Both the position numbers and the translations under genes were made by a program. DNA of 64,000 bases from positions 620,001 to 684,000 of the forward strand of contig NZ_AP024600.1 of assembly GCF_036322585.1 (NCBI RefSeq), in the 5' to 3' direction. Positions 1 through 64,000 of the stretch are shown here, one piece after another; positions within the stretch are counted from its first letter, which is position 1, and every line of letters starts with the position of its first letter. The DNA is from Luteolibacter sp. LG18. Lineage in GTDB: Bacteria > Verrucomicrobiota > Verrucomicrobiia > Verrucomicrobiales > Akkermansiaceae. The notes below the pieces were generated by a model. It made no database searches. It was not told where the DNA came from and saw nothing but the letters and a program-made list of their open reading frames with translations.

Positions 1-1411
<1,411 letters not shown>

Positions 1412-1451
1412 GGTTTAAGTCGTGAAAGGTGGGAGATGGAGCGGGCGGAGA

Positions 1452-4400
1452 TCAGGCCATGTGGATGGTGGCCTTGCCGACGAATTTGGCGTCCGGCATC
1501 TTCGGATTCGGGTTCTTGACGCGGGCGAGGTAGCTCGTGCGCGGGCGGGTGCCGATGTAGTTGAGCAGGTCGTAGTTGCGCTCGATGCCCTTGGCCCGGA
1601 CCATCGCCGACTTGTCGCCGTCGCGGAGGTTGCCGAAGGTGATCGCACCGGACGCGCAGGCGTCCTGGCAGGCGACCTTCACCGAATCCACCGGGATGCG
1701 GAGCGTCGAGGTCTTCACCTCCACGTCCACCGACGGCTTGCCCGCGGCGAGGGTCTCGACCTTCTGGCCGGCCTTCTGGCGGATCTTCGCGTCCTTCAGG
1801 CGCTGCACGCAGTAGGTGCACTTCTCCATCACGCCGCGCATGCGGACGGTGACGTTCGGGTTGCGCTGGAGGTGCGGGGCCTCGCCAACGGTCTTCTCAC
1901 CGAGCGGACCGCGGTAGAGGTTGTGCGCGATCAGCGGGTTGCGCTTGTTGTAGTCGAAGTAGTTGAAGCGGCGCGCCTTGTACGGGCAGTTGTTCGCGCA
2001 GTAGCGGGTGCCGATGCAGCGGTTGTAGGCCATCGCGTTGAGGCCGTCCTCGGTGTGGACGGTGGCATTCACCGGGCAGACGGTTTCGCACGGGGCGGCT
2101 TCGCACTGCACGCAGGCGACCGGCTGCGGAACGAGTTCCGGGCTGTCCGGGTCGAAGTCGTTCTCCTTGTCGATCGCGAAGTAGCGGTCCATGCGGATCC
2201 AGTGCATCTCGCGGCCCTTGGCGAGCTGCTCCTTGCCGACGATCGGGATGTTGTTCTCGGCCTGGCAGGCGATCACGCAGGCGTTGCAGCCCGAGCAGGA
2301 GGAAAGGTCGATCGCCATGCCCCACTGGTGCAGCTCGTCGCTGAGCAGGGTGTTGGAGAAGTTCTTCTTCGGATCCTTGTTCGCCGTGTCCGGGTGCCAG
2401 GTGCTGGAACCTTCCTGCTTGTAGAGCGAGACGTTCGGCGGCGCGTGGGCGTCGTTGCCCTGCTTGGCGACACCGGCGAGCTGGTCTTCGAAGGAACCCT
2501 TCTCCTCGTCCTTCATCGTCGAGATCTCACGGGCGATCGCGCGGCCATACATGGCGGCGTGCTCCTGGCCGACGGCGAGGGAGTAACGGTTGCCGGTCTT
2601 GGCGACGGTGGCACCGCTGGCGAAATACGGGGTGGTGGAGGTGCGCAGCGCGTAGGAATCGAAACCGCGGTTCACGCCGACGAGGCCGACGTGACCAGCC
2701 TTGGCCGTGTCGCGCTTCAGCTCGTCATCCTTGTCGAAGCCCTGGCCGTAGCCAACCGGCAGCACGATCACGTTCTCGGCCTGGCCGAAGGCGACCAGCA
2801 CCGGGAATTCGGCCTTCTTGCCGTTCACGGTCACCTCGATCAGCGGGGCGCGGCGGTTGCCGCTCTCACCGTCCGGATGGACCGAGGCGCGCTCGGTTTC
2901 GAGCTGGATGATCTCGTCGTAGATGCCGAGTTCCTTCGCGGTCTTCGGCGAAATGAGCGCCGCGTTGTCCCAAGCGAGCTTGGTGACCGGATCGGGCACT
3001 TCCTGGAGCCAGCCGTTGTCGATCCAGCGGCCGTCGTAAACGGAGGAGTCGGTGGCGAACACCACTTCGAGGGCACCCGCGGTCGGCGTGGCAACCGCGG
3101 TCACGCTCGTGGAACCCGCCTTCGGGGTCGCGGTGGCGTACTTCGAACCGGCGAGGAAACCGTCGCGGAGCAGCTTCTTCCAAGCCGCTTCGGAATCGTC
3201 GGCCAGACCGGTGAAGGTGGCGCGGACGGCATCGTAGGCCGGGGACGGCGGAGCCGCCTTGCCCTTTTCGGCCACGCCTTCGCCGTTGATCAGCTTGCCG
3301 TTGTCGTCGAGCAGCGCGAGCAGCAGCTCCAGCTCGGACACGCAGTCCGGATAGAGCGGCAGGATCATCGGCTGGACAACCGTATAGACACCGCTGGCGC
3401 TGCGGGCGTCCGACCACTGCTCGAGGTAGTGGGCGGCCGGCACGTGCCAGGTGGCGGCGTGCGCCGTGGCATCCGTGCGGGTGCCGAGGTGAATCGAGGT
3501 CTTCGCCTTGGCCAGCGAGGTGGCGAAGTCGAGGTCGGCCGGGGCGTCATACACCGGATTCGACGGGGTGAGGAAAATCACGGTGTCGACAGCACCGCCA
3601 TCGAGGTCCTTCTTGAGGCCGGCGAGCGTGCCGGCGCCGGCCACTTCGCCCTGATAGGCCTGGAGCGGCTTGCCCGCGCCGATGTTGCCGAGCGCCTGGT
3701 TGATCGCCAGCGCGAGCTGGTGCACCACGGCGGGCTGGCGCGGACCGGCGAGCACCACCGACTTGCCGGCGTTCTCCTTGAGGTCCGCGGCGAGCGCGAT
3801 CACCCAGTCCAGCATCTTGCCGGCGGGCAGCGACCCGGCGGAACCCGGCGCACCGAGGGTGGCAGCAAGCTGCGAGGCCACCGCGGCGACCTGGCTCGGA
3901 GCCACGCGGAGGCGGTGATCCGCCATGCCGCCGGTGAGCGAGTAAACGCCTTCCACCATGTAGAGGCGGTTCATCTTCGAGACGTCCGGCTTGCCCTTGT
4001 AGTCGTTGCCTTCCGGCTTGCGACGGTGGGAGAAAACGGCGGTCGGGAACGACTGGTCGACGCCCACGAAGTCGTGGTCGAGCGACACGATGCGGTCGGC
4101 CTTCGAGAAGTCCGGCACCAGCGTCACGCCTGCGCCGATTCCGGCGTCGGCGGACAGGGCCTCGTAGCTGTAGAACTTCGCGGCGGAGAACTTGGCTGCC
4201 AGCTTCTTGGCCAGCGCGTTGCGGGTCGGGGACTCGTCCGTGCCGAACACGAAACCGATCTTCGCCGACTTGTCCTTGGCCAGACCGGCCAGAGCGGCTT
4301 CGAAGTCAGCCTTGGACGCCTTCTGCGCGTTCTTCGCGAAGAAACGCGAGCGGGACGGCGAGTAGAGATCGAGAATGGAAGCCTGCGCAAAGGCGTCGGT

Positions 4401-4817
4401 GCCGTCGCCGTCCGGATGGAGGCTGTTCGGCGCGACCTTGGTCGGGCGGCCTTCGAAGGTGGTCACCACCAGCGGGGTCGCACCGCCGCTGCGCGGCATC
4501 GCGGACGCATAATAAAGAGCCTTGCCCGGAATGATCCACTCGGGAGCCTGGGCGTAGGGAACGATGTAGCTTTCCGGACGACGGCAGGCCGCCATGCCGA
4601 AACCCGCCAGCGCGGTGGACGCGCCCATCAGCTTCAGGAAGGAACGGCGGGACGTCTCCATGTCGCCCTCACCGGACATTTCCGCGGCTCCGCGCGGGAA
4701 TTCGCGGGTCAGCCATTGGCGGAAAGACGGGGTATCCTCGAGTTGCTCCACGCTGCGCCAGGAGACGGTCGTTTCTCCTGCGGGGACTTCGGGATGTTGC
4801 CAGATGCGCTTGCTCAT
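1452..4817 (-). CDS. actB: Alternative complex III iron-sulfur/molybdopterin-oxidoreductase-like subunit ActB
   Basis: The 1121-residue protein starts at MSKRIWQHPE. An open frame extends 33 codons upstream, but this ATG lies 31 bp after actA and gives the expected N-terminus. A Tat-like motif SRRSFLK lies near residues 56-62. The long central part resembles a molybdopterin oxidoreductase catalytic domain, which in ActB carries no Mo cofactor (family knowledge). From about residue 840 there is a ferredoxin-like domain with cysteine clusters CSGCNACVIAC, CVQCEAAPCETVC, CIGTRYCANNCP and CTYC, later CQDAC, enough for four Fe-S clusters. It should carry electrons between the quinol site and the heme subunits on the periplasmic side. 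It is co-directional with actA and actC and no strong ribosome binding site is visible. Confidence 0.93.
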   Translation of the reverse strand: MSKRIWQHPEVPAGETTVSWRSVEQLEDTPSFRQWLTREFPRGAAEMSGEGDMETSRRSFLKLMGASTALAGFGMAACRRPESYIVPYAQAPEWIIPGKALYYASAMPRSGGATPLVVTTFEGRPTKVAPNSLHPDGDGTDAFAQASILDLYSPSRSRFFAKNAQKASKADFEAALAGLAKDKSAKIGFVFGTDESPTRNALAKKLAAKFSAAKFYSYEALSADAGIGAGVTLVPDFSKADRIVSLDHDFVGVDQSFPTAVFSHRRKPEGNDYKGKPDVSKMNRLYMVEGVYSLTGGMADHRLRVAPSQVAAVASQLAATLGAPGSAGSLPAGKMLDWVIALAADLKENAGKSVVLAGPRQPAVVHQLALAINQALGNIGAGKPLQAYQGEVAGAGTLAGLKKDLDGGAVDTVIFLTPSNPVYDAPADLDFATSLAKAKTSIHLGTRTDATAHAATWHVPAAHYLEQWSDARSASGVYTVVQPMILPLYPDCVSELELLLALLDDNGKLINGEGVAEKGKAAPPSPAYDAVRATFTGLADDSEAAWKKLLRDGFLAGSKYATATPKAGSTSVTAVATPTAGALEVVFATDSSVYDGRWIDNGWLQEVPDPVTKLAWDNAALISPKTAKELGIYDEIIQLETERASVHPDGESGNRRAPLIEVTVNGKKAEFPVLVAFGQAENVIVLPVGYGQGFDKDDELKRDTAKAGHVGLVGVNRGFDSYALRTSTTPYFASGATVAKTGNRYSLAVGQEHAAMYGRAIAREISTMKDEEKGSFEDQLAGVAKQGNDAHAPPNVSLYKQEGSSTWHPDTANKDPKKNFSNTLLSDELHQWGMAIDLSSCSGCNACVIACQAENNIPIVGKEQLAKGREMHWIRMDRYFAIDKENDFDPDSPELVPQPVACVQCEAAPCETVCPVNATVHTEDGLNAMAYNRCIGTRYCANNCPYKARRFNYFDYNKRNPLIAHNLYRGPLGEKTVGEAPHLQRNPNVTVRMRGVMEKCTYCVQRLKDAKIRQKAGQKVETLAAGKPSVDVEVKTSTLRIPVDSVKVACQDACASGAITFGNLRDGDKSAMVRAKGIERNYDLLNYIGTRPRTSYLARVKNPNPKMPDAKFVGKATIHMA

Positions 4818-4848
4818 GTCGGCGTTCGGAAAAGCTTGGGAGTGGAAA

Positions 4849-5550
4849 TCAATGGTGGCAGGTGGCGCAGGAGGTCTTCGGTTTGACCTGCCACTGCTCC
4901 TTGAGCTTGAGGCCAAGCTCCTCGGTGGTCTTCACACCCAATTCCTTGCCGTATTTTTCAACGGCCTGGTGGGCGTCATACTTGAGATTGAAGACTTCTT
5001 CCAACGGGCGGAGGTTCTTCTCCGGCGCACGGTGGCACTCGAGGCACCAGCCCATCGAGTGGTTCTCCGCCTGATAGACGACCTCCATCTGATCGATCCG
5101 GCCGTGGCAGCTCTGGCAGGAAATGCCGCGGTTCACGTGGGCGGAGTGGTTGAAATACGCGTAGTCCGGGGTCTTGTGGATCCGCACCCACTGGATCGGC
5201 TTGCCGTCGTAGCCCGGGTAGCTGGCGTCCATCTCGCGGTGCAGCGGGGCGAGCTTCGGGCTGTCCTTCTGCACGTGCTGGTGGCAATTCCAGCAGGTAT
5301 TGCCCGTCGGCACGTTCGAGGTGCCGGAAACGTCCACGAAGGAGTGACAGTAGCGGCAGTCGAGGCCGAGTTGGTCGACGTGGATCTTGTGGGAGAACGG
5401 AATCGGCTGCGACGGCTGGTAGCCCACGTTGAGAGTCTTCGGCGTCGCGTAATACGTGAACGCGAGACCGACACCCGCGCCAAGGCTCAGGACGCAGAAC
5501 GCGATCTTGAAGGGGAGCAGGTTCGTCCAGCGAGGGAAGAAGTTAGCCAT
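4849..5550 (-). CDS. actA: Alternative complex III pentaheme cytochrome c subunit ActA
   Basis: This 233-residue protein has one N-terminal membrane anchor (about residues 13-34) followed by five CXXCH heme-binding motifs: CRYCH (65-69), CWNCH (86-90), CQSCH (145-149), CLECH (169-173) and CATCH (228-232). The last lies two residues from the C-terminus. Five hemes and this size match ActA of alternative complex III. It acts on the periplasmic face and receives electrons from ActB. It is the first gene of the visible minus-strand operon actA-actB-actC. A perfect palindrome resembling a CRP/FNR-family site ends 35 bp upstream of its ATG, which suggests the operon is transcriptionally controlled. 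Confidence 0.95.
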   Translation of the reverse strand: MANFFPRWTNLLPFKIAFCVLSLGAGVGLAFTYYATPKTLNVGYQPSQPIPFSHKIHVDQLGLDCRYCHSFVDVSGTSNVPTGNTCWNCHQHVQKDSPKLAPLHREMDASYPGYDGKPIQWVRIHKTPDYAYFNHSAHVNRGISCQSCHGRIDQMEVVYQAENHSMGWCLECHRAPEKNLRPLEEVFNLKYDAHQAVEKYGKELGVKTTEELGLKLKEQWQVKPKTSCATCHH

Positions 5551-5584
5551 GGGAGCGCGGGTCAGTGAAAGGGGTCGGCGGATC

Positions 5585-5606
5585 GCTTGTGAAAATTTTC
5601 ACAAGC
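5585..5606. promoter_or_regulatory. Perfect 22-bp palindrome, CRP/FNR-type operator candidate upstream of actA
   Basis: The 22 bases are a perfect inverted repeat centred at 5595/5596. The core is TGTGA-AAATTT-TCACA (5588-5603), which matches the canonical CRP-family arrangement TGTGA-N6-TCACA. The site ends 35 bp before the actA start codon. The palindrome is seen directly; binding by a CRP/FNR regulator is inferred. Confidence 0.6.
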
Positions 5607-5745
5607 CGGATTCAGGTTGGCCACGGTAGATGCCGCGGAGCGGCGGCGAGCATGCAGCCGAAAGATTTTGTGGCAATGCCAAAAACAGGAAAATCACGCC
5701 GCATTTCCTCTTGCGGTTACAAAAATTCGGCTAGATTGGCGGGCT

Positions 5746-6054
5746 CTAACGGCCTTCCCAGTTGAGACCCTGTTCCTTGCGCCACTTCCGGTAAGCGGCG
5801 AATTGCTCGCTCTTCGGAGCCACCACCAGCTCCGGGCGCTCCGAAATGAATTTACCGAACGCCCCGGAAAGCTCGACGGCTCCGTCGGAACTCGATTTTT
5901 CGTCCGCCTTTCCGCCCTCCCCCTGCCCACTCCAGGCCTTTTGCAGCCGGGCCAGCCGCCACGAGATCCGCAGCAGCGCGAGAAGGCAAAGCAGCAGCAG
6001 GATGGCCACCGCGGCCGCGAGGATGACAAGCGTCTGGAGCTGGGATTCCGGCAT
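5746..6054 (-). CDS. Small single-pass membrane protein of unknown function
   Basis: About 102 residues, starting MPESQLQTLVILAAAVA; a longer start at 6090 is possible. One clear transmembrane helix covers about residues 7-28 (many Leu/Ala). A basic cytoplasmic stretch (RISWRLARLQ) follows, then a polar tail ending AAYRKWRKEQGLNWEGR. No family is recognised. It sits between trpD and the act operon on the same strand, with a 195-bp gap before actA that holds the CRP-like palindrome, so it is probably not part of the act transcript. Confidence 0.6.
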   Translation of the reverse strand: MPESQLQTLVILAAAVAILLLLCLLALLRISWRLARLQKAWSGQGEGGKADEKSSSDGAVELSGAFGKFISERPELVVAPKSEQFAAYRKWRKEQGLNWEGR

Positions 6055-6173
6055 GGGCGGGAGCCTGCGGGAGACACGCCATGCGGTCAACCGGCTTCCC
6101 GATATCTTCGCGCGGGTCCGACCTTGAACCCGCGCGAACTGTCATTTCTCCCGAAGCAACCTGCAACCGCCGA

Positions 6174-7217
6174 TCACTGGGCGACCTTCTGCAGCAGGCG
6201 CAGGCGCTCGTAGGCCGCGCCGTTGGCGATCACATCGCGGGCAATCTCGATGCCCGCCCCGATGTCGTCCGCCAGGCCGCAGCAGGAAATCGCCGCACCG
6301 GCGTTCAGCAGCACCATGTCGAGCTTCGGCCCCTTTTCCTTACCGCCCAGGATCGCCTTGAGAATCGCCGCGTTGACCTTGGCGTCGCCACCCTGCAGGT
6401 CCTCGACCTCGGCGTGGACCATGCCAAAATCCCGCGGCCGGACTTCCTCGTCGTTCTGGTCCTGATAGGAGCCCGCCTTGCAGATCCGGGTGGAGCCCAT
6501 GAGGCTCATCTCGTCGACGGACCGCCCGTCTCCGGTCGTCCCGTGCACCACCCAGGCGCTCTCGCGCCCCAGCCGCTGCAGGATCTCCGCGAACACCGGA
6601 CACCATTCCCGCTGGAACACGCCGGTGAGCTGGCACTGCGGCCGCGCCGGGTTCAGCAGCGGCCCGATGATATTGAAAATCGTCCGTATCCCTTTCTCAG
6701 CGAGCATCTTGCGAACCCCGACCACCGCCTTGAATGCGGGATGATACATCGGCGCGAACAGGAATCCCACGCCCGCCTCCTCGATACATTGGCGGAAGCC
6801 CTCCGCTGGAAGATCGATCCGGATGCCCAGCTCCTCCAGCACGTCCGCTCCACCGCTTTTCGAGGTGATCCCGCGGTTGCCGTGCTTCAGCACCACCCCG
6901 CCCGCCGCCGCCACCACGAACATCGCCGTGGTCGAGACATTGAACAGGTTCAGCTTGTCGCCACCGGTGCCGCACACGTCGATCGTCGGCCCGGGCAGAT
7001 CCAGCAGGCCCACGTGCGGATCCACCGCGTGGACCAGGAACGCCTCCACGAACCCCGCGATCTCCGCCGCCGTCTCACCCTTGCGGGACAGAGCCTCCAG
7101 CATCCGGGCCTTCTTCTCGTCCGCCACCGTGGTGTCCAACAGCAATCCCGCCGCGACCTCCACCTCCTGGGGGGACAGCTCCTCCTTGTGTTCCAAATGA
7201 TGGATCAACGCGTCCAT
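6174..7217 (-). CDS. trpD: Anthranilate phosphoribosyltransferase
   Basis: This enzyme transfers the phosphoribosyl group of PRPP to anthranilate in tryptophan biosynthesis. The family signature CGTGGDKLNLFNVST (PRPP binding) is present, followed by KHGNRGITSKSGGADVLEELG-type sequence, shared by TrpD proteins for substrate binding. Length (about 347 residues) is normal. The start at MDALIHHLEHKEE is preferred; the open frame extends ten codons further to 7247, but the shorter form matches the family N-terminus. No other trp genes are adjacent, so it appears to be a stand-alone gene. It is divergent from the sugar porter gene at 7361. Confidence 0.93.
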   Translation of the reverse strand: MDALIHHLEHKEELSPQEVEVAAGLLLDTTVADEKKARMLEALSRKGETAAEIAGFVEAFLVHAVDPHVGLLDLPGPTIDVCGTGGDKLNLFNVSTTAMFVVAAAGGVVLKHGNRGITSKSGGADVLEELGIRIDLPAEGFRQCIEEAGVGFLFAPMYHPAFKAVVGVRKMLAEKGIRTIFNIIGPLLNPARPQCQLTGVFQREWCPVFAEILQRLGRESAWVVHGTTGDGRSVDEMSLMGSTRICKAGSYQDQNDEEVRPRDFGMVHAEVEDLQGGDAKVNAAILKAILGGKEKGPKLDMVLLNAGAAISCCGLADDIGAGIEIARDVIANGAAYERLRLLQKVAQ

Positions 7218-7360
7218 GAACCTCGATTTTATGCACATCCCGGCCAAAATGGAAAGCCCGGTCGTGGAAATGACCCCCTCCGGTTGGGGAAACCGCCAGC
7301 AATTTCTGGATTGTCGCGCCTTTTTCTACCCGTAGCATCGCGAGCGAACCTTAAGACTCC

Positions 7361-9172
7361 ATGACTACTTCAGCGCCTCCCGGCACCACTACGTTCTACA
7401 GCCGCTTCCTACTTCTCATCGCCGGACTTGGCGGGCTCCTCTACGGAATCGATGTCGGCATCATCGCCGGTGCCCTGCCCTACCTCGAGGCCACCTCCGG
7501 TTACACGCCGGGCCAGCTTTCCACCGTGGTCGCCGCCGTTCTGCTCGGCAGCGTGCTTTCCTCGCTCTTCGCCGGTCTCCTCGCGGACATCTTCGGCCGC
7601 AAGACCATCATGATCGTCAGCGCCGCGCTGTTCGTTGCCAGCATTCCGATCATCACCCTCTCCCACGGCATCAACGTCCTCATCGCCGGCCGCCTGCTCC
7701 AGGGCATCAGCGGCGGCCTCATCGGCGTGGTCGTCCCGCTCTACCTCGCCGAGTGCCTCGGCGCGAACTCCCGCGGCAAGGGCACCGGCATGTTCCAACT
7801 CCTGCTAACCGTCGGCCTCGTCGCTTCCGCCCTCATCGGCCTCTACTTCGCCAGCCAGGTCGGCAAGCTTGAGGAAACCGTCGGCATCGATCCCGCCGTC
7901 GTGTTCGCCGCCAAGGACAGCGCCTGGCGCCAGATCTTCTGGGTCTCCATCCTGCCCGGCATCGCTTTCTTCGTCGGCGCGTTCTTCGTCTCCGAGTCCC
8001 CGCGCTGGCTGTTCCGCAAGGGCCGCAAGGACGCCGCCCTCACCGCCCTCGCCCGCTCCAGCGGCCCGGAAGGCGCCCGCGTCGTGCTTGAAGAAATGGA
8101 GCACACCGATGCCGCCGCGGCCGCCAAGAGCGCCGGCAATACCTCCGGCGACAGCCTCTTCCAGCGGAAGTACATCCTGCCTTTCGGGCTCGCCCTGATC
8201 ACCCTCGCCTGCACCCAGGCCACCGGCATCAACTCGGTGCTCGCCTACGCGGTGAACATTTTCCAACAGGCCGGCCTCACCGGCAGCATCGGCAACCAGG
8301 GCAACGTCCTGCTCACCATCGTCAACTGCGCGATGACCATCGTCGCCGTGGCCCTGGTCGACAAGAAGGGCCGCACCTTCCTGCTCAAGATGGGCACCGC
8401 CGGCATCATCGTCGCCCTCGCCGCCGCCGCCCTCACCTTCCGCGGTATCGAATCGAAGAGCGTCAACATCGCCGACAAGCTCACGACCGCCGTGAACAAG
8501 GAAGCCCAGAGCTTCCACCTCGACCTCAACGCCCCGGAAACCAAACCGGTGCTGGATTCCGCCGTGCCACCCGCCTCCGCCCCGAACGGCACCCAGGTCG
8601 TGGTTTCCTACAAATACGGCCCCTACACCAACGTCAAATACGTCCGCGCCCTCACCGGCTCGCACGCCCCGGCAGTCGTCGACATCGCGCCCCCCAAGGC
8701 GGACGACCTCAAGGACAGCGTCATCGGCGCGTTCTTCCGCAAGCTGCACGTCAACCCCTTCGCCGACATGACCAAGGCCGAAGGCCAGCCGCTTGAAATC
8801 ATCGGCGTGAAATACGGTGCCGTGCCGAACCAGTCCACCGGTTGGATCGTCGCCGGCTGCTTCATCCTGTTCATCGCCTCCTTCGCCTCCGGCCCGGGCG
8901 TCTGCGTCTGGCTCGCCCTTTCCGAACTGATGCCGACCCGCATCCGCTCGAACGGCATGTCGATCGCCCTGCTCGTGAACCAGACGGTCTCGACCACCAT
9001 CGCCGCCGTCTTCCTCCCGACCGTCGGCAAGTATGGCTACTCCGCCATGTTCTTCTTCTGGGCCGGCTGCACCGTGATCTACTTCATCACCGCCGCCTTC
9101 TTCCTCCCGGAAACCAAGGGCAAGACCCTTGAGGAAATCGAGGAGCACTTCGAAGGCAAGAAAAAGGCCTGA
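7361..9172 (+). CDS. MFS sugar porter with an unusual extra loop domain
   Basis: A 603-residue major facilitator of the sugar porter family, probably a proton-coupled hexose or pentose importer. Family signatures are present: DIFGRKTIM (loop 2-3 RXGRK), GRLLQGISGGLIGVVVPLYLAE, SPRWLF after helix 6, and FLPETKGKTLEEIEEHF at the C-terminus. Typical members are 450-500 residues. The excess is an approximately 130-residue polar insertion (about residues 361-490) between predicted helices 9 and 10. Helix 10 then resumes with STGWIVAGCFILFIASFASGPG. The ATG at 7361 is the first in frame. A strong terminator follows the stop. Substrate cannot be told from sequence alone. Confidence 0.88.
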   Translation: MTTSAPPGTTTFYSRFLLLIAGLGGLLYGIDVGIIAGALPYLEATSGYTPGQLSTVVAAVLLGSVLSSLFAGLLADIFGRKTIMIVSAALFVASIPIITLSHGINVLIAGRLLQGISGGLIGVVVPLYLAECLGANSRGKGTGMFQLLLTVGLVASALIGLYFASQVGKLEETVGIDPAVVFAAKDSAWRQIFWVSILPGIAFFVGAFFVSESPRWLFRKGRKDAALTALARSSGPEGARVVLEEMEHTDAAAAAKSAGNTSGDSLFQRKYILPFGLALITLACTQATGINSVLAYAVNIFQQAGLTGSIGNQGNVLLTIVNCAMTIVAVALVDKKGRTFLLKMGTAGIIVALAAAALTFRGIESKSVNIADKLTTAVNKEAQSFHLDLNAPETKPVLDSAVPPASAPNGTQVVVSYKYGPYTNVKYVRALTGSHAPAVVDIAPPKADDLKDSVIGAFFRKLHVNPFADMTKAEGQPLEIIGVKYGAVPNQSTGWIVAGCFILFIASFASGPGVCVWLALSELMPTRIRSNGMSIALLVNQTVSTTIAAVFLPTVGKYGYSAMFFFWAGCTVIYFITAAFFLPETKGKTLEEIEEHFEGKKKA

Positions 9173-9206
9173 TCCGGAAACAGGCCGCAAAGCCCTTCTC
9201 CCCTCC

Positions 9207-9240
9207 AAACGCGGGATGGTTCGCCATCCCGCGTTTTTTC
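9207..9240 (+). terminator. Rho-independent terminator of the sugar porter gene
   Basis: A perfect 13-bp stem (9207-9219 with 9224-9236) with a TTCG tetraloop, ending in a T-run at 9234-9239. It lies 35 bp after the sugar porter stop codon. Confidence 0.9.
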
Positions 9241-9350
9241 GTTTCCAGCCCCCGAAACTGTACAACCCGGTTACACACGAATTCCCCGACTCGCGCCTCG
9301 ATTCCCCGGAACCCCGACCTACGTTGGCAGGTCAACACGTTCCGTTTGTC

Positions 9351-10520
9351 ATGAAAAAGCTCCTGCTCCTCGCCGCCCTCGGGCTGGCCCCGCTGGCGTC
9401 CCACGCCCAGCGCTCCACCATGACCGAAATCACCTCGGTCCCCGCCTCCGACGCCGCCAAGGCCGGACTCGCCGAGATCGACAAGCACCACCTCCTGCTC
9501 GGCCCCCAGCCGAAAGAATACTTCGAGGGCAAGACCAAGACCGAGCTCACCAAGATCCGCGCCCAGGAGGAACTTGCCGTGCGCGACAGCTCGGTGAAGT
9601 TCTACGAGGAGAACCCCAAGGACCCGCTCCGCTGGGAAGCCGTCCTCCACCTCATCATGATCCAGCCGTCCTTCATCAAGGACATCAAGCCCGGCTTCGA
9701 AGACGCCAAGGGCACCGATTACAAGGACTTCCTGGTGATCGACGAGGAGGCGAAAGCCGCCTGGGACAAGAAGCTCGCCACCTACGAGGCCGCCCTCCGC
9801 GCCGCCGATGACGCGCCGTGGGAGGTGAAGGAGAAGCTCGCCAGCCTCGACCTCTCGAAGAAAATGATGGCGGGCCGCAAGGACGGCTCCTTCACCGATG
9901 CCGCCGTCGGGGAAGCCGCCGCCGACCTCGCCACGCGGTTCCCGAAGGGCAAGGCCGCGCTCGGCCTCTACATGCAGCTCTTCCAGAAGAGCGGCAAGAA
10001 GGGCACCCCGGACGCCAGGGGCTTCTGGGAACCGCTCGCCAAAAGCCCGAACGAGGCCGTCAAAACCCGCGCCGAGGCCGAGCTCCGCGTCGCCGCCGTC
10101 CAGAGCGAGCCGATGGACCTGAAATTCACCGCCGTGGACGGCCGCGAGGTCGATCTCGCCAAGCTCCGCGGCAAGGTCGTGCTGGTCGACTTCTGGGCCA
10201 CCTGGTGCGGCCCCTGCATCGCCGAGCTGCCGAACGTCAAGAAGGCCTACGACACCTACCACGACAAGGGCTTCGAGGTCATCGGCATCTCCCTCGACAA
10301 GGCCGAGGACAAGCAGAAGCTCATCGACTTCGCCAAGGCCAAGAACATGCCCTGGCCGCAGTATTTCGACGGCAAGCACTGGGAAAACGAGATCGCCCGC
10401 AAATACGCCATCTCCGGCATCCCGGCCATGTTCCTCCTCGACCAGAACGGCATCGTGGTGACCACCAACGCCCGCGGCGAAAAGCTCGAAACCGAGATCA
10501 AGCGCCTGCTGAAACTCTGA
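9351..10520 (+). CDS. Secreted TlpA-like thioredoxin-fold protein
   Basis: A 389-residue protein with an N-terminal signal peptide (MKKLLLLAALGLAPLASHAQ). It has a helical N-terminal region of about 240 residues without a recognised domain, then a redoxin/TlpA domain. The domain carries the active site WCGPC near residues 285-289 inside LVDFWATWCGPCIAELP, and the cis-proline segment SGIPAMFLLDQNG. It is expected to act as a periplasmic thiol-disulfide oxidoreductase; the substrate is unknown. The open frame begins at 9129, but the ATG at 9351 is followed directly by the signal peptide. Terminators lie on both sides, so it is probably monocistronic. Confidence 0.88.
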   Translation: MKKLLLLAALGLAPLASHAQRSTMTEITSVPASDAAKAGLAEIDKHHLLLGPQPKEYFEGKTKTELTKIRAQEELAVRDSSVKFYEENPKDPLRWEAVLHLIMIQPSFIKDIKPGFEDAKGTDYKDFLVIDEEAKAAWDKKLATYEAALRAADDAPWEVKEKLASLDLSKKMMAGRKDGSFTDAAVGEAAADLATRFPKGKAALGLYMQLFQKSGKKGTPDARGFWEPLAKSPNEAVKTRAEAELRVAAVQSEPMDLKFTAVDGREVDLAKLRGKVVLVDFWATWCGPCIAELPNVKKAYDTYHDKGFEVIGISLDKAEDKQKLIDFAKAKNMPWPQYFDGKHWENEIARKYAISGIPAMFLLDQNGIVVTTNARGEKLETEIKRLLKL

Positions 10521-10546
10521 GCCCCCCCTCTCAAACCCAACCACCG

Positions 10547-10576
10547 AAAAAGGCCGGGCTTCCGCCCGGCCTTTTT
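10547..10576. terminator. Bidirectional terminator between the TlpA-like and EF-hand genes
   Basis: A perfect 13-bp stem (10547-10559 with 10564-10576) with A5 on one side and T5 on the other. It lies between convergent genes and so can terminate transcription from both. Confidence 0.88.
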
Positions 10577-10607
10577 CATTTCCTGACAGCGGCAAGGCCG
10601 CACCGGT

Positions 10608-10940
10608 TCACTTCTTCTCAGCCGGCTTCTCTTCCTTTTTGTCGCCTTCCTTCTTCTCGTGCTTCTCTTCCTTGATGGCGGCGAGCTCATCCTTGGAGAG
10701 AGCACCATCCTTGTTGGTGTCGTACTTCTCCAGCAGGTGCTTGCTGCGCTTTTCCGGGATGCCGGCGATCTCCTCCTTGGACAGCTCGCCGTCCTTGTTG
10801 GTGTCGAACTTCTCCAGCAGGCCGGCGGCGCCGCCCTTGCCGTGGTCCTTTTCCTTCTTCTCCTCGCCTTCGGCACGAACGGCCTGGGTTCCGAGGACGA
10901 GCGCGGCGACGGCCGCGACCAGAATCGATTGGTGTTTCAT
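10608..10940 (-). CDS. Secreted EF-hand calcium-binding protein
   Basis: A 110-residue protein with a signal peptide (about residues 1-23, ending AVRA) and two EF-hand loops: DTNKDGELSKEE (46-57) and DTNKDGALSKDE (74-85). Both have Asp/Asn at positions 1, 3 and 5, Gly at 6 and Glu at 12. The C-terminus is Lys/Glu-rich. It probably binds Ca2+ in the periplasm or outside the cell; its partner is unknown. It is convergent with the TlpA-like gene and shares its terminator. Confidence 0.85.
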   Translation of the reverse strand: MKHQSILVAAVAALVLGTQAVRAEGEEKKEKDHGKGGAAGLLEKFDTNKDGELSKEEIAGIPEKRSKHLLEKYDTNKDGALSKDELAAIKEEKHEKKEGDKKEEKPAEKK

Positions 10941-11128
10941 GGTTTGCGATGGGGCGGATGTTTAAATGCCCATTTGTAAATATACACCGCAAGCCACCGG
11001 AAGTCGCGCGGGATTGAAATTTCTTCCTACGACCGAAAACCCCATTCCGAGGATCAGCGGAGCCAAGCAACGGCCGCCCCCCTTCCACCTTGCCAGAGGC
11101 CAAGCCCCCCTTGTAGCACTCTGGAGAC

Positions 11129-12433
11129 ATGTCTGTGACCATCTCTCTCAAGGGGGCTTCGTTCGACCGACTGAAATGGCGAAGAAACCTCGCGCTTTTC
11201 CCATCACCACTCTCCAGCCTAACCACGCTTTGTCTGCTCTACTACGGTGCATCAAGCATTCCCTTAGCCCCTGAAGAGGAGGACGATTCCGAACCGGATG
11301 GAGACGAGTTCTACTGGCTGCACCCCAAAGGCGGCATCCGGGGAATCACTATACGACCGGACGAAGATGGTTTTTCCCTGACCCTCCCCATGGCGGCGGG
11401 TCGCGTGGACTGGGACGCTGCCGCGAAACTCGCCGAAATAGGCCGCCAAGCTGGAGCCATCGTGCACATCGACGGCGAGCCCTTTCTGGATGGAGATCCA
11501 GCCCGCTTGTTCGCGGCCGGATGGGACCACGACTACCGAGCCCTCGCCACACTTCTAGCCGAGAGCGATGAGCCCGAAATCACGCTTCCTATCGGAAACC
11601 TGGTCAACATCAAGATCACGAACCTCGACTCGTCGCCCGAAGAATTCCACGACAGCCTTGCCGCCCGGATGGCCCGGTATGGGGATGCCACCATCGCGAA
11701 CCAGGAGTACGTCCCCAGGTCGGACGGGCAGGAATGCCGCGCTGCCATGGTCGGCGGCTCTCCGACACTCGTGGAATCCGACATTCCCGCGGTTCTCGTA
11801 TATGACAACCCGGCACTGACCGGAAACGAATACCCATTGTTCGACGGACTGCCGATCGCCATGAGCAAATTCTGCGAAGCCATGGGGGATCGGACGGAAA
11901 ACCTCGGCGAATGGACCTATGTACCATCCTTCACCGTCTCCGAGGAGGCAGATCTCCATGCACGGCTCGATCAGGCTTCCGACTCCTTCGATTCGGTCGA
12001 GCGAGCACCGACGCCCTCTCTGATGCTGCAGGAGAGCTTCAGCCTGATGCAGAGGGCTCCCGTACTCGTCTTCCTCCTGATGACGGATACAGGGGACACG
12101 AATACGACCGCCTTCCATGACGCGGTCACTCAAGTGGAGAACGACCACGGCGGCGGTGCCTACATGCTTTTCTCCCTGGCCACGGTCAATTTACAGGCAT
12201 TCCTCAGCGAAGCCCCTGGCTCCGAAGAAGAACAAATCGAATTACTGAGCAAGGTGGGGGCCATTCTCGCAGACTACCCCCCGCTAGAATCCACGCAGAT
12301 CCGGGAAAGCCTTGTCCACCTCGCCAGAACGCTTCGCGACCTCTTCGACCCAACACGGTCGTCGACACGGTACAATACTCTTCTGGAGTCCCTGCAACAC
12401 ACTTTGGAGCCCGCACCGGACGGCTCCGCCTGA
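11129..12433 (+). CDS. Hypothetical protein, 434 residues, acidic
   Basis: The frame is long and uninterrupted, with no convincing competitor on the other strand, and it ends just before a strong terminator. It begins MSVTISLKGASFDRLKW and has no signal peptide or clear membrane helix apart from a weakly hydrophobic stretch near residues 28-46. The part around GIRGITIRPDEDGFSLTLP vaguely recalls DUF4299 proteins, but I cannot confirm this. It is rich in Asp and Glu overall. The function is unknown and the neighbours (EF-hand protein, transketolase) give no clue. Confidence 0.65.
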   Translation: MSVTISLKGASFDRLKWRRNLALFPSPLSSLTTLCLLYYGASSIPLAPEEEDDSEPDGDEFYWLHPKGGIRGITIRPDEDGFSLTLPMAAGRVDWDAAAKLAEIGRQAGAIVHIDGEPFLDGDPARLFAAGWDHDYRALATLLAESDEPEITLPIGNLVNIKITNLDSSPEEFHDSLAARMARYGDATIANQEYVPRSDGQECRAAMVGGSPTLVESDIPAVLVYDNPALTGNEYPLFDGLPIAMSKFCEAMGDRTENLGEWTYVPSFTVSEEADLHARLDQASDSFDSVERAPTPSLMLQESFSLMQRAPVLVFLLMTDTGDTNTTAFHDAVTQVENDHGGGAYMLFSLATVNLQAFLSEAPGSEEEQIELLSKVGAILADYPPLESTQIRESLVHLARTLRDLFDPTRSSTRYNTLLESLQHTLEPAPDGSA

Positions 12434-12470
12434 TCCCTATTTTAGCTAGAATTTTTTCCAACGGAAAATA

Positions 12471-12503
12471 AAACGGCCCGCCGGTGAAGGCGGGCCGTTT
12501 TTC
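12471..12503. terminator. Bidirectional terminator between the 434-residue protein gene and tkt
   Basis: A perfect 12-bp stem (12471-12482 with 12489-12500), six-base loop, A-run before and T-run after. It separates convergent genes. Confidence 0.88.
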
Positions 12504-12528
12504 GAAACGATCTATCGGAACCGGGCGC

Positions 12529-14505
12529 TTACTTGGCGGCGGCGACCACCGAGGCGGTGGTGATGCCGAGCTCCTTGAAGACGGTGTTGCCCGGGGCGCT
12601 GATGCCGAAGCGGTCGATGCCAACCACCTTGCCTTCGAGGCCCACGTACTTCCACCACAGGCCGGAAACGCCGGCCTCGATGGCCACGCGCTTGGTCACG
12701 GCCTTCGGCAGGACGCTCTCGCGGTACTCGTCGCTCTGGCGGTCGAAGCGCTCGAAGCAGGGCAGCGAGACGACGCGGACGCCATCACCCAGCTCCGCGG
12801 CGGCGGCCACGGCGTATTGCAGCTCGGAACCGGAGGCGAGGAGGATGGTGGTCAGCGCGCCGGTTTCCTTCTTCACGATGTAGCCACCACGGATCACGCC
12901 GTCACGGCGCTCGTCCACGGACAGCTCGTTCATGAGCGGGATCGCCTGGCGGGTCAGGATCAGGGCGGTCGGGCCGTCCGTGCGGTTCATCGCGGCAATG
13001 AATGCACCGGCGGTTTCCTCGGCATCGCCCGGGCGGACGACGTCGAGACCCGGGATCACGCGCAGGCCGCTGACGGTTTCCACCGGCTGGTGGGTCGGGC
13101 CGTCCTCACCCACGCCCACGGAGTCGTGGGTGAAGATGTAGGTGACGGGCAGCTTGGACAGCGCGGCGAGGCGGATCGACGGGCGCAGGTAGTCGGCGAA
13201 GACCAGGAAGGTCGCGCCGCTGGTGCGGAAGATGCCGTCGTAGGCGATGCCGTTGCAGATCGCGCCCATGGCGTGCTCGCGGATGCCGTACCAGATGTTG
13301 CGGCCGAGCGGGTTGGTGGCGGAGAAGTCGCCGCCGTCCTTGATGTAGTTCTTGGTGGAGCCGTAAAGGTCGGCGCTGCCGGTGGTGAAGTTCGGCACGG
13401 CCTTGGCCACGGCGTTGATCACGTTGGCACCGGCGGAGCGGGTGGCGTCCTTGTAGTCGGCCGGGAAGGCCGGGATCTTCGCGGAAAGGTCGGACGGGAT
13501 CGCGAGGGCCACGCTCTCGGTCAGCTCGGCGGCCAGCGCCGGGTTGGCGGCGGTCCAGGCTTCGTAGGTGGCTTCCCAGGCGGCGTAGGCCTGCTTGCCG
13601 GCTTCCTTCTTCTCGGCGAAGAACGCGCGAACTTCGTCGGAGACGAAGAAGTGCTGGTCCGCCGGGAGGCCGAGGCCCTTGCGGGCTTCGTCGATGAACT
13701 TGGCGCCACCTTCACCGTGGGCCTTGGCGGTGCCGGCCACTTCCGGGATGCCCTTGCCGATCACGGTCTTGGCGATGATCACCTTCGGGCGGCCGTTGTC
13801 GTCGGCCTTGGCCTTGGAAAGGGCCGCGGAGATCGCGGCGAAGTCGTGGCCATCGATGGTCACGGCGTCCCAACCCTGGGACTTGAAGTACTGCTCGGCG
13901 TCCTCGCCCTGGGTCACATCCGCCATCGCGTCGAGGGTGACGTCGTTGGAGTCATAGATGAGCACCAGGTTGTCGAGGCCGACGTGGGCGGCGAAGGCGA
14001 TCGCTTCCTTGGCGACACCTTCCTGGAGGCAGCCGTCACCGTGGAGAGCGAAGATGTGCTGGTCGAAGATGACGTGGTCGGCGGTGTTGAACTTGGCGGC
14101 GGCGCGCTTGCCGGAAAGGGCGAAGCCCACGGCGTTCGCGATGCCCTGGCCGAGCGGGCCGGTGGTGGCCTCAACGCCCACGGTCTCAAAGGACTCCGGG
14201 TGACCCGGGGTGTGCGAGCCGAGCTGGCGGAAGTTCTTCAGCTCCTCGATCGGGAGATCGTAGCCGGAGAGGTTCAGCCAGGAGTAGAGGAACATCGAAC
14301 CGTGGCCGGCGGAGAGGATGAAGCGGTCGCGGTTGAGCCACTTCGGCGCGTCCGGATTGTGGCGCAGGGTTTCCGAATACAGCACGGCGCCGATCTCGGC
14401 GCAGCCGAGCGGAAGCCCGAGGTGGCCGGAGGAGCAAGCGTGGACGGCGTCCATGGCGAGGCCACGGGCTTGGTTGGCGGCTGCGGAGAGCAGGGTCGTG
14501 TTCAT
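12529..14505 (-). CDS. tkt: Transketolase
   Basis: A thiamine-diphosphate enzyme moving two-carbon units between sugar phosphates in the pentose phosphate pathway. The 658-residue length is normal. Visible landmarks are the N-terminal [16 protein letters not shown], the substrate loop [22 protein letters not shown], and the ThDP motif [19 protein letters not shown]. Also present are the Pyr-domain stretch [17 protein letters not shown] and [18 protein letters not shown]. The start at [15 protein letters not shown] fits the family; upstream in-frame sequence to 14595 is probably untranslated. No Shine-Dalgarno is visible. It is convergent with the preceding gene and divergent from tRNA-Glu. 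Confidence 0.95.
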
Positions 14506-14686
14506 GCGGATGAGGAGGTAGGAAGGGCGGACACCGTAGGGACCGGCAACCGGATGACAAGCGGGTTTGGAATGCCTTGTATGAATTGCCCTCAACCACC
14601 CGCCTCAAAAATTGTGACGATTGCTTCATTTTCCTCTTGAACGGGGGCCGGAGGTCGTGCTTCTTTCCGCCCGCACCGCGACCAAC

Positions 14687-14761
14687 GACCCGTTCGTCTA
14701 TCGGTTAGGACTCTAGATTTTCATTCTAGCAAGAAGGGTTCGACTCCCTTACGGGTCGCCA
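14687..14761 (+). tRNA. tRNA-Glu (anticodon TTC), copy 1
   Basis: A 75-nt cloverleaf with acceptor stem GACCCGT paired with ACGGGTC, discriminator G and encoded CCA (14759-14761). The anticodon stem CTAGA/TCTAG holds loop TTTTCAT, giving anticodon TTC. The T arm is AGGGTTCGACTCCCT. A second identical gene lies at 17374-17448. Confidence 0.95.
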
Positions 14762-14775
14762 TCTCGGCACAGAAT

Positions 14776-14806
14776 AGCCACCGGATCTCCGGTGGCTTTC
14801 TTGTTT
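14776..14806 (+). terminator. Terminator after tRNA-Glu copy 1
   Basis: Stem AGCCACCGG (14776-14784) with CCGGTGGCT (14789-14797), loop ATCT, followed by TTCTTGTTTT. Confidence 0.88.
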
Positions 14807-14872
14807 TCCCGCCACGCGGAAAGTGGTTTTCGATGAAGGATCGGAGCATTCGGCGAAGTATTGCCTGCAACA

Positions 14873-15730
14873 ATGCCGCGATCTCCATTTGTTTTATACT
14901 CCCTCCTCGTGGTGGCGCCGCTGGCGTCCGCCGAGCCTCCCCAGAAGGTCTTTGAGACCAACTGCTCCGCCTGCCACGCGGTCGATCAGAAACTGGTCGG
15001 CCCGTCCCTGATCGAGATCGCCGGCATCTACGGCAAGGATCAGAAGGGCTTCCTCGCCTGGTGCATGAAGCCCGGCCACAAGCGCCCGGACGCCATCGAG
15101 ATGCCCTCGATGGCCCACCTCGGCACGCCCACGCTCACGGAGCTGCACGCCTGGATCCTGAAAACCACCTCCGGCAAGAAGGAGAAGGCGACCAAGGGGG
15201 AATTCATCGAACCACCCCCGAAAGACGGTCCGCAGATCCAGCGGATCTTCCTGCCGGACAGCTCGCCCGCGGCCATCGCGGTGGCCCTGCCGGGAAAGAT
15301 CTCCTACTGCTTCGACGCGGCGGAGTGCCGCCTCCGCTACGTGTGGACCGGCGGCTTCATCGATGGCGCCCCGTATTGGAAGGGCAACGGGTCCTCCCAA
15401 GCGACGATCACGGGCAACGTCGTCTACCGTGAGACCACAGCGGCCATCGGAACCGGCAAATCGCCGACCTCAGCCGCACCGAAATTCCTCGGCTACAGCG
15501 TAAAGGATGGCCTCCCGACCTTCCGCTACGTGCGCGAGGGCGTTCGCTACACCGAAACCATCCACGCCCTGTCCGATGGCAGCGGCATCGAACGCGAGTT
15601 CACCACCGATGCCTCCGTGCCGCTGACCCTTACCCCGCCCGCCCGAGGCACCCTCCAATCCAGCACCGGCGGCCTGACCGTGCCGGCCGACCACGCGAAA
15701 TCCTTCACCCTGACCAGCCGTTGGAAATGA
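14873..15730 (+). CDS. Secreted c-type cytochrome domain protein
   Basis: A 285-residue protein with a signal peptide (MPRSPFVLYSLLVVAPLASA) and one heme motif CSACH at residues 31-35. A Met-containing segment, EMPSMAHLG, could supply the sixth heme ligand, so residues 21-110 look like a small class I cytochrome c. The remaining C-terminal part (about 165 residues) is beta-rich in appearance and not recognised. The frame is open from 14861, but the ATG at 14873 precedes the signal peptide directly. Its stop overlaps the next start (ATGA at 15727-15730), so the two genes are translationally coupled. This suggests the cytochrome accepts electrons from the dehydrogenase-like partner. Confidence 0.82.
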   Translation: MPRSPFVLYSLLVVAPLASAEPPQKVFETNCSACHAVDQKLVGPSLIEIAGIYGKDQKGFLAWCMKPGHKRPDAIEMPSMAHLGTPTLTELHAWILKTTSGKKEKATKGEFIEPPPKDGPQIQRIFLPDSSPAAIAVALPGKISYCFDAAECRLRYVWTGGFIDGAPYWKGNGSSQATITGNVVYRETTAAIGTGKSPTSAAPKFLGYSVKDGLPTFRYVREGVRYTETIHALSDGSGIEREFTTDASVPLTLTPPARGTLQSSTGGLTVPADHAKSFTLTSRWK

Positions 15731-17232
15731 GAACCGCCCCCTGCACCTCCCTCATCCTGCTCGCCACCGCGGCCGCGGCGCTGGCCGCCCCGTCGTTCAA
15801 GATCGAACCCATGCCGCTGCCCGAGGGCGTGGACCCGCAGATCGGCGGGGTCGACGTGCTGCCGGATGGCCGGGTCGCCACCGTCTTCCATCGCGGCGAG
15901 GCGCTGATCTTCGATCCCGCGAAGAAAACCTGGAGCCGTTTCGCGGAAGGCCTGCACGAACCGCTCGGCGTGCTGGCGGAAACCACCTCGTCCTGGCTGG
16001 TCATGCAACGCTCCGAGCTGACCCGTCTCCGCGATACGGACGGCGATGGAACGGCGGACGATTACGAGACGGTCTTCGATGGCTTCGGCATGACGGGGAA
16101 CTATCACGAGTTCGCCTTCGGCCCGGTGAAGGCGAAGGACGGTTCACTCTACATCTCGCTGAATCTGGCCTCGAATGGCGCGGGCACCGCTCCGGAGGTC
16201 CGCGGCCCGTGGTCGGACATCGGCGCCCTGAACCGCCAGCAGATGGTCAACTCCCCCGATTGGAAGAAGCAGTCGAAATCAGCGGGGCGCATGTATTCCC
16301 GCGTCGCCTGGCGCGGCTGGGTGCTGCGCCTCAGCCCGGATGGCAAGCAGATGGAGCCCTTCGCCTGCGGTTTCCGCTCGCCCGATGGCATCGGCTTCGA
16401 TGCGGACGGCAATCTGCTGATCACGGACAACCAGGGCGACTGGCGGGGCACCTCCCCGCTCTATGTCGTGAAACGAGGCGGCTTCTACGGCCAACCTGCC
16501 TCGCTGGTGTGGCGGAAGGATTGGAAGGACGGCGATCCGCTGAAGCTCCCGGTGGCCAAGCTGGAAAGCCTGCGTACCGTGGAATCCGCACGCTTCCCCC
16601 AGGGCGATCTCGCGAACTCCCCCACCCAACCGGTGGTCATCCCGCCCTCGTGGGGCCCCTATGCCGGGAACGTCTTGATCGGCGAGATGAACCAGAAGCG
16701 CATGGTCCGCTATCTGCCGGATGACGTCGGCGGTTTCCGCCAAGGCGCGCTGGTCCCGATGTTCGACGGCACCTCGCTCGGCAATGGCAACCATCGCCTC
16801 GCCTTCGCTCCGGATGGCACGCTCTGGGTCGGGAAAACCCACCTCTCTTGGGCGGGCGACCGCGGTCTGGTGAAGATTGTTCCGCAGGATATCGCATCCG
16901 CGTTCACCGTGATGTCGTGCAAGCAGGGGAAGGCCGCCCAAAGCCAAACCCTCACCCTGCACCTCAGCCAGCCGCTGGACAGCACCCCGCCCTCCATCGC
17001 GATCCAGCGCTACGGATACGCCTATCACGAGGACTACGGTTCGCCGAAGACCGACCCCGCCACGGTGGATCCGGACAGCGTCATGGTTTCCAAGGATGGA
17101 CGGGATCTGACGATCACGCTGAAGCTGACCGCCGGACAGATCCATGAGCTGGATCTTTCCAAGCTCAAGTCCCGCGACGGACAGCCGCTGGAAGGAAAGA
17201 AGGTCTACTACCAGGCCGCGAAGGTCCTCTGA
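15727..17232 (+). CDS. Secreted beta-propeller dehydrogenase-like protein (PQQ glucose/sorbosone dehydrogenase family)
   Basis: A 501-residue protein with an N-terminal signal peptide (MRTAPCTSLILLATAAAALA). The body has propeller-type repeats found in glucose/sorbosone dehydrogenase-like proteins: LPDGRVATVFHRGEAL, LRDTDGDGTADDYETVFDGFG, FRSPDGIGFDADGNLLITDNQG and HRLAFAPDGTLWVGKTH. The C-terminal 110 residues form a separate Ig-like or carbohydrate-binding-like part. Family members oxidise sugars or related substrates using a quinone cofactor, though many verrucomicrobial homologues are uncharacterised. It is coupled by a 4-base overlap to the upstream cytochrome c gene, consistent with an electron-donor role. 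Substrate is unknown. Confidence 0.8.
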   Translation: MRTAPCTSLILLATAAAALAAPSFKIEPMPLPEGVDPQIGGVDVLPDGRVATVFHRGEALIFDPAKKTWSRFAEGLHEPLGVLAETTSSWLVMQRSELTRLRDTDGDGTADDYETVFDGFGMTGNYHEFAFGPVKAKDGSLYISLNLASNGAGTAPEVRGPWSDIGALNRQQMVNSPDWKKQSKSAGRMYSRVAWRGWVLRLSPDGKQMEPFACGFRSPDGIGFDADGNLLITDNQGDWRGTSPLYVVKRGGFYGQPASLVWRKDWKDGDPLKLPVAKLESLRTVESARFPQGDLANSPTQPVVIPPSWGPYAGNVLIGEMNQKRMVRYLPDDVGGFRQGALVPMFDGTSLGNGNHRLAFAPDGTLWVGKTHLSWAGDRGLVKIVPQDIASAFTVMSCKQGKAAQSQTLTLHLSQPLDSTPPSIAIQRYGYAYHEDYGSPKTDPATVDPDSVMVSKDGRDLTITLKLTAGQIHELDLSKLKSRDGQPLEGKKVYYQAAKVL

Positions 17233-17373
17233 CCGGAAATCGGACCACGGCCTAGGTCTCTCCGCGGCTTGATTTCCAGCGGCGGAGAGACTACAAATTT
17301 TCCCAAAGCTTCCGTTTTTCCTCTTGAACGCCATGCGGGCGTCATGCTTCCTTCCGCCCGCACCGCGACCAAC

Positions 17374-17448
17374 GACCCGTTCGTCTATCGGTTAGGACTC
17401 TAGATTTTCATTCTAGCAAGAAGGGTTCGACTCCCTTACGGGTCGCCA
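17374..17448 (+). tRNA. tRNA-Glu (anticodon TTC), copy 2
   Basis: Identical in sequence to the gene at 14687-14761, including CCA (17446-17448). It lies 2687 bp downstream of copy 1 in the same orientation. Confidence 0.95.
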
Positions 17449-17462
17449 TCTCGGCACAGAAT

Positions 17463-17493
17463 AGCCACCGGATCTCCGGTGGCTTTCTTGTTT
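17463..17493 (+). terminator. Terminator after tRNA-Glu copy 2
   Basis: Same hairpin as after copy 1: AGCCACCGG (17463-17471), loop ATCT, CCGGTGGCT (17476-17484), then TTCTTGTTTTT. Confidence 0.88.
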
Positions 17494-17555
17494 TTGGGAC
17501 CCGCGGTCCGCTCCCGGTCGAGATCTCTCGCCATCGTTGGCATCTCCCGGTAGCC

Positions 17556-18398
17556 GTGAAGCAATCACCCATGCCCGCCCCACAACCCCATCGGCTCCGC
17601 TTCATCTTCCCGAGCGACGTGATCGAGCCCCGTAAACCGGATGAGGCGTTTCTCGATCAAATCGAAGCCTTCCGCGAAGCGGGATTCCCGACCTCCGTTG
17701 TCTCGATCGAATACCTGCAGATGGGAGAGCGGAGAATCCACCCGCGGCCGGAACCCGACGAAACCGTCGTCTACCGGGGCTGGATGATGAACGCGGCCGA
17801 CTATCGGGCCTTCTGCGAGGCGGTCTCCGCCACCGGAGCCATGCCCTTGACCGGGGCGGACACCTACCTCGCCTGCCACCACCTGCCGAATTGGTATCCC
17901 TTCATTGCCGAATTCACCCCACGAACGGTCACGTTTCCGCCCGATGCGGATTTGGCCTCGGAACTCAAGGCCCTCGATTGGGAGGCCTATTTCATCAAGG
18001 ATCACGTGAAGTCGCTCAAGACCGACTCCGGCTCGATCCTGCGCTCCACCGAGGGCGTCGGACGGCTGGTGGCGGACATGGTCAAGTTTCGCGGCGAGAT
18101 TGAAGGCGGTTTTTGCGTCCGCGAGGTGGAGGATTTTATCCCCGAGTCCGAGGTCCGGTATTTCGTGATCCTCGGCATACCGTTCTCGAACGATCCCAAT
18201 CAACCGGTCCCAGATATTGTCGTTGAAGCCGCGTCTCGCATTCGCAGCCCCTTTTTCAGCGTGGATGTCATCCGCCGCTCCGACGGAGTCGAGCGCATCG
18301 TGGAAATCGGTGACGGCCAGGTCTCCGACGTCGTGGGATGGACACCGGCACGATTGGCAGCGGCCTGGAAGCACCAGGCAGGGCAACCGCCCAGATGA
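17556..18398 (+). CDS. ATP-grasp domain protein (R2K-like clade)
   Basis: About 280 residues from a GTG start at 17556; an ATG start at 17571 is equally possible. The pattern resembles the ATP-grasp R2K group: an N-terminal RLRFIFPSDVIEPRKPDE, a central FIKDHVKSLKT lysine region, EVRYFVILGIPFS, and a terminal RIVEIGDGQVSDVVGW containing the metal-binding acidic residues. ATP-grasp enzymes ligate a carboxylate to an amine or thiol using ATP; the substrate is not evident. It follows tRNA-Glu copy 2 and its terminator and so is probably transcribed on its own. No signal peptide. Confidence 0.75.
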   Translation: MKQSPMPAPQPHRLRFIFPSDVIEPRKPDEAFLDQIEAFREAGFPTSVVSIEYLQMGERRIHPRPEPDETVVYRGWMMNAADYRAFCEAVSATGAMPLTGADTYLACHHLPNWYPFIAEFTPRTVTFPPDADLASELKALDWEAYFIKDHVKSLKTDSGSILRSTEGVGRLVADMVKFRGEIEGGFCVREVEDFIPESEVRYFVILGIPFSNDPNQPVPDIVVEAASRIRSPFFSVDVIRRSDGVERIVEIGDGQVSDVVGWTPARLAAAWKHQAGQPPR

Positions 18399-18520
18399 GC
18401 TGGGCCACTGGTTTGGCAACGACTAGGGATTGCCCACCGCATACGAGCGGCCCAAATTGCCCCAACGCGCCGGAGGATTCGACTTGTTTGAGCCCAGGAA
18501 TCGGGCAGCGATGAGAGTGG

Positions 18521-19177
18521 ATGCGCCGCGGCACAGTCATGATCCTGCTTCTGTGCGCCTCATGCGACCGTCCTGAAGATCCGAAATCCGCGGACCGGAA
18601 GGGCACGCTCCGTTCCCATCGGAACGGGGGCGATTCGCAGGAACCCCCGCCGAAACAACGAGTGGATTCACGCCCACCGCAAGGAACTCCACGGTTGCGG
18701 AAGGAGCTGATGCGGCTCGAAACTCTGGACGATGACCAGGACTTCGGGAGAGCATTGAAAGCCTTGGCCGAAGGAGCAACGGGAGAAGACAGCAAGGCAC
18801 TGGAGGACTATCTCACGCGGGTGGAGAACAGCAGCCGCTACAACGAAGGCTACACGAAAGTGGCCGAGTGGTATCTGGAGGACAACGATCTCGTCACTGC
18901 CAGCCTGTGGGGAAAACGGATCACCGGTCGCAAAGGGCCCCAGATCGTCTTGCGCCTCTGGAGCCTTTACGAGCAAGCGGATGCCGCCACACGGGCCAAG
19001 GTCGATGCGTTGCCGGATCCAAGCCGGGACCAGTGGCTTGGGAAATCCGGGCTCCGCAGCAACAAGGGTCAGTCCACGGAATATGAGCCACCTGAATTGC
19101 CCTCGGCGGTTGGAGCCCCGCCCGATGGACGTGGAAGCCTTTTCCCGACCACACCCCAGAGCATCGGGTCCCAGTAG
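18521..19177 (+). CDS. Hypothetical protein, possible lipoprotein
   Basis: A 218-residue frame starting MRRGTVMILLLCASC. The short hydrophobic N-terminus followed by Cys15 could be a lipoprotein signal, although the lipobox is weak. The next 50 residues are polar and Pro/Arg-rich. The middle (about 60-170) looks helical, with LRKELMRLETLDDDQDFGR and YNEGYTKVAEWYLEDND suggesting TPR-like or bundled helices. The C-terminus is low complexity. No family is recognised. The gene is flanked by an ATP-grasp gene and the iron-uptake locus, with no sign of coupling to either. Confidence 0.5.
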   Translation: MRRGTVMILLLCASCDRPEDPKSADRKGTLRSHRNGGDSQEPPPKQRVDSRPPQGTPRLRKELMRLETLDDDQDFGRALKALAEGATGEDSKALEDYLTRVENSSRYNEGYTKVAEWYLEDNDLVTASLWGKRITGRKGPQIVLRLWSLYEQADAATRAKVDALPDPSRDQWLGKSGLRSNKGQSTEYEPPELPSAVGAPPDGRGSLFPTTPQSIGSQ

Positions 19178-19365
19178 AGTCAAATCGGGGGGCGGAAGCC
19201 GCCATTTGTGCAGTTTGGGGGGCTATCAGAGCAGGCAACTGCGGTCGTTCCAACTGACCAGCAGAGCAGCACCAGGGCAATTAGGTCGCTCATTTTCTGG
19301 CTGTTACAGCCAACATTACATTTCCGTCATTATTGAGAATGGATCACGCTTGCTGTTTTGTTGAT

Positions 19366-19384
19366 ATTGAGACGCATTCTCATT
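19366..19384 (+). promoter_or_regulatory. Fur-like box upstream of first TonB receptor
   Basis: ATTGAGACGCATTCTCATT matches the box at 21796-21814 at 17 of 19 positions. It resembles Fur boxes with inverted ATGAGA/TCTCAT halves. It lies 29 bp before the ATG at 19414. Iron control is inferred. Confidence 0.6.
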
Positions 19385-19413
19385 TCAGACGCTTGCGAGC
19401 GTTCCCCGCACTC

Positions 19414-19596
19414 ATGAAATCGAAGCCTGCCCTGCTCAAGACTCCCCTCTCGGCCCGCGAGACGATCGCCCTGACCGCTTTGCTGGCCGCTGGCCGCTGG
19501 CCACGCCATCGCCGCCGATGCCCCCGCCAAGCCGAAGGAAGACGAGAAGAAGAAAAAGGACGCCCAGGAGGCCCAAGGTCCCCAGAGCCTGGGTGA
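19414..19596 (+). pseudogene. Orphaned 5' part of the first TonB receptor (signal peptide, frameshifted)
   Basis: The ATG at 19414 opens MKSKPALLKTPLSARETIAL, clearly homologous to the N-terminus of the intact receptor at 21868. After ALTALLAAG the frame turns to Arg/Pro-rich nonsense and stops at 19596. The correct continuation (GHAIAADAP...) exists in the next frame and runs into the receptor body at 19598. The switch falls in a 7-bp tandem repeat at 19483-19503; removing one 7-bp unit restores a single 752-codon gene. This is either a pseudogene, a phase-variable gene in the OFF state, or a sequencing error. Confidence 0.8.
19483..19503 (+). repeat. 7-bp tandem repeat causing a frameshift in the TonB receptor leader
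   Basis: Three near-identical units CTGGCCG, CTGGCCG, CTGGCCA lie at 19483-19489, 19490-19496 and 19497-19503. One unit fewer would put the signal peptide in frame with the receptor. Confidence 0.85.
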
Positions 19597-19597
19597 C

Positions 19598-21673
19598 ATG
19601 GTCGTCGAGGCCGTCCGCCAGTCCCTCTACCGACCGGAGAACGTCACCTCACAGAAATACACCGTCCCGCTCCGCGACGTGCCGCAGACGGTGACCGTGG
19701 TGCCAAAGAAGGTGATCGAGGACCAGGGGGCCACCAGCCTCACCGAAGTCCTCCGCAACGTGCCGGGCATTTCCATCCAGGCTGGCGAAGGCGGCGGTGC
19801 CAGCAGCACCGCGGGCGACATGTTCACCATGCGCGGCTTCAACGCCAGCAACAGCATCTTCGTCGATGGCGTCCGCGACGATGGCCTCGGCACCCGCGAC
19901 ACCTACAACCTCGAAGCCGTGGAAACCTTCCTCGGGCCGACAGGCTCGGACGTCGGCCGCGGCACCGCTTCCGGCTACGTGAACATGGCCACCAAGACTC
20001 CGAAGCTGGAGGACTTCTACGCCGGATCGGTGGCCTATGCCAGCGGCGACCGCTTCCGCAACACGGTGGACGTGAACCAGAGCCTGGCCTTCGGCGATGA
20101 AGGCTCCTGGACCCGCGGCACCGCCATGCGCCTCAACGGCCTCTACCAGTCCGGCGGCGTGGCAGGCCGCGATTACGTGGAGAAAAACAGTTGGGCCTTG
20201 GCCCCGTCCTTCGTGCTCGGCCTCGACACGCCGACGCGCGTGTTCCTCCAATACCAACACTCGGAGCAGGACAACCTGCCGGACTACGGCCTGCCCGCCC
20301 GCAACGGCTATCCGATCCCCGTTCCCCGCGACACCTACTACGGCAACGTCTACGCCGACTTCGACAACGTCACGCAGGATGCCGGGACGATCCGGATCGA
20401 ACATGACCTCAACGATCACATCACCATCCGCAACCAGACCCGCTACAGCGAGGCCGAGCGTTTCGCGGTGGTGAGCGGCCTCGGCTACAATGCCGGCACG
20501 AACACCGTGACCCGCAGCCGCCAGGGCAACGACCGCGAGAACAAGATCTTCTCGAACCAAACCAGCATCACCGCGAAATTCGACACCGGACCGCTCAAGC
20601 ACTCGCTCGTCGGCGGTCTCGAATACACCTGGGACGAGCAGTACAGCCCCACCATCACCGGGGTCGGCACCAATCCCACCGGCCTCCCCTACCCGTGGAT
20701 CCCGAATCCCTACCAGCCGATTGTCGGCTACAATCCGCAGCGCCATCCCACCTACCACACGATCGGCTCGACCGACACCGTGGGCACCTACCTCTTCGAC
20801 ACGATCGAGTTCGGTGAGCACTGGCAGCTCAGCGGCGGCGGCCGTTTCGACAGCTACAAGACCCGCTACACGGCTGTTTCCGCGACCTCCGCCAGCAATC
20901 CGGACGGCCTCGTTTACCAGACCTCGGATGATGTGCTCTTCAGTGGCAAGATCGCCCTGACCTACAAGCCGGTGAAGGAAGGCAGCATTTACCTCGGCTA
21001 CGGCACCTCGCAGACGCCTCCGGGCACCGCCAATTTCACCCTGAGCGAATCAGGCACCAACCAGAACAGCCCCAACCTCGATCCACAGGAGTCCACCAAT
21101 GTGGAACTCGGCGCGAAGTGGGACTTCTTCAAGTCCGCCCTCACCGTCACCGGCGCGGTCTTCCACACCGAGAACAAGAACGTCATCTACGCCCTGCCGA
21201 GCTCCGGCCCCACCACCGAGTACTCGGTGGACGGCGGCCAGGAGATCAACGGCGCCACCTTCGGCGTGGCGGGCAAGATCACCGAGGAATGGCAGGTGCT
21301 GGCCAACGCCACCATCATGCACGGTGAACTCGACCAAAAGGGAGCCGCCAACAACGGCAAGGACCTGACGCTGATGCCGAAGATCTCCGGCAGCCTCTGG
21401 ACCACCTACAAGCTGCCCTACAACTTCACGGTCGGCGCGGGCGTCCGTTACCAGGAGTCCGTTTTCGTCAACGCGGCGAACACCATCAAGGTGCCGAGCT
21501 ACGCGGTGGTGGACGCGATGGTGCAGTATGACTTCACCAAGGACATCAACGTCCGCGCCAACATCTACAACCTGCTGGACCGCGAGTACATCTCCAGCAT
21601 CAACAACAACGGCCAGCGCTACAATCCAGGCGCGCCCGCGTCGTTCATGATCAGCACCAACTTCAAGTTCTGA
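19598..21673 (+). CDS. TonB-dependent siderophore receptor (body, separated from its signal peptide)
   Basis: This 691-residue frame starts inside the gene at [16 protein letters not shown], so on its own it lacks an export signal. It has a plug domain ([50 protein letters not shown]) and a beta-barrel ending in Phe (MISTNFKF) for outer-membrane insertion. The family imports ferric siderophores using TonB/ExbBD energy. It is a paralogue of the receptor at 21868; the plug regions are nearly identical and the barrels diverge, suggesting different siderophores. A hairpin terminator follows at 21714. Confidence 0.88.
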   Translation: MVVEAVRQSLYRPENVTSQKYTVPLRDVPQTVTVVPKKVIEDQGATSLTEVLRNVPGISIQAGEGGGASSTAGDMFTMRGFNASNSIFVDGVRDDGLGTRDTYNLEAVETFLGPTGSDVGRGTASGYVNMATKTPKLEDFYAGSVAYASGDRFRNTVDVNQSLAFGDEGSWTRGTAMRLNGLYQSGGVAGRDYVEKNSWALAPSFVLGLDTPTRVFLQYQHSEQDNLPDYGLPARNGYPIPVPRDTYYGNVYADFDNVTQDAGTIRIEHDLNDHITIRNQTRYSEAERFAVVSGLGYNAGTNTVTRSRQGNDRENKIFSNQTSITAKFDTGPLKHSLVGGLEYTWDEQYSPTITGVGTNPTGLPYPWIPNPYQPIVGYNPQRHPTYHTIGSTDTVGTYLFDTIEFGEHWQLSGGGRFDSYKTRYTAVSATSASNPDGLVYQTSDDVLFSGKIALTYKPVKEGSIYLGYGTSQTPPGTANFTLSESGTNQNSPNLDPQESTNVELGAKWDFFKSALTVTGAVFHTENKNVIYALPSSGPTTEYSVDGGQEINGATFGVAGKITEEWQVLANATIMHGELDQKGAANNGKDLTLMPKISGSLWTTYKLPYNFTVGAGVRYQESVFVNAANTIKVPSYAVVDAMVQYDFTKDINVRANIYNLLDREYISSINNNGQRYNPGAPASFMISTNFKF

Positions 21674-21713
21674 TCCGGTTTCTGGATCCATTTTGGACAT
21701 CGGTTGCCCAAAA

Positions 21714-21756
21714 GGCCGCGTCCCTTCCCCTCCCCCAAGGAGGGGACGCGGCCACG
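21714..21756 (+). terminator. Hairpin after first TonB receptor gene
   Basis: GGCCGCGTCCC (21714-21724) pairs with GGGACGCGGCC (21743-21753); an inner CTCC/GGAG can extend the stem. There is no strong T-run, so termination is uncertain. Confidence 0.55.
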
Positions 21757-21795
21757 GGTGGAAACGACATTTCCAACAAAAAGGCTTGATGCGCT

Positions 21796-21814
21796 AATGA
21801 GACTCATTCTCATT
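21796..21814 (+). promoter_or_regulatory. Fur-like box upstream of second TonB receptor
   Basis: AATGAGACTCATTCTCATT is close to an inverted repeat and resembles the Fur consensus with AATGA/TCATT halves. It lies 53 bp before the ATG at 21868. The paired box at 19366 supports shared iron control. Confidence 0.65.
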
Positions 21815-21867
21815 TCCAGCCGCTTTCCGGCCTCCGGGAAGCAAGCCCGCTTTCCAAACCGAATTCC

Positions 21868-24105
21868 ATGACACCGAAATCCAATCTCCGCCCCCCCGTT
21901 TCAACACGGGAGGTGCTGGCGCTCAGTGCTTTCCTTGCCACCGGCACCACCCTCGCCGCCGATGCTCCAGCCCAGCCCGAGCAGAAGAAAGACGACAAGA
22001 AGCAGGAAGGCGAAGCCCAGTCCCTCGGTGACATGGTGGTCGAGGCCGTCCGCCAGTCCCTCTACAAGCCGGAGAAGCTCCAGACCACGAAGTACACGGT
22101 CCCACTCCGCGACGTGCCGCAGACCGTGACGGTGGTGCCGAAGGAAGTGATGAAGGAGCAAGGCTCCACCTCCCTTCGCGACGTGCTCAAGAATGTCCCG
22201 GGCATCACGATGCAGGCCGGTGAAGGTGGCGTCCCGAACGGAGACAACCTTTCCATCCGCGGCTTCAACGCCCGCACCGACCTCTTTGTGGACGGCGTCC
22301 GCGATTTCGGCGGCTACAGCCGCGATCCTTTCAATCTCGAATCCGTCGAGGTTTCCAAGGGCCCCTCTTCCTCCAATTCCGGCCGCGGCTCCACCGGCGG
22401 CTCCGTGAACCTCGCCAGCAAGACCCCGCATCTGGACAAGAACGCCTACGAGCTCATGCTCGGCGGCGGCTCGGACAACTACGGCCGCACCACCTTCGAC
22501 GTGAACCAGGCGATCCCCCAGATCCAGGGTGCCGCCTTCCGCGTCAACGGCATGTACCACACCCAGGACACCCCGGGTCGTGACCACGTCGATCAGGAAC
22601 GCTGGGGCATCGCTCCCTCGATCGCCTTCGGATTGGACACCGAGACCCGCTGGACGCTCAGCTACTTCTACCTCGGCCAGGACAACACCCCGGACAACGG
22701 TCTGCCGTGGGTGCCCCGCACCAGCAACAACACCGGCCTGACGCCGGGTATCCCTGCGGTCGATTTCAACAACTGGTACGGCGTGCTCAACCGCGACTAC
22801 GAGAAGATCGCCACCCACATGGCGACCTCCGTGTTCGAACACGACTTCAACGAGAAGCTGAAGTTCCGCAACACCACCCGCTTCGGCATCACCGACCGCG
22901 ACTCGATCACCACTTCGCCGCGCTTCGACAACACGCCGCCCTACCCGTCCGCCACGGTCCGCCGCACCGACTGGAAGACCCGCGACCAGGTCGACACCAT
23001 CCTCACCAACGTCGCCGAGCTGCGCTACGACTTCGAAACCGGACCGTTCAAGCACGAGCTGCTCGGCGGCTTCGAGGTGACCCGCGAGACCTCGAAGAAC
23101 TACAACCGGGTGGACGCCAACGCCGGTCTCCTCCAGGACACCAACCTCTATTACCCGAGCCCCTACATCCCGGGCTACTCCCCCGCCATCTATCGTGATG
23201 GCGCCGGTACGGACGTGACCTCCGACACCGTCGCCCTCTACGCCTTCGACACCATCAAGTTCGGCGAACAGTGGATGCTGAGCGGCGGTGTCCGCTACGA
23301 GGACTTCAGCACCGACTACCTCTCCACCACCGCGGCCCACGCCTATACCGCCCTCAGCCGCGAAGACCAGATGTACAGCTGGCGCGCGGCCCTCACCTAC
23401 AAGCCCTGCGACAACGGCAGCATCTACCTGGGCTACGGCACCTCGTTCAACCCGTCCGCGGAAGGCCTGACGCTGGCCAACACCGCCACGGCCACCAACA
23501 GCATCAACACCGATCCGGAGAAGAGCAACACCGTCGAGCTCGGTACCAAGTGGGACCTCTTCGACAAGAAGCTGCTCCTCACGGCCGCCATCTTCCAGAC
23601 GGACAAGACCAACGCCCGCACCGAAGACCCCACCAATAACGGCGACGTGGTCGTCCTGGACGGCGAACAGCGGGTGCGCGGCTTCGAAATCGGTGCGACC
23701 GGGGAAATCACCAAAACCTGGCGGGTCATCGGCGGTTACACCTACCTCGACAGCGAGATCACGAAGTCCAAGAACAAGCTGGAGGTTGGCAACCAGCTCA
23801 TGAACACGCCGGAGAACTCCTTCAACATCTGGTCGACGCATGACCTGCCGAAGGGCTTCACGATCGGCTACGGTGCCCAGTACACGGGCGAGCGCTTCAA
23901 CAACAACAACCGCTCCACCCGCCAGCTTGCCCCGGACTTCACCACCTTCGACGCGATGCTGTCCTACAAGGTGAACGACAACGTCACGCTTCGCCTGAAC
24001 GGCTACAATCTGGCCGACAAGGAGTACATCGATCGCCTCAGCGGCGGCCATTTCGTGCCGGGGACCGGCCGCTCGGTCGTCCTCAGCTCGACCTTCACGT
24101 TCTAA
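21868..24105 (+). CDS. TonB-dependent siderophore receptor
   Basis: A 745-residue outer-membrane receptor. The N-terminus ([19 protein letters not shown]) is a signal peptide ending near GTTLAADAP, followed by a charged Lys/Asp/Glu linker. The plug domain has [31 protein letters not shown] and [19 protein letters not shown]. The barrel ends in an aromatic residue (VVLSSTFTF). It should import a ferric siderophore using TonB energy. A Fur-like box precedes it. It lies between a frameshifted paralogue and a PiuC-type gene, the usual neighbourhood of iron-regulated receptors. Confidence 0.94.
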
Positions 24106-24131
24106 TCCCGATTTCGATTGGTTGCTTGAAC

Positions 24132-24165
24132 GGCTCCGCCTCTCTCGCGAGGGGCGGGGCCTTTC
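24132..24165 (+). terminator. Imperfect terminator hairpin after second TonB receptor
   Basis: GGCTCCGCCTCTC can pair with GAGGGGCGGGGCC (with G-U pairs) around loop TCGC, followed by TTT. It would attenuate transcription into the PiuC gene. Confidence 0.5.
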
Positions 24166-24208
24166 AGGTGCCGGGACCAGGCTTTCGGAACACTCACTCC
24201 CTCTCCCC

Positions 24209-24889
24209 ATGATCCTCTGCATCCCCGATGTCCTCACCGCCGAACAAGTGTCCGAGGCGCGCGCGCTCCTCGATGCCGCCGAATGGACGGACGGCAAGGG
24301 CACCGCCGGCTACCAAGCCAGCCAGGTGAAGGACAACATGCAGCTTCCGGTGAATCATCCGGTGGCCCGCCAGGTCGGCGAATGGATCCTCAAGGCGCTC
24401 TCCGCCAACCCGCTCTTCATGTCCGCGGCGCTGCCGCTGCATTTCCTGCCGCCGATGTTCAACCGCTACTCCGGCGGCCAGCAGTTCGGCACCCACGTGG
24501 ACGGCGCGATCCGCCAGATCCCCGGCACCCCGCACCGCATCCGCACCGACCTCTCCTGCACGCTGTTCTTCGCGCAGCCGGAGGAATACGACGGCGGCGA
24601 GCTCATCATCGAGGACACCTACGGCAGCAAGAGCGTGAAGCTCCCCGCCGGCCACCTGGTGCTCTACCCCTCCACCAGCCTCCACCATGTCACCCCGGTG
24701 ACCCGCGGCACCCGGCTGTGCTCCTTCTTCTGGCTCCAGAGCCTGATCCGCGACGACCAGCGGCGCTCGATGATGTTCGACATGGACGTCGCCATCCAGC
24801 GCCTCGCCGCGGACGTGCCCGGACACCCGTCCGGCGTCGCCCTCACCGGCGTCTACCACAACCTCCTCCGCCAATGGGCGGAAATGTGA
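24209..24889 (+). CDS. PKHD-type Fe(II)/2-oxoglutarate-dependent oxygenase, PiuC/YbiX family
   Basis: A 226-residue protein of the size usual for PiuC (YbiX). The iron-binding triad is visible as H96-x-D98 in GTHVDGAIR and His159 in YPSTSLHHV. The 2-oxoglutarate-binding Arg169 is in [10 protein letters not shown]. Family genes sit next to TonB-dependent siderophore receptors and are iron-regulated in Pseudomonas and E. coli; their exact substrate remains unclear. Here it follows the two receptors on the same strand. The start [14 protein letters not shown] fits the family. Confidence 0.9.
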
Positions 24890-24980
24890 GATCCGGCCCC
24901 GTTTTTCCGGCAACCAACCGCCATTACTAGGGTTCTAGTAGAAAATCCGGGCGCCAGCGCGGAGATTCTCCCCTCTCCGT

Positions 24981-25011
24981 TTGGAATTTGAGATTTAGAA
25001 TTTAGGATTTT
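24981..25011 (+). repeat. AT-rich heptad repeat in front of the PepSY gene
   Basis: Four degenerate 7-bp units of the type GAATTTA follow each other in otherwise GC-rich DNA, ending 8 bp before the ATG at 25019. It could be the promoter region or a decayed intergenic repeat. Confidence 0.45.
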
Positions 25012-25018
25012 CCCTCCA

Positions 25019-26638
25019 ATGGTTCATCCCACCCTCCGCCGTTGCTTGTTCTGGGCCCACCTCGCCACCGGCGTGGTCGCCGGAATCGTCATCCTCATCC
25101 TGGCTGTCACCGGCATCCTGATGTCCTTCGAGACGCAGATCATCGGCCGGGCGGAATCCAAGATCGTCACGGCGAAAGCCCCCGCCACCGGCACGCCCGC
25201 GGGCCCCGAGGAACTGGTGGCGGCGTACAAAGCCTCCGGAACCAGCGGCCGCCCGACCACGCTGCTGCTCTCGTCCGATCCGGAAGATCCCGCCGTGTTC
25301 CAAGCCGGACGCGAGGGACGCCAGTTGTTCCATCCGGTCACCGGTGAATCCCTCGGCAAGGGCGCGGAGGGCACCCGCCGTTTTTTCCAAGTGGTGGTAT
25401 CCATCCACCGCTGGCTGACCTGGCCCGCTGCACGGCAAGAAGGACAGGCAGGCCAAGGCCCGGGAGGCCAGGCACCTGCCCGTGGTGAAGGCATGGGTGC
25501 GGGCCAAGGACGCCCGGAAGGCGGCCCAGGCGAGGGCCCGAACCAACCGCTCACCTGGCGCAATATCGGCGGCCAGATCACCGCCGCCGCATCTTTGGTG
25601 TTCGGTTTCTTGCTGCTCAGCGGCCTCGTCCTGTGGATCCCGCGGAAGTTCTCCAAGAAAGCCTTCAAGGCGGTGACCCTGCCGCAGCCGCGTCTCAAGG
25701 GCCGCGCCCGCGATTGGAACTGGCACAATCTCGCCGGTTTCTGGGCCGCGCCGTTCCTGCTGCTCATCATCCTCACCGGCACCATCATGGCCTACCCGTG
25801 GGCGAACCGCCTGATGTTCAAATCCGTGGGCGAGGAACCACCCGCACGCCAGGGACCTCCGGGCGGCGGCGAAGGCGGTGGCGCTCTCCGCGAAGGCGCA
25901 GCCCAAACCGAAAACCGCCCGCGTGGTGAAGGCCGTGAAGGTGGAGAACGCCGCCGTTCTCGCCCCGACGGAGCCGATGCCACCGGAGGCAATGGTGTCA
26001 CCATGGAAGGCGAGCGACGCGAACGCGGTCCGCGCCCCGAAGGTGGAGAAACCCCCATGGGCAATGGCGTCAGCATGGATGGCAATCGACCGCCCCGCGA
26101 GGGTGATGCCTCTGCCGGAGCTGAAGGCAGCGAGCGCCGCCGCCCCCGTGGGGAAGGTGGCGAAGGCTCCGCCATGGGCGGGGAAGGCGGTGGCCGCCGT
26201 GGCCGCAGCCAGCAGGAGAATCGTCCGATCGTGGCCGACGGCCTGAATCAGGCGCTCGACATCGCCAAGCAGGAAATGCCCGCGTGGGAAACCATCACCC
26301 TCGATCTCCCCGGCGACACCACCAAGCCGATCACCGCCACCCTCGCCGACGCGGGCCGTGGCCGTCCGGATCGCAAGGTGAAGGTCACTATCGACCGCGA
26401 AACCATGACGGTAACCGCCCGCGAGAACAGCTTCGAGAAGGCCACCACCGGCGGCAAGATGCGCCAGTTCGTGCGCTGGATCCACACCGGGGAAGCCGGT
26501 GGCGCGTTCGGACAATTCGTGGCCGCCCTCACCTGCGCCGCCACCGTGGTGCTGGTCTACACCGGGTTCGCCCTCGCCTGGCGCCGCCTCGCGGGGATGC
26601 TGAAGAACAAGCGCAAGAAGCCCGAGGCGGCCACCTGA
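25019..26638 (+). CDS. PepSY-associated transmembrane protein with Gly/Arg-rich insertion
   Basis: A 539-residue inner-membrane protein of the PepSY-TM family, often linked to siderophore uptake and suggested to reduce ferric siderophores. Helix 1 (about 13-35) follows LRRCLFWAHLATGVVAG; further helices lie at about 187-210, 237-262 (HNLAGFWAAPFLLLIILTG) and 495-520. VSIHRWLTW and WNWHNLAGFW carry the conserved histidines expected in this family. Two low-complexity Gly/Arg/Glu insertions are unusual: about residues 139-178, and about 275-403 in the periplasmic PepSY part. It is downstream of the receptors and PiuC on the same strand, so it is probably part of the iron locus. Confidence 0.82.
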   Translation: MVHPTLRRCLFWAHLATGVVAGIVILILAVTGILMSFETQIIGRAESKIVTAKAPATGTPAGPEELVAAYKASGTSGRPTTLLLSSDPEDPAVFQAGREGRQLFHPVTGESLGKGAEGTRRFFQVVVSIHRWLTWPAARQEGQAGQGPGGQAPARGEGMGAGQGRPEGGPGEGPNQPLTWRNIGGQITAAASLVFGFLLLSGLVLWIPRKFSKKAFKAVTLPQPRLKGRARDWNWHNLAGFWAAPFLLLIILTGTIMAYPWANRLMFKSVGEEPPARQGPPGGGEGGGALREGAAQTENRPRGEGREGGERRRSRPDGADATGGNGVTMEGERRERGPRPEGGETPMGNGVSMDGNRPPREGDASAGAEGSERRRPRGEGGEGSAMGGEGGGRRGRSQQENRPIVADGLNQALDIAKQEMPAWETITLDLPGDTTKPITATLADAGRGRPDRKVKVTIDRETMTVTARENSFEKATTGGKMRQFVRWIHTGEAGGAFGQFVAALTCAATVVLVYTGFALAWRRLAGMLKNKRKKPEAAT

Positions 26639-26651
26639 GCGCCCCAAAGAG

Positions 26652-26671
26652 TGGCTCCTCTCGAGGAGCCA
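26652..26671. terminator. Hairpin after the PepSY gene
   Basis: TGGCTCCTC-TC-GAGGAGCCA forms a 9-bp perfect inverted repeat 14 bp after the stop. There is no T-run, so its role as terminator is tentative. A second inverted repeat, TGGCGGA/TCCGCCA, lies nearby at about 26759-26778, after the stop of the convergent hydrolase gene. Confidence 0.5.
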
Positions 26672-26789
26672 TGCCTCAAACGACATCCCACCGCTCCGCG
26701 ACCATCGGAACCCGAAGGGAACCGATCATCACGGAGCCATGAGGTTCCTCCAGGAAATGGCGGACCGAAATCCGCCACTCCTTGAAGGA

Positions 26790-27515
26790 TTACAGATACT
26801 CCTTCAGCCACGCGTCCACCTCGTCAATGACCCGCGGATAGCTCGCGTCATCGAACACGTGGTCCGCGCCCTCGATTTCCACGAGATGCTTGTCGCACTG
26901 GGCGGCAGCATAGGCGTCCTCGCTGTCCAGCACCGGAATGATGTCGTCCTCCGTGCCGTGGACCAGCAGCCACGGCACCTCCACCTCAGCCGCCACGTCC
27001 AGCGTGTCGCCGATGGTCTGGAGATCGTCCACGTAGGCCTGGGTCAGCGGGAACGCGGGATCCTCCCACATCACCCCCTCACCCGGCACGATGTCATCGA
27101 ACTCCCGCTCGACGAAGTTCGCGGTGTAAACCATCCCGGAAAGCGTCACCAGCACACGGATGCGCGGATCGGCCGCGGTGGTGATCACGCCCACCGCTCC
27201 GCCCATGCTGTGACCGCAGTAGGCCACGCGGATGCCCTCCGGCAGCGCGTTGATCAGGTCGGTGAGATCTTCGGTTTCCTTCGTGATGGTCACATCCGCG
27301 AAGGTGCCCTCGGATTCACCGCTACCGGTGTAAGAAAAACGCAGGCACGGCCAGCCGCGCTTCGCCAGCCCCTCGGCCAGCGCCACCAGCAGCGGGCGGT
27401 CCTTGTTGCCGGTCACGCCATGGCCGAGCAGCACGAGGACATCCTCGCGCGGCGCGGGGTGGAAGGCGGTGTCGATGCGTTCGCCGTGGCGGTTGCGGAA
27501 TTCGGGAAGGTTCAT
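26790..27515 (-). CDS. Alpha/beta hydrolase
   Basis: A 241-residue cytoplasmic hydrolase starting MNLPEFRNRHGERID. The nucleophile elbow GHSMGG places Ser103. The acid is probably in HGTEDDIIPV and the His in GADHVFDD near the C-terminus, giving a Ser-Asp-His triad. LLGHGVTGNKDRP forms the oxyanion region. The fold is typical of short-chain esterases or acyl-peptidase-like hydrolases; substrate unknown. It starts 4 bp after the stop of the upstream dehydrogenase gene, so the two are co-transcribed. The open frame extends upstream to 27578, but that part overlaps the neighbour. Confidence 0.85.
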   Translation of the reverse strand: MNLPEFRNRHGERIDTAFHPAPREDVLVLLGHGVTGNKDRPLLVALAEGLAKRGWPCLRFSYTGSGESEGTFADVTITKETEDLTDLINALPEGIRVAYCGHSMGGAVGVITTAADPRIRVLVTLSGMVYTANFVEREFDDIVPGEGVMWEDPAFPLTQAYVDDLQTIGDTLDVAAEVEVPWLLVHGTEDDIIPVLDSEDAYAAAQCDKHLVEIEGADHVFDDASYPRVIDEVDAWLKEYL

Positions 27516-27519
27516 GGGA

Positions 27520-28407
27520 TCAAGCGGAGCGTCCGGGGAAAGTGATTTCGGCGATGCCGGATTTGTCGAGTTCGCCAAGACCGAGATCGATCAAGCGACG
27601 GTACTGCGCCTCGGTGGCGCGCGAAAGTGGAACCTCGACCCCGGCTTCCGCGGCGAGCGCGTTGGCGATGCCGCTGTCCTTCGCGGCGTGGCTGGCGGAG
27701 AAGAAACAATCGTGCTCACGGGCGATCATGTCGTCACCATCGGTTTCCAGCACCCGGGAATTCGCGCCGGTCTGGGAAAACACCTCCTTCAGCATCGCAA
27801 GGTCGAGCCCCAGAGCGGCTCCGAGCCCCAGTCCCTCGGCAAGACCCGCGGTGTTGATGTTCATCACCATGTTCACCAGCGCCTTCACCTTGGCCGCCTG
27901 GCCGACGCCGCCAACGTGGCGCAGCGAGGCCGACAAATCCTTCAAGATCGACTCCACCCGGCCGAACGTTTCCGCATCACCGCCCACCATCAGGTACAGC
28001 GTGCCATTGCGGGCCTGGGTGATGCTGGAGGCCATGCATGCCTCGAGCGCGGACGCACCCACCTCCTCGCACACCGCGGAAATCTCCTCGTGCACCGCCG
28101 GGCTGACGGTGGCGCAGTTCATGAACACCTTGCCGGTGGCATCGATCAGCAGGGAATCTCCCTCCTTGGCGAAAATCCCGCGCATCGCGGCATCATCCGT
28201 CACCACCGTGATCACCAGGTCCGCCGAAGCCGCCGTTTCCCGCAAGGTCCCCGGGGCACCGCAGCCCAGCTCGGTCGCCAGCGCCTGCGCCAGCTCATGC
28301 TTCACGTCATACACCGCACTGACGGTGTGACCGGTGTCCTTCAGCCGGCGGGCCATGTTCGCGCCCATGCGCCCCACACCCACCACCGCGATCGTTTCAA
28401 TTTTCAC
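27520..28407 (-). CDS. NAD(P)-dependent dehydrogenase, 3-hydroxyisobutyrate dehydrogenase family
   Basis: A 295-residue protein starting at a GTG (28407), read as MKIETIAVVGVGRMG. This puts the GxGxxG dinucleotide-binding motif at the very N-terminus, as in the family; longer starts up to 28470 are less likely. Family landmarks follow: the substrate-binding region near CMASSITQARNGTLYLMVGG, and the catalytic Lys segment GVGQAAKVKALVNMVM. The enzymes oxidise beta-hydroxyacids or reduce succinate semialdehyde/glyoxylate. Here the exact substrate is unknown. It is followed after 4 bp by an alpha/beta hydrolase gene, suggesting a joint catabolic or detoxifying role. Confidence 0.85.
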   Translation of the reverse strand: MKIETIAVVGVGRMGANMARRLKDTGHTVSAVYDVKHELAQALATELGCGAPGTLRETAASADLVITVVTDDAAMRGIFAKEGDSLLIDATGKVFMNCATVSPAVHEEISAVCEEVGASALEACMASSITQARNGTLYLMVGGDAETFGRVESILKDLSASLRHVGGVGQAAKVKALVNMVMNINTAGLAEGLGLGAALGLDLAMLKEVFSQTGANSRVLETDGDDMIAREHDCFFSASHAAKDSGIANALAAEAGVEVPLSRATEAQYRRLIDLGLGELDKSGIAEITFPGRSA

Positions 28408-28502
28408 GCCGCGATGATGGCGCAGGAACCGTGGGCTGTCCACGTCCGGAATGCATTCTCCGCCAGCCAAATCGCTGCCGGGGAAGCCTCATCCGATGGA
28501 AC

Positions 28503-30182
28503 TCAGTGGCCGTGGCCGCGTGTCCGGTCGCCCGGGCCGCGATCGTAATCCAGGATGAACGGACGGCCGCGAAGCTTGATGCCCTTCACGATCTGGAGCA
28601 GGCGCTCGGCGTGCTCGGTGCGGACATCGATGCGGCTGTGCTTGTCGAACAGCTTGATGTGGCCGATGGAGCCCTGCGGCAGACCCGCTTCACCGTAGAG
28701 CATGCCGACGATTTCACCGGGACGCACGCCATGCATCTTCCCGAGCGAGAAGAACAGCGGCGTCATGTCCGCGTCGTCGCCGCGCGGCGCGCGCTCGCGG
28801 GGTTCACGCGGCTCGCGGACCGGACGATCGCCCGGGCGGCGGCGCTCGCGCGGCTCCTCGCGGTCCTCCGCGATTTCGCCGAACTCACGGCCGCTGGACT
28901 CGCGCAGCATGGTGAATAGCACGCTCGCCACGTCGGTGGGCGTGAAGCCCTGCTCGAGCAGGCGGTCCATCTGGTCCTGGTACGAATTGAACTTCGACTC
29001 GGTGAGGCGGTCCTTCACTTCCTCGAAAAGCTGGTCGGCGAGCTTGCCCTCCACCTGCTCCTGGGACGGCACGCGCTCGCGGCGGATCGGGTGGCGCGTG
29101 TAGCGCTCGATCATCTCCAGGCGGTGGATCTCACGCCCGAACACGAAGCTCACCGCGCGGCCGCTGCGACCGGCACGACCGGTGCGGCCGATGCGGTGCA
29201 CGTAATCCTCCGGGTCCTGCGGCAGGTCGTAGTTGAACACCGCCTCGATGTCCTCGACGTCCAAGCCGCGCGCGGCCACATCGGTGGCGACGAGCACCTC
29301 GATGATGCCGTCGCGGAAACGCTTCAGCACGCGCTCGCGCATCTGCTGGGTGATGTCACCGTGGAGGCGGTCGGCGGAATAGCCACGCGCCAGCAGCGCC
29401 TCGGTGCACTCGTCCACCGCGCGTTTGGTGTTACAGAAAATGATCGCAAGCTTCGGGGCCTCCATGTCGAGCAGGCGGGAGATCACCTCCACCTTCGAGC
29501 GCTCACGCACCTCGATGCACGATTGGTCGATGGTCGAGACGGTCATCGACTTCTGCTCCACCTTCACCGTCTTCGGATCGCGGCCGAAGTGCTCGATCAG
29601 GCGCTTCACGCCCTGGCTCATCGTCGCGGAGAAGAACAGCGTCTGGCGCTCCTTCGGCAGGGCCGCGAGCATCTCCTCCATCTCCTCACGGAAACCGAGG
29701 TCGAGCATGCGGTCCGCCTCATCCAGCACCACGTGGGCGATCCGGGAGGTATCGAAGGAACCGCGGCGCACGTGATCGAGCAGGCGGCCCGGGGTTCCCA
29801 CCACGATGTGGGCACCGTCCCGCAGCGCGCGGAGCTGGCGGTCCATCGGCGCGCCACCGTACACCGGCACCGCGCGCAGGCCGCGCATCTTTTCGCCGAG
29901 GCGGTGGACTTCCTCGCAGACCTGCACCGCGAGCTCGCGGGTCGGGCACACCATCAGCGCCTGCGGCGCGTGCACCTTCAGGTCGATCTTCGCCAGCACC
30001 GGCAGCGCGAAGGCCGCGGTCTTGCCGGAGCCGGTCTGGGAAAGGCCGAGCAAGTCGGAGCCGGTGAGAGCCACCGGGATGGAAAGCGCCTGGATCGGCG
30101 ACGGGCGCTCGAAACCCAGGGATTCAATGGCGGCGAGCAATTCCTCGGGAAGCCCGAGTTCGGAGAAGGGAGGCGTGTCCAT
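28503..30182 (-). CDS. DEAD-box ATP-dependent RNA helicase with DbpA-type RNA-binding C-terminus
   Basis: A 559-residue helicase starting [16 protein letters not shown]. Motifs are in order: Q motif FERPSPIQ (24-31), Walker A SQTGSGKT (48-55), PTREL (80-84), DEAD (154-157) and SAT (185-187). In the C-terminal RecA domain these are [18 protein letters not shown] and [11 protein letters not shown] charged Arg/Glu/Pro linker follows, and the last 80 residues resemble the DbpA/CsdA RNA-binding domain ([29 protein letters not shown]). It probably remodels rRNA or mRNA, for example in ribosome assembly or cold adaptation. The upstream frame to 30710 is non-coding in character. Confidence 0.92.
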
Positions 30183-30385
30183 GCGCGTGACGGGGATTCG
30201 GCAGCCCCGAGCGATGACAGCGCCAGGCGACCAAATAAAGCCGGAAAAACCATTCGCTCCGGCGGGGGGCGGAGACTGACCCGCTTTTTCCCGGTGGCAA
30301 GAACGAAAAAAACCTGCGCCAAACCCGCGGCCCGGGTCGGGCTCCCGGAGCCGCACGAAAGAAGAGCCCGCGCCGGAAACGCCGC

Positions 30386-31225
30386 TCAATCCAGCGTCTC
30401 GCGCAATTCCGCGATCAACGCCGCGTCCTCCTCCTGCTTCAGCCCGGCGAAGGACGAAGCCAGATTCAGCAGCACGCGGTTCAGGATCATGTTCGGCTCG
30501 GCGGCGAATTTCAGCGCCTCGCGCTGTTCGCGGCCGAGTTCCGGATGGGCGGCCAGCAGCGAGGCAAGGTGGTGGCGTTTCCCGGAATCGAAGCAATCGA
30601 CGATCACCGGCTGACCCTCGTCCTGAATGCGGCAGAGGAAGTGGCCGGGGAAGCCGACGCCGGTGACGTCCAGGTCCAGACGCCGCGCGGTGAAGAGAAA
30701 CACCAGGCACAGCCCGATCGGATTCGACGTGCCGGCTTCGATCACGAACGCCAGGTCCGAGTTACGCGGGTCGTAGTATGACTCCTTGTTGCCGCGGAAG
30801 CGCCCGGACTCGAACAGATACTGGCGCAGCGCCTCCTCCGAATCCGCGCCGCCGTTCTCCTCCGCCTCTTCGGCGAGCAGGTCGAGCGCGTCGGACAGCG
30901 ACTGGCGCATCGTCACGCCGTCGTGGAGGAAATCGGAAAGCAAGCGAAGCAGGTACTCGAGCTGGTCCCAGTCGTCGCCGAGACCGCCGGACGGCATCGC
31001 CCACTCCGTGCGCAGGGTTTCCCGGCGCGCGGGCAGCAGCAGTTTCGAAAGCAGTTCGGTATCCGCGGGGGAACCTTCCCAGTTCAACTCCGCCAGCGAA
31101 TCGCTGACATCGCCGGTCGTCCGCGCCAGGCACGCCGAAACGCGCTCACGGATCTCCGGGGTTTCATCATCGAGCAGCCGCAACAACACGGACAGCTCCG
31201 GGGTGGCAATGGCCGAAGCATTCAT
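30386..31225 (-). CDS. SirB1-like transglutaminase-fold protein
   Basis: A 279-residue protein with the SirB1/Transglut_core2 pattern: a helical N-terminal half ([18 protein letters not shown]) and then [40 protein letters not shown] and [11 protein letters not shown]. The PGHFL motif and the following Asp (IVDCFDSG) correspond to conserved residues of the family. The active-site Cys would be C171 in IGLCLVF. Family members are widespread but without a firmly assigned reaction. It is upstream of the helicase on the same strand, with a 200-bp gap. Confidence 0.82.
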
Positions 31226-31402
31226 GGGTTTAGGGGGATGGGGGGTGAATCAAGGGTCAGGTATCGTCGGGGAACGATTCCCGTCCGCACGCACCATCGC
31301 AGAAATCGCCCGCGCCCGCCATGCGTCCTTTCCCGTAGGTTGACAAGGAAGGAAGCGGTGCTGGGGACGCTCAACCTTTGAAGATCATCCACTGCCGCCA
31401 AC

Positions 31403-31428
31403 AAAAAAGGCCGCCTTGTGGGCGACCT
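31403..31428 (-). terminator. Terminator of tRNA-Val
   Basis: Read on the minus strand, AGGTCGCC pairs with GGCGGCCT (one G-U pair), loop CACAA, then a run of six T. It lies 18 bp after the tRNA. Confidence 0.85.
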
Positions 31429-31445
31429 GAATCAGGAAGAAAAGA

Positions 31446-31520
<75 letters not shown>

Positions 31521-31622
31521 GTTCCGTTGCGGGGCCGCAGGCTAGGAGCCGGATTCCGGCGATGCAATCCCTTTTTTGATTTCGTGACGAAGTTTGTTTC
31601 AAAGGCCCGAAACGAGCCAGAG

Positions 31623-31865
31623 GTAGCCGCGCTCGTGAGAGCGTGGGCCGGGTGAATTCACCTCTTCCCTGGCAGTCCCAGTCCCTTCATCGGGTCCAAT
31701 GGGCGCAGCGCGAACAGCCGAGGGAAGCTCCCGAAGGTCCCTGCGCCCCAGCCTGGAAAAGCGTCGCCCTCCCACGGGGCTCCAAGAAGCGCGGCGCGGA
31801 GGCGGACCACCCATACAAGGGTGCGGGAGAATCCACCCCACCCACGCTCTTCCGAGCGCGGCTAC
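31623..31865. repeat. MITE-like element with 37-bp terminal inverted repeats; fills most of the 31521-31985 gap
   Basis: The left end (31623-31659, beginning GTAGCCGCGCTCGTGAGAGC) is the reverse complement of the right end (31829-31865) at about 32 of 37 positions. The ends themselves contain short hairpins (CGCTC/GAGCG). No protein-coding frame inside is convincing. It resembles REP/MITE elements that are moved by an outside transposase. The rest of the 465-bp gap holds only a terminator. Confidence 0.65.
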
Positions 31866-31875
31866 CTGCTGCTCC

Positions 31876-31911
31876 CAAAAATAAGGGCGGGGAGTCCGGA
31901 GACTCCCCGCC
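31876..31911 (-). terminator. Terminator of the BlaI/H1 fusion gene
   Basis: GGCGGGGAGTC (31886-31896) pairs with GACTCCCCGCC (31901-31911), an 11-bp perfect stem. On the minus strand it is followed by CTTATTTTT, fitting termination of the gene ending at 31986. Confidence 0.8.
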
Positions 31912-31985
31912 TTTCAAAAACATCTACGTGGACGCGAACAGTCCGATCGCTTTCGGCGTGACGATTCTGTTTGCGGGTTGAAGGG

Positions 31986-32801
31986 TTAGGCCTTCTTGGC
32001 AGCCTTTTTGGCAGCGGCTTTCTTGGCCGGAGCCTTCTTGGCGACCTTCTTCGCGCTCTTGGCTGCCTTCTTGGCCGGCGCTTTCTTGGCGGGGGCCTTC
32101 TTGGCGGCTTTCTTCGCGACCTTCTTCACTGCAGCTTTCTTGGCAACCTTCTTGGCCGCCTTCTTCGCTACGGTCTTCTTAGCCACCTTTTTCGCGGCCT
32201 TCTTGGCGCTCTTGGCGACTTTCTTCGCTGCCTTCTTGGCAGCCTTCTTCGCCGGCGCTTTCTTCGCTGGCGCTTTCTTGGCCGGTGCCTTCTTAGCAGG
32301 CGCCTTCTTGGCCGGTGCCGCCTTCTTCACCGCAGCCTTCTTGGCAGGAGCCTTTTTGGCGGGGGCTTTCTTCGCGGCTTTTTTCGCGGGCTTTGCCGCG
32401 GCCTTCTTCGCTGTTTTTTTTGCAGCCATGGCTTTGTGTCGTTTGAGTTCGCGTTCGATGTTGGTTTTCTCTTCCGGTGTCAAAGTCCCGGCGGAGAGGA
32501 GCGCGAGGATCGCCTCTTCGAGACGTCCTCCAAAAGCATTGGTAAGGAACTCATGCGTCGCCCTGCGGACGATCGTTTCCTGCGAGTATGCAGCTTCGTA
32601 AACATGAGCGCGACCGACACGCACCCGCTTGACCAACTTCTTCCGTTCCAGGCTCTGCATCACGGAAAGCACCGTCGTGTATGCGCGGTCCTTTCCATCC
32701 GGCAACGCGTCGAGGATCACCGCCACCGTCGAGGGTCCTTCATGCCACAGCACCGACAGTGCCTGGAGTTCAAGGTTGGAAGGATGGGTTGGCCGAGACA
32801 T
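31986..32801 (-). CDS. BlaI/MecI/CopY-family repressor fused to a histone H1-like Lys/Ala-rich tail
   Basis: 271 residues. Residues 1-123 form a BlaI-type winged helix: [20 protein letters not shown], the recognition region [20 protein letters not shown] and the dimerisation helices [18 protein letters not shown]. Residues 125-271 consist almost only of Lys, Ala, Pro and Val in [14 protein letters not shown] units, like bacterial H1-like proteins (Hc2 type). The tail starts with Met125 ([10 protein letters not shown]), which could be an internal start at 32429 producing a free H1-like protein. Just after it the coding strand has eight A in a row. No BlaR1-type sensor is adjacent. ACTAG-type dyads upstream may be autoregulatory operators. 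Confidence 0.82.
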
Positions 32802-32832
32802 GACGTGTTGCCTTGTTGGTTGGCACCATGAA

Positions 32833-32840
32833 ACTAGTAG
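32833..32840. promoter_or_regulatory. Possible second operator half-site for the BlaI/H1 gene
   Basis: ACTAGTAG, read CTACTAGT on the gene strand, lies 31 bp upstream of the ATG. It repeats the CTACTAG core of the dyad at 32927. Confidence 0.35.
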
Positions 32841-32926
32841 TTCAGGAATACGTCAAGTTCATTCCGGTGAAAAATACGGAAAAATTTAACATTAGGCACT
32901 CAACACCACCGACATGCCGATGAACC

Positions 32927-32940
32927 ACTAGACATCTAGT
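32927..32940. promoter_or_regulatory. Palindromic operator candidate upstream of the BlaI/H1 gene
   Basis: ACTAGA-CA-TCTAGT is a 14-bp inverted repeat with perfect 6-bp arms in the 248-bp gap upstream of the repressor. BlaI-type proteins bind short dyads near their own promoters, so autoregulation is plausible. Confidence 0.45.
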
Positions 32941-33049
32941 AGCAAAACGAAACACCTTTCCACAACACATCAACGCGCTGGAATCCAGCAACCACGGGCT
33001 TTCCACGCGATCGATGCATTGAAGCATCCATCACGCGGCATGCGACCGC

Positions 33050-34042
33050 TCACTTCGCCTTCGGCTTCTTCTCCACCGGGGCGTCTTCCGTCAAAGCGGG
33101 CCGTTTGATGTCCGGCGAGATGCCCGCGAGTGCCTTCCAGAGCGTTTCATCACCCGGTGAACCGTTGAAGAGCACCTTCCCTTCGGGCGAGAGCAACACC
33201 ATCACGGGGATGCCTTGCACGCGGAACAAACGGTTGAGCGGCTGCTTCGCATCATCGTTCACCCATGCGCCGGGAGGATGTTCACCGAGCTTCGCGACCA
33301 TCGCGCGCGCTTCATCCAACACCTTCGGCGCGTCTTCGGAAACCACCGACACCACCGCGATGCCATGCGACTCGAACTCCTTCGCCGCCGCCGCGAAGTC
33401 CGGCATCGAGTCCTCGCACTCGCGGCTCCATGGCGACCAGAAGTGCAGCAACACCGCCTTCTTTCCAGCAGTGAGCTCCTTGAGCTTCACCTTCTGCTTT
33501 CCCTTCAGCGGCTCGAACTCCTGGTCGAAGCCATACTGCACTTCCTTCATCGCCTCCTCCATCCGCATCTTCTCGATGTGCGGCGCGTAGGCGGCGCCCT
33601 GGCGCGGACTCAACCAGAAGGCCTCGAGGATGTGCTTCTTGAAGCCCTCGCGATCGCCCTTCTTCCGCGCGTCGACCGCCGAGACGTATTCGACCACCGC
33701 GAGCCAGTCTTCCTTCACCGCGAAGATCTCGGAGTCCTCCAGCTTGAAGGCATCCTTCCGCTTCAGCATCTCCGGCAGCAACGCGGCAATGCCATCGTCA
33801 TCGCCACGGTCCACCAGGTAGAGGAAGCGCGCCTCGAACTGCGATTGATCGGACGCGCCCTGCTTCTTCGCCTCGGCGATCGCCTTCTCCAGCGCCGCGG
33901 GGGACTCACGCTCGGTGAGCATGTGCTCCACGGCGGCCTCGCGCGGCGAAAGCTCCTCCTCCCCCTTCCCTTTCCCGCCCGCGGGCTCCTCCGCGGCGAA
34001 GGCGATGACCGGGAGCAAAGCAAGCAGGGCGAGCGGACGCAT
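33050..34042 (-). CDS. Secreted thioredoxin-fold (TlpA-like) protein lacking the CXXC pair
   Basis: A 330-residue protein with a signal peptide (MRPLALLALLPVIAFAAEEP), a helical N-terminal region of about 180 residues and a redoxin domain. In place of WCxxC the active-site segment reads LLHFWSPWSRECEDSMP, so the first cysteine is Ser and only the resolving-position Cys is kept. The cis-Pro segment VQGIPVMVLLSPEGKVLF is intact. A normal dithiol oxidoreductase reaction is therefore unlikely; it may be a one-cysteine reductase, a chaperone or a heme/metal-handling protein. It lies 29 bp downstream of a LysM lipoprotein gene on the same strand. Confidence 0.8.
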   Translation of the reverse strand: MRPLALLALLPVIAFAAEEPAGGKGKGEEELSPREAAVEHMLTERESPAALEKAIAEAKKQGASDQSQFEARFLYLVDRGDDDGIAALLPEMLKRKDAFKLEDSEIFAVKEDWLAVVEYVSAVDARKKGDREGFKKHILEAFWLSPRQGAAYAPHIEKMRMEEAMKEVQYGFDQEFEPLKGKQKVKLKELTAGKKAVLLHFWSPWSRECEDSMPDFAAAAKEFESHGIAVVSVVSEDAPKVLDEARAMVAKLGEHPPGAWVNDDAKQPLNRLFRVQGIPVMVLLSPEGKVLFNGSPGDETLWKALAGISPDIKRPALTEDAPVEKKPKAK

Positions 34043-34071
34043 GTGGGGGAGAAGAGGTTGGGAGGTTGAAA

Positions 34072-34554
34072 TCAGTGGGCGGGAATCTGGAGCGTCTTGC
34101 CGAGCACCACGACGTCCTTGGTCATTCCATTCGCGGTCATGATGGCCTTCTGGCTGACGCCGTACTTCTTCGCGATGCCACCGAGCGTGTCGCCCTTCAC
34201 CACCACGTGGGTGGTGCCTCCCACAGCGGCAGCCGCCGGTTTCGAGGCGGATGGCTTCGGCGCGGAAGCATGCGAGGGGGACGCGGTGGAACGCGGCGCG
34301 GTCATGCCGGGATCGACCACCGAGGAATCCGGTGCCGGAGCGGCGGCCGTGCCGGTGGTTTCCTCATAGGCGGCCGGCGTGTCATACGTCGGGTTCGAGG
34401 CCTGGGCCGGCGCGCCCGCGGCGGCGGCCTGGCCACCCCCCTGCGGCGCGCCGTAGGGATTGGAAGTCTCGTAGGCGGAATCACCACCGTGGTTGCCGCA
34501 GGAGCTGAGGGCGACGGCAAGGGCGGAAACGGCGAGCAAGCGGAGAGGAGTCAT
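34072..34554 (-). CDS. LysM-domain lipoprotein
   Basis: A 160-residue protein with lipoprotein signal MTPLRLLAVSALAVALSSC (lipid-modified Cys19). A long Ala/Pro/Ser/Thr-rich linker follows, then a C-terminal LysM domain (about 115-158): HVVVKGDTLGGIAKKYGVSQ, AIMTANGMTKDVVVLGKTLQIP. LysM binds peptidoglycan, so this is probably an outer-membrane lipoprotein touching the cell wall. It lies between tatD and the redoxin gene on the same strand. Confidence 0.88.
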   Translation of the reverse strand: MTPLRLLAVSALAVALSSCGNHGGDSAYETSNPYGAPQGGGQAAAAGAPAQASNPTYDTPAAYEETTGTAAAPAPDSSVVDPGMTAPRSTASPSHASAPKPSASKPAAAAVGGTTHVVVKGDTLGGIAKKYGVSQKAIMTANGMTKDVVVLGKTLQIPAH

Positions 34555-34653
34555 GAGAGTGGAGTAGCAAGAGGGTTTCGGATTGGAAAGGTCCGAACGC
34601 GGTCATGCGCCGGACCCGTTGCTACAAGAAACGCCGCGGCACCGCCCGGTTGT

Positions 34654-35466
34654 TCAAGCTCCACCGCGGAAACGGAAAAACCCGGCCGCGGTAGCGGAAG
34701 TTTCCGCCGCGAAATCCGCCAGCGATTTCCCGAGCAGCGCGGCGAGACGTTCCGCCACCTGGCGGACGTATGCCGGTTCATTGCGCTGGCCGCGGTGCGG
34801 CTCCGGCGCGAGGTAGGGTGAATCGGTTTCCAGCATGAAGGTGCCGTCCGGACAGGCCACCACCGTCTCGCGCACCTCGGCCGCGTTCTTGAAGGTCGCG
34901 ACGCCACCGAACGACACCAGCCCGTCGAGCTCCAGCACCTGGCTGGCATTCTCCCACGGCCCGATGAAGCAGTGGAACACCGCCCGCGTTTTCCCAGCAT
35001 ACTCTTTATAAATAGCGAGAGCGTCCTGGAACGAGGCGTCGCCGGTCTTGTCGCGGGTGTGGATCACGACATTCAGGCCGCTCTTCGCCGCCAGCTCGAA
35101 GTGCGCGCGCAGGAACACGCGCTGCCGCTCGCGGAAAGCCTCCTCCTCCCACCCTTCCGGCGCGGGATGGAAATAATCGAGCCCGGTCTCCCCCAGCGCG
35201 CACACCCTCGGGTCGTTCACATGCGCGGCGATCCGCTCGACCGCGCCATCCGGCGCCGAGTGCACGTCGCAGGGATGGATGCCGATGCACGCATGGACAC
35301 CGGAAAAACGCCCGGCTATTTCCAAGTTCGGCTCGAGGTCTTCCAGGCAGGTCGCGAGGGTCACGATGCGGCTGACACCCGCCTCGGCGGCGCGCTGGAC
35401 CAGATCGGGAACCTCACCGTCCTTGAAGCGGTGACTGGCGAGATGAGCGTGGGAATCGGTGATCAC
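34654..35466 (-). CDS. TatD-family metal-dependent hydrolase (putative DNase)
   Basis: A 270-residue TIM-barrel hydrolase starting MITDSHAHLASHRF, with metal-binding His6 and His8. Further ligands lie in CALGETGLDYFHP (Glu), VVIHTRDK (His), AVFHCFIG (His) and FMLETDSPYLAPEPHRGQRN (Asp). The length is normal for TatD. Family members show 3'-5' exonuclease or D-aminoacyl-tRNA-type activities. It starts 21 bp downstream of the stop of the POT transporter gene, so the two are probably co-transcribed. Confidence 0.9.
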   Translation of the reverse strand: MITDSHAHLASHRFKDGEVPDLVQRAAEAGVSRIVTLATCLEDLEPNLEIAGRFSGVHACIGIHPCDVHSAPDGAVERIAAHVNDPRVCALGETGLDYFHPAPEGWEEEAFRERQRVFLRAHFELAAKSGLNVVIHTRDKTGDASFQDALAIYKEYAGKTRAVFHCFIGPWENASQVLELDGLVSFGGVATFKNAAEVRETVVACPDGTFMLETDSPYLAPEPHRGQRNEPAYVRQVAERLAALLGKSLADFAAETSATAAGFFRFRGGA

Positions 35467-35487
35467 TCGGAGAAGCGGTAAGGAAGG

Positions 35488-37371
35488 TCAGTGGGTGACG
35501 ACGGAGGGATCGGGATGGTCCTCGGACTCCACATCATCGTGCAGGTAGCTCTTCGGGCGATAGAGCATCGCGAAGGGAATGAACACCACCGCGCCGCCCA
35601 GCACCAGCCAGGTGAAGAAGCGGAAGTAAGCCGCTCCCTCCAACTTGCTCTGGCCGCCGCAGAACTCGGTGCGCTTGAAGCCCGCCACCACCGGCGCCTC
35701 GCTGACGCCCAGCACACGCTTGCGGTTGGCCAGCCAGGGACCGTCCGTGCTCGCTTCACCTTTCTCAACCATCACGCCCAGGTCCCATTCCGTGTTCTTC
35801 TTCCGGTCCGGACCGGCGCTGGAGATGCGGGCGTGGGCGGAATCGATCACATCGTAATCCAAGGCGTTGCCCCACGGGTCGGTCATGCCGGAGAGCAGCG
35901 CCTCGCCTTCCTCCTTGGTCGGGAACTTCTCCGAAGCCTTCGCCTCGATCTTGTCGGCGGCCGTGAGGTAGATCGAACGCCCGGGCACCTCGAGCGCCTC
36001 CAGCGCGCCCTGCTTGCAGCGGGCGATGAAGTCGTCGTCGTTTCCGACCACGCCATCGTAGCCGGGCAGCACGATCGTCCGCGGCGAGGTCTGCCAATCC
36101 GGTTCCAGGCGGGCGGTGGCCTCGTCGAACTGTTTCTGCGAGGCCGAGGGGATGGCGATGAAATGGTTCACCTGCGCGGTGAACTGGTTGCCGCCCCACA
36201 CCGAAAGCCAGAACAACGCCATCACCCAGGACTTCATCGCCTTCGGAGCCTGCGTGTAGGCGAACTCCAACCCCACGATCGCCACCATCACTTCCGAGGC
36301 GGTGATGACGACGTAGGCCAGAAGCTGCCACCACACGGACGGCCGTTGGCCGGCATCGACCCACGTCTGGGTCAGCATCACCACGCCGAAAGCCGCCGCC
36401 ATGAGGAACAAGCCGAACCCGATCTTCCGCAGTGGCGTGAGCGGAAACACCCGGTTGATCGCCGGATAGACGACGAAGGTGAACAGCGGGATGTAGATCA
36501 GGATCAGGATCGGATTGATCGCCTGCACCCCCGAGGCCTCGATCTTCCAATCGAGAAAGGAAAACGGCTTCAGGTCCAGGCTCTCCGCCTGCAACACCCA
36601 GGAGGAACCGGTCTGATCATACAGCGACCAGAACACCGCGATCAGCGCGAACAACGGCACCAGCTTGCCCAGCGCGACGAGGCCTTCCCGCGAGAACGAT
36701 TCCCTGAAGAAGCCCGTCCCGCTCGGCGGAATGTGGACGAACTTGTGCCGGCCCATCCAGAACATGAAGGTGGCGATCGCCATCAGCACCCCGGGCACGC
36801 CGAAGGCCCAGTGCGGGCCGTAGTGCTTCAGCAGGATCGGCGTCAGGAACGTCGAGAAGAACGAGCCGAAGTTGATCGAGAAGTAGAACCAGTTGTAGAT
36901 CCGCGTGATCAGGTGGTGGTTCCGTTTCCCGAACTGGTCGCCGACGTGGGCGGACACGCACGACTTGATCCCGCCCGCCCCCAGGCAGATCAGCGCCAGC
37001 CCGGAAAACAACCACCAGCCGGAGTAGCCGAACGACCCCATGCACGCCAGAGCCGCGTGGCCGAGGCAGTAGACAATCGAAAGCCACAGGATGGTCGGAT
37101 ACTTCCCGAAGAAGATATCCGCCAGCAGCGCGCCGAGCAGCGGGGTGAAATACACATAGCTCGCGAACAGGTGGTACTTCTCCACCGCCTCCGGATTGCT
37201 CATCGCATGGCCGGGAATCCGGTCCATCAGGTGCAGATACTGCGCCATGAACACGACCAGGATCGTGCGCATGCCATAGAAGGAAAACCGCTCCGCGGCC
37301 TCGTTGCCGATGATATACGGGATGCCGGGCGGCATCTTGTCGGTGTCGATCGCCGTCGTGCGGTAGGACAT
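35488..37371 (-). CDS. Proton-dependent oligopeptide transporter (POT/PTR2 family)
   Basis: A 627-residue membrane protein with the POT signatures ERFSFYGMR (ExxERFxYY-like, helix 1), VYFTPLLGALLADIFFGK and FYFSINFGSFFSTF (PTR2 signature). It has 12-14 predicted helices. A hydrophilic segment of about 150 residues (about 430-585) precedes the last helix (RFFTWLVLGGAVVFIPFAML) and is longer than usual. It is expected to import di- and tripeptides with protons across the inner membrane. tatD follows closely on the same strand; a MITE-like repeat lies upstream. Confidence 0.9.
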   Translation of the reverse strand: MSYRTTAIDTDKMPPGIPYIIGNEAAERFSFYGMRTILVVFMAQYLHLMDRIPGHAMSNPEAVEKYHLFASYVYFTPLLGALLADIFFGKYPTILWLSIVYCLGHAALACMGSFGYSGWWLFSGLALICLGAGGIKSCVSAHVGDQFGKRNHHLITRIYNWFYFSINFGSFFSTFLTPILLKHYGPHWAFGVPGVLMAIATFMFWMGRHKFVHIPPSGTGFFRESFSREGLVALGKLVPLFALIAVFWSLYDQTGSSWVLQAESLDLKPFSFLDWKIEASGVQAINPILILIYIPLFTFVVYPAINRVFPLTPLRKIGFGLFLMAAAFGVVMLTQTWVDAGQRPSVWWQLLAYVVITASEVMVAIVGLEFAYTQAPKAMKSWVMALFWLSVWGGNQFTAQVNHFIAIPSASQKQFDEATARLEPDWQTSPRTIVLPGYDGVVGNDDDFIARCKQGALEALEVPGRSIYLTAADKIEAKASEKFPTKEEGEALLSGMTDPWGNALDYDVIDSAHARISSAGPDRKKNTEWDLGVMVEKGEASTDGPWLANRKRVLGVSEAPVVAGFKRTEFCGGQSKLEGAAYFRFFTWLVLGGAVVFIPFAMLYRPKSYLHDDVESEDHPDPSVVTH

Positions 37372-37456
37372 GGAGCAGGAGACTTGCTAGCCACGGCCCC
37401 GGGTCAAGGCGGGAACTTCTTCGCCGGAAGGATGCTTGAGAGCCTGCCGGGATAGG

Positions 37457-37587
37457 TAGCACAAGCATTCCTGCTTGTGGGCGTGCGCGGCCCGTGACCG
37501 GGTGAGGTCACAAACCACCCGGACGATCCGATTTGCGTGTTGTCGGGAAGCGGAGCGTCCCACCCGCAGGCAGGAATGCTTGCGCTA
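37457..37587. repeat. 131-bp MITE/REP-like element with ~27-bp inverted ends
   Basis: The left end (37457-37483, TAGCACAAGCATTCCTGCTT...) is the reverse complement of the right end (37561-37587) at about 23 of 27 positions. The shared core is CAAGCATTCCTGC. The element ends one base before the fabH stop codon, so it abuts fabH in the gap to the POT gene. No coding capacity. Confidence 0.65.
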
Positions 37588-37588
37588 T

Positions 37589-38578
37589 TCACCACTGCAC
37601 CGCGGCCGCCGCCCAGGTCAGGCCAGCCCCGAACACGACGAGCACGATGTTGTCCCCGCGCTTGAAAGCGCCGGTGCGGTTCGCCTCGTCCAGCGCGATC
37701 GCCACGGCGGCGGCCGAGGTGTTGCCGTACTTGTCGAGATTCACGAACACGCGCTCGTTCGGCACCGCGAGGCGATCGGCGATGGCGTCGATGATGCGCA
37801 GGTTCGCCTGGTGCGGAATCACGCAGGCGATGTCCTCCGGCTGGAGGCCGGAACGCTCGATCACCTTCTCGGCGGCTTCCTTCATGCGGGTGACCGCGTG
37901 CTTGAAGACCTCCTTGCCGAGCATCGCCAGCGTGGCGAGGTGGTCGTTGGCGTTGTCGATGGTGATCGGGCAGGCGGAACCACCGCCGGGGATGTTGAGA
38001 AGATGGGTCTGGTTGCCATCGGTGCCCATCTCGGTGGCAAGAATGCGGCCCTCGCCCGGCTGCGCGGCACGCAGCACGGCGGCACCGGCTCCGTCACCGA
38101 AGAGCACGCAGGTCGAGCGGTCCTCCCAGTTCACGAAGGCGGACAGCTTCTCCGCGCCGATGATGAGCGCGTTCTTGAAGGCATCCGCCTCGATCAGGCG
38201 CTTCGCCATCTTCATGGCATAGAGGAAGCCCGAGCAGGCCGCGGAAATGTCAAACGCCACCGCCTTCGCCGCGCCGAGGTTCCGCTGCACGTAGCAGGCG
38301 GTGGCGGGAGTCAGGGTGTCCGGGGTGATGGTGGCGACGATGATCAGTTCGATCTCCGAAGCCGCGAGGCCCGCCTGTTCCAGCGCACGCTCGGCGGCCT
38401 TGGTGGCGAGGTGGGAGGTGAACTCCCCTTCCGCGGCGATGCGGCGCTCCTTGATACCGGTGCGGGTGAAAATCCACTCGTCGGAGGTCTCCACCATCTG
38501 GGCCAGATCGGCGTTGGAGAGAACCTTTTCCGGCACATAGCTGCCGGTGCCTGCGATCGTGACGGCGGTGTCGCTCAT
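37589..38578 (-). CDS. fabH: Beta-ketoacyl-ACP synthase III
   Basis: A 329-residue condensing enzyme that starts fatty acid synthesis by joining acetyl-CoA (or another primer) with malonyl-ACP. The triad is visible: Cys115 in DISAACSGFLYAM, His256 in VIPHQANLRI and Asn286 in KYGNTSAAAV. Length and N-terminus (MSDTAVTIAGTGSYVP) are normal. FabH genes often directly follow plsX; here it is on the same strand as plsX but separated from it by a GH43 gene on the other strand and a small membrane-protein gene. Confidence 0.95.
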   Translation of the reverse strand: MSDTAVTIAGTGSYVPEKVLSNADLAQMVETSDEWIFTRTGIKERRIAAEGEFTSHLATKAAERALEQAGLAASEIELIIVATITPDTLTPATACYVQRNLGAAKAVAFDISAACSGFLYAMKMAKRLIEADAFKNALIIGAEKLSAFVNWEDRSTCVLFGDGAGAAVLRAAQPGEGRILATEMGTDGNQTHLLNIPGGGSACPITIDNANDHLATLAMLGKEVFKHAVTRMKEAAEKVIERSGLQPEDIACVIPHQANLRIIDAIADRLAVPNERVFVNLDKYGNTSAAAVAIALDEANRTGAFKRGDNIVLVVFGAGLTWAAAAVQW

Positions 38579-38730
38579 GTCTGGCGGGGAAAGTGGGAGG
38601 CGGGGGCCGGGTTGTCCAGCCCGGGGTGGGCGAACGTTTCACCACCGAAAAAACCCTCTCTCCTATCCGCCCTGCCATTCCGGAAAGGACGGTTGCAGGC
38701 GGATCGTTGTGGGGGAGGTTGAAATCCGCC

Positions 38731-39657
38731 ATGAAACCCACCCTCGCCGCCCTACTCCTGCTCACGGTTCATGCCATGGCGGCCAATCCGGTAATGCCCG
38801 GCGCCGATCCCCACGCCACGATCATCGACGGCACCCTCTGGCTCCACCCGACCCGCAGCAAGGGCGGCGGCACCTTCCTGGCCTTTTCCTCGAAAGACCT
38901 CGTCCACTGGCAGGAGCGCGGCCCGATCCTCGACTTCAAGGACATCCCGTGGGTGGCAGCGGACGGCCGCGCCAAACACGGCGCCTGGGCCCCCTGCTTG
39001 GTCGCGAAAGGCGGCAAATACTACTTCTACTTCTCAGCCGGCCCGCAGGATCCCACCCACCCCTCGCGGATCGGGGTGGCCACCGGCGACTCCCCCGCCG
39101 GACCCTTCAAGGATTCCGGAAAGCCCCTGCTTTCCGGTGGAAATGGCTTCGAAGCGATCGACCCGATGGTGTTCATCAACCCCGCCGACAAGCGCCCCCT
39201 GCTCTACGCCGGAGGCAGCGCGGGCTCGAAACTGCGGGTCTTCGAACTGAAACCGGAGATGACCTCCATTCTCCGCGAGATCCCGGTCGAAACCCCGCCC
39301 CAGTTCACGGAAGGAGCCTTCATCCACCACCACGGCAGCCTCTACCACCTGACCTACAGCCACGGAAACTACCGGGACGACACCTACTCCGTCCACTACG
39401 CGACCTCCACCTCCGCGACCGGCCCGTGGACCTACCGCGGCGTGCTGCTGAAAAGCGACGACCGCCACAAGGGCCCCGGCCACCACGCCATCGTGGAAGA
39501 CCCCAAGCTCGGCTGGCTGATCGTCTACCACCGCTGGGAGGCCAAGGGCCCCGGCCCCTACACCGGCTCACGGCAAATCGCCATCGACCGTATCACCTAC
39601 GGCGCGGACGGGTTCTTGAAACCCGTCATGCAAACCGACGAAGGAGTCAGTCGGTGA
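38731..39657 (+). CDS. Glycoside hydrolase family 43 protein, secreted
   Basis: A 308-residue enzyme with a signal peptide (MKPTLAALLLLTVHAMA) and a five-bladed propeller. The three GH43 catalytic positions are visible: Asp26 (PGADPHATI), Asp144 (EAIDPMVFIN) and Glu194 (FTEGAFIHHHG). Such enzymes release arabinose or xylose from plant polysaccharides. A purine-rich GGGGGAGG lies about 13 bp upstream of the ATG, one of the few clear ribosome binding sites here. The in-frame extension to 38593 is not needed. It sits in reverse orientation between plsX and fabH. Confidence 0.87.
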   Translation: MKPTLAALLLLTVHAMAANPVMPGADPHATIIDGTLWLHPTRSKGGGTFLAFSSKDLVHWQERGPILDFKDIPWVAADGRAKHGAWAPCLVAKGGKYYFYFSAGPQDPTHPSRIGVATGDSPAGPFKDSGKPLLSGGNGFEAIDPMVFINPADKRPLLYAGGSAGSKLRVFELKPEMTSILREIPVETPPQFTEGAFIHHHGSLYHLTYSHGNYRDDTYSVHYATSTSATGPWTYRGVLLKSDDRHKGPGHHAIVEDPKLGWLIVYHRWEAKGPGPYTGSRQIAIDRITYGADGFLKPVMQTDEGVSR

Positions 39658-40036
39658 AATGAACACCCTGCCGATGCCGGGCGGCGAACAAGCGGGTCGC
39701 GAGCAAGTAGGCCCAAAAGACCAGGCCTCCCAGAATCAACCCCGGCAACACTCCGATCAGCGGGTTCGCGGACACCGCAATGCCCAACAGGGGTAAATAA
39801 GGCACTACCGACCACCGGGCCAACGCGACCGGCGTTCCTTTCCACAACGCGCCCGAGATTCCCGCCCCCACTAGCGCCAGCGCCAGGTGAATTGCCCCCA
39901 GCCCCAAAGCGAGAAACCCGGCTGAAGCCGGATGGCTGTCGGCTTTGTTCGAATAGAGGTAGAGGAAGAAAAACGACGCCACCATGGCCCCCGCACCCGC
40001 GAGCCACGCTACCGCCACAGCGGTCAGATTCAGCAT
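39647..40036 (-). CDS. Small four-helix membrane protein, unknown
   Basis: About 129 residues from MLNLTAVAVAWLAGAG; starts further upstream to 40066 are possible. There are four hydrophobic segments (about 3-24, 40-62, 70-90 and 92-115) with short loops and a basic C-terminus (FAARHRQGVHFTD). No family is recognised. Its 3' end overlaps the convergent GH43 gene by 11 bp. It lies downstream of plsX on the same strand and may be read from that operon. Confidence 0.6.
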   Translation of the reverse strand: MLNLTAVAVAWLAGAGAMVASFFFLYLYSNKADSHPASAGFLALGLGAIHLALALVGAGISGALWKGTPVALARWSVVPYLPLLGIAVSANPLIGVLPGLILGGLVFWAYLLATRLFAARHRQGVHFTD

Positions 40037-40120
40037 GCGCATCCGCTGCATGCAGCCACTCCACACGAAACCTCCCGCAGGAACAAGCTCCCGCGGAACG
40101 CTTCCAAGTCAGCCGCAGCC

Positions 40121-41152
40121 TCAGGCCTCCGCCGGAGACTTCGATGCCGCCAGGGCAGCAAGCGCCTCCTCGATGTGCGGATTGACCTGATGGTCGACCG
40201 TCTCCATCCCCACACGGATCGCATTCCGCACCGCGGTGGCGGTCGAGCCGCCGTGGGCGATGATGACCACGCCGTTCACGCCGAGCAGCGGGCTGCCGCC
40301 GTAGCTTTCGGCGCTGGCCTTCTGCTTGAGCGCCTTGAACGCGCCTTGGGAAATCACCGCGCCGAGCATCCGCACCGGGCTGGCCTTGATCTCGGTCTTG
40401 AGCCACTTCGACACCGCCTTGGCAGTGGCCTCGGCGGTCTTCAACACCACGTTGCCGAGGAAACCGTCGCACAGGACGATGTCCAGTTCGGTCTCGAACA
40501 GGTCGTGGCCCTCGACATTGCCGATGAAATTGATGCCCGGGGTTTCCTTGAGGCGCTTGAAAGTCTCCTTGGTGAAGGCCGTGCCCTTCTCATCCTCTTC
40601 ACCGTTCGACATCAGGCCGACGGTCGGGTTCTTCTTGCCCAGCACGTGGCGGGCGTAGGCGGTGCCCATCACCGCGTAGGTCACGAGATGGTCCGGAGTG
40701 GCTTCCGGGTTCGCGCCCGCGTCGAGGATGTTGCACTGGCCGTGCTCGTTCGGCAGCGCGGAGGCGATCCCGGCGCGGTCCACGCCCTTCAGCGTGCGCA
40801 GTTTCAGGATCGCGGCGGCCACCGCGGCCCCGGTGTTGCCGGCGGAGACGAAGGCATCGGCCTTGCCTTCCTTCACCATGTCCATCGCGATGCTGATGGA
40901 CGATTGGCGCTTCTTCCGCACGGTCTTCGCGCCCGGCTCGGCCATGCCGATCACCTCGGGCGCGTGGACGATGCTCACCCGCGGATCGGCGAGGCTGAGG
41001 CCATGTTTCGCGCATTCCCCCTCGAGCACCGGCTGGTCACCGACCAAGTAAAGGTGCTGGAGATTCGGATACAGGCGGAGGGCGTCGATCGCGCCCACGA
41101 TGTTCACGGTGGGGGCGTGGTCACCGCCCATGGCGTCCAAAGCGACTTTCAT
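40121..41152 (-). CDS. plsX: Phosphate acyltransferase
   Basis: A 343-residue enzyme making acyl-phosphate from acyl-ACP for phospholipid synthesis. The start MKVALDAMGGDHAP is the typical PlsX N-terminus; the frame is open to 41179. Further landmarks are DAFVSAGNTGAAVAAAIL, LDAGANPEATPDHLVTYAVM, VGLMSNGEEDEKGT and FIGNVEGHDLF. It lies in the conserved order yceD-rpmF-plsX. The usual next gene, fabH, is displaced 1.5 kb downstream. Confidence 0.95.
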   Translation of the reverse strand: MKVALDAMGGDHAPTVNIVGAIDALRLYPNLQHLYLVGDQPVLEGECAKHGLSLADPRVSIVHAPEVIGMAEPGAKTVRKKRQSSISIAMDMVKEGKADAFVSAGNTGAAVAAAILKLRTLKGVDRAGIASALPNEHGQCNILDAGANPEATPDHLVTYAVMGTAYARHVLGKKNPTVGLMSNGEEDEKGTAFTKETFKRLKETPGINFIGNVEGHDLFETELDIVLCDGFLGNVVLKTAEATAKAVSKWLKTEIKASPVRMLGAVISQGAFKALKQKASAESYGGSPLLGVNGVVIIAHGGSTATAVRNAIRVGMETVDHQVNPHIEEALAALAASKSPAEA

Positions 41153-41253
41153 GCGGAGATATTCGGGAAAACTGAGCAAACGGTGTACGCCAAATCACCG
41201 CGTCCGGGAAGCCCGGCGCGGTGATTGGAGAAAAGAAGCATCAGAAGAGCGCC

Positions 41254-41436
41254 TCAGAGGGCCTCGACCGTCAGCACCTGGCGGCTGCGGTAGTAACCGC
41301 AGGACGGGCAGGCGATGTGCGAGGGGATGCGGGTACCGCATTCCGGGCAGCTCTTGAGGATCGGGGCGCGCCAGCGGGTTGCGCCACGGCGCATTTTCGA
41401 GCGGCTCTTGGATTGGCGGCGTTTTGGGACTGCCAT
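41254..41436 (-). CDS. rpmF: 50S ribosomal protein L32
   Basis: A 60-residue protein: MAVPKRRQSKSRSKMRRGAT at the N-terminus, then a zinc-ribbon formed by CPECG and CPSCG, ending YYRSRQVLTVEAL. The four cysteines mark the zinc-binding form of L32. It starts 14 bp after the yceD stop and precedes plsX by about 100 bp. The gene is embedded in a larger spurious open frame on the same strand that extends to 43167. Confidence 0.95.
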   Translation of the reverse strand: MAVPKRRQSKSRSKMRRGATRWRAPILKSCPECGTRIPSHIACPSCGYYRSRQVLTVEAL

Positions 41437-41450
41437 GGTAGTAGAGTCGG

Positions 41451-41954
41451 TTAGTGTTGGTCCTTTAGGTCCTTGAGCGCGTCGAGGGCGGTCCAACGGT
41501 CGTCGGTCCCTGCGCGGGGGGCGGTCTCTACATCGTCTCCCTCCGGTTTGTCCACTGCTAAATAGCGGGAATCGATTTCGCACTGCTGCGGCTCGTCCCC
41601 ATCCTCGCACCGCGGGTCGATCGGAAAGTGGATCAAAACCTCTTCCCGCAAGGCTTCGGTGACGTCGAGCTCCCCCTCGGTGGTGATTTCCTGGGACACC
41701 GCCGCGCTTTCCAGCCGGATGGTCTGGGTGAAGGGGTGGAGCGTCCGGACGCAGATGAATTCGAAGGGCGCGGACAGGCTGCCGGTCAGCAGCAGCTCGG
41801 AGCCGAAACGCTGCACGAAAAGCTCGTATTCCAAGGGCCCGGTGGCCTTCGCGTCCCCTTCCGGGAGGTCGAAAATGTCCGCTGGCAGCTCTCCGGAGAC
41901 GTTTTTCCCGTCCTCCGGCAAGGTGCTCAGATCGATCAGCAAGCGTTTCTGCAT
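41451..41954 (-). CDS. yceD: YceD/DUF177 family protein
   Basis: A 167-residue acidic protein starting MQKRLLIDLSTLPEDG. The family core is visible: GPLEYELFVQRFGSELLLTG, APFEFICVRTLHPF and the acidic DVTEALREEVLIHFPIDPRCEDG region. DUF177 proteins are encoded directly before rpmF and are linked to 23S rRNA accumulation in plants and E. coli. The position 14 bp upstream of rpmF confirms the assignment. The frame is open to 41987, but the internal Met fits the family start. Confidence 0.9.
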   Translation of the reverse strand: MQKRLLIDLSTLPEDGKNVSGELPADIFDLPEGDAKATGPLEYELFVQRFGSELLLTGSLSAPFEFICVRTLHPFTQTIRLESAAVSQEITTEGELDVTEALREEVLIHFPIDPRCEDGDEPQQCEIDSRYLAVDKPEGDDVETAPRAGTDDRWTALDALKDLKDQH

Positions 41955-42123
41955 GCCGGATAGTAATCCATGCCGCCCATCCGCCAAGCGGAACCCGCTG
42001 CCGCCCGGGCCCCGGAGAGGTCATCTGCGCGCCAAAACCATCCAGTTTCTTTCCCATCTTGACGCTTGTGCCCGGGCCCCCGCTCGCCAATCTCGCGCCA
42101 GAACCATTCGCTCTATTCGTTTT

Positions 42124-43182
42124 ATGCCTATCGACATCGCACTGCTCAGCCGTATTTGCGAAGCCCCCGGTGCCCCCGGTTTTGAAAAGGAGATCCGCGC
42201 CCTCGTCCTCAAGGAACTCGATGGCCTGGCCGACGAGATCCGCACCGACAACATGGGCAACGTCGTGGCCCTCAAGAAGGGCAAGTCCTCCGAGAAGCGC
42301 GTGATGGCCGCCGCCCATATGGACGAGATCGGCTTCATCGTCACCCATGTCGACGACAAGGGCTTCGTCCGCTTCAATCCCGTGGGCGGATTCGACCCGA
42401 AAACCCTCACCTCCCAGCGCGTCCTCATCCACGGCAAGAAGGACATCCTCGGCGTGATGGGCTCGAAGCCCACCCACATTATGTCCCCGGAAGAGCGGAA
42501 CAAGGTCCCCCAGATCAAGGACTACTTCATCGACACCGGCATGCCGAAGAAGGAGCTGGAGAAGTTCGTGGAGGTCGGGAATTTCGTCACCCGCTACAGC
42601 CCGCTGATGGAGCTGGGCGATTGTGTGAACGTGAAGTCCCTCGACAACCGCGCCTCCGTCTTCCTGCTCATCGAGACGCTGCGGGCGCTCAAGAAGGCCA
42701 AGAAGAAGCCGTCCTACGATTTCTACGCCGTCTTCACCGTGCAGGAGGAAATCGGCCTCCGCGGCGCCGGCCCGGCCGCGCTGGAGATCAAGCCGGACTT
42801 CTCCTTCGGCCTGGACACCACCATCGCCTACGACGTCCCGGGCTCGACGCCGCAGGAACGCTGCACCGCCCTCGGTGAGGGCGCGGCGATCAAGATCATG
42901 GATTCCTCGGTGATCTGCGACTACCGCATGGTGGCCTACATGAAAGCCGTGGCGGAGCGGAACTCGATCAAGTGGCAGCCGGAGATCCTCGCCGCCGGCG
43001 GCACGGACACGGCGCAGCTCCAGCGGATGGTGCCGGGCGGCTCGATCGCCGGCGCGGTGTCGATCCCGACCCGCCACATCCACCAGACGATCGAAACCAC
43101 GAACAAGAAGGACCTGGCGGCCTGCATCGAGCTGCTGACGGCCTGCGTGTGCGAACTGGAAGGTCACGATTGGTCGTTCTGA
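42124..43182 (+). CDS. M42 family metalloaminopeptidase / endoglucanase-like peptidase
   Basis: A 352-residue cytoplasmic peptidase of the M42 (glutamyl aminopeptidase, FrvX/TET-like) family. Metal ligands and catalytic residues visible are His65 and Asp67 in AAHMDEIG, Asp174 in SLDNRASVF, the Glu pair in FTVQEEIGLRG (208-209), Asp231 in GLDTTIAYD, and a His in IPTRHIHQTIE. The family forms large tetrahedral dodecamers and trims short peptides. The start MPIDIALLSRICEAPGAPG is typical; the open frame from 41659 is antisense to yceD. A terminator follows. Confidence 0.92.
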   Translation: MPIDIALLSRICEAPGAPGFEKEIRALVLKELDGLADEIRTDNMGNVVALKKGKSSEKRVMAAAHMDEIGFIVTHVDDKGFVRFNPVGGFDPKTLTSQRVLIHGKKDILGVMGSKPTHIMSPEERNKVPQIKDYFIDTGMPKKELEKFVEVGNFVTRYSPLMELGDCVNVKSLDNRASVFLLIETLRALKKAKKKPSYDFYAVFTVQEEIGLRGAGPAALEIKPDFSFGLDTTIAYDVPGSTPQERCTALGEGAAIKIMDSSVICDYRMVAYMKAVAERNSIKWQPEILAAGGTDTAQLQRMVPGGSIAGAVSIPTRHIHQTIETTNKKDLAACIELLTACVCELEGHDWSF

Positions 43183-43225
43183 CCGTGGCGGCGCTTTCCA
43201 AGCGCCCAGCCTCTACCTCATTTCG

Positions 43226-43257
43226 AAAAGCCGCTCCGGGAATGGGGCGGCTTTTTT
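43226..43257 (+). terminator. Terminator of the M42 peptidase gene
   Basis: AAAAGCCGCTCC (43226-43237) pairs with GGGGCGGCTTTT (43244-43255; one G-U), followed by TT. Confidence 0.88.
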
Positions 43258-43310
43258 GTGGAGGGGAACCACGATCGAGCGGATTCGTGGAAAGTTCTCG
43301 GACAAGCAGC

Positions 43311-43506
43311 GCCCCAACGGGGCGTGATGAGATAGCCCAGGGCAACGCCCTGGGTAAGCGCGGGCTTCGTGACGAGCCCTGAAAGGGCGGGATGAGGAGG
43401 GTATCCGGCTTCTTGCCCCGGCATTCCGCCCCTTCGGGGCTCGACTCCTACCGACTCCACCACCCGGGGCGCTGCCCCGGGCTGTCACATGACGCCCCGT
43501 TGGGGC
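43311..43506. repeat. 196-bp composite palindromic intergenic repeat
   Basis: Seven short hairpins follow each other: GCCCC-AAC-GGGGC (43311-43323), CCCAGGGC-AAC-GCCCTGGG (43336-43354), GGGCT/AGCCC (about 43362-43379), GCCCT-GAA-AGGGC (43376-43388), GCCCC-TTC-GGGGC (43428-43440), CCCGGGGC-GCT-GCCCCGGG (43463-43481) and GCCCC-GTT-GGGGC (43494-43506). The first and last are reverse complements, so the whole element is an inverted structure. No coding frame is convincing. Confidence 0.75.
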
Positions 43507-43857
43507 TTTCTGCATAGCGATTCAGCCTAGTCGCTCGAAAACTTCGGCCGGGCTTCATCTTCCATCCGTGATTGCCTTACACTGCTCAGGTGCACAGCAT
43601 TGGGCGGATTTTAAAATTTCGGATGCCTTAATGGTGCGGATTGGGGCGCTTTGGGGCGATTCCGACACGAATATTTCAGATTTCCTGACTATATTTTTTG
43701 AATTTCGCGAAGCGGGATCGGTGTCGAGGGGATGACGAATTTTTTCATACCCCAAGAGGTGGTAGGCGGGGGTTGAGGGAGGGGTTCGCAGGGCCTTCAT
43801 TTTTCAAGGGCTAGCGCGTTGCCAAGGTTTTTCATGCGGCGGCTTCATGGGGCACAC
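43507..43857. other. Intergenic, no gene seen
   Basis: About 350 bp that are AT-richer than the surroundings, with runs such as TATATTTTTTGAATTT. A minus-strand frame (43555-43800) encodes a composition-poor 81-residue peptide without recognisable features and is not called. The region probably holds 5' untranslated and promoter DNA for nrdB. Confidence 0.5.
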
Positions 43858-43873
43858 CCACTAGATGTAGTGT
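43858..43873 (+). promoter_or_regulatory. NrdR-like box upstream of nrdB
   Basis: CCACTAGATGTAGTGT matches the NrdR box ACACTATATATAGTGT at 13 of 16 positions and is itself an inverted repeat (CACTA/TAGTG). A weaker second match begins near 43890, about three helix turns on, the spacing typical of NrdR box pairs. Confidence 0.65.
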
Positions 43874-44027
43874 TGTGAATAATTTGTGGATACCATATGA
43901 GGAAAACCTGCGTTGACCGTGACCAACCGCTTATGGCAATCTCGCCGACGCTGCTCGCCTCCCGGGAGCAGCCGCCCGCCGCCCCTCGGCAACCTTCTCA
44001 AGACCAGTCCCAGACCGTTTCGCAGCC

Positions 44028-45116
<1,089 letters not shown>

Positions 45117-45123
45117 CGCCTGA

Positions 45124-45159
45124 GTTTGTCAGTTTTCAGTGTTCAGTTTTCAGGAAGAG
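45124..45159 (+). repeat. Left inverted repeat flanking the four-helix-bundle gene
   Basis: GTTTGTCAG followed by TTTTCAGTGTTCAGTTTTCAGGAAGAG-type sequence. It is the reverse complement of 45555-45590 at 33 of 36 positions and begins 8 bp after the nrdB stop. Related copies lie at 54019 and 55244. Confidence 0.85.
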
Positions 45160-45183
45160 AAGAAGCAGCAAAGAAGCCCCACC

Positions 45184-45564
45184 ATGGCCCTGACCACCTT
45201 CGAGGATCTCGACGTTTGGAAACGCGGTTGCCAGCTCGCGGTGGATCTCTGCGTCGCGACCTCCGATTCCAAGGAATACGCACTGAAAGACCAGATGCAG
45301 CGCGCCGCGATCTCGGTCCCTTCCAATATCGCCGAAGGGGCCGAACGTGACAGTGACCGGGATTTCATCCGGTTCCTCCGCATCAGCAAAGGCTCCTGCG
45401 GCGAACTCCGCACCCAGCTCTACATCAGCGAACGCGTCCGCAAAAAACTCGGTCAACCGCCGATCGAAGGCTCCCGCGAGATGATCCAGGAAACCCGCCA
45501 GATTTCCGCCATGCTCCAAGGTCTCATCCGCAGCATCGACTCCCGCCGTCCCTCCTCTTCCTGA
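45184..45564 (+). CDS. Four-helix-bundle protein (23S rRNA intervening-sequence protein family)
   Basis: A 126-residue protein with the IVP/S23 family pattern: TTFEDLDVWKRGCQLAVDL at the N-terminus, then LKDQMQRAAISVPSNIAEGA and DFIRFLRISKGSCGELRTQL. The start MALTTFEDLDVW matches the family. Related genes occur in 23S rRNA intervening sequences and as free-standing genes; their function is unknown. This one lies between nrdB and nrdA and is bracketed by inverted repeats. Its stop codon is formed by the right repeat, so gene and repeats look like one inserted cassette. Confidence 0.88.
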   Translation: MALTTFEDLDVWKRGCQLAVDLCVATSDSKEYALKDQMQRAAISVPSNIAEGAERDSDRDFIRFLRISKGSCGELRTQLYISERVRKKLGQPPIEGSREMIQETRQISAMLQGLIRSIDSRRPSSS

Positions 45565-45590
45565 AAACTGAACACTGAAAACCAGCAAAC
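45555..45590 (-). repeat. Right inverted repeat flanking the four-helix-bundle gene
   Basis: Inverted partner of 45124-45159. It contains the TGA stop of the IVP gene (45562-45564) and ends 57 bp before nrdA. Confidence 0.85.
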
Positions 45591-45647
45591 TGTTCAGCCC
45601 TTCTCCCTTTCCATTTTCCCTTAGCCCCACCCCAACGACTCAAAGCC

Positions 45648-48600
45648 ATGTATCGCGCCGTTAACCCCGACGAAGATCTCGTTCTGAAGCAGGTCATCAC
45701 GGACCGCTTTACCCTTCCCGCCAACGACCGTGCCTTTGCCTGGCGCGAGGTGTTGCCCACGGAGAAGCGCAATCCCATCGCCGACATCATCGTCACCCGC
45801 GGCACGGCCGAATCCCACTTCTCGCTCGAGGATGTGGCGGACGCGATCGGGGACTCGCTCGCGGACCTGCTCATTTCCCGCCGCCAGGACGAAAAGTCGA
45901 TCTTCTCGGACGTGAACCGCAAGTTCGTCGCCGACGTGGCCCACGCCGTCGCGAACTCGCTCACGAAGTCCCTCGATGACGGCGGCCGCCTCCGCCTGTC
46001 CGAGGCCGACCTCTACCTCCTCATCGAAAAGGCGCTGCTCGAGAACGACGCCTACGACGTCGCCAAGTCGCTGGCGTTCCGCCGTTCCATGGAGAAGAAT
46101 GGCAGTGTGGACCTCCACACCGGCCCCCATGCCCTGCCCGTGCGCCTGATCCGTCGCAACGGCAACGTGGTGCCGTGGTCCGAGACCAAGATCGAAATCG
46201 CCGTCCGCAAGGCCTTCCTCACCATCAAGGAGAACCCCGATCCCGCCACCGACGTCGCCCGCGCCGTGACCGAGCGCATCCGCCGCGGCGACCAATCGTT
46301 CGTCCACATCGAGGACGTCCAGGACATGGTCCAGGAGGAACTGATGCGCGCCGGCCGCTTCAAGGCCGCCGAGCACTACATCCTCTACCGCGCCCAGCGC
46401 AACCGCCTCCGCCAAGAGCAGGAAAGCCGCACCGAGGACCCGAACCAGGAGTCCATGGTCGTCGTCACCACCGAGGACGGCACCAGCAGCTTCTGGGACG
46501 GCACGGAGCTGAAAAAGCGCATTACCTTCGCCTCCATCGGCCTGGACCTCTGCCTCAGCGAGGTCGAGATCGAGCGCGAGCTGCGCCGCTCGATCGGCAG
46601 CGAGATCTCCGAAAAGGACCTCAAGGCCACCGTGATCCTCAACGCCAAGGCCCTGATCGAAAAGGACGCGGACTTCGCCAAGTTCGCCGGCCGCGTCCTG
46701 CTGTCCTACATCTATGAGGAAGTGCTCGACTGGAGCATCCAAAAGGACGGCATCGAGAAGCTGAAGGAAGCCCACAAGGCCAAGTTCAAGAGCTACCTGA
46801 AGCACGGCGTGGCCATCAAGCGCCTCCACCAGGACCTGCTCGACACCTACGACCTCGACAAGCTCGCCAACGCCTTCGATCCCTCCGCGGACCTCGACTT
46901 CGACTACCTCGGCATCCAGACGATGTACGACCGCTACCTCGTGGTCGACAAGACCGGCGCCCGCCCGCGCCGCCTGGAAACGCCCCAGTTCTTCTGGATG
47001 CGCGTGGCCATGGGCCTGTTCAAGCGCGAGGAGTCGAAGAAAGAGGACTGGGTCATCCGCCTCTACAACCTCTACAAGGGCCGCCGTTTCTGCTCGTCCA
47101 CGCCGACGCTCTTCAACTCCGGCACGCTCCACAGCCAGCTCTCCTCCTGCTACCTCTACAAGGTGGACGACTCCATCGAGTCGATCATGATCCGCGGCAT
47201 CGCCGAAAACGCCTTCCTTTCGAAGTGGGCGGGCGGCCTCGGCGGCTCGTGGACCGCCGTGCGCGGCACCGGCGGCTACATCCAGGGCACCAATGGCGAG
47301 TCCCAGGGCATCATCCCCTTCCTGAAGCTGCACAACGACCAGCTCGTGGCCGTGAACCAGGGTGGCAAGCGCCGCGGCTCCGGCTGCGCCTACCTCGAAA
47401 CCTGGCACAACGACATCGAGGACTTCCTGGAGCTCCGCAAGAACACCGGTGACGACCGCCGCCGCTGCCACGACATGAACACCGCGAACTGGATTCCGGA
47501 CCTGTTCATGAAGCGCATGGAGAACCGCGAGAACTGGACGCTCTTCCGCTCCAACGAGGTCCCGGACCTCCACGACCTCTACGGCAAGGCCTTCGAGGAA
47601 CGCTACACCCAGTACGAGGCGATGGCCGCCGAGGGCCGCATCTGGTCCCGCCAGCTCCCCGCGATCGAGCTGTGGAAGAGCATGCTCAAGATGATCTTCG
47701 AGACCGGCCACCCGTGGATCACCTTCAAGGATCCCTGCAACGTCCGCTCCCCGCAGGACCACGCCGGCGTCATCCACTCGTCCAACCTCTGCACCGAGAT
47801 CACTCTCAACACCTCGGACGAGGAAACCGCCGTCTGCAACCTGGGCTCCGTGATCCTGGACACGCACATCACCAAGGATGGCGCGCTGGATCACGAGATG
47901 CTGAAGGAAACCATCACCGTGGCCATCCGCGCGCTGGACAACGTGATCGACATCAACTTCTACCCGACCCCCGCGGCGAAGACGGCCAACAGCCGCCACC
48001 GCCCGATCGGCCTCGGCATCATGGGCCTGCAGAACGCGCTCTATAAGCGCGGCCTGTCCTTCGCCTCGGATGCCGCCGTGGAGTTCAATGACGAGTTCAT
48101 GGAAGCGATCGCCTACTACGCCTACGGCGCGTCCTCGGACCTCGCCGGCGAGCGTGGCAGCTACTCCAGCTACAAGGGCTCCAAGTGGGACCGCGGCCTG
48201 CTCCCGCAGGACACCGTGGATCTCCTGGAGGACGAGCGCGGCCGCAAGATCGACGTGCCGCGCGGCGGCAAAATGGACTGGTCCGTGGTCCGCGAGAAGA
48301 TCGCGAAGCAGGGCATGCGCAATTCCAACGTGCTCGCCATCGCCCCCACCGCCACCATCTCGAACATCACCGGCACCACCCCCTGCATCGAGCCGAACTA
48401 CAAGAACCTCTACACCAAGGAAAACCTCGGCGGGAAGTTCATCATCCTCAATGCCGAGCTGGTGAAGGACCTCAAGAAGGCCGGCCTGTGGAGCCCGGAG
48501 ATGGTCGACCAGCTCAAGTACTTCGACGGCGAGCTCGACAACATCGACAACATCCCCGAGGCGCTCAAGCTGAAGCACAAGACGGTGTTCGGCATCGGCT

Positions 48601-48926
48601 TCGAATTCATCATCGACGCCGCCGCCCGCCGCCAGAAGTGGATCGACCAGAGCCAATCGGTGAACCTGTTCCTCTCCACGCCGGACATGAAGACCCTGTC
48701 CCACATGTACCGCCGTGCCTGGGACAAGGGCCTCAAGACCACCTACTACCTCCGCACCCTCCAGGCTTCCAACATCGAGAAATCGACCGTGGACGTGAAG
48801 AAGGACATGCGCGGCCTCGTCGCCTCCACCGGCGGCGTCACCGCCAAGACCTACACGGAGGAGGAGAAGAACGCGTGCAGCCTTGAGGCGATGATGAACG
48901 GCGGGACCTGCGAGGCTTGCCAGTAA
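45648..48926 (+). CDS. nrdA: Ribonucleoside-diphosphate reductase alpha subunit, class I
   Basis: A 1092-residue catalytic subunit reducing ribonucleoside diphosphates. The N-terminal ~330 residues carry a degenerate and then a full ATP-cone-like module (LPVRLIRRNGNVVPWSETK, about 163-255) and possibly a third, as in Chlamydia NrdA. Redox cysteines are C501 (QLSSCYLYK) and C730 (TAVCNLGSV). The active-site triad is N713-C715-E717 in NLCTEI. The C-terminal CEAC (1088-1091) relays electrons from thioredoxin or glutaredoxin. PTATISNITGTTPCIEPNYK is the phosphate-binding region. It works with NrdB at 44028; a strong terminator follows. Confidence 0.95.
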   Translation: MYRAVNPDEDLVLKQVITDRFTLPANDRAFAWREVLPTEKRNPIADIIVTRGTAESHFSLEDVADAIGDSLADLLISRRQDEKSIFSDVNRKFVADVAHAVANSLTKSLDDGGRLRLSEADLYLLIEKALLENDAYDVAKSLAFRRSMEKNGSVDLHTGPHALPVRLIRRNGNVVPWSETKIEIAVRKAFLTIKENPDPATDVARAVTERIRRGDQSFVHIEDVQDMVQEELMRAGRFKAAEHYILYRAQRNRLRQEQESRTEDPNQESMVVVTTEDGTSSFWDGTELKKRITFASIGLDLCLSEVEIERELRRSIGSEISEKDLKATVILNAKALIEKDADFAKFAGRVLLSYIYEEVLDWSIQKDGIEKLKEAHKAKFKSYLKHGVAIKRLHQDLLDTYDLDKLANAFDPSADLDFDYLGIQTMYDRYLVVDKTGARPRRLETPQFFWMRVAMGLFKREESKKEDWVIRLYNLYKGRRFCSSTPTLFNSGTLHSQLSSCYLYKVDDSIESIMIRGIAENAFLSKWAGGLGGSWTAVRGTGGYIQGTNGESQGIIPFLKLHNDQLVAVNQGGKRRGSGCAYLETWHNDIEDFLELRKNTGDDRRRCHDMNTANWIPDLFMKRMENRENWTLFRSNEVPDLHDLYGKAFEERYTQYEAMAAEGRIWSRQLPAIELWKSMLKMIFETGHPWITFKDPCNVRSPQDHAGVIHSSNLCTEITLNTSDEETAVCNLGSVILDTHITKDGALDHEMLKETITVAIRALDNVIDINFYPTPAAKTANSRHRPIGLGIMGLQNALYKRGLSFASDAAVEFNDEFMEAIAYYAYGASSDLAGERGSYSSYKGSKWDRGLLPQDTVDLLEDERGRKIDVPRGGKMDWSVVREKIAKQGMRNSNVLAIAPTATISNITGTTPCIEPNYKNLYTKENLGGKFIILNAELVKDLKKAGLWSPEMVDQLKYFDGELDNIDNIPEALKLKHKTVFGIGFEFIIDAAARRQKWIDQSQSVNLFLSTPDMKTLSHMYRRAWDKGLKTTYYLRTLQASNIEKSTVDVKKDMRGLVASTGGVTAKTYTEEEKNACSLEAMMNGGTCEACQ

Positions 48927-48942
48927 TATACATTGAATTATT

Positions 48943-48980
48943 AAAAAAGGGGATTCGCCACTAGGCGAATCCCCTTTTTT
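48943..48980 (+). terminator. Strong terminator after nrdA
   Basis: A perfect 17-bp stem (48943-48959 with 48964-48980), loop ACTA, with A6 at the start and T6 at the end. It marks the boundary between core DNA and the AT-richer island. Confidence 0.93.
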
Positions 48981-49035
48981 CTTGGCATGATAAAACACAA
49001 TTTATACAACTTGTGTAAGCTACCCAAATTGCAAC

Positions 49036-51669
49036 ATGAACCAAGGATTTAACTCTACTCAAGTCGCAGCAAAGCTTGCCGAGTTCGCAAAATCAAATGA
49101 TACGATTTTGTTTGCTGGAGCAGGAGTTGGAAGTCGAATTTCGTTACCCACTTGGGTTGGCCTTCTCAACTCGATAGCCGACAAACTCGATGAGCGAGGC
49201 CTCACAGATGACGCAACATTAATAAAAAAACGAGTATTGAGCGGTAATCTTCTTGGTGCCGCAACCATCATTAGAACTTGCGAGGGCTTAACCGACGGAG
49301 ATAAATATGCAATTATAGCAGAACCCTTTTTAGAAAAAAACATAAGCCCCGAAAAAATACCCCTACTCGAAGCACTAGTCAACTATCCAAGCCTTGGGAT
49401 AGTAACGACAAACTATGACAGAAGCCTCATTACGGCATCCTCCAAATACCGCCCCGGACACGCCCCACTATGCATAGAGCTTAATGACGGAAGTTTAAAA
49501 GGAGCCGCAACCAGAAGCGAATTCATCATCGCCAGAATTCATGGCCGTGCGGAGATGGCTGATTCCATTCAAATATCTGACGAAGATTATAAATCGCTCT
49601 TCAAAAATCAACCTTACTTGGATTTCGTGTCGCGACTACTGGAATACCGAAGAATCATCTTTATTGGATTTTCCTTTGCTGATCCAGCCATTAATTTGAT
49701 ACTCAATATTTACAAGCGCGCATTTGGCCCCAACTTCCCCTCTAAGCATGCTGCACTGGTCCCAAATGATTGCGATACCAAGCTGATCGCCGATCTTTTA
49801 TCGGTTAATGTTGAAATCTGGAAATACAATTCCTCCGATCACCATCACGCTCTATGGGATGGATTCAGAAAACATTTTGACAGCGATAGAACAAAGGCCG
49901 CCGAATTACACCTCGATCTTAGCCAGACAAATCTATCCGATGTATCGCATTCAGAACTCCACAGATACCTAGCTTTCGCTTATGCTCAATCAAAGCAAAC
50001 TTCAGGAGGCCCAGTTTCCCTATCCGACTTAACACGAGAAAGCATTGTGCTCGGAGCCATCGCCGAACAACATGGGAAAATATGCCAAGAGGTAACGGTT
50101 ATCGAGCATGTCCGCCACCGACTTCGATTAAGCACCGACGAAGCTAGCGCCATTGTGAAAGCCGCTTTGGAGCGCCTCGAACAAAAAAAGGAAATCGTCC
50201 GCTCTAATGGATGCTTATCTTTGATTGGCTCCCATCAAGATGAAGCCAACCCCCTCTTAATCAAGCTATCGACGTCTATCAGCATTCGAGCACGCGTGGT
50301 TTACGACATGGACATTACCGAGCATGAAATCGGCAAATTGCCAATGCTTGTGGAAAGAGTGATTCTTTCTCGAGCTTGGGATCTAGGTGCCTATTACGCG
50401 GGCGCATCTATCCGCCCAAACGAAAATGGCGTGATCGAAACTCTCAAGCATTTGACAAGTGATCACTATCCTGATCAGAGCAAATCTTGGAAGGAATCAT
50501 TAGCCAACGCGATCAGAGATCTTTTTAGTAATCCCTCCAAATCTGATGCTAATCATCTGACAAAATTGGGTCGGGCAGCATTTGCTGTTCAGATTGCAAT
50601 GACATCTCCGCGCAGCGCTCTACTTCAAAACGGGGCACTACCAGACATTTTATATTTCGACGCCAGCGTAATCATGCCCGCCATTGTAGAAGGCCATCCT
50701 CTTCATGCTGGATATATTTCTGCAGTTTTAAGACTAATCGAGGCCAACAATAGATGCGGACACTCAACGGATCGAAGGATTTGCTATCAATTTTTAAACG
50801 AAATCGTTAGTCACCGCCGAAAGGCTCTGACTTTAGTGCAAGAAATCAAACTGGAAAATCAGGATATCTTAGAAAAATTCATCCGATTTAACGGTGCCAC
50901 GAACGTCAATGTTTTCGTGTCTGCATTTTTGTCTTATCGAACAAAGATCAAAAACCCGACCGCTAGTTTTAAGGAGTTCCTCACCGCTTGTGCGCCTTAC
51001 AACAACGAGAGTGAACTAGAGAATTACCTAGAACAAAAATTCCAAATAACCACTCAGAAAACAAACTTCAAAGCTGATCGACTAGTCGATTACAATCGTG
51101 CCTTCAATGAACTGAAAACCGGTTATGAATTTCTCCAAAAAAATAAAGACGGCATCCTTATCGAACACGAAGCAGAACAAATCGTAGCGCTATATATCGA
51201 CTTGTCCCGTGGGAGGCGCCCTGTCTTCGTCACTGCGGACGCATCCCTTAGGCGCATTGTGTCGGAGTCTGAAAAACTTTGCCGTCTAAGCGGAAGCATA
51301 TTATCTGAAGTTGGATTTCTGGGCATGGTTGACCTCTTGGTCGGTCTAAGCCCGAATACCGAAGTATATACCCGATTGATTTGGGGATTGGGTCGAAAAG
51401 ACGGCGAACAACAAGTCCGTGATTACTTAATTAGCAGGAGTGTATCTTTCTACAACGAAGGACTTCTTGTTCAGATGCCTCAATTATTGAGAACCGTATT
51501 ATCTGAACATTCAGAAGGAATTCAGCGAATGGGCCCCTTTGGAAATAAAGATGTTAACGAAATTCAAGAGTCTCTTGATTTTGTCGATCGAATCGAGCTC
51601 GAATATTTGAACAAACAGCAGATTCGAGTCCAACAGATTCGAGACGAGTTTGGCCCAGGCGCAATATAA
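49036..51669 (+). CDS. SIR2-like / winged-helix / PIN-like multidomain protein, candidate defence effector
   Basis: 877 residues with no signal peptide. Residues ~15-280 form a SIR2-like domain: TILFAGAGVGSR (24-34), GIVTTNYDRS (121-130), RIHG with His169, and IFIGFSFADPAIN (208-220). Residues ~325-395 resemble a winged helix (LTRESIVLGAIAEQHG, AALERLEQKKEIVRSNG). Residues ~537-770 look like a PIN nuclease: Asp542 (LYFDASVIMP), Glu589 (FLNEIVSH) and Asp735 (FVTADASLRR). SIR2-like proteins in phage defence deplete NAD+; PIN domains cut RNA. Coding sequence is clearly AT-richer than the flanking genes, with many AAA/ATA/TTA codons, indicating transfer. I do not know this architecture as a named system. 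Confidence 0.72.
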   Translation: MNQGFNSTQVAAKLAEFAKSNDTILFAGAGVGSRISLPTWVGLLNSIADKLDERGLTDDATLIKKRVLSGNLLGAATIIRTCEGLTDGDKYAIIAEPFLEKNISPEKIPLLEALVNYPSLGIVTTNYDRSLITASSKYRPGHAPLCIELNDGSLKGAATRSEFIIARIHGRAEMADSIQISDEDYKSLFKNQPYLDFVSRLLEYRRIIFIGFSFADPAINLILNIYKRAFGPNFPSKHAALVPNDCDTKLIADLLSVNVEIWKYNSSDHHHALWDGFRKHFDSDRTKAAELHLDLSQTNLSDVSHSELHRYLAFAYAQSKQTSGGPVSLSDLTRESIVLGAIAEQHGKICQEVTVIEHVRHRLRLSTDEASAIVKAALERLEQKKEIVRSNGCLSLIGSHQDEANPLLIKLSTSISIRARVVYDMDITEHEIGKLPMLVERVILSRAWDLGAYYAGASIRPNENGVIETLKHLTSDHYPDQSKSWKESLANAIRDLFSNPSKSDANHLTKLGRAAFAVQIAMTSPRSALLQNGALPDILYFDASVIMPAIVEGHPLHAGYISAVLRLIEANNRCGHSTDRRICYQFLNEIVSHRRKALTLVQEIKLENQDILEKFIRFNGATNVNVFVSAFLSYRTKIKNPTASFKEFLTACAPYNNESELENYLEQKFQITTQKTNFKADRLVDYNRAFNELKTGYEFLQKNKDGILIEHEAEQIVALYIDLSRGRRPVFVTADASLRRIVSESEKLCRLSGSILSEVGFLGMVDLLVGLSPNTEVYTRLIWGLGRKDGEQQVRDYLISRSVSFYNEGLLVQMPQLLRTVLSEHSEGIQRMGPFGNKDVNEIQESLDFVDRIELEYLNKQQIRVQQIRDEFGPGAI

Positions 51670-51820
51670 CAACCTCACAACTCGATTCATCCGATTTATC
51701 ATGGCTTTTCACTTAAAGCCTTCTGCACGCTGTAGTGGAATGCATGAAAAACAACCGTCCTCGCTACTTCACTCGAATCGATCGCAAATTGAAAAGACTC
51801 GAAGGGAAACATCTCAGAAA

Positions 51821-52777
51821 TTAGGACGGAATAAATCCAATGCGTTTCCAGTGTTCACGGAGAGCATCAAGATGAGGAGCAAGGAGCCCGGCTCGCAATG
51901 GCTGCTCATTCGCCAGACTAAGAAGATCAGCTACTTTACCGGTCGCTTTTGGGTTTAAGCGAACTCGAAAAGCGTCATCTAAGGTAAATACACCCACTTC
52001 AAATGCCTTGTCGTGAAAGGGGCAAAGGCAGAGACCATTTCCCATCTCCCCTCTCAGATCACCATTGTCAGCCCAGCGAGCAATATGAGACCCGATCAAG
52101 AAACGAACATCGTCAATCTCGCATCCGGGAAAGCAGCAGCGGTGGCCATAATTCTTTTTTATTTCGCGGGCGAATTCACTTTGTCCAACGCGTGCCATCA
52201 CCGTTCGAAGTTGGCTGCCTGTCTCAACCTTTGACTGCGCCACTGGATCTTTCATCGGCATCAAGCCGACCAATGAGGGACCGAACAATGCCCGCAAGAG
52301 ATCAGAATTCATGTCAGTGAAATATCCACCGTTGAAGCACTGTAGCTTGCCCGATTGGAACACATAAAACAGGCCTAGCCGGCTGGTTTTATTCCGCTTG
52401 TTCGCGAGAAAGAACTGCTCCAATTGCTCACGCCTCTCGCTAAATATCTGAGTGAGATTCAAAGGCTCAACAAAAGGGGTGTAGTCCTCTAAATCCGCAC
52501 GATAAAACTCTTGCGAGCCACCCCACTCTCCCAACTCCGGTGGTCGCTCGTTGGTCACATAGCCCGCTGAAGCTGCAGTGGAATACCCAGTAAAATAGGC
52601 TTCGGGAGGAATACCTTTAAGATGAAGGATCGTATCCCCCTTGACCACCAGCCCCACCTTGCTCCAAGGCCCCCATTTTCCACCATTGCTTTTCCGAGTC
52701 GGAGCCCAAACACATTTCGAGAAGCCCCAAGATCCGCCCCCATGTTCTTCGGTGCGCGACATTTCCACGTAGACCAT
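51821..52777 (-). CDS. HNH endonuclease with N-terminal EVE/PUA-like module
   Basis: 318 residues. The C-terminal third is an HNH nuclease of the restriction-enzyme type: REIKKNYGHRCCFPGC (zinc cysteines), IGSHIARWADNG (His-containing motif), NGLCLCPFHDKAFEVGVFT (Asn, then His-Asp-Lys). The N-terminal ~115 residues (WGPWSKVGLVVKGDTILHLKG, YFTGYSTAASAGYVT, FYRADLEDY) recall EVE/PUA-like modified-base readers; this is an inference from pattern. The combination would suit a modification-dependent (type IV) restriction enzyme. It is convergent with the SIR2-like gene, 150 bp apart, in the same atypical-GC segment. The start could also be at Met6. Confidence 0.75.
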   Translation of the reverse strand: MVYVEMSRTEEHGGGSWGFSKCVWAPTRKSNGGKWGPWSKVGLVVKGDTILHLKGIPPEAYFTGYSTAASAGYVTNERPPELGEWGGSQEFYRADLEDYTPFVEPLNLTQIFSERREQLEQFFLANKRNKTSRLGLFYVFQSGKLQCFNGGYFTDMNSDLLRALFGPSLVGLMPMKDPVAQSKVETGSQLRTVMARVGQSEFAREIKKNYGHRCCFPGCEIDDVRFLIGSHIARWADNGDLRGEMGNGLCLCPFHDKAFEVGVFTLDDAFRVRLNPKATGKVADLLSLANEQPLRAGLLAPHLDALREHWKRIGFIPS

Positions 52778-52968
52778 AAGCTATTATGGGAAAGTCATTC
52801 GAGATTGGCCATCCCGATCAACGGGCTCCTAAGGCACCAGAATTCTAGCAATGCGGCCGAGGGAGTATTCGTGGTAGCGGTGAGGCCCGTTTCCCGATGA
52901 ATCTCCGATCCTCACTCCCATTGTCCCCGCCGCAGGTGATAGCGCCCCGGAAAGGATACTCAAACAGC

Positions 52969-53217
52969 TCACTTGGGGAGGCGGGATTCGCAGCCGCAAA
53001 GCATCTCCCCGGGAGTGGTGCCGAGCACCCAGGCGAGCTTGGCCAGGCTCTCGACCGTCGGGCGGCGTTTGCCGCTTTCGAGGTAGGAGACGAAGGACAC
53101 GGCCAGCCCGGCCTTGGCGGCGAGCTCGCTCTTCGACAGGCCCGCGGCCACCCGGCGCGCTTCGAGCTCGCTTCGCAGGAGTTCGGAGAGTCGTTCGGCC
53201 CGGGTATTGAGTTGCAC
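52969..53217 (-). CDS. XRE-family helix-turn-helix regulator
   Basis: An 82-residue protein consisting almost only of an HTH_3 domain: LRSELEARRVAAGLSKSELA, AGLAVSFVSYLESGKRRPTV, LAKLAWVLGTTPGEML. The recognition helix is AVSFVSYLESG. It probably acts as a dimeric repressor. It sits at the right edge of the defence-like segment, so it could control it, but no coupling is seen. Confidence 0.85.
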   Translation of the reverse strand: MQLNTRAERLSELLRSELEARRVAAGLSKSELAAKAGLAVSFVSYLESGKRRPTVESLAKLAWVLGTTPGEMLCGCESRLPK

Positions 53218-53313
53218 CCGGCCAGTCTAACGAGAATCGACCTTGACCGGGCTTTCTCTATAGTGAAATTGGGGGCAGTCCTTTTCCCGATGGCTGGTCG
53301 AGATTTCCACCCC

Positions 53314-53559
53314 TCACACCCCTTCCCCGTTCCCGGCTTGAGAGCAGAGGAGTCCCCAGTCGAGCTGGAGGGCGATGGCGAGGTCGCGGAGGGCGGCGAG
53401 GGAGGGGATGCGTTCGTGGCGCTCGGCGCGGGAGATGACGCCGAGGTCGACGCCGGAAAGCGCGGCGAGCTTCTGCTGGCTCAAGCCCGCCGCGGTGCGG
53501 GCACTCCGCAGGAGATCGATCAGGCGCCGGACGTAGGCTTCGCTGTCAGCGGAAGGCAT
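53314..53559 (-). CDS. XRE-family helix-turn-helix regulator
   Basis: An 81-residue protein from MPSADSEAYVRRLIDLL; a longer form starts at 53613. The HTH is LLRSARTAAGLSQQKLAALSG with recognition helix LGVISRAERHERIPS. A TTGTCA/TGACAA dyad overlaps the alternative start at 53613, which supports the shorter form with the dyad as an upstream operator. It is divergent from the hypothetical gene at 53664. Confidence 0.78.
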   Translation of the reverse strand: MPSADSEAYVRRLIDLLRSARTAAGLSQQKLAALSGVDLGVISRAERHERIPSLAALRDLAIALQLDWGLLCSQAGNGEGV

Positions 53560-53606
53560 CCGCGTTTGTGGCCCAATCCCCGGCAAAGCTCCACGCTGAA
53601 AATTCT

Positions 53607-53620
53607 TTGTCATTTGACAA
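53607..53620. promoter_or_regulatory. Palindromic operator candidate between divergent genes
   Basis: TTGTCA-TT-TGACAA, perfect 6-bp arms, in the gap between the XRE gene (minus) and the hypothetical gene (plus). Likely binding site of the XRE regulator. Confidence 0.5.
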
Positions 53621-53663
53621 CAGATGGGGAGTTCGCATGATGGGTCTTGTGTGAGATGAGCCG

Positions 53664-54014
53664 ATGCACCGGAAGATGACAGATCCTGCGGCGGGCGTGG
53701 ACCGGGAGCTGGTGGCGGAGTCCATCAACCGCGCGATGGAGCGCTTTCCCCTGATCCTGGAGATCCTGGAAGAGCTGTCCCGGGCGGGCATCCCGCATCC
53801 GGGGGACGTGGAGATCCGCCACGGCTGCGAACGCGGCCTGACCTCCATGCTGGCGGCGCTGGCGCGGATCCCGCCGGCAGCGATTTCGCCCGATCCGGCG
53901 GGAGAGATGGAGGAGAAGGCGGGACGCTGGCTGCTGGGGGAGATGCCACGACGCCTCGTGGATGCGGGGAGGCTGGAGAGGTTTGAGCAGTTTATTGGGA
54001 GGTTGTTGCCGTAG
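53664..54014 (+). CDS. Hypothetical protein, 116 residues
   Basis: Starts MHRKMTDPAAGVDRELV; Met5 is an alternative. Predominantly helical in appearance (VAESINRAMERFPLILEILE, LTSMLAALARI, EKAGRWLLGEMPRRLVDAG). No family is recognised. It is divergent from the XRE regulator with a shared dyad, so it may be the regulated partner. Its stop lies 4 bp before a GTTTGCTGG-type repeat. Confidence 0.55.
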   Translation: MHRKMTDPAAGVDRELVAESINRAMERFPLILEILEELSRAGIPHPGDVEIRHGCERGLTSMLAALARIPPAAISPDPAGEMEEKAGRWLLGEMPRRLVDAGRLERFEQFIGRLLP

Positions 54015-54018
54015 AAGA

Positions 54019-54061
54019 GTTTGCTGGTTTTCGGTTTTCAGTTTTCAGGGAAGAGAAGAGG
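54019..54061 (+). repeat. Solo copy of the GTTTGCTGG...TTTTCAGGAAGAG repeat
   Basis: Closely matches the inverted repeats around the four-helix-bundle gene (45124 and 45555), with one internal gap. No such gene is present here. Confidence 0.75.
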
Positions 54062-54186
54062 TGGAGGGGCGGGGTTGGAGGGAGCGGACGGGTGCTTTCC
54101 GCCCTGTCGCCTCGGCGAGGCGACCCTACCTTTTGGGACGGGAGCGCTGGCTTGACCCGGGGTGGGGCCGGGGGCCATGTGTGGGC

Positions 54187-54540
54187 ATGAAAACGCCCCG
54201 CTGTGTGGTGTGTCACAAGGCTTCCGAGGAGTTGATCCCGATCAGCGCGGCGCTCGGGATTCATACGTGCGACCGGCACTGGGGCTGGAGCTGGGCGATC
54301 AGCTTCGGCTTTTTCATGGCGGCCATCGCGGTGGCGGTTTCGATGGTGATGGAACCGGACCAGGGGTTCCGGGGCTGGAAGGCGTGGCTGATCGTGTGCG
54401 CGGCCCCGTGGATGGTGTGGCAGTTCGCGCGGTCGTGGAGGGCACGGCGGGTGATCGCGGCGGAGCGGGCGGCCCGGAGGGAGGCGGAGAGATGCCAGGG
54501 GGAACGGATCGCGCCGAGCCGGGAGGTGGATCGGGGGTAG
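54187..54540 (+). CDS. Small membrane protein with N-terminal cysteine pair
   Basis: 117 residues. The N-terminus MKTPRCVVCHKASEE contains CxxC and a second Cys-x-x-His (CDRH), suggesting a small metal-binding knuckle. Two transmembrane helices follow (about 35-57 and 67-85), then a basic Arg/Glu-rich tail. No family is recognised. It lies alone between two repeat copies. Confidence 0.6.
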   Translation: MKTPRCVVCHKASEELIPISAALGIHTCDRHWGWSWAISFGFFMAAIAVAVSMVMEPDQGFRGWKAWLIVCAAPWMVWQFARSWRARRVIAAERAARREAERCQGERIAPSREVDRG

Positions 54541-54604
54541 GTGGGAAGAGAAGAAGAAGAAGAAGAGGAAGAACGGACAGGAATGTCCTGACTCCCAGTT
54601 AGAA

Positions 54605-54634
54605 GGCCCTGCCTTGTTGGGGGAAGGCAGGGCC
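54605..54634. terminator. Hairpin downstream of the pseudopilin gene
   Basis: GGCCCTGCCTT (54605-54615) pairs perfectly with AAGGCAGGGCC (54624-54634). No T-run on the minus strand; tentative terminator. Confidence 0.5.
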
Positions 54635-54702
54635 GGGGTTCCTTTGGGGAAGGATCGTGTGGAGAGAGGGGTACGGGGGCGCGCCGGGAGGCGGCGGGGG
54701 GC

Positions 54703-55128
54703 TCACCAGTCGTTGGTGTGCTCGGGGAAGTGGTTGTAGCCCGGGTTCGGCTCGCCGACGTTGCAGGCCATGAGGAGGGTGCCTTGGTTCGGGATGGTGG
54801 TGAGTTCCTGGCCGCCGTAGGTGCCGCCGCCGGGGCACTTGGGCATGTTTTCCATGAACTTGCCGGGGCCGACGAGGACATCGACGCGGGAGGCACCGCC
54901 GGGGATGGTGGAGCCGGGGTTGATCTGGTTGAGATTCGAGTAGGAGCGGATGGCCTGCTGGCAGTTGCGGACATTGAGGATGCAGCCGGCGCGGTCCGAG
55001 CCTTTCTTCCAGGCGCGGGCGCCGATGAAGAGGATGGAGATGAGGGAGAGGAGAACGAGGATCACGACGGTGAGCTCGAGGAGGGTCATGCCGGCCTGGC
55101 GGCGGGCGGGGCGATGGGAGGTTTTCAT
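54703..55128 (-). CDS. Type II secretion/type IV pilin-like protein (pseudopilin)
   Basis: A 141-residue protein with a prepilin leader: ARRQAG followed by MTLLELTVVILVLLSLISIL. This places the peptidase cleavage after Gly13 and the conserved Glu at mature position 5. The remainder is a short globular domain with three cysteines. Proteins of this kind are numerous in Verrucomicrobiota and form part of pseudopilus or surface filaments. It is isolated from other secretion genes here. Confidence 0.85.
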   Translation of the reverse strand: MKTSHRPARRQAGMTLLELTVVILVLLSLISILFIGARAWKKGSDRAGCILNVRNCQQAIRSYSNLNQINPGSTIPGGASRVDVLVGPGKFMENMPKCPGGGTYGGQELTTIPNQGTLLMACNVGEPNPGYNHFPEHTNDW

Positions 55129-55243
55129 GTAGGGGATGGGTGATTGGGGATGGCCGGGAATAAGCTGGGGTATCCGGCCAGTGGTGGAGGTTATAGGGAG
55201 TTCATGGGGGAGCTGATAGATACGCCATCGCGGGGGGAGGAGA

Positions 55244-55282
55244 GTTTGCTGGTGTTCAGTTTTTAGTTTTCAGGGAAGAAGG
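55244..55282 (+). repeat. Second solo copy of the GTTTGCTGG repeat
   Basis: Similar to 54019-54061 in the same orientation, 1.2 kb apart, with a few substitutions. Confidence 0.7.
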
Positions 55283-55328
55283 AGGGAGCGGGTTGACGGG
55301 GGTGATGGGGGGCGGTTAGGGAGGCGGC

Positions 55329-56033
55329 ATGCGGATTTTGAAAGCAATCGGTGGTGCCGTGGTGGCGGTGGTGATGGGTGGGGCATTGGTTTCGTGCTCG
55401 ACGGAGGGCTACCCCATGACTCCGGAGGGGCTGCAGGCACGGGGCCTGAAGCCGGGCGAGGGCTACATCGTGGCGAGCTTCCACGAGACGACGGTGAAAC
55501 CGGACGGGGAGGTGGAGACCCACTACCCCTCCAGTAGCCGGGCCCAGGTGTGGATCAAAGGGCCGACCGGGGCCAACGACGTCACCGCTTCCCTGCAGTC
55601 CCTTCAGTCGGGGAATGGCGGGAATCCTCACTTCAACGGGAGCCGCCGCAGCGAGGTGCTGGCGATCCCGATGCCGGCCGGGCGTTACTCGATCTCGGGC
55701 TGGAGGATCGACGGCGGGGCGGTGTTGGTGAGCAACCGGCTGCCGATGGACGCGCCCTTCGAGGTGAAGGCCGGGGAAGCGACCTATGTGGGGCGGATGA
55801 ACGCGATCACCTTCATCGGACGGAACCTGGTGGGGCTGCCGGTTTTCAGCCGCGGACTGGTGCTGGTGACGGATGACTATGAGAAGGACAAGGCGCGGAT
55901 CGCCAAGACGTATCCGACGATCAAGGCCTCGACGATCCGCCGCTCGAACGTGCCTACGGAGTATCTGAAGGAGATGAAGCGGGTGGCGGATACGCCACTG
56001 ACGGGGATGGAGAAGTGGTTTACCTGGGATTGA
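55329..56033 (+). CDS. Lipoprotein of unknown function
   Basis: A 234-residue protein with a lipoprotein signal (MRILKAIGGAVVAVVMGGALVSC; lipid-modified Cys23). The body appears beta-rich (GYIVASFHETTVKPDGEVET, VLAIPMPAGRYSISGWRI). The segment MDAPFEVKAGEATYVG is similar in style to carboxypeptidase-regulatory-like folds. No family is recognised. The next gene starts 33 bp downstream, so the two may be co-transcribed. Confidence 0.65.
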   Translation: MRILKAIGGAVVAVVMGGALVSCSTEGYPMTPEGLQARGLKPGEGYIVASFHETTVKPDGEVETHYPSSSRAQVWIKGPTGANDVTASLQSLQSGNGGNPHFNGSRRSEVLAIPMPAGRYSISGWRIDGGAVLVSNRLPMDAPFEVKAGEATYVGRMNAITFIGRNLVGLPVFSRGLVLVTDDYEKDKARIAKTYPTIKASTIRRSNVPTEYLKEMKRVADTPLTGMEKWFTWD

Positions 56034-56066
56034 GAGGGATGCGGGAAGAGGACGAAAGGGACAGGA

Positions 56067-56987
56067 ATGGGGCTTGAACGGGAGGTGGAAATGGGGGGCG
56101 ATCGGGGCGTGTCGAAGATCGATCTACCCATCCGTGCGGCGGTGGAGACGGCGACCGCCCACGGGGTGGTGCCGGACCGTTGCGAGATCCTGCAGAATGG
56201 CAGCACGCTGGTGCTGCGGCTGACGGAGTGCCTGGTGGCGCGGGTGGTGGTGGATGTGGAGGGGCCGCGGCAGGGGCCGGCGTGGTTCGCGCGGGAGATC
56301 GCGGTGGCGCGGCATCTGGCGGAGCACGGGGCGCCGGTGATCCCGGTGCATGCGGCGCTGCCGCCGGGGCCGTACGAGCACCTGGGATTCACGCTGAATT
56401 TCTGGCAGTATGTACAGCGGGTGGCGGAGGAGCCATCGCCGGAGGACGTGGGGCGGACGCTGTATGAGTGCCACGCGGTGTTGCGGGAGTTTCCGGAGGA
56501 GCTGCCGGAGATGGCGATCGTGACGGAGACGATCGGGCTGCTGGGGATGCTGGAGGAGCGCGGGTTGTTTCCAGAGGAGACGCTGGCGCTGCTGCGTCGG
56601 AACCTGGAGGGGCCGCTGGCGGCGCTGCGGGGTTATCCACGGCAGACGCTGCACGGGGACGCGCACGAGGGGAACCTGATGCACACGACGCGGGGGCTGC
56701 TGTGGACGGATTGGGAAGATACGTTCAGCGGGCCGGTGGAGTGGGACGTGGCCTCGATCATCTGGAACCCGCGGGTGCTGGATGGCGATGAGGACACCGT
56801 GGGCCGGATCCTAGCGGGGTATCGCGCGGCGGGCGGGACGGTGGATGAGGAGGCGCTGCGGCTGTGCCTGATCGCGCGGGCGGCGGTGATGAGCGCGTGG
56901 TATCCGGTGCTGTATCCGGAGCCGGATGAGACGCGGAAGCGGAAGCTGGCGTTCCGGCTGGAGTGGCTGCGGGGGATGGAGGGGTGA
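56067..56987 (+). CDS. Aminoglycoside phosphotransferase-fold kinase
   Basis: A 306-residue protein with the APH/choline kinase catalytic core. Brenner motif HGDAHEGNLM carries the catalytic Asp and Asn, followed by LLWTDWEDTFSGPVEWDVAS with the metal-binding Asp. An N-lobe stretch (REIAVARHLAEHGAPVIPV) precedes it. Such enzymes phosphorylate aminoglycosides, homoserine, choline or unknown small molecules; resistance cannot be claimed. The start may be at Met9 (56091). It follows the lipoprotein gene by 33 bp. Confidence 0.8.
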   Translation: MGLEREVEMGGDRGVSKIDLPIRAAVETATAHGVVPDRCEILQNGSTLVLRLTECLVARVVVDVEGPRQGPAWFAREIAVARHLAEHGAPVIPVHAALPPGPYEHLGFTLNFWQYVQRVAEEPSPEDVGRTLYECHAVLREFPEELPEMAIVTETIGLLGMLEERGLFPEETLALLRRNLEGPLAALRGYPRQTLHGDAHEGNLMHTTRGLLWTDWEDTFSGPVEWDVASIIWNPRVLDGDEDTVGRILAGYRAAGGTVDEEALRLCLIARAAVMSAWYPVLYPEPDETRKRKLAFRLEWLRGMEG

Positions 56988-57005
56988 ACTGGCACCGGAT
57001 TTGAC

Positions 57006-57746
57006 GTGACTGGCGGCGGGTCATGCCTCATGGGAGCGGCATCCCCCATGTCCTCCCGTAGATATCATTCCAGTCGTGGCTCCAGGTGGACCGGCAACCA
57101 GAGGTGCATGGCGGCGGCGGCCATCATCATGGCGGTGCTGACGGTGGCTTGCTTCGTGGCGATCGTGAAGGACGAGCGGGCGAAGCATCCCGAGGCGGGT
57201 ATCGGGGGGATTCTGGGTGCGGGAGTGGTTTCGATGCTGTGCCCGGGGATCTTCGCGATCGTGCCGGGACTGATCCTGTGGAAATCCCGTGGCGTGAGCC
57301 GCGCGCGCGGGCTGACGGCGGTGGTGCGTTCCCAGGCCTACCGGGGCGGTGGTTTTTCCGATCAGACGATCCGGAGCGGGCAGAAGCTGCCGAAAGTTTG
57401 CGTCTGCTGTGGGGACACGACGGGACGCGTGAGCCCGCTGCGGTACGAGAACGCGCAGACGGAGGCGAGTGTCTACGATTGGAGGCGGGCGGGTCCGCTC
57501 CTGCTGTTTGCTCCGTTTTTCACCATCCTCCAGGGGGTGTTGATGGGCGCGATGTTCTGGCAGTCCGTGGAGAAGCGGATGCAGCGGCGGAAGGGGCGGG
57601 AAGGCGGTGTGTTGTTCCGCATCCCCCATTGCCGGACCTGCGCGAAGGAGCGGCCGATCGTGCAGCGGCACTTCGATTTCCACGGACGCTCGATGATCGT
57701 CGACGCGCATCCGGCGTTCGCACAGGCGCTCAAGGAGCAGGCTTGA
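57006..57746 (+). CDS. Membrane protein with two cysteine-pair motifs
   Basis: Up to 246 residues; the GTG at 57006 is the longest start, and Met at 57030 or 57048 may be used instead. Two N-terminal transmembrane helices (about 35-53, 68-92) and one near 165-185. Cysteine pairs CVCCGD and CRTCAKE flank the last helix and may bind metal. No family is recognised. It is co-directional with the APH-fold gene after a 19-bp gap. Confidence 0.6.
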   Translation: MTGGGSCLMGAASPMSSRRYHSSRGSRWTGNQRCMAAAAIIMAVLTVACFVAIVKDERAKHPEAGIGGILGAGVVSMLCPGIFAIVPGLILWKSRGVSRARGLTAVVRSQAYRGGGFSDQTIRSGQKLPKVCVCCGDTTGRVSPLRYENAQTEASVYDWRRAGPLLLFAPFFTILQGVLMGAMFWQSVEKRMQRRKGREGGVLFRIPHCRTCAKERPIVQRHFDFHGRSMIVDAHPAFAQALKEQA

Positions 57747-57764
57747 GAAGCCGGGGAGGCCCCC

Positions 57765-58475
57765 TCACGCGCGGCCTTTGAGGAGGCGGCGCAGGGCGCG
57801 TTTCCAGAGGGGCTTTGGCGCGCGCCAACTGCCGACGCAGTGGTGGAGGGCGTGCGTTTCGGTTTCCGAGAAGGGACCGCGGGTGTGGGTGAGCACGATG
57901 GGCGGATAGAGGTGGATGTCGCCGGCGAGGTGCTGCTCCTCGACGGCGTGGCGGAAGCCGTAGCGCTCCGCGGCGATGCCGGCGATGATCCCGGAGATGA
58001 TGGTCTCGTCCTTCTTCCCATCGGGGCCGAGGAAATTACGATCCGCGTAGTAGGCGAGGCAGTCGCGGATCCACGGGTGGCCGGGTTCGGAGCCGAGGAT
58101 GGCGCCCTCGATGCCGATGGCGTGGATCTCGGGCCAGTGCTCGATGGCGGAGAAGGCGCGGTGGCGGAGGAAGGGATCGAAGGAGCGGAAGACCTCGACA
58201 TCGCTATCGAGGTAGAGGCCGCCCTCGGTGGCGAGGGCGTGGAGCCGGAGGTAATCGGCGGCGAAGGCCCAGGCGCGGGAGTCGATGGCCTGATGGAGGA
58301 AGCGGTTGTCGATGGCGCGGGCGCGCGGCATGTCCCAGCGGACGATTTCGTAGCCGGGGAGGTGGCGTTTCCAGCTCGCGAGACAGCGCTGCTGGAGCTC
58401 GGGGAGCGGGTCATCGCTGAGCCAGCAGTAGTGGATGCGCCTGGGGATGGGGGATTCCGCCATGGGCCTGTTCAT
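57765..58475 (-). CDS. GT32-type glycosyltransferase (DXD sugar-binding)
   Basis: 236 residues from MNRPMAESPIPRRIHYCWLS; Met5 (58463) is an alternative. Family features: IPRRIHYCWLSDD near the start, PGYEIVRWDMP, FAADYLRLHALATEGGLYLDSD with the DxD motif at residues 90-92, and a C-terminal His region (HALHHCVGSW). OCH1-like enzymes transfer sugars from nucleotide-sugars onto glycans. The acceptor is unknown. The frame is open well upstream to 58991, but that part has no conserved features. Confidence 0.85.
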   Translation of the reverse strand: MNRPMAESPIPRRIHYCWLSDDPLPELQQRCLASWKRHLPGYEIVRWDMPRARAIDNRFLHQAIDSRAWAFAADYLRLHALATEGGLYLDSDVEVFRSFDPFLRHRAFSAIEHWPEIHAIGIEGAILGSEPGHPWIRDCLAYYADRNFLGPDGKKDETIISGIIAGIAAERYGFRHAVEEQHLAGDIHLYPPIVLTHTRGPFSETETHALHHCVGSWRAPKPLWKRALRRLLKGRA

Positions 58476-58570
58476 AGCGGATCGGCGGGGCGATGGGGAT
58501 GCTAAAAGCGGGGGATGTCCAACCGGGCTGCCTGCTTGACAGATTGCAGGCAACAGTTCGTTTTCAGCGA

Positions 58571-59089
58571 ATGAATCCGCCGCCGCTGCCGCCTGCTGAA
58601 AACCCGTATGCCACGTGGCACAAGAAACCGGCTGGCATGGCCACCGGGGACGGTCGCGCGCGGGTGGTGGTGACGGAGGTGATGAACGGAGCGCGTTTCC
58701 GGACCTTGCCGTGGGTGGCTTCCATGGTGGTGGTGACCCTCCACCGGGACCTGGGCGAACCTCGGAAATTCGCGCCGGGCGAGTGGCCCACGGCTGACCT
58801 GTTGAAAACGACGCTGACCACCGCGCTGCTGGGTTGGTGGGGCCTGCCCTTCGGGCCGATCTACACCTTGCTGGCGTTGTTCTACCTGTGGCAGGGCGGT
58901 CGGGACCGCACGACCGAGGTGCTGGCCGGTTGGATCGGGGAGGCCGAGGCGAAGAAGGTGCTGCTGGAGGCGAAGGCACCGGTAACCCCACCGGTGCTGT
59001 GGGTGTGCCGCGGCATCATCCTGCTGCCACTCATCGGGTTTCTGGCGCTGGCGATGGCCATGTACCAGAGCCTCGCCTCGGGCCGCTGA
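58571..59089 (+). CDS. Small membrane protein, unknown
   Basis: 172 residues starting MNPPPLPPAENPYATW. Two or three hydrophobic segments (about 80-108, 147-167). The cytoplasmic part between them has EVLAGWIGEAEAKKVLLEAK. The proline-rich N-terminus is common in verrucomicrobial membrane proteins. No family is recognised. Confidence 0.6.
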   Translation: MNPPPLPPAENPYATWHKKPAGMATGDGRARVVVTEVMNGARFRTLPWVASMVVVTLHRDLGEPRKFAPGEWPTADLLKTTLTTALLGWWGLPFGPIYTLLALFYLWQGGRDRTTEVLAGWIGEAEAKKVLLEAKAPVTPPVLWVCRGIILLPLIGFLALAMAMYQSLASGR

Positions 59090-59091
59090 CG

Positions 59092-59280
59092 TCAGCGGAA
59101 CTGGTTTTGCTCCGGGCGGTAGTCGTAGCCGGCGGCGGCCATTTTCTCGACGAGGGCGGCTTCGTCGAGGCCGTGGGTTTTCACGAGGTCATCGAGGGAA
59201 TCGCAGTGGTTCCGCAGCTCGGTGTTGAGGAGGCCGAGGAGCAGGTGGGGGTCCATCTGGAGGTAGCGGGAAAGGTCCAC
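59092..59280 (-). CDS. DUF4250 domain protein
   Basis: About 62 residues from a GTG at 59280; TTG at 59325 and ATG at 59256 are alternatives. The sequence DPHLLLGLLNTELRNHCDSL, followed by AALVEKMAAAGYDYRPEQNQF, has the layout of DUF4250: DP-LLs-vN-kLR start and Gy-Y---NqF end. Function is unknown. It lies directly downstream of the GntR/LacI-type regulator on the same strand. Confidence 0.7.
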   Translation of the reverse strand: MDLSRYLQMDPHLLLGLLNTELRNHCDSLDDLVKTHGLDEAALVEKMAAAGYDYRPEQNQFR

Positions 59281-59321
59281 GCGCGGAGCTTGGCGATGGC
59301 GGAGCGCATGGCAAGCCGCGG

Positions 59322-60407
59322 TCAAGGGCCGGGCGGCGGCGCGAGGGATTCACCGGGGACGAGGACGGCATCGACGGCCAGAGATTCGTGATCGGGAAGC
59401 CCCTTGGAGCAGGCATCGACCCAGCGGAGGATGCGGCGGAAGAGGGCATCGACCGGATAGTGGAAGTGGGCGATGTGGGGCCGGACCCAGTCGAAGGCGG
59501 GATCGGGGCTGCGGACGACGAGGGAGACATCGCGCGGGACGGAGAGGCCGCGGGAGGCGAGGAAGCTCATCGCGGCGAAGGCGTAGTGCATGTGCGGCAC
59601 GATCAGGGCGGTGGGCGGGGTGAGGCGGAAGAGGGATTCCAGGAGCTTTCCGAAGCCCTCCGGCGTGGTTTCGTGGAAGGGGGCATTGTATTCGCTGGCG
59701 GGCAGCCCGGCGGCCTGGAGCTTGCGGAAAAAGTGACTGACCATGGGACCGGGGACGGGGCGCACCCAATCCGGAAGACAGACGAGGACGATGCGGCGGT
59801 GGCCGAGATCGATGAGGTGGTCGACGGTGGCATCGACGGCCTTGGCGGACGAGATCGAGGCGGAGGCCATCGGATAGCTGCTGACATGGCCGCCGAGAGA
59901 TAGGAAGGGCAGGCCGCGGTGATGGAATCCATCGAGCACGTCGGGAGGTGCGCCGGAGATGATCCAGGCATCGGCGCGGAATTTCGCGACCATGCGACCG
60001 ACACGGGCGGGATCGAGGCCCAGATCGCCGATGGATTTCGGAGCGAGGACGGGCTGGTGGCCGAGCGCTTCGAGATCGTGGACCAGCTTCAGGCAGAGCT
60101 CCTGCATGTAGGCCGGGGATTTCGGGAGGTCATCCCGCAGCAGCATGCCGATGCGCAGCGAGCGATGGAGGGTTTCCGGAGAACGGTCCGCCACCACCTC
60201 GCGGCGTCTCCCCCGCCCCCGCGACACGATCCAGCCGCGGGCCTCCAAGGCCACCAACGCGGCCTCGGCGGTGTCCTTCGAAACACCAAGCTCGCCCGCC
60301 AGCCGGACCACTCCGGGCAAGGGTCCGCGCCAGCGCCCGGCCTCGATGCCCTGCTGGAGGTGGAGGGCGGTCTGATCGACCAGGCTGAGACGGGGAACGG
60401 GATGCAT
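59322..60407 (-). CDS. Transcriptional regulator with GntR-type DNA-binding and LacI-type ligand-binding domain
   Basis: 361 residues. Residues 1-75 form a GntR winged helix (QTALHLQQGIEAGRWRGPLP, LAGELGVSKDTAEAALVALEARG). Residues 80-350 form a LacI/periplasmic-binding-like sensor (RIGMLLRDDLPKSPAYMQE, VDHLIDLGHRRIVLVCLP, TALIVPHMHYAFAAMSFLAS, VRSPDPAFDW). Such hybrids are frequent in Verrucomicrobiota and usually sense sugars. A dyad (60423-60443) lies just upstream and may be its operator, shared with the divergent thioredoxin-VWA-SGNH genes. Confidence 0.88.
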   Translation of the reverse strand: MHPVPRLSLVDQTALHLQQGIEAGRWRGPLPGVVRLAGELGVSKDTAEAALVALEARGWIVSRGRGRRREVVADRSPETLHRSLRIGMLLRDDLPKSPAYMQELCLKLVHDLEALGHQPVLAPKSIGDLGLDPARVGRMVAKFRADAWIISGAPPDVLDGFHHRGLPFLSLGGHVSSYPMASASISSAKAVDATVDHLIDLGHRRIVLVCLPDWVRPVPGPMVSHFFRKLQAAGLPASEYNAPFHETTPEGFGKLLESLFRLTPPTALIVPHMHYAFAAMSFLASRGLSVPRDVSLVVRSPDPAFDWVRPHIAHFHYPVDALFRRILRWVDACSKGLPDHESLAVDAVLVPGESLAPPPGP

Positions 60408-60422
60408 CGGGTTTTCACCAAA

Positions 60423-60443
60423 CTAGGTGGTTTTTCCGCCTAG
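60423..60443. promoter_or_regulatory. Dyad between the GntR/LacI regulator and the thioredoxin gene
   Basis: CTAGGTGG-TTTTT-CCGCCTAG, one mismatch between arms, 16 bp upstream of the regulator ATG and 78 bp upstream of the divergent gene. Confidence 0.5.
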
Positions 60444-60520
60444 TGAAAGAGGGGAATCGATTCGTCGCATCCGGTGAACCCGGGAAGGGTGGCAGGATCA
60501 CTCGACCCGTTCATTGCATC

Positions 60521-61495
60521 ATGAAATTCCGACTCACTTCCGCAACCCTCGCCGCCAGCCTGCTCGTCTCCGCCCTGCACGCCGCTTCGGCGGAATCCCC
60601 GTTCACCGATGACCTGGCCGCCGCCAGGACCCGGGCCAAGGAGCAGCACAAGGACATCTTGGTGGATTTCACCGGCTCCGATTGGTGCGGCTGGTGCGTG
60701 AAGCTGGACCAGGAGGTGTTTCACAAGCCGGAGTTCAAGGCGGAAGCCACGAAGGGCTTCGAGCTGGTGCAACTGGACTTCCCCCATGACCCGGCGAAGC
60801 AATCCGCCGAGATCACGGCCCGCAACAAGGCGTGGAAGAACGAGCTGAAGTCCATGAGCTTCCCGGACATCCTGCTGCTGGACGAAACCGGCCGGGTCTT
60901 CGCCCGGACCGGTTACCGCGAGGGCGGGGCCACGGCGTTCCTCGGGCATCTCGAATCCCTGCGGCAGCGGCGCATCCAGCGCGATGCCGCACTGGCCCAG
61001 GCAACCAAGGCGGAGGGGGTCGAAAAGGCGAAGCATCTGGACGCCGCGCTCACGGCCCTGCGGGACGATGACGTGCTGCTCACCTATTACCGAGCCGAGC
61101 TGGAGCAGATCCTGACGCTCGCTTCCCGGGACGAGGGTGGATTGCAGGGCAAATACCAGGCGGTGTTCCGTCGGCAAGCCTGCGAACGGGAGATCGACCG
61201 GCTCGGCACCGGCAATGACGGCGCGGCGATGCTTGCCCGCTACAAGGACTACGCGGCGCGGACGGACATCCCGGTGGAGAGCCGTCAGTACGCCCTCTAC
61301 ATGGCCGGGGCCCTCGCCTGCGAACGCGTTCTCAAGGACCCGCAACAGGCGCTCGACCTGATCGACCAAGCCACCGCGCTGGCCCCCGACAGCCCGCTGG
61401 CACAGGACCGGATAAAACAGGCGCGGACGCGGCTGGAGCGGAAGCTCGCCGCGGCACCGGTGAAGCCCGCTGGCAAACCCGCCGCCGGCTCCTGA
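60521..61495 (+). CDS. Secreted thioredoxin-fold protein with WCGWC active site
   Basis: A 324-residue protein with a signal peptide (MKFRLTSATLAASLLVSALHAASA) and an N-terminal thioredoxin_7-like domain (about 25-150). The active site CGWC is at residues 56-59 in FTGSDWCGWCVKLDQEVFH. The C-terminal half is helical and may contain TPR-like repeats (QYALYMAGALACERVL, ALDLIDQATALAPDSP). It is likely a periplasmic disulfide reductase. It starts 20 bp before the VWA gene and was chosen at 60521 because the signal peptide begins there. Confidence 0.85.
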   Translation: MKFRLTSATLAASLLVSALHAASAESPFTDDLAAARTRAKEQHKDILVDFTGSDWCGWCVKLDQEVFHKPEFKAEATKGFELVQLDFPHDPAKQSAEITARNKAWKNELKSMSFPDILLLDETGRVFARTGYREGGATAFLGHLESLRQRRIQRDAALAQATKAEGVEKAKHLDAALTALRDDDVLLTYYRAELEQILTLASRDEGGLQGKYQAVFRRQACEREIDRLGTGNDGAAMLARYKDYAARTDIPVESRQYALYMAGALACERVLKDPQQALDLIDQATALAPDSPLAQDRIKQARTRLERKLAAAPVKPAGKPAAGS

Positions 61496-61514
61496 ACCCC
61501 AGCTCCCTGGTCCC

Positions 61515-62621
61515 ATGTCCTCCGATCCCCTTCCCTCCCCGGCATCTCCGCCCCCTCCGGGTGCGCGGAACAGCTTCTGGCGAAAGCTCGGCGGCGGTTC
61601 GCTGACCATTTCCATCACCGTCCACGCGCTGCTGCTGGTCATCGGGCTGGTGTGGATCTTCCAGGTGATCCCGGAGAAGGAGAAGCAGGTGGATTTCCTG
61701 CCGAAGGGAGGCGGTGGTGGCTCCCCCGGGGTGAAGGAAGTGAGCCAGAAAAAGCAACGCCCCACCATGACCATGCCCAACGCGCCGCGGATGGCGGCGA
61801 AGGGAGTGGCCAGCCAGTTCACGCTGCCCGAGCCGGATGCCGCTTCCGCGCTGTCCTCGGTGGGCGCGCTCACGTCCGGCGGTCTCTCCGGTGGGCTGGG
61901 CGGCAGCGGTTCCGGCGGCGGCCGGGGAACCGGAAATGGCACCGGCTTCGGCAATGGCAACGGGCCGGGGCTGGGCGGCAATGGCACGGGGCCACGGCCC
62001 TTCAGCGGGATGATGTTCGGCACCGAGGTCAAGGCGCGCAGCATCGGGGTGGTGCTGGACGTTTCCGGATCGATGACCCATGAGCTGCCGAAGGTGGTGA
62101 AGGAACTGGACCGGGTCGCACCGGGCAGCCCGCTGATCCTGTACGCCGGATGCGGCATCCAATCGGGGAGGCCGGAGAAGCGGGCGTATGCCACCCGGGA
62201 CATGGACGAGAAACGCTTCGAGCGCTTCTGGCGGCTCACCCACGAGCGGACGTATCTGCCCGCCAAAACGCTGGAGCAGGGAAGCGCGAAGATCGCGGTG
62301 GACTTCACCACCCCGATCCCGGAGGAGCCGGTGTTCCGGATTCTCGCGAACCGGGGCAACAGCCACTACATCGACTACCAGGGCGTGGGCTTCGCGTGGA
62401 CCGCGCTGGTGGCGCGGGAGCTGGCCGATGTGGAGGCTGTCTATTGGTTTTCCGATTTCCAGGATCCGGTGGATGAAAAGGAAGCGAAGGAGCTGATGCA
62501 CCGGCTGCGGGCGAAGAAGCAGAAGCTCTACATCCACCCGACCACCCACGGCGCTTCGTTCGACCTGGTGAAGGAGGAGATCGTCACACCGACCCAAGGA
62601 GACGTGGTGGAGGTGAAGTGA
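61515..62621 (+). CDS. VWA-like domain membrane protein
   Basis: 368 residues. A Pro-rich cytoplasmic N-terminus and one transmembrane helix (about 30-52) are followed by a long Gly/Ser/Asn-rich linker (about 120-160). A VWA-like domain then carries MIDAS motif DVSGS at 182-186 (GVVLDVSGSMTHELPKV) and VYWFSDFQDPVDEKEA. VWA domains bind partner proteins through metal. The layout (short cytoplasmic tail, TM, glycine linker, VWA) recurs in Verrucomicrobiota. It follows the thioredoxin gene by 19 bp and is probably co-transcribed. Confidence 0.82.
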   Translation: MSSDPLPSPASPPPPGARNSFWRKLGGGSLTISITVHALLLVIGLVWIFQVIPEKEKQVDFLPKGGGGGSPGVKEVSQKKQRPTMTMPNAPRMAAKGVASQFTLPEPDAASALSSVGALTSGGLSGGLGGSGSGGGRGTGNGTGFGNGNGPGLGGNGTGPRPFSGMMFGTEVKARSIGVVLDVSGSMTHELPKVVKELDRVAPGSPLILYAGCGIQSGRPEKRAYATRDMDEKRFERFWRLTHERTYLPAKTLEQGSAKIAVDFTTPIPEEPVFRILANRGNSHYIDYQGVGFAWTALVARELADVEAVYWFSDFQDPVDEKEAKELMHRLRAKKQKLYIHPTTHGASFDLVKEEIVTPTQGDVVEVK

Positions 62622-62716
62622 GGGGGAGCGGATGCGGGAATACCGGTCCACAAGTGTCACCACTTCGACCCCACGGGGAGCTTGCAAGGGTTCGGAAAAC
62701 GCGGCGTATTCGTTCG

Positions 62717-63424
62717 ATGCATCTACCCCCCCGTTTTTGGGCCACCTTGGTCGGCCTGCTCGCTCTGTCCCCTCTCCACCTCCACGCGGAGCCAGCCGCC
62801 GCAGCCCCGAAAGCCGAGGAAAAACCGCACAATTACGCGGGGTGGGAGAAGGACATCGCGGCCTTCGAGATGCACGACACGATGCATGCACCGCCGAAGA
62901 ATCCGGTGCTGTTCGTGGGCTCCTCGACGATCGTGCGGTGGAAGACGCTGGCCAAGGATCTCGAAGGCACGACGGTGCTGAACCGTGGCTTCGGCGGCAA
63001 TGAGATCCGGGACACGACCTACTACGTGGACCGGATCGTGTTTCCCTATCAGCCGCGCATGATCTTCCTGCGGGCGGGCACCAACGACCTCCATGGCGGG
63101 CGCTCGCCGGAGCTGGTGGCCGGGGATTTCAAGGCCTTCGTCGAGAAGGTCCGCACCAAGCTGCCGGACGTGCCGATCGCGTATATCTCGGTGAATCCCA
63201 CGCCCTCGCGCTGGGCCGAGAAGGAGGCGGGCGACCGCTTGAACGCGATGATTTCCGACTACATCAAGAAGGGGCCGAACCTAGTCTTCGTCGACATCAG
63301 CAAGCTCTCGCTGGATGCCGAGGGGAAGGTGCGGCCGGAGCTGTTCGTGGAAGACCAGCTTCACTTCAACGAAGAGGGCTACAAGCTCCTCACCGCCGCC
63401 GTGAAGCCGTATCTTCCGAAGTAA
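62717..63424 (+). CDS. SGNH/GDSL-type hydrolase, secreted
   Basis: 235 residues from MHLPPRFWATLVGLLAL (signal peptide). SGNH blocks: Ser in VLFVGSSTIVRW (I), Gly in NRGFGGNEIRD (II), Asn in FLRAGTNDLHGG (III), and Asp-His in VEDQLHFNEEGY (V). Such enzymes hydrolyse esters of lipids or acetylated sugars. It lies downstream of the VWA gene; the frame is open to 62618 but the signal peptide marks the start. Confidence 0.88.
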   Translation: MHLPPRFWATLVGLLALSPLHLHAEPAAAAPKAEEKPHNYAGWEKDIAAFEMHDTMHAPPKNPVLFVGSSTIVRWKTLAKDLEGTTVLNRGFGGNEIRDTTYYVDRIVFPYQPRMIFLRAGTNDLHGGRSPELVAGDFKAFVEKVRTKLPDVPIAYISVNPTPSRWAEKEAGDRLNAMISDYIKKGPNLVFVDISKLSLDAEGKVRPELFVEDQLHFNEEGYKLLTAAVKPYLPK

Positions 63425-63427
63425 CGG

Positions 63428-63916
63428 TCACTCCGAGGCATCGGCGCGCCGGAGCGCGATCTGGTAGTCGCCGCGCTGGAGGACGAGGCCCGCCGAGTTC
63501 GGGATGACTTTCCAATGAGCGAGCATCACCGCCTTGCGGGAGCCTTCCGCGGTCTGGTTGCCGACGACCAGGGTGCGGCTTTCGGAGTAGAGCTGCCAGA
63601 CCAGCATCCGGACCTTCACGGACGGATTCTGGCGCAGGGACACAGCGAGGTTTCCACTGTGGCGGCCGGCGCTTTCACCGCCACCGAAATCGAGGAACCA
63701 CTCGCACTGGGGTTTCATGGCGAACAGGGGATCGCTGCTGGCGACCACCTTGTAGTATCCGCTGACCGAGGCCATCGGTCCGGCGGGTTGATCCGGGATA
63801 TCGGCCCGGAGAACGGGGGCCGCGAGGGCGATCCCCGCGGCGGCCATCCATGCTGTCACCTTTCCCGCGAGCGGGGACCGGCGGCATGCCGTCGTCTCGA
63901 CTGGTTGAGGGGTCAT
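63428..63916 (-). CDS. Secreted hypothetical protein
   Basis: 162 residues, N-terminus with an extended basic part and then hydrophobic VTAWMAAAGIALAAPVLRA, a probable signal peptide. The mature part appears beta-rich (MASVSGYYKVVASSDPLF, VRMLVWQLYSESRTLVVGN). Two cysteines; no family recognised. It is convergent with the SGNH hydrolase gene (3-bp gap). Confidence 0.6.
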   Translation of the reverse strand: MTPQPVETTACRRSPLAGKVTAWMAAAGIALAAPVLRADIPDQPAGPMASVSGYYKVVASSDPLFAMKPQCEWFLDFGGGESAGRHSGNLAVSLRQNPSVKVRMLVWQLYSESRTLVVGNQTAEGSRKAVMLAHWKVIPNSAGLVLQRGDYQIALRRADASE

Positions 63917-64000
63917 TCTGTCAGATTAGCTCGTGGGATGCCGGAACACGAGCACTTCCGAGTCGTTTATTTCCAACCGGTTCGATTCAGAACCCGGGGC

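Follow-up and report, generated by a model that had tools for sequence, protein, structure and literature searches.

A gene within the 64,000-nucleotide stretch of DNA analysed here (the window) probably gives rise to two proteins from one mRNA: a BlaI-family repressor fused to a histone H1-like tail, and the same tail as a free H1-like protein, produced by internal initiation at Met125 of the fusion. The source genome is that of an Akkermansiaceae-type verrucomicrobial organism. The case is read from sequence, and draws on the in-frame fusion, on a conserved inner methionine and the leader that precedes it, on operator- and promoter-like motifs, and on the coexistence with, or replacement by, a free H1 gene in one genus. 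The features concerned are listed below in window coordinates.

31986 to 32801, minus strand: full-length open reading frame, BlaI-family repressor fused to the H1-like tail (271 amino acids, ATG at 32801, TAA stop at 31986)
32430 to 32801, minus strand: BlaI/MecI winged-helix domain, residues 1-124, from a PF03965 profile match and the predicted fold
31986 to 32429, minus strand: nested open reading frame from Met125, candidate free H1-like protein of 147 amino acids, with Met in 70 of 77 tailed orthologues
32427 to 32429, minus strand: internal ATG (Met125), conserved in orthologues
32414 to 32421, minus strand: run of eight A (A8) 3' of the internal ATG, lacking the conservation of a slippery site
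32430 to 32467, minus strand: A/C-rich leader directly 5' of the internal ATG, unstructured by a synonymous-null comparison, with no Shine-Dalgarno sequence
32468 to 32497, minus strand: predicted hairpin HP2, from RNAalifold and covariation, with 95.1% of cells paired
32507 to 32531, minus strand: predicted hairpin HP1, from RNAalifold, its pairing partly forced by the amino acids R-L-G-E-A
32418 to 32507, minus strand: match of covariance model R1 (leader and H1 start), 107.5 bits, the sequence itself being among R1's 64
32926 to 32941, minus strand: BlaI-type operator-like dyad TACTAGATGTCTAGTG, 5' of the gene, its core CTAGANNTCTAG occurring once in the 5.8 Mb genome
32851 to 32856, minus strand: -35-like TTGACG, 55 nt before the primary ATG
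32831 to 32841, minus strand: second dyad-like site ACTACTAGTTT, read from the sequence between the -35 and the start
31886 to 31911, minus strand: intrinsic-terminator-like hairpin 3' of the gene, with an 11 bp stem, T-rich

An earlier note on this DNA had described a BlaI-like module followed in frame by a Lys/Ala/Pro tail, and both are real. Residues 8-120 match the Penicillinase_R profile (PF03965) with an E-value of 5.4e-24 (85.2 bits against a cut-off of 22.6), and the AlphaFold2 model (pLDDT 81.5) has its top PDB matches in MecI (1okr, TM 0.80) and BlaI (1xsd, TM 0.79). This fits the layout of the family, a winged helix at the N-terminus and helices for dimerisation behind it. The final helix of the predicted model runs to residue 124. 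The methionine that opens the tail follows directly as residue 125, and the tail is a chain of 147 amino acids composed of 43% Lys, 41% Ala and 7.5% Pro. Because the tail scores 21 bits against NF038053, below the cut-off of 80, it lies outside that equivalog. There is no cysteine among the 271 residues, so the C-terminal Cys-X-Cys metal motif of the CopY type is absent, and the score against TIGR02698, the model for CopY copper repressors, is 41.7 bits and does not reach the cut-off of 121.95.

A search of related genomes recovered the same fusion gene in 22 of 24 relatives of the same genus, with the tail and the junction methionine at all 22 loci, and a BlaI domain with a Lys/Ala/Pro tail also occurs in other genera and families. 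Among named records, including Luteolibacter sp. and other Akkermansiaceae, the fusion was present at 10 of 10 loci and the methionine was kept at nine. At the level of the order, 112 of 288 genomes gave a BlaI match with an E-value no higher than 1e-9; the loci read were 52 fetched regions and those reported by the search, with the weaker short-frame matches read in part; among the genomes listed for genus g13, none of 20 gave a match at E 1e-12. The search of the phylum gave matches in 34 of 387 genomes, and the open frames listed outside the order are of 125-183 amino acids. All tailed orthologues read have BlaI and tail in one frame, with the exception of a frame-broken copy in genome G034 (L028/L121). 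This sole split copy has an apparent frameshift within the BlaI part, in a draft genome, and its tail frame keeps the methionine. Assembly error as the source of the fusion was ruled out by its recurrence in same-genus relatives, other genera and other families. Relatives with two separate genes, which the earlier note had named as a sign of such an error, were found in part: separate H1 genes do occur in one genus, but they lie at other loci and BlaI is still fused, and they therefore do not demonstrate an assembly error.

For comparison of the junctions, 90 Met-bearing sequences were reduced to 70 below 92% nucleotide identity, 20 at or above that value being dropped. Three duplicate loci (L003, L037, L122), one with an N run (L075) and one whose contig ends at the methionine (L076) had been left out beforehand, and L038 was counted once, as L084, which has the identical protein. 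Together with seven Met-less copies, to which no redundancy filter was applied, the comparison covers 77 tailed orthologues, with the inner methionine in 70 and absent in 7. The set of 70 comprises 46 sequences of group A, 18 of group B (other genera of the family) and six from families f3 and f6. The division between groups A and B was drawn from the junction sequences after the per-gene results had been seen, and the orthologues are not mutually independent; the same is true of the eight free H1 genes described below, all from one genus.

The nested start that had been proposed at Met125 is supported by a methionine that is kept, by codons like those of a start, by the least structure within genes of the window's group and by a leader held in common with free H1 genes, and the site looks selected as a start. 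In the six members from f3 and f6, the linker that joins the BlaI fold to the methionine varies in length and sequence, placing the methionine at 121-143, and the tail is still in frame and still opens with Met. That the tail opens as free H1-like proteins usually do was borne out by the MAAKK... start of all eight free H1 genes read. Among pairs of 60-95% identity, positions with the same amino acid also have the same codon 1.2-1.9 times as often as expected over codons -35 to +4, against 0.7-1.0 over codons -70 to -41 and 1.2-1.3 at codons -85 to -81; pairs below 60% identity show an excess of 1.03-1.60 and reach up to 1.2 elsewhere. In all 46 group A genes, the 51 nt around the inner ATG have less structure than the synonymous null, and a median of 0.2% (maximum 8.4%) of the remaining positions of a gene are even less structured than its inner start; for the leader of the window gene this value is 0.8%. 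The leader falls below the synonymous null in 10 of 18 group B genes and in three of the seven Met-less genes. In group A, AAA accounts for 84% of the 92 lysine codons among the first five H1 codons, vs 37% of 2227 in the remaining tail. In L026, a diverged protein, the new residues before the ATG are spelled CAACAACAACTAACACAACTAAGAACC, as expected of a leader. A Shine-Dalgarno-like string precedes the primary start in 5 of 70 genes and the inner start in 3 of 70 (L116 and L120 of f3, L027 of f6), so starts without such a string seem normal in these organisms.

The eight A that the earlier note had placed at once after Met125 are present, but five bases (GCTGC) lie between the ATG and the run. 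Slippage at this run had also been suggested. Frameshifted products made in this way, by ribosome or polymerase, are hardly credible: 24 of 70 orthologues have the A8 run and the remaining 46 a shorter one, and in the window gene the two shifted frames stop after 157 or 169 residues. The abundance of A is more readily accounted for by the signature of the start site.

In addition to the unstructured stretch, a structured RNA leader seems to occupy the final ~35 codons of the BlaI domain. From 60 sequences, RNAalifold predicts two hairpins 5' of the unstructured stretch. In HP2, 29 double-changed cells were counted, vs 9.7 in shuffled alignments (0 of 500 shuffles), and pairing falls to 42-58% when the partner is slid. 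Two of the covarying pairs in HP2 link third codon positions (alignment columns 18/33 and 21/30), on which the amino acids impose little constraint. HP1 and HP2 together give 40 double-changed cells vs 11.7 in shuffled alignments (0 of 500), and a slide of +3 still gives 25. Compared with its synonymous versions, the hairpin region is stabler in 44 of 46 genes of group A (median z -1.77), in 18 of 18 of group B (-1.40) and in three of seven Met-less genes (+0.79). Part of this excess is general, since two control stretches of group A also tend to be stabler than their synonymous versions, one in 38 of 46 genes (median z -0.49) and the other in 34 of 45 (-0.66). No Rfam family matches the locus at its gathering threshold, the best match in 31900-33050 having E 0.24, far below gathering scores, and the only other R1 match in the window has E 1.4.

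The Met-less orthologues and the free H1 genes bear on the role of this leader. Five of the seven Met-less orthologues belong to genus g16, with Leu at the Met position and tails of 24-35 residues, and the others are those of G153 (tail of 116 residues) and G222 (tail of 70). All five Met-less g16 genomes read have a stand-alone H1-like gene elsewhere, while G130 and G297, of the same genus, have both the nested Met and a free H1 gene; G326, the eighth such genome, also has the free gene (the eight loci are L164, L165, L167, L169, L171, L173, L175 and L216). Because no free H1 was found in G153 and G222, both of other genera, by DNA patterns with selected hits translated, the complementarity between Met loss and free H1 is 5/7. 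DNA patterns were used for the tails because low complexity made the protein search insensitive (the tail of G009 was missed). The patterns overlook some genes, as one missed the free H1 of G326 and another that of G297, and by patterns of this sensitivity no free H1 was found in G316 and G322, two of the 10 g16 genomes sampled. In the source genome, no stand-alone H1 was found after translation of all four extra DNA-pattern hits, which we take to be a DUF2934-like protein, a small MGQQSNK... protein (two overlapping hits) and a PPDK-like C-terminus; a protein search gave weak matches there (E 0.019-0.12). Likewise, there was no stand-alone H1 among the extra hits translated from the nested-start genomes G004, G009, G101, G118, G127 and G228.

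The model R1, built from nested sites only, matches the leaders of all eight free H1 genes at full length (81-87 nt). Seven of them score 22-33 bits (E 3.3e-5 to 0.0083) and L175 scores 16.9 bits (E 0.11); in the seven alignments shown, ATG falls on ATG. These seven leaders are the top R1 matches in 55.5 kb, followed by the Met-less blaI copies, and on 32 control loci, 17 of them with another MAAKK/MPAKK gene, the best match reaches 18.7 bits (E 0.052), the four best spanning 30-43 nt. With the upstream part only (model R2), five of the eight free leaders are matched at E below 0.004, no more than 6 nt away from the ATG, and the other three at 0.11-0.43; because R2 is the weaker, part of the R1 signal comes from the H1 start that the sites have in common. 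On Met-less blaI copies, R2 scores up to 41.7 bits through coding homology, and A/C-rich composition may contribute to the matches of these models. In the free gene of L165, the leader consists of a hairpin, then AACCAACAACATAAACCAACAACACAATACACAT, then the ATG. A family-wide search with R1 returned one match each in 77 of 145 genomes, 76 of them at E 1.7e-11 or better; the 77th is the free leader of G225, the stricter filters of this search having removed the remaining free leaders. In g16, then, H1 with such a leader seems to have become a separate gene, and five of the seven g16 genomes read have lost the nested start and most of the tail.

The region 5' of the gene suggests how both products might be controlled. 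The dyad TAC[GT]N5-9[AC]GTA is present in 48 of 71 upstream regions (64 from genes with the inner Met and seven from genes without) vs 3.9 expected from mononucleotide shuffles, and TTGAC[GAC] lies at most 90 nt upstream in 56 of 71 orthologues vs 4.4 expected, both patterns having been picked after viewing the sequences. The copy of the dyad in the window has one mismatch to the pattern. Autorepression through these operator-like dyads is likely. Pairing with a BlaR1-type sensor is not universal in the BlaI/MecI/CopY family, and no BlaR1/MecR1 M56 sensor was found in the six neighbouring open reading frames scanned (28506-37371), which are of the DEAD helicase, transglutaminase-like, thioredoxin-like, LysM, TatD and POT types. 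In tailless BlaI paralogues from other families of the order (L108, L109, L118, L119), unlike the tailed BlaI gene, an M56/BlaR1-like peptidase sequence, identified by eye (e.g., HELAHIRRHDYL), follows in another frame. Over the whole source genome, the operator-like pattern TACKANNNNNNYAGTR has 88 matches (44+44) vs 40 for the reversed control (17+23), an excess that is a possible sign of a BlaI-family regulon. A BlaI-like 16-bp dyad, TACTAGGGTTCTAGTA, also lies at 24925-24940 of the window, in the gap between the plus-strand reading frames 24122-24889, presumably Fe2OG-hydroxylase-like, and 25019-26638, presumably PepSY-TM-like.

In combination, these observations are most simply explained by one mRNA that yields both proteins. 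A single promoter carrying BlaI-type operator-like dyads would drive this mRNA, and it is probably autorepressed because the dyads sit on it. The first product would be the BlaI-family repressor with its C-terminal H1-like Lys/Ala/Pro tail. The second would be the free H1-like protein of 147 residues, for which ribosomes would bind the A/C-rich leader directly, without a Shine-Dalgarno sequence, and start at Met125. The leader and its two 5' hairpins, apparently overprinted on the end of the BlaI coding sequence, resemble the 5' leaders of the stand-alone H1 genes of one genus. Free H1 would bind DNA irrespective of its sequence, coating or bridging it, and may thereby compact it. The fusion would place an H1 tail on an operator-binding dimer and could feed the level of H1 back on its own promoter. 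That the fusion is kept in frame suggests that the fusion itself is also useful, and we conjecture that a tailed repressor is well placed for feedback on a co-regulated H1. More tentatively, the end of BlaI may hold a portable RNA translation element for H1, made up of the two hairpins and an A/C-rich standby leader, and the fusion may serve to gauge H1 in the cell: once the nucleoid is saturated with free H1, the repressor with its tail would be released to its operator and both proteins would be shut off. On the same tentative reading, the element and H1 would have been copied to a free locus in one genus, after which the nested start and the tail decayed.

The dual-product interpretation has to be weighed against other sources of the same pattern, and group B counts against it, as its 18 members keep the methionine and the hairpins and lack the unstructured leader. 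Free H1 might come from a transcript of its own, through a promoter inside blaI or through processing of the mRNA at the hairpins, which is possible in itself, and the element would then be the 5' leader of that transcript. With its hairpins, unstructured stretch and ATG, the element does resemble a complete 5' leader, in the free genes it lies 5' of the reading frame and outside any fused blaI, and a TTGACA string is present at codons -18/-17 of the window gene. However, no -10-like element was seen after this string, and codon constraint starts about HP1 and is not raised 5' of it, where a promoter would lie, for which reason internal initiation is favoured over an internal promoter. A sigma70 scan of 31400-33400 also found no promoter, which adds little because the likely primary promoter was missed too. 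A separate transcript is thus considered rather unlikely.

It is improbable that the fusion is the sole product, its tail adding non-specific DNA affinity, an effect that Lys-rich tails have on other proteins, and the conserved methionine and DNA being relics of gene fusion. Lys/Ala/Pro tails do occur on several other proteins of these genomes, and it also fits this explanation that, the frame-broken G034 copy aside, all tailed orthologues read are in frame. Yet a relic methionine would hardly persist in 70 of 77 orthologues, synonymous sites and RNA pairs are constrained, and in g16 the loss of Met goes with a lost leader signature, with the loss of most of the tail and with a free H1 gene that has a similar leader. 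The hairpins could instead regulate or process the blaI message itself, as an attenuator or RNase site, with the inner start incidental. The conservation of HP1 and HP2 even in group B, in the absence of the unstructured leader, agrees with such a role, but the hairpins are weaker where Met is lost and the model aligns the free-H1 leaders ATG to ATG, leaving this explanation very improbable.

Each part of the proposed dual-product gene is known separately, namely BlaI-family domains, H1-like tails and in-frame internal starts, and the combination appears to be new in the open-licence literature, a search of which gave, among the papers listed, no report of a BlaI-H1 fusion, of H1 in Luteolibacter, or of a covarying leader overprinted on a repressor. 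The gene resembles members of the BlaI/MecI/CopY family (PF03965) in its domain, in its predicted MecI-like fold and, tentatively, in the 16-bp operator-like dyads 5' of its own gene, and differs from them in the lack of a BlaR1-type sensor among the six neighbours scanned, in the H1-like tail and in the nested start. The operator half-sites of CopY, BlaI and MecI are TACA/TGTA (PMC7253601), whereas the operator-like half-sites here are TAC[G/T]... The g16 free H1 genes are alike in their MAAKK start and similar leader, and unlike in that the leader lies outside blaI and the gene is not nested. Bacterial H1-like proteins with Lys/Ala/Pro low-complexity tails include BpH1 and Hc1/Hc2. Tails of this kind are also found in AlgP, described as a helical N-terminal domain with an H1-like C-terminal domain, and in PhaF (PMC9239181); in the present gene, by contrast, a BlaI-type repressor takes the N-terminal place, and a putative inner start and RNA leader belong to the tail itself. 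In Salmonella, Ribo-RET has identified in-frame internal starts and N-terminal proteoform pairs (PMC11005335). Such pairs share with the present gene, as judged here from sequence alone, the two in-frame starts, and differ in that the inner product here would be a different kind of protein (H1) and that a structured, conserved leader appears overprinted on the outer code.

If both products are made, the locus is a conserved gene within a gene, with an outer transcription factor and an inner chromatin-type protein that have sequence, frame and mRNA in common. An RNA leader would then lie inside protein-coding sequence under dual constraint. Genomes with the nested start kept, with both nested and free copies, and with the nested start lost beside a free copy would form natural replicates for asking why fusions persist and how the abundance of a nucleoid protein might be sensed by a repressor. 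Furthermore, annotation may miss the inner protein, as the nested reading frame is the only H1-like gene found in the source genome.

Lys/Ala-rich chains were also seen on proteins of other kinds. In genus g20 (L207, L208, L209, L210), an RpoD-like sigma factor, identified by eye, opens with an H1-like Lys/Ala/Thr chain, MAAKK... At L204, L213, L214, L219, L220 and L222, a small protein, which we assume to be DUF2934-like, has a Lys/Ala-rich N-terminal extension opening with MPAKK or MAAKK. A further small, conserved protein, which resembles MGQQIKKVIKRRRRKDYLRRKNEQAKLGG and ends in a K/A tail, was found at L166, L168, L170, L172, L174, L176, L178, L180, L181, L256 and L257. Within the window, positions 43463-43507 give a borderline match to the Acido-Lenti-1 RNA (37.4 bits against a gathering score of 37), and two tRNA-Glu(ttc) genes with equal Rfam scores, at 14687-14761 and 17374-17448, lie 2.7 kb apart on one strand.
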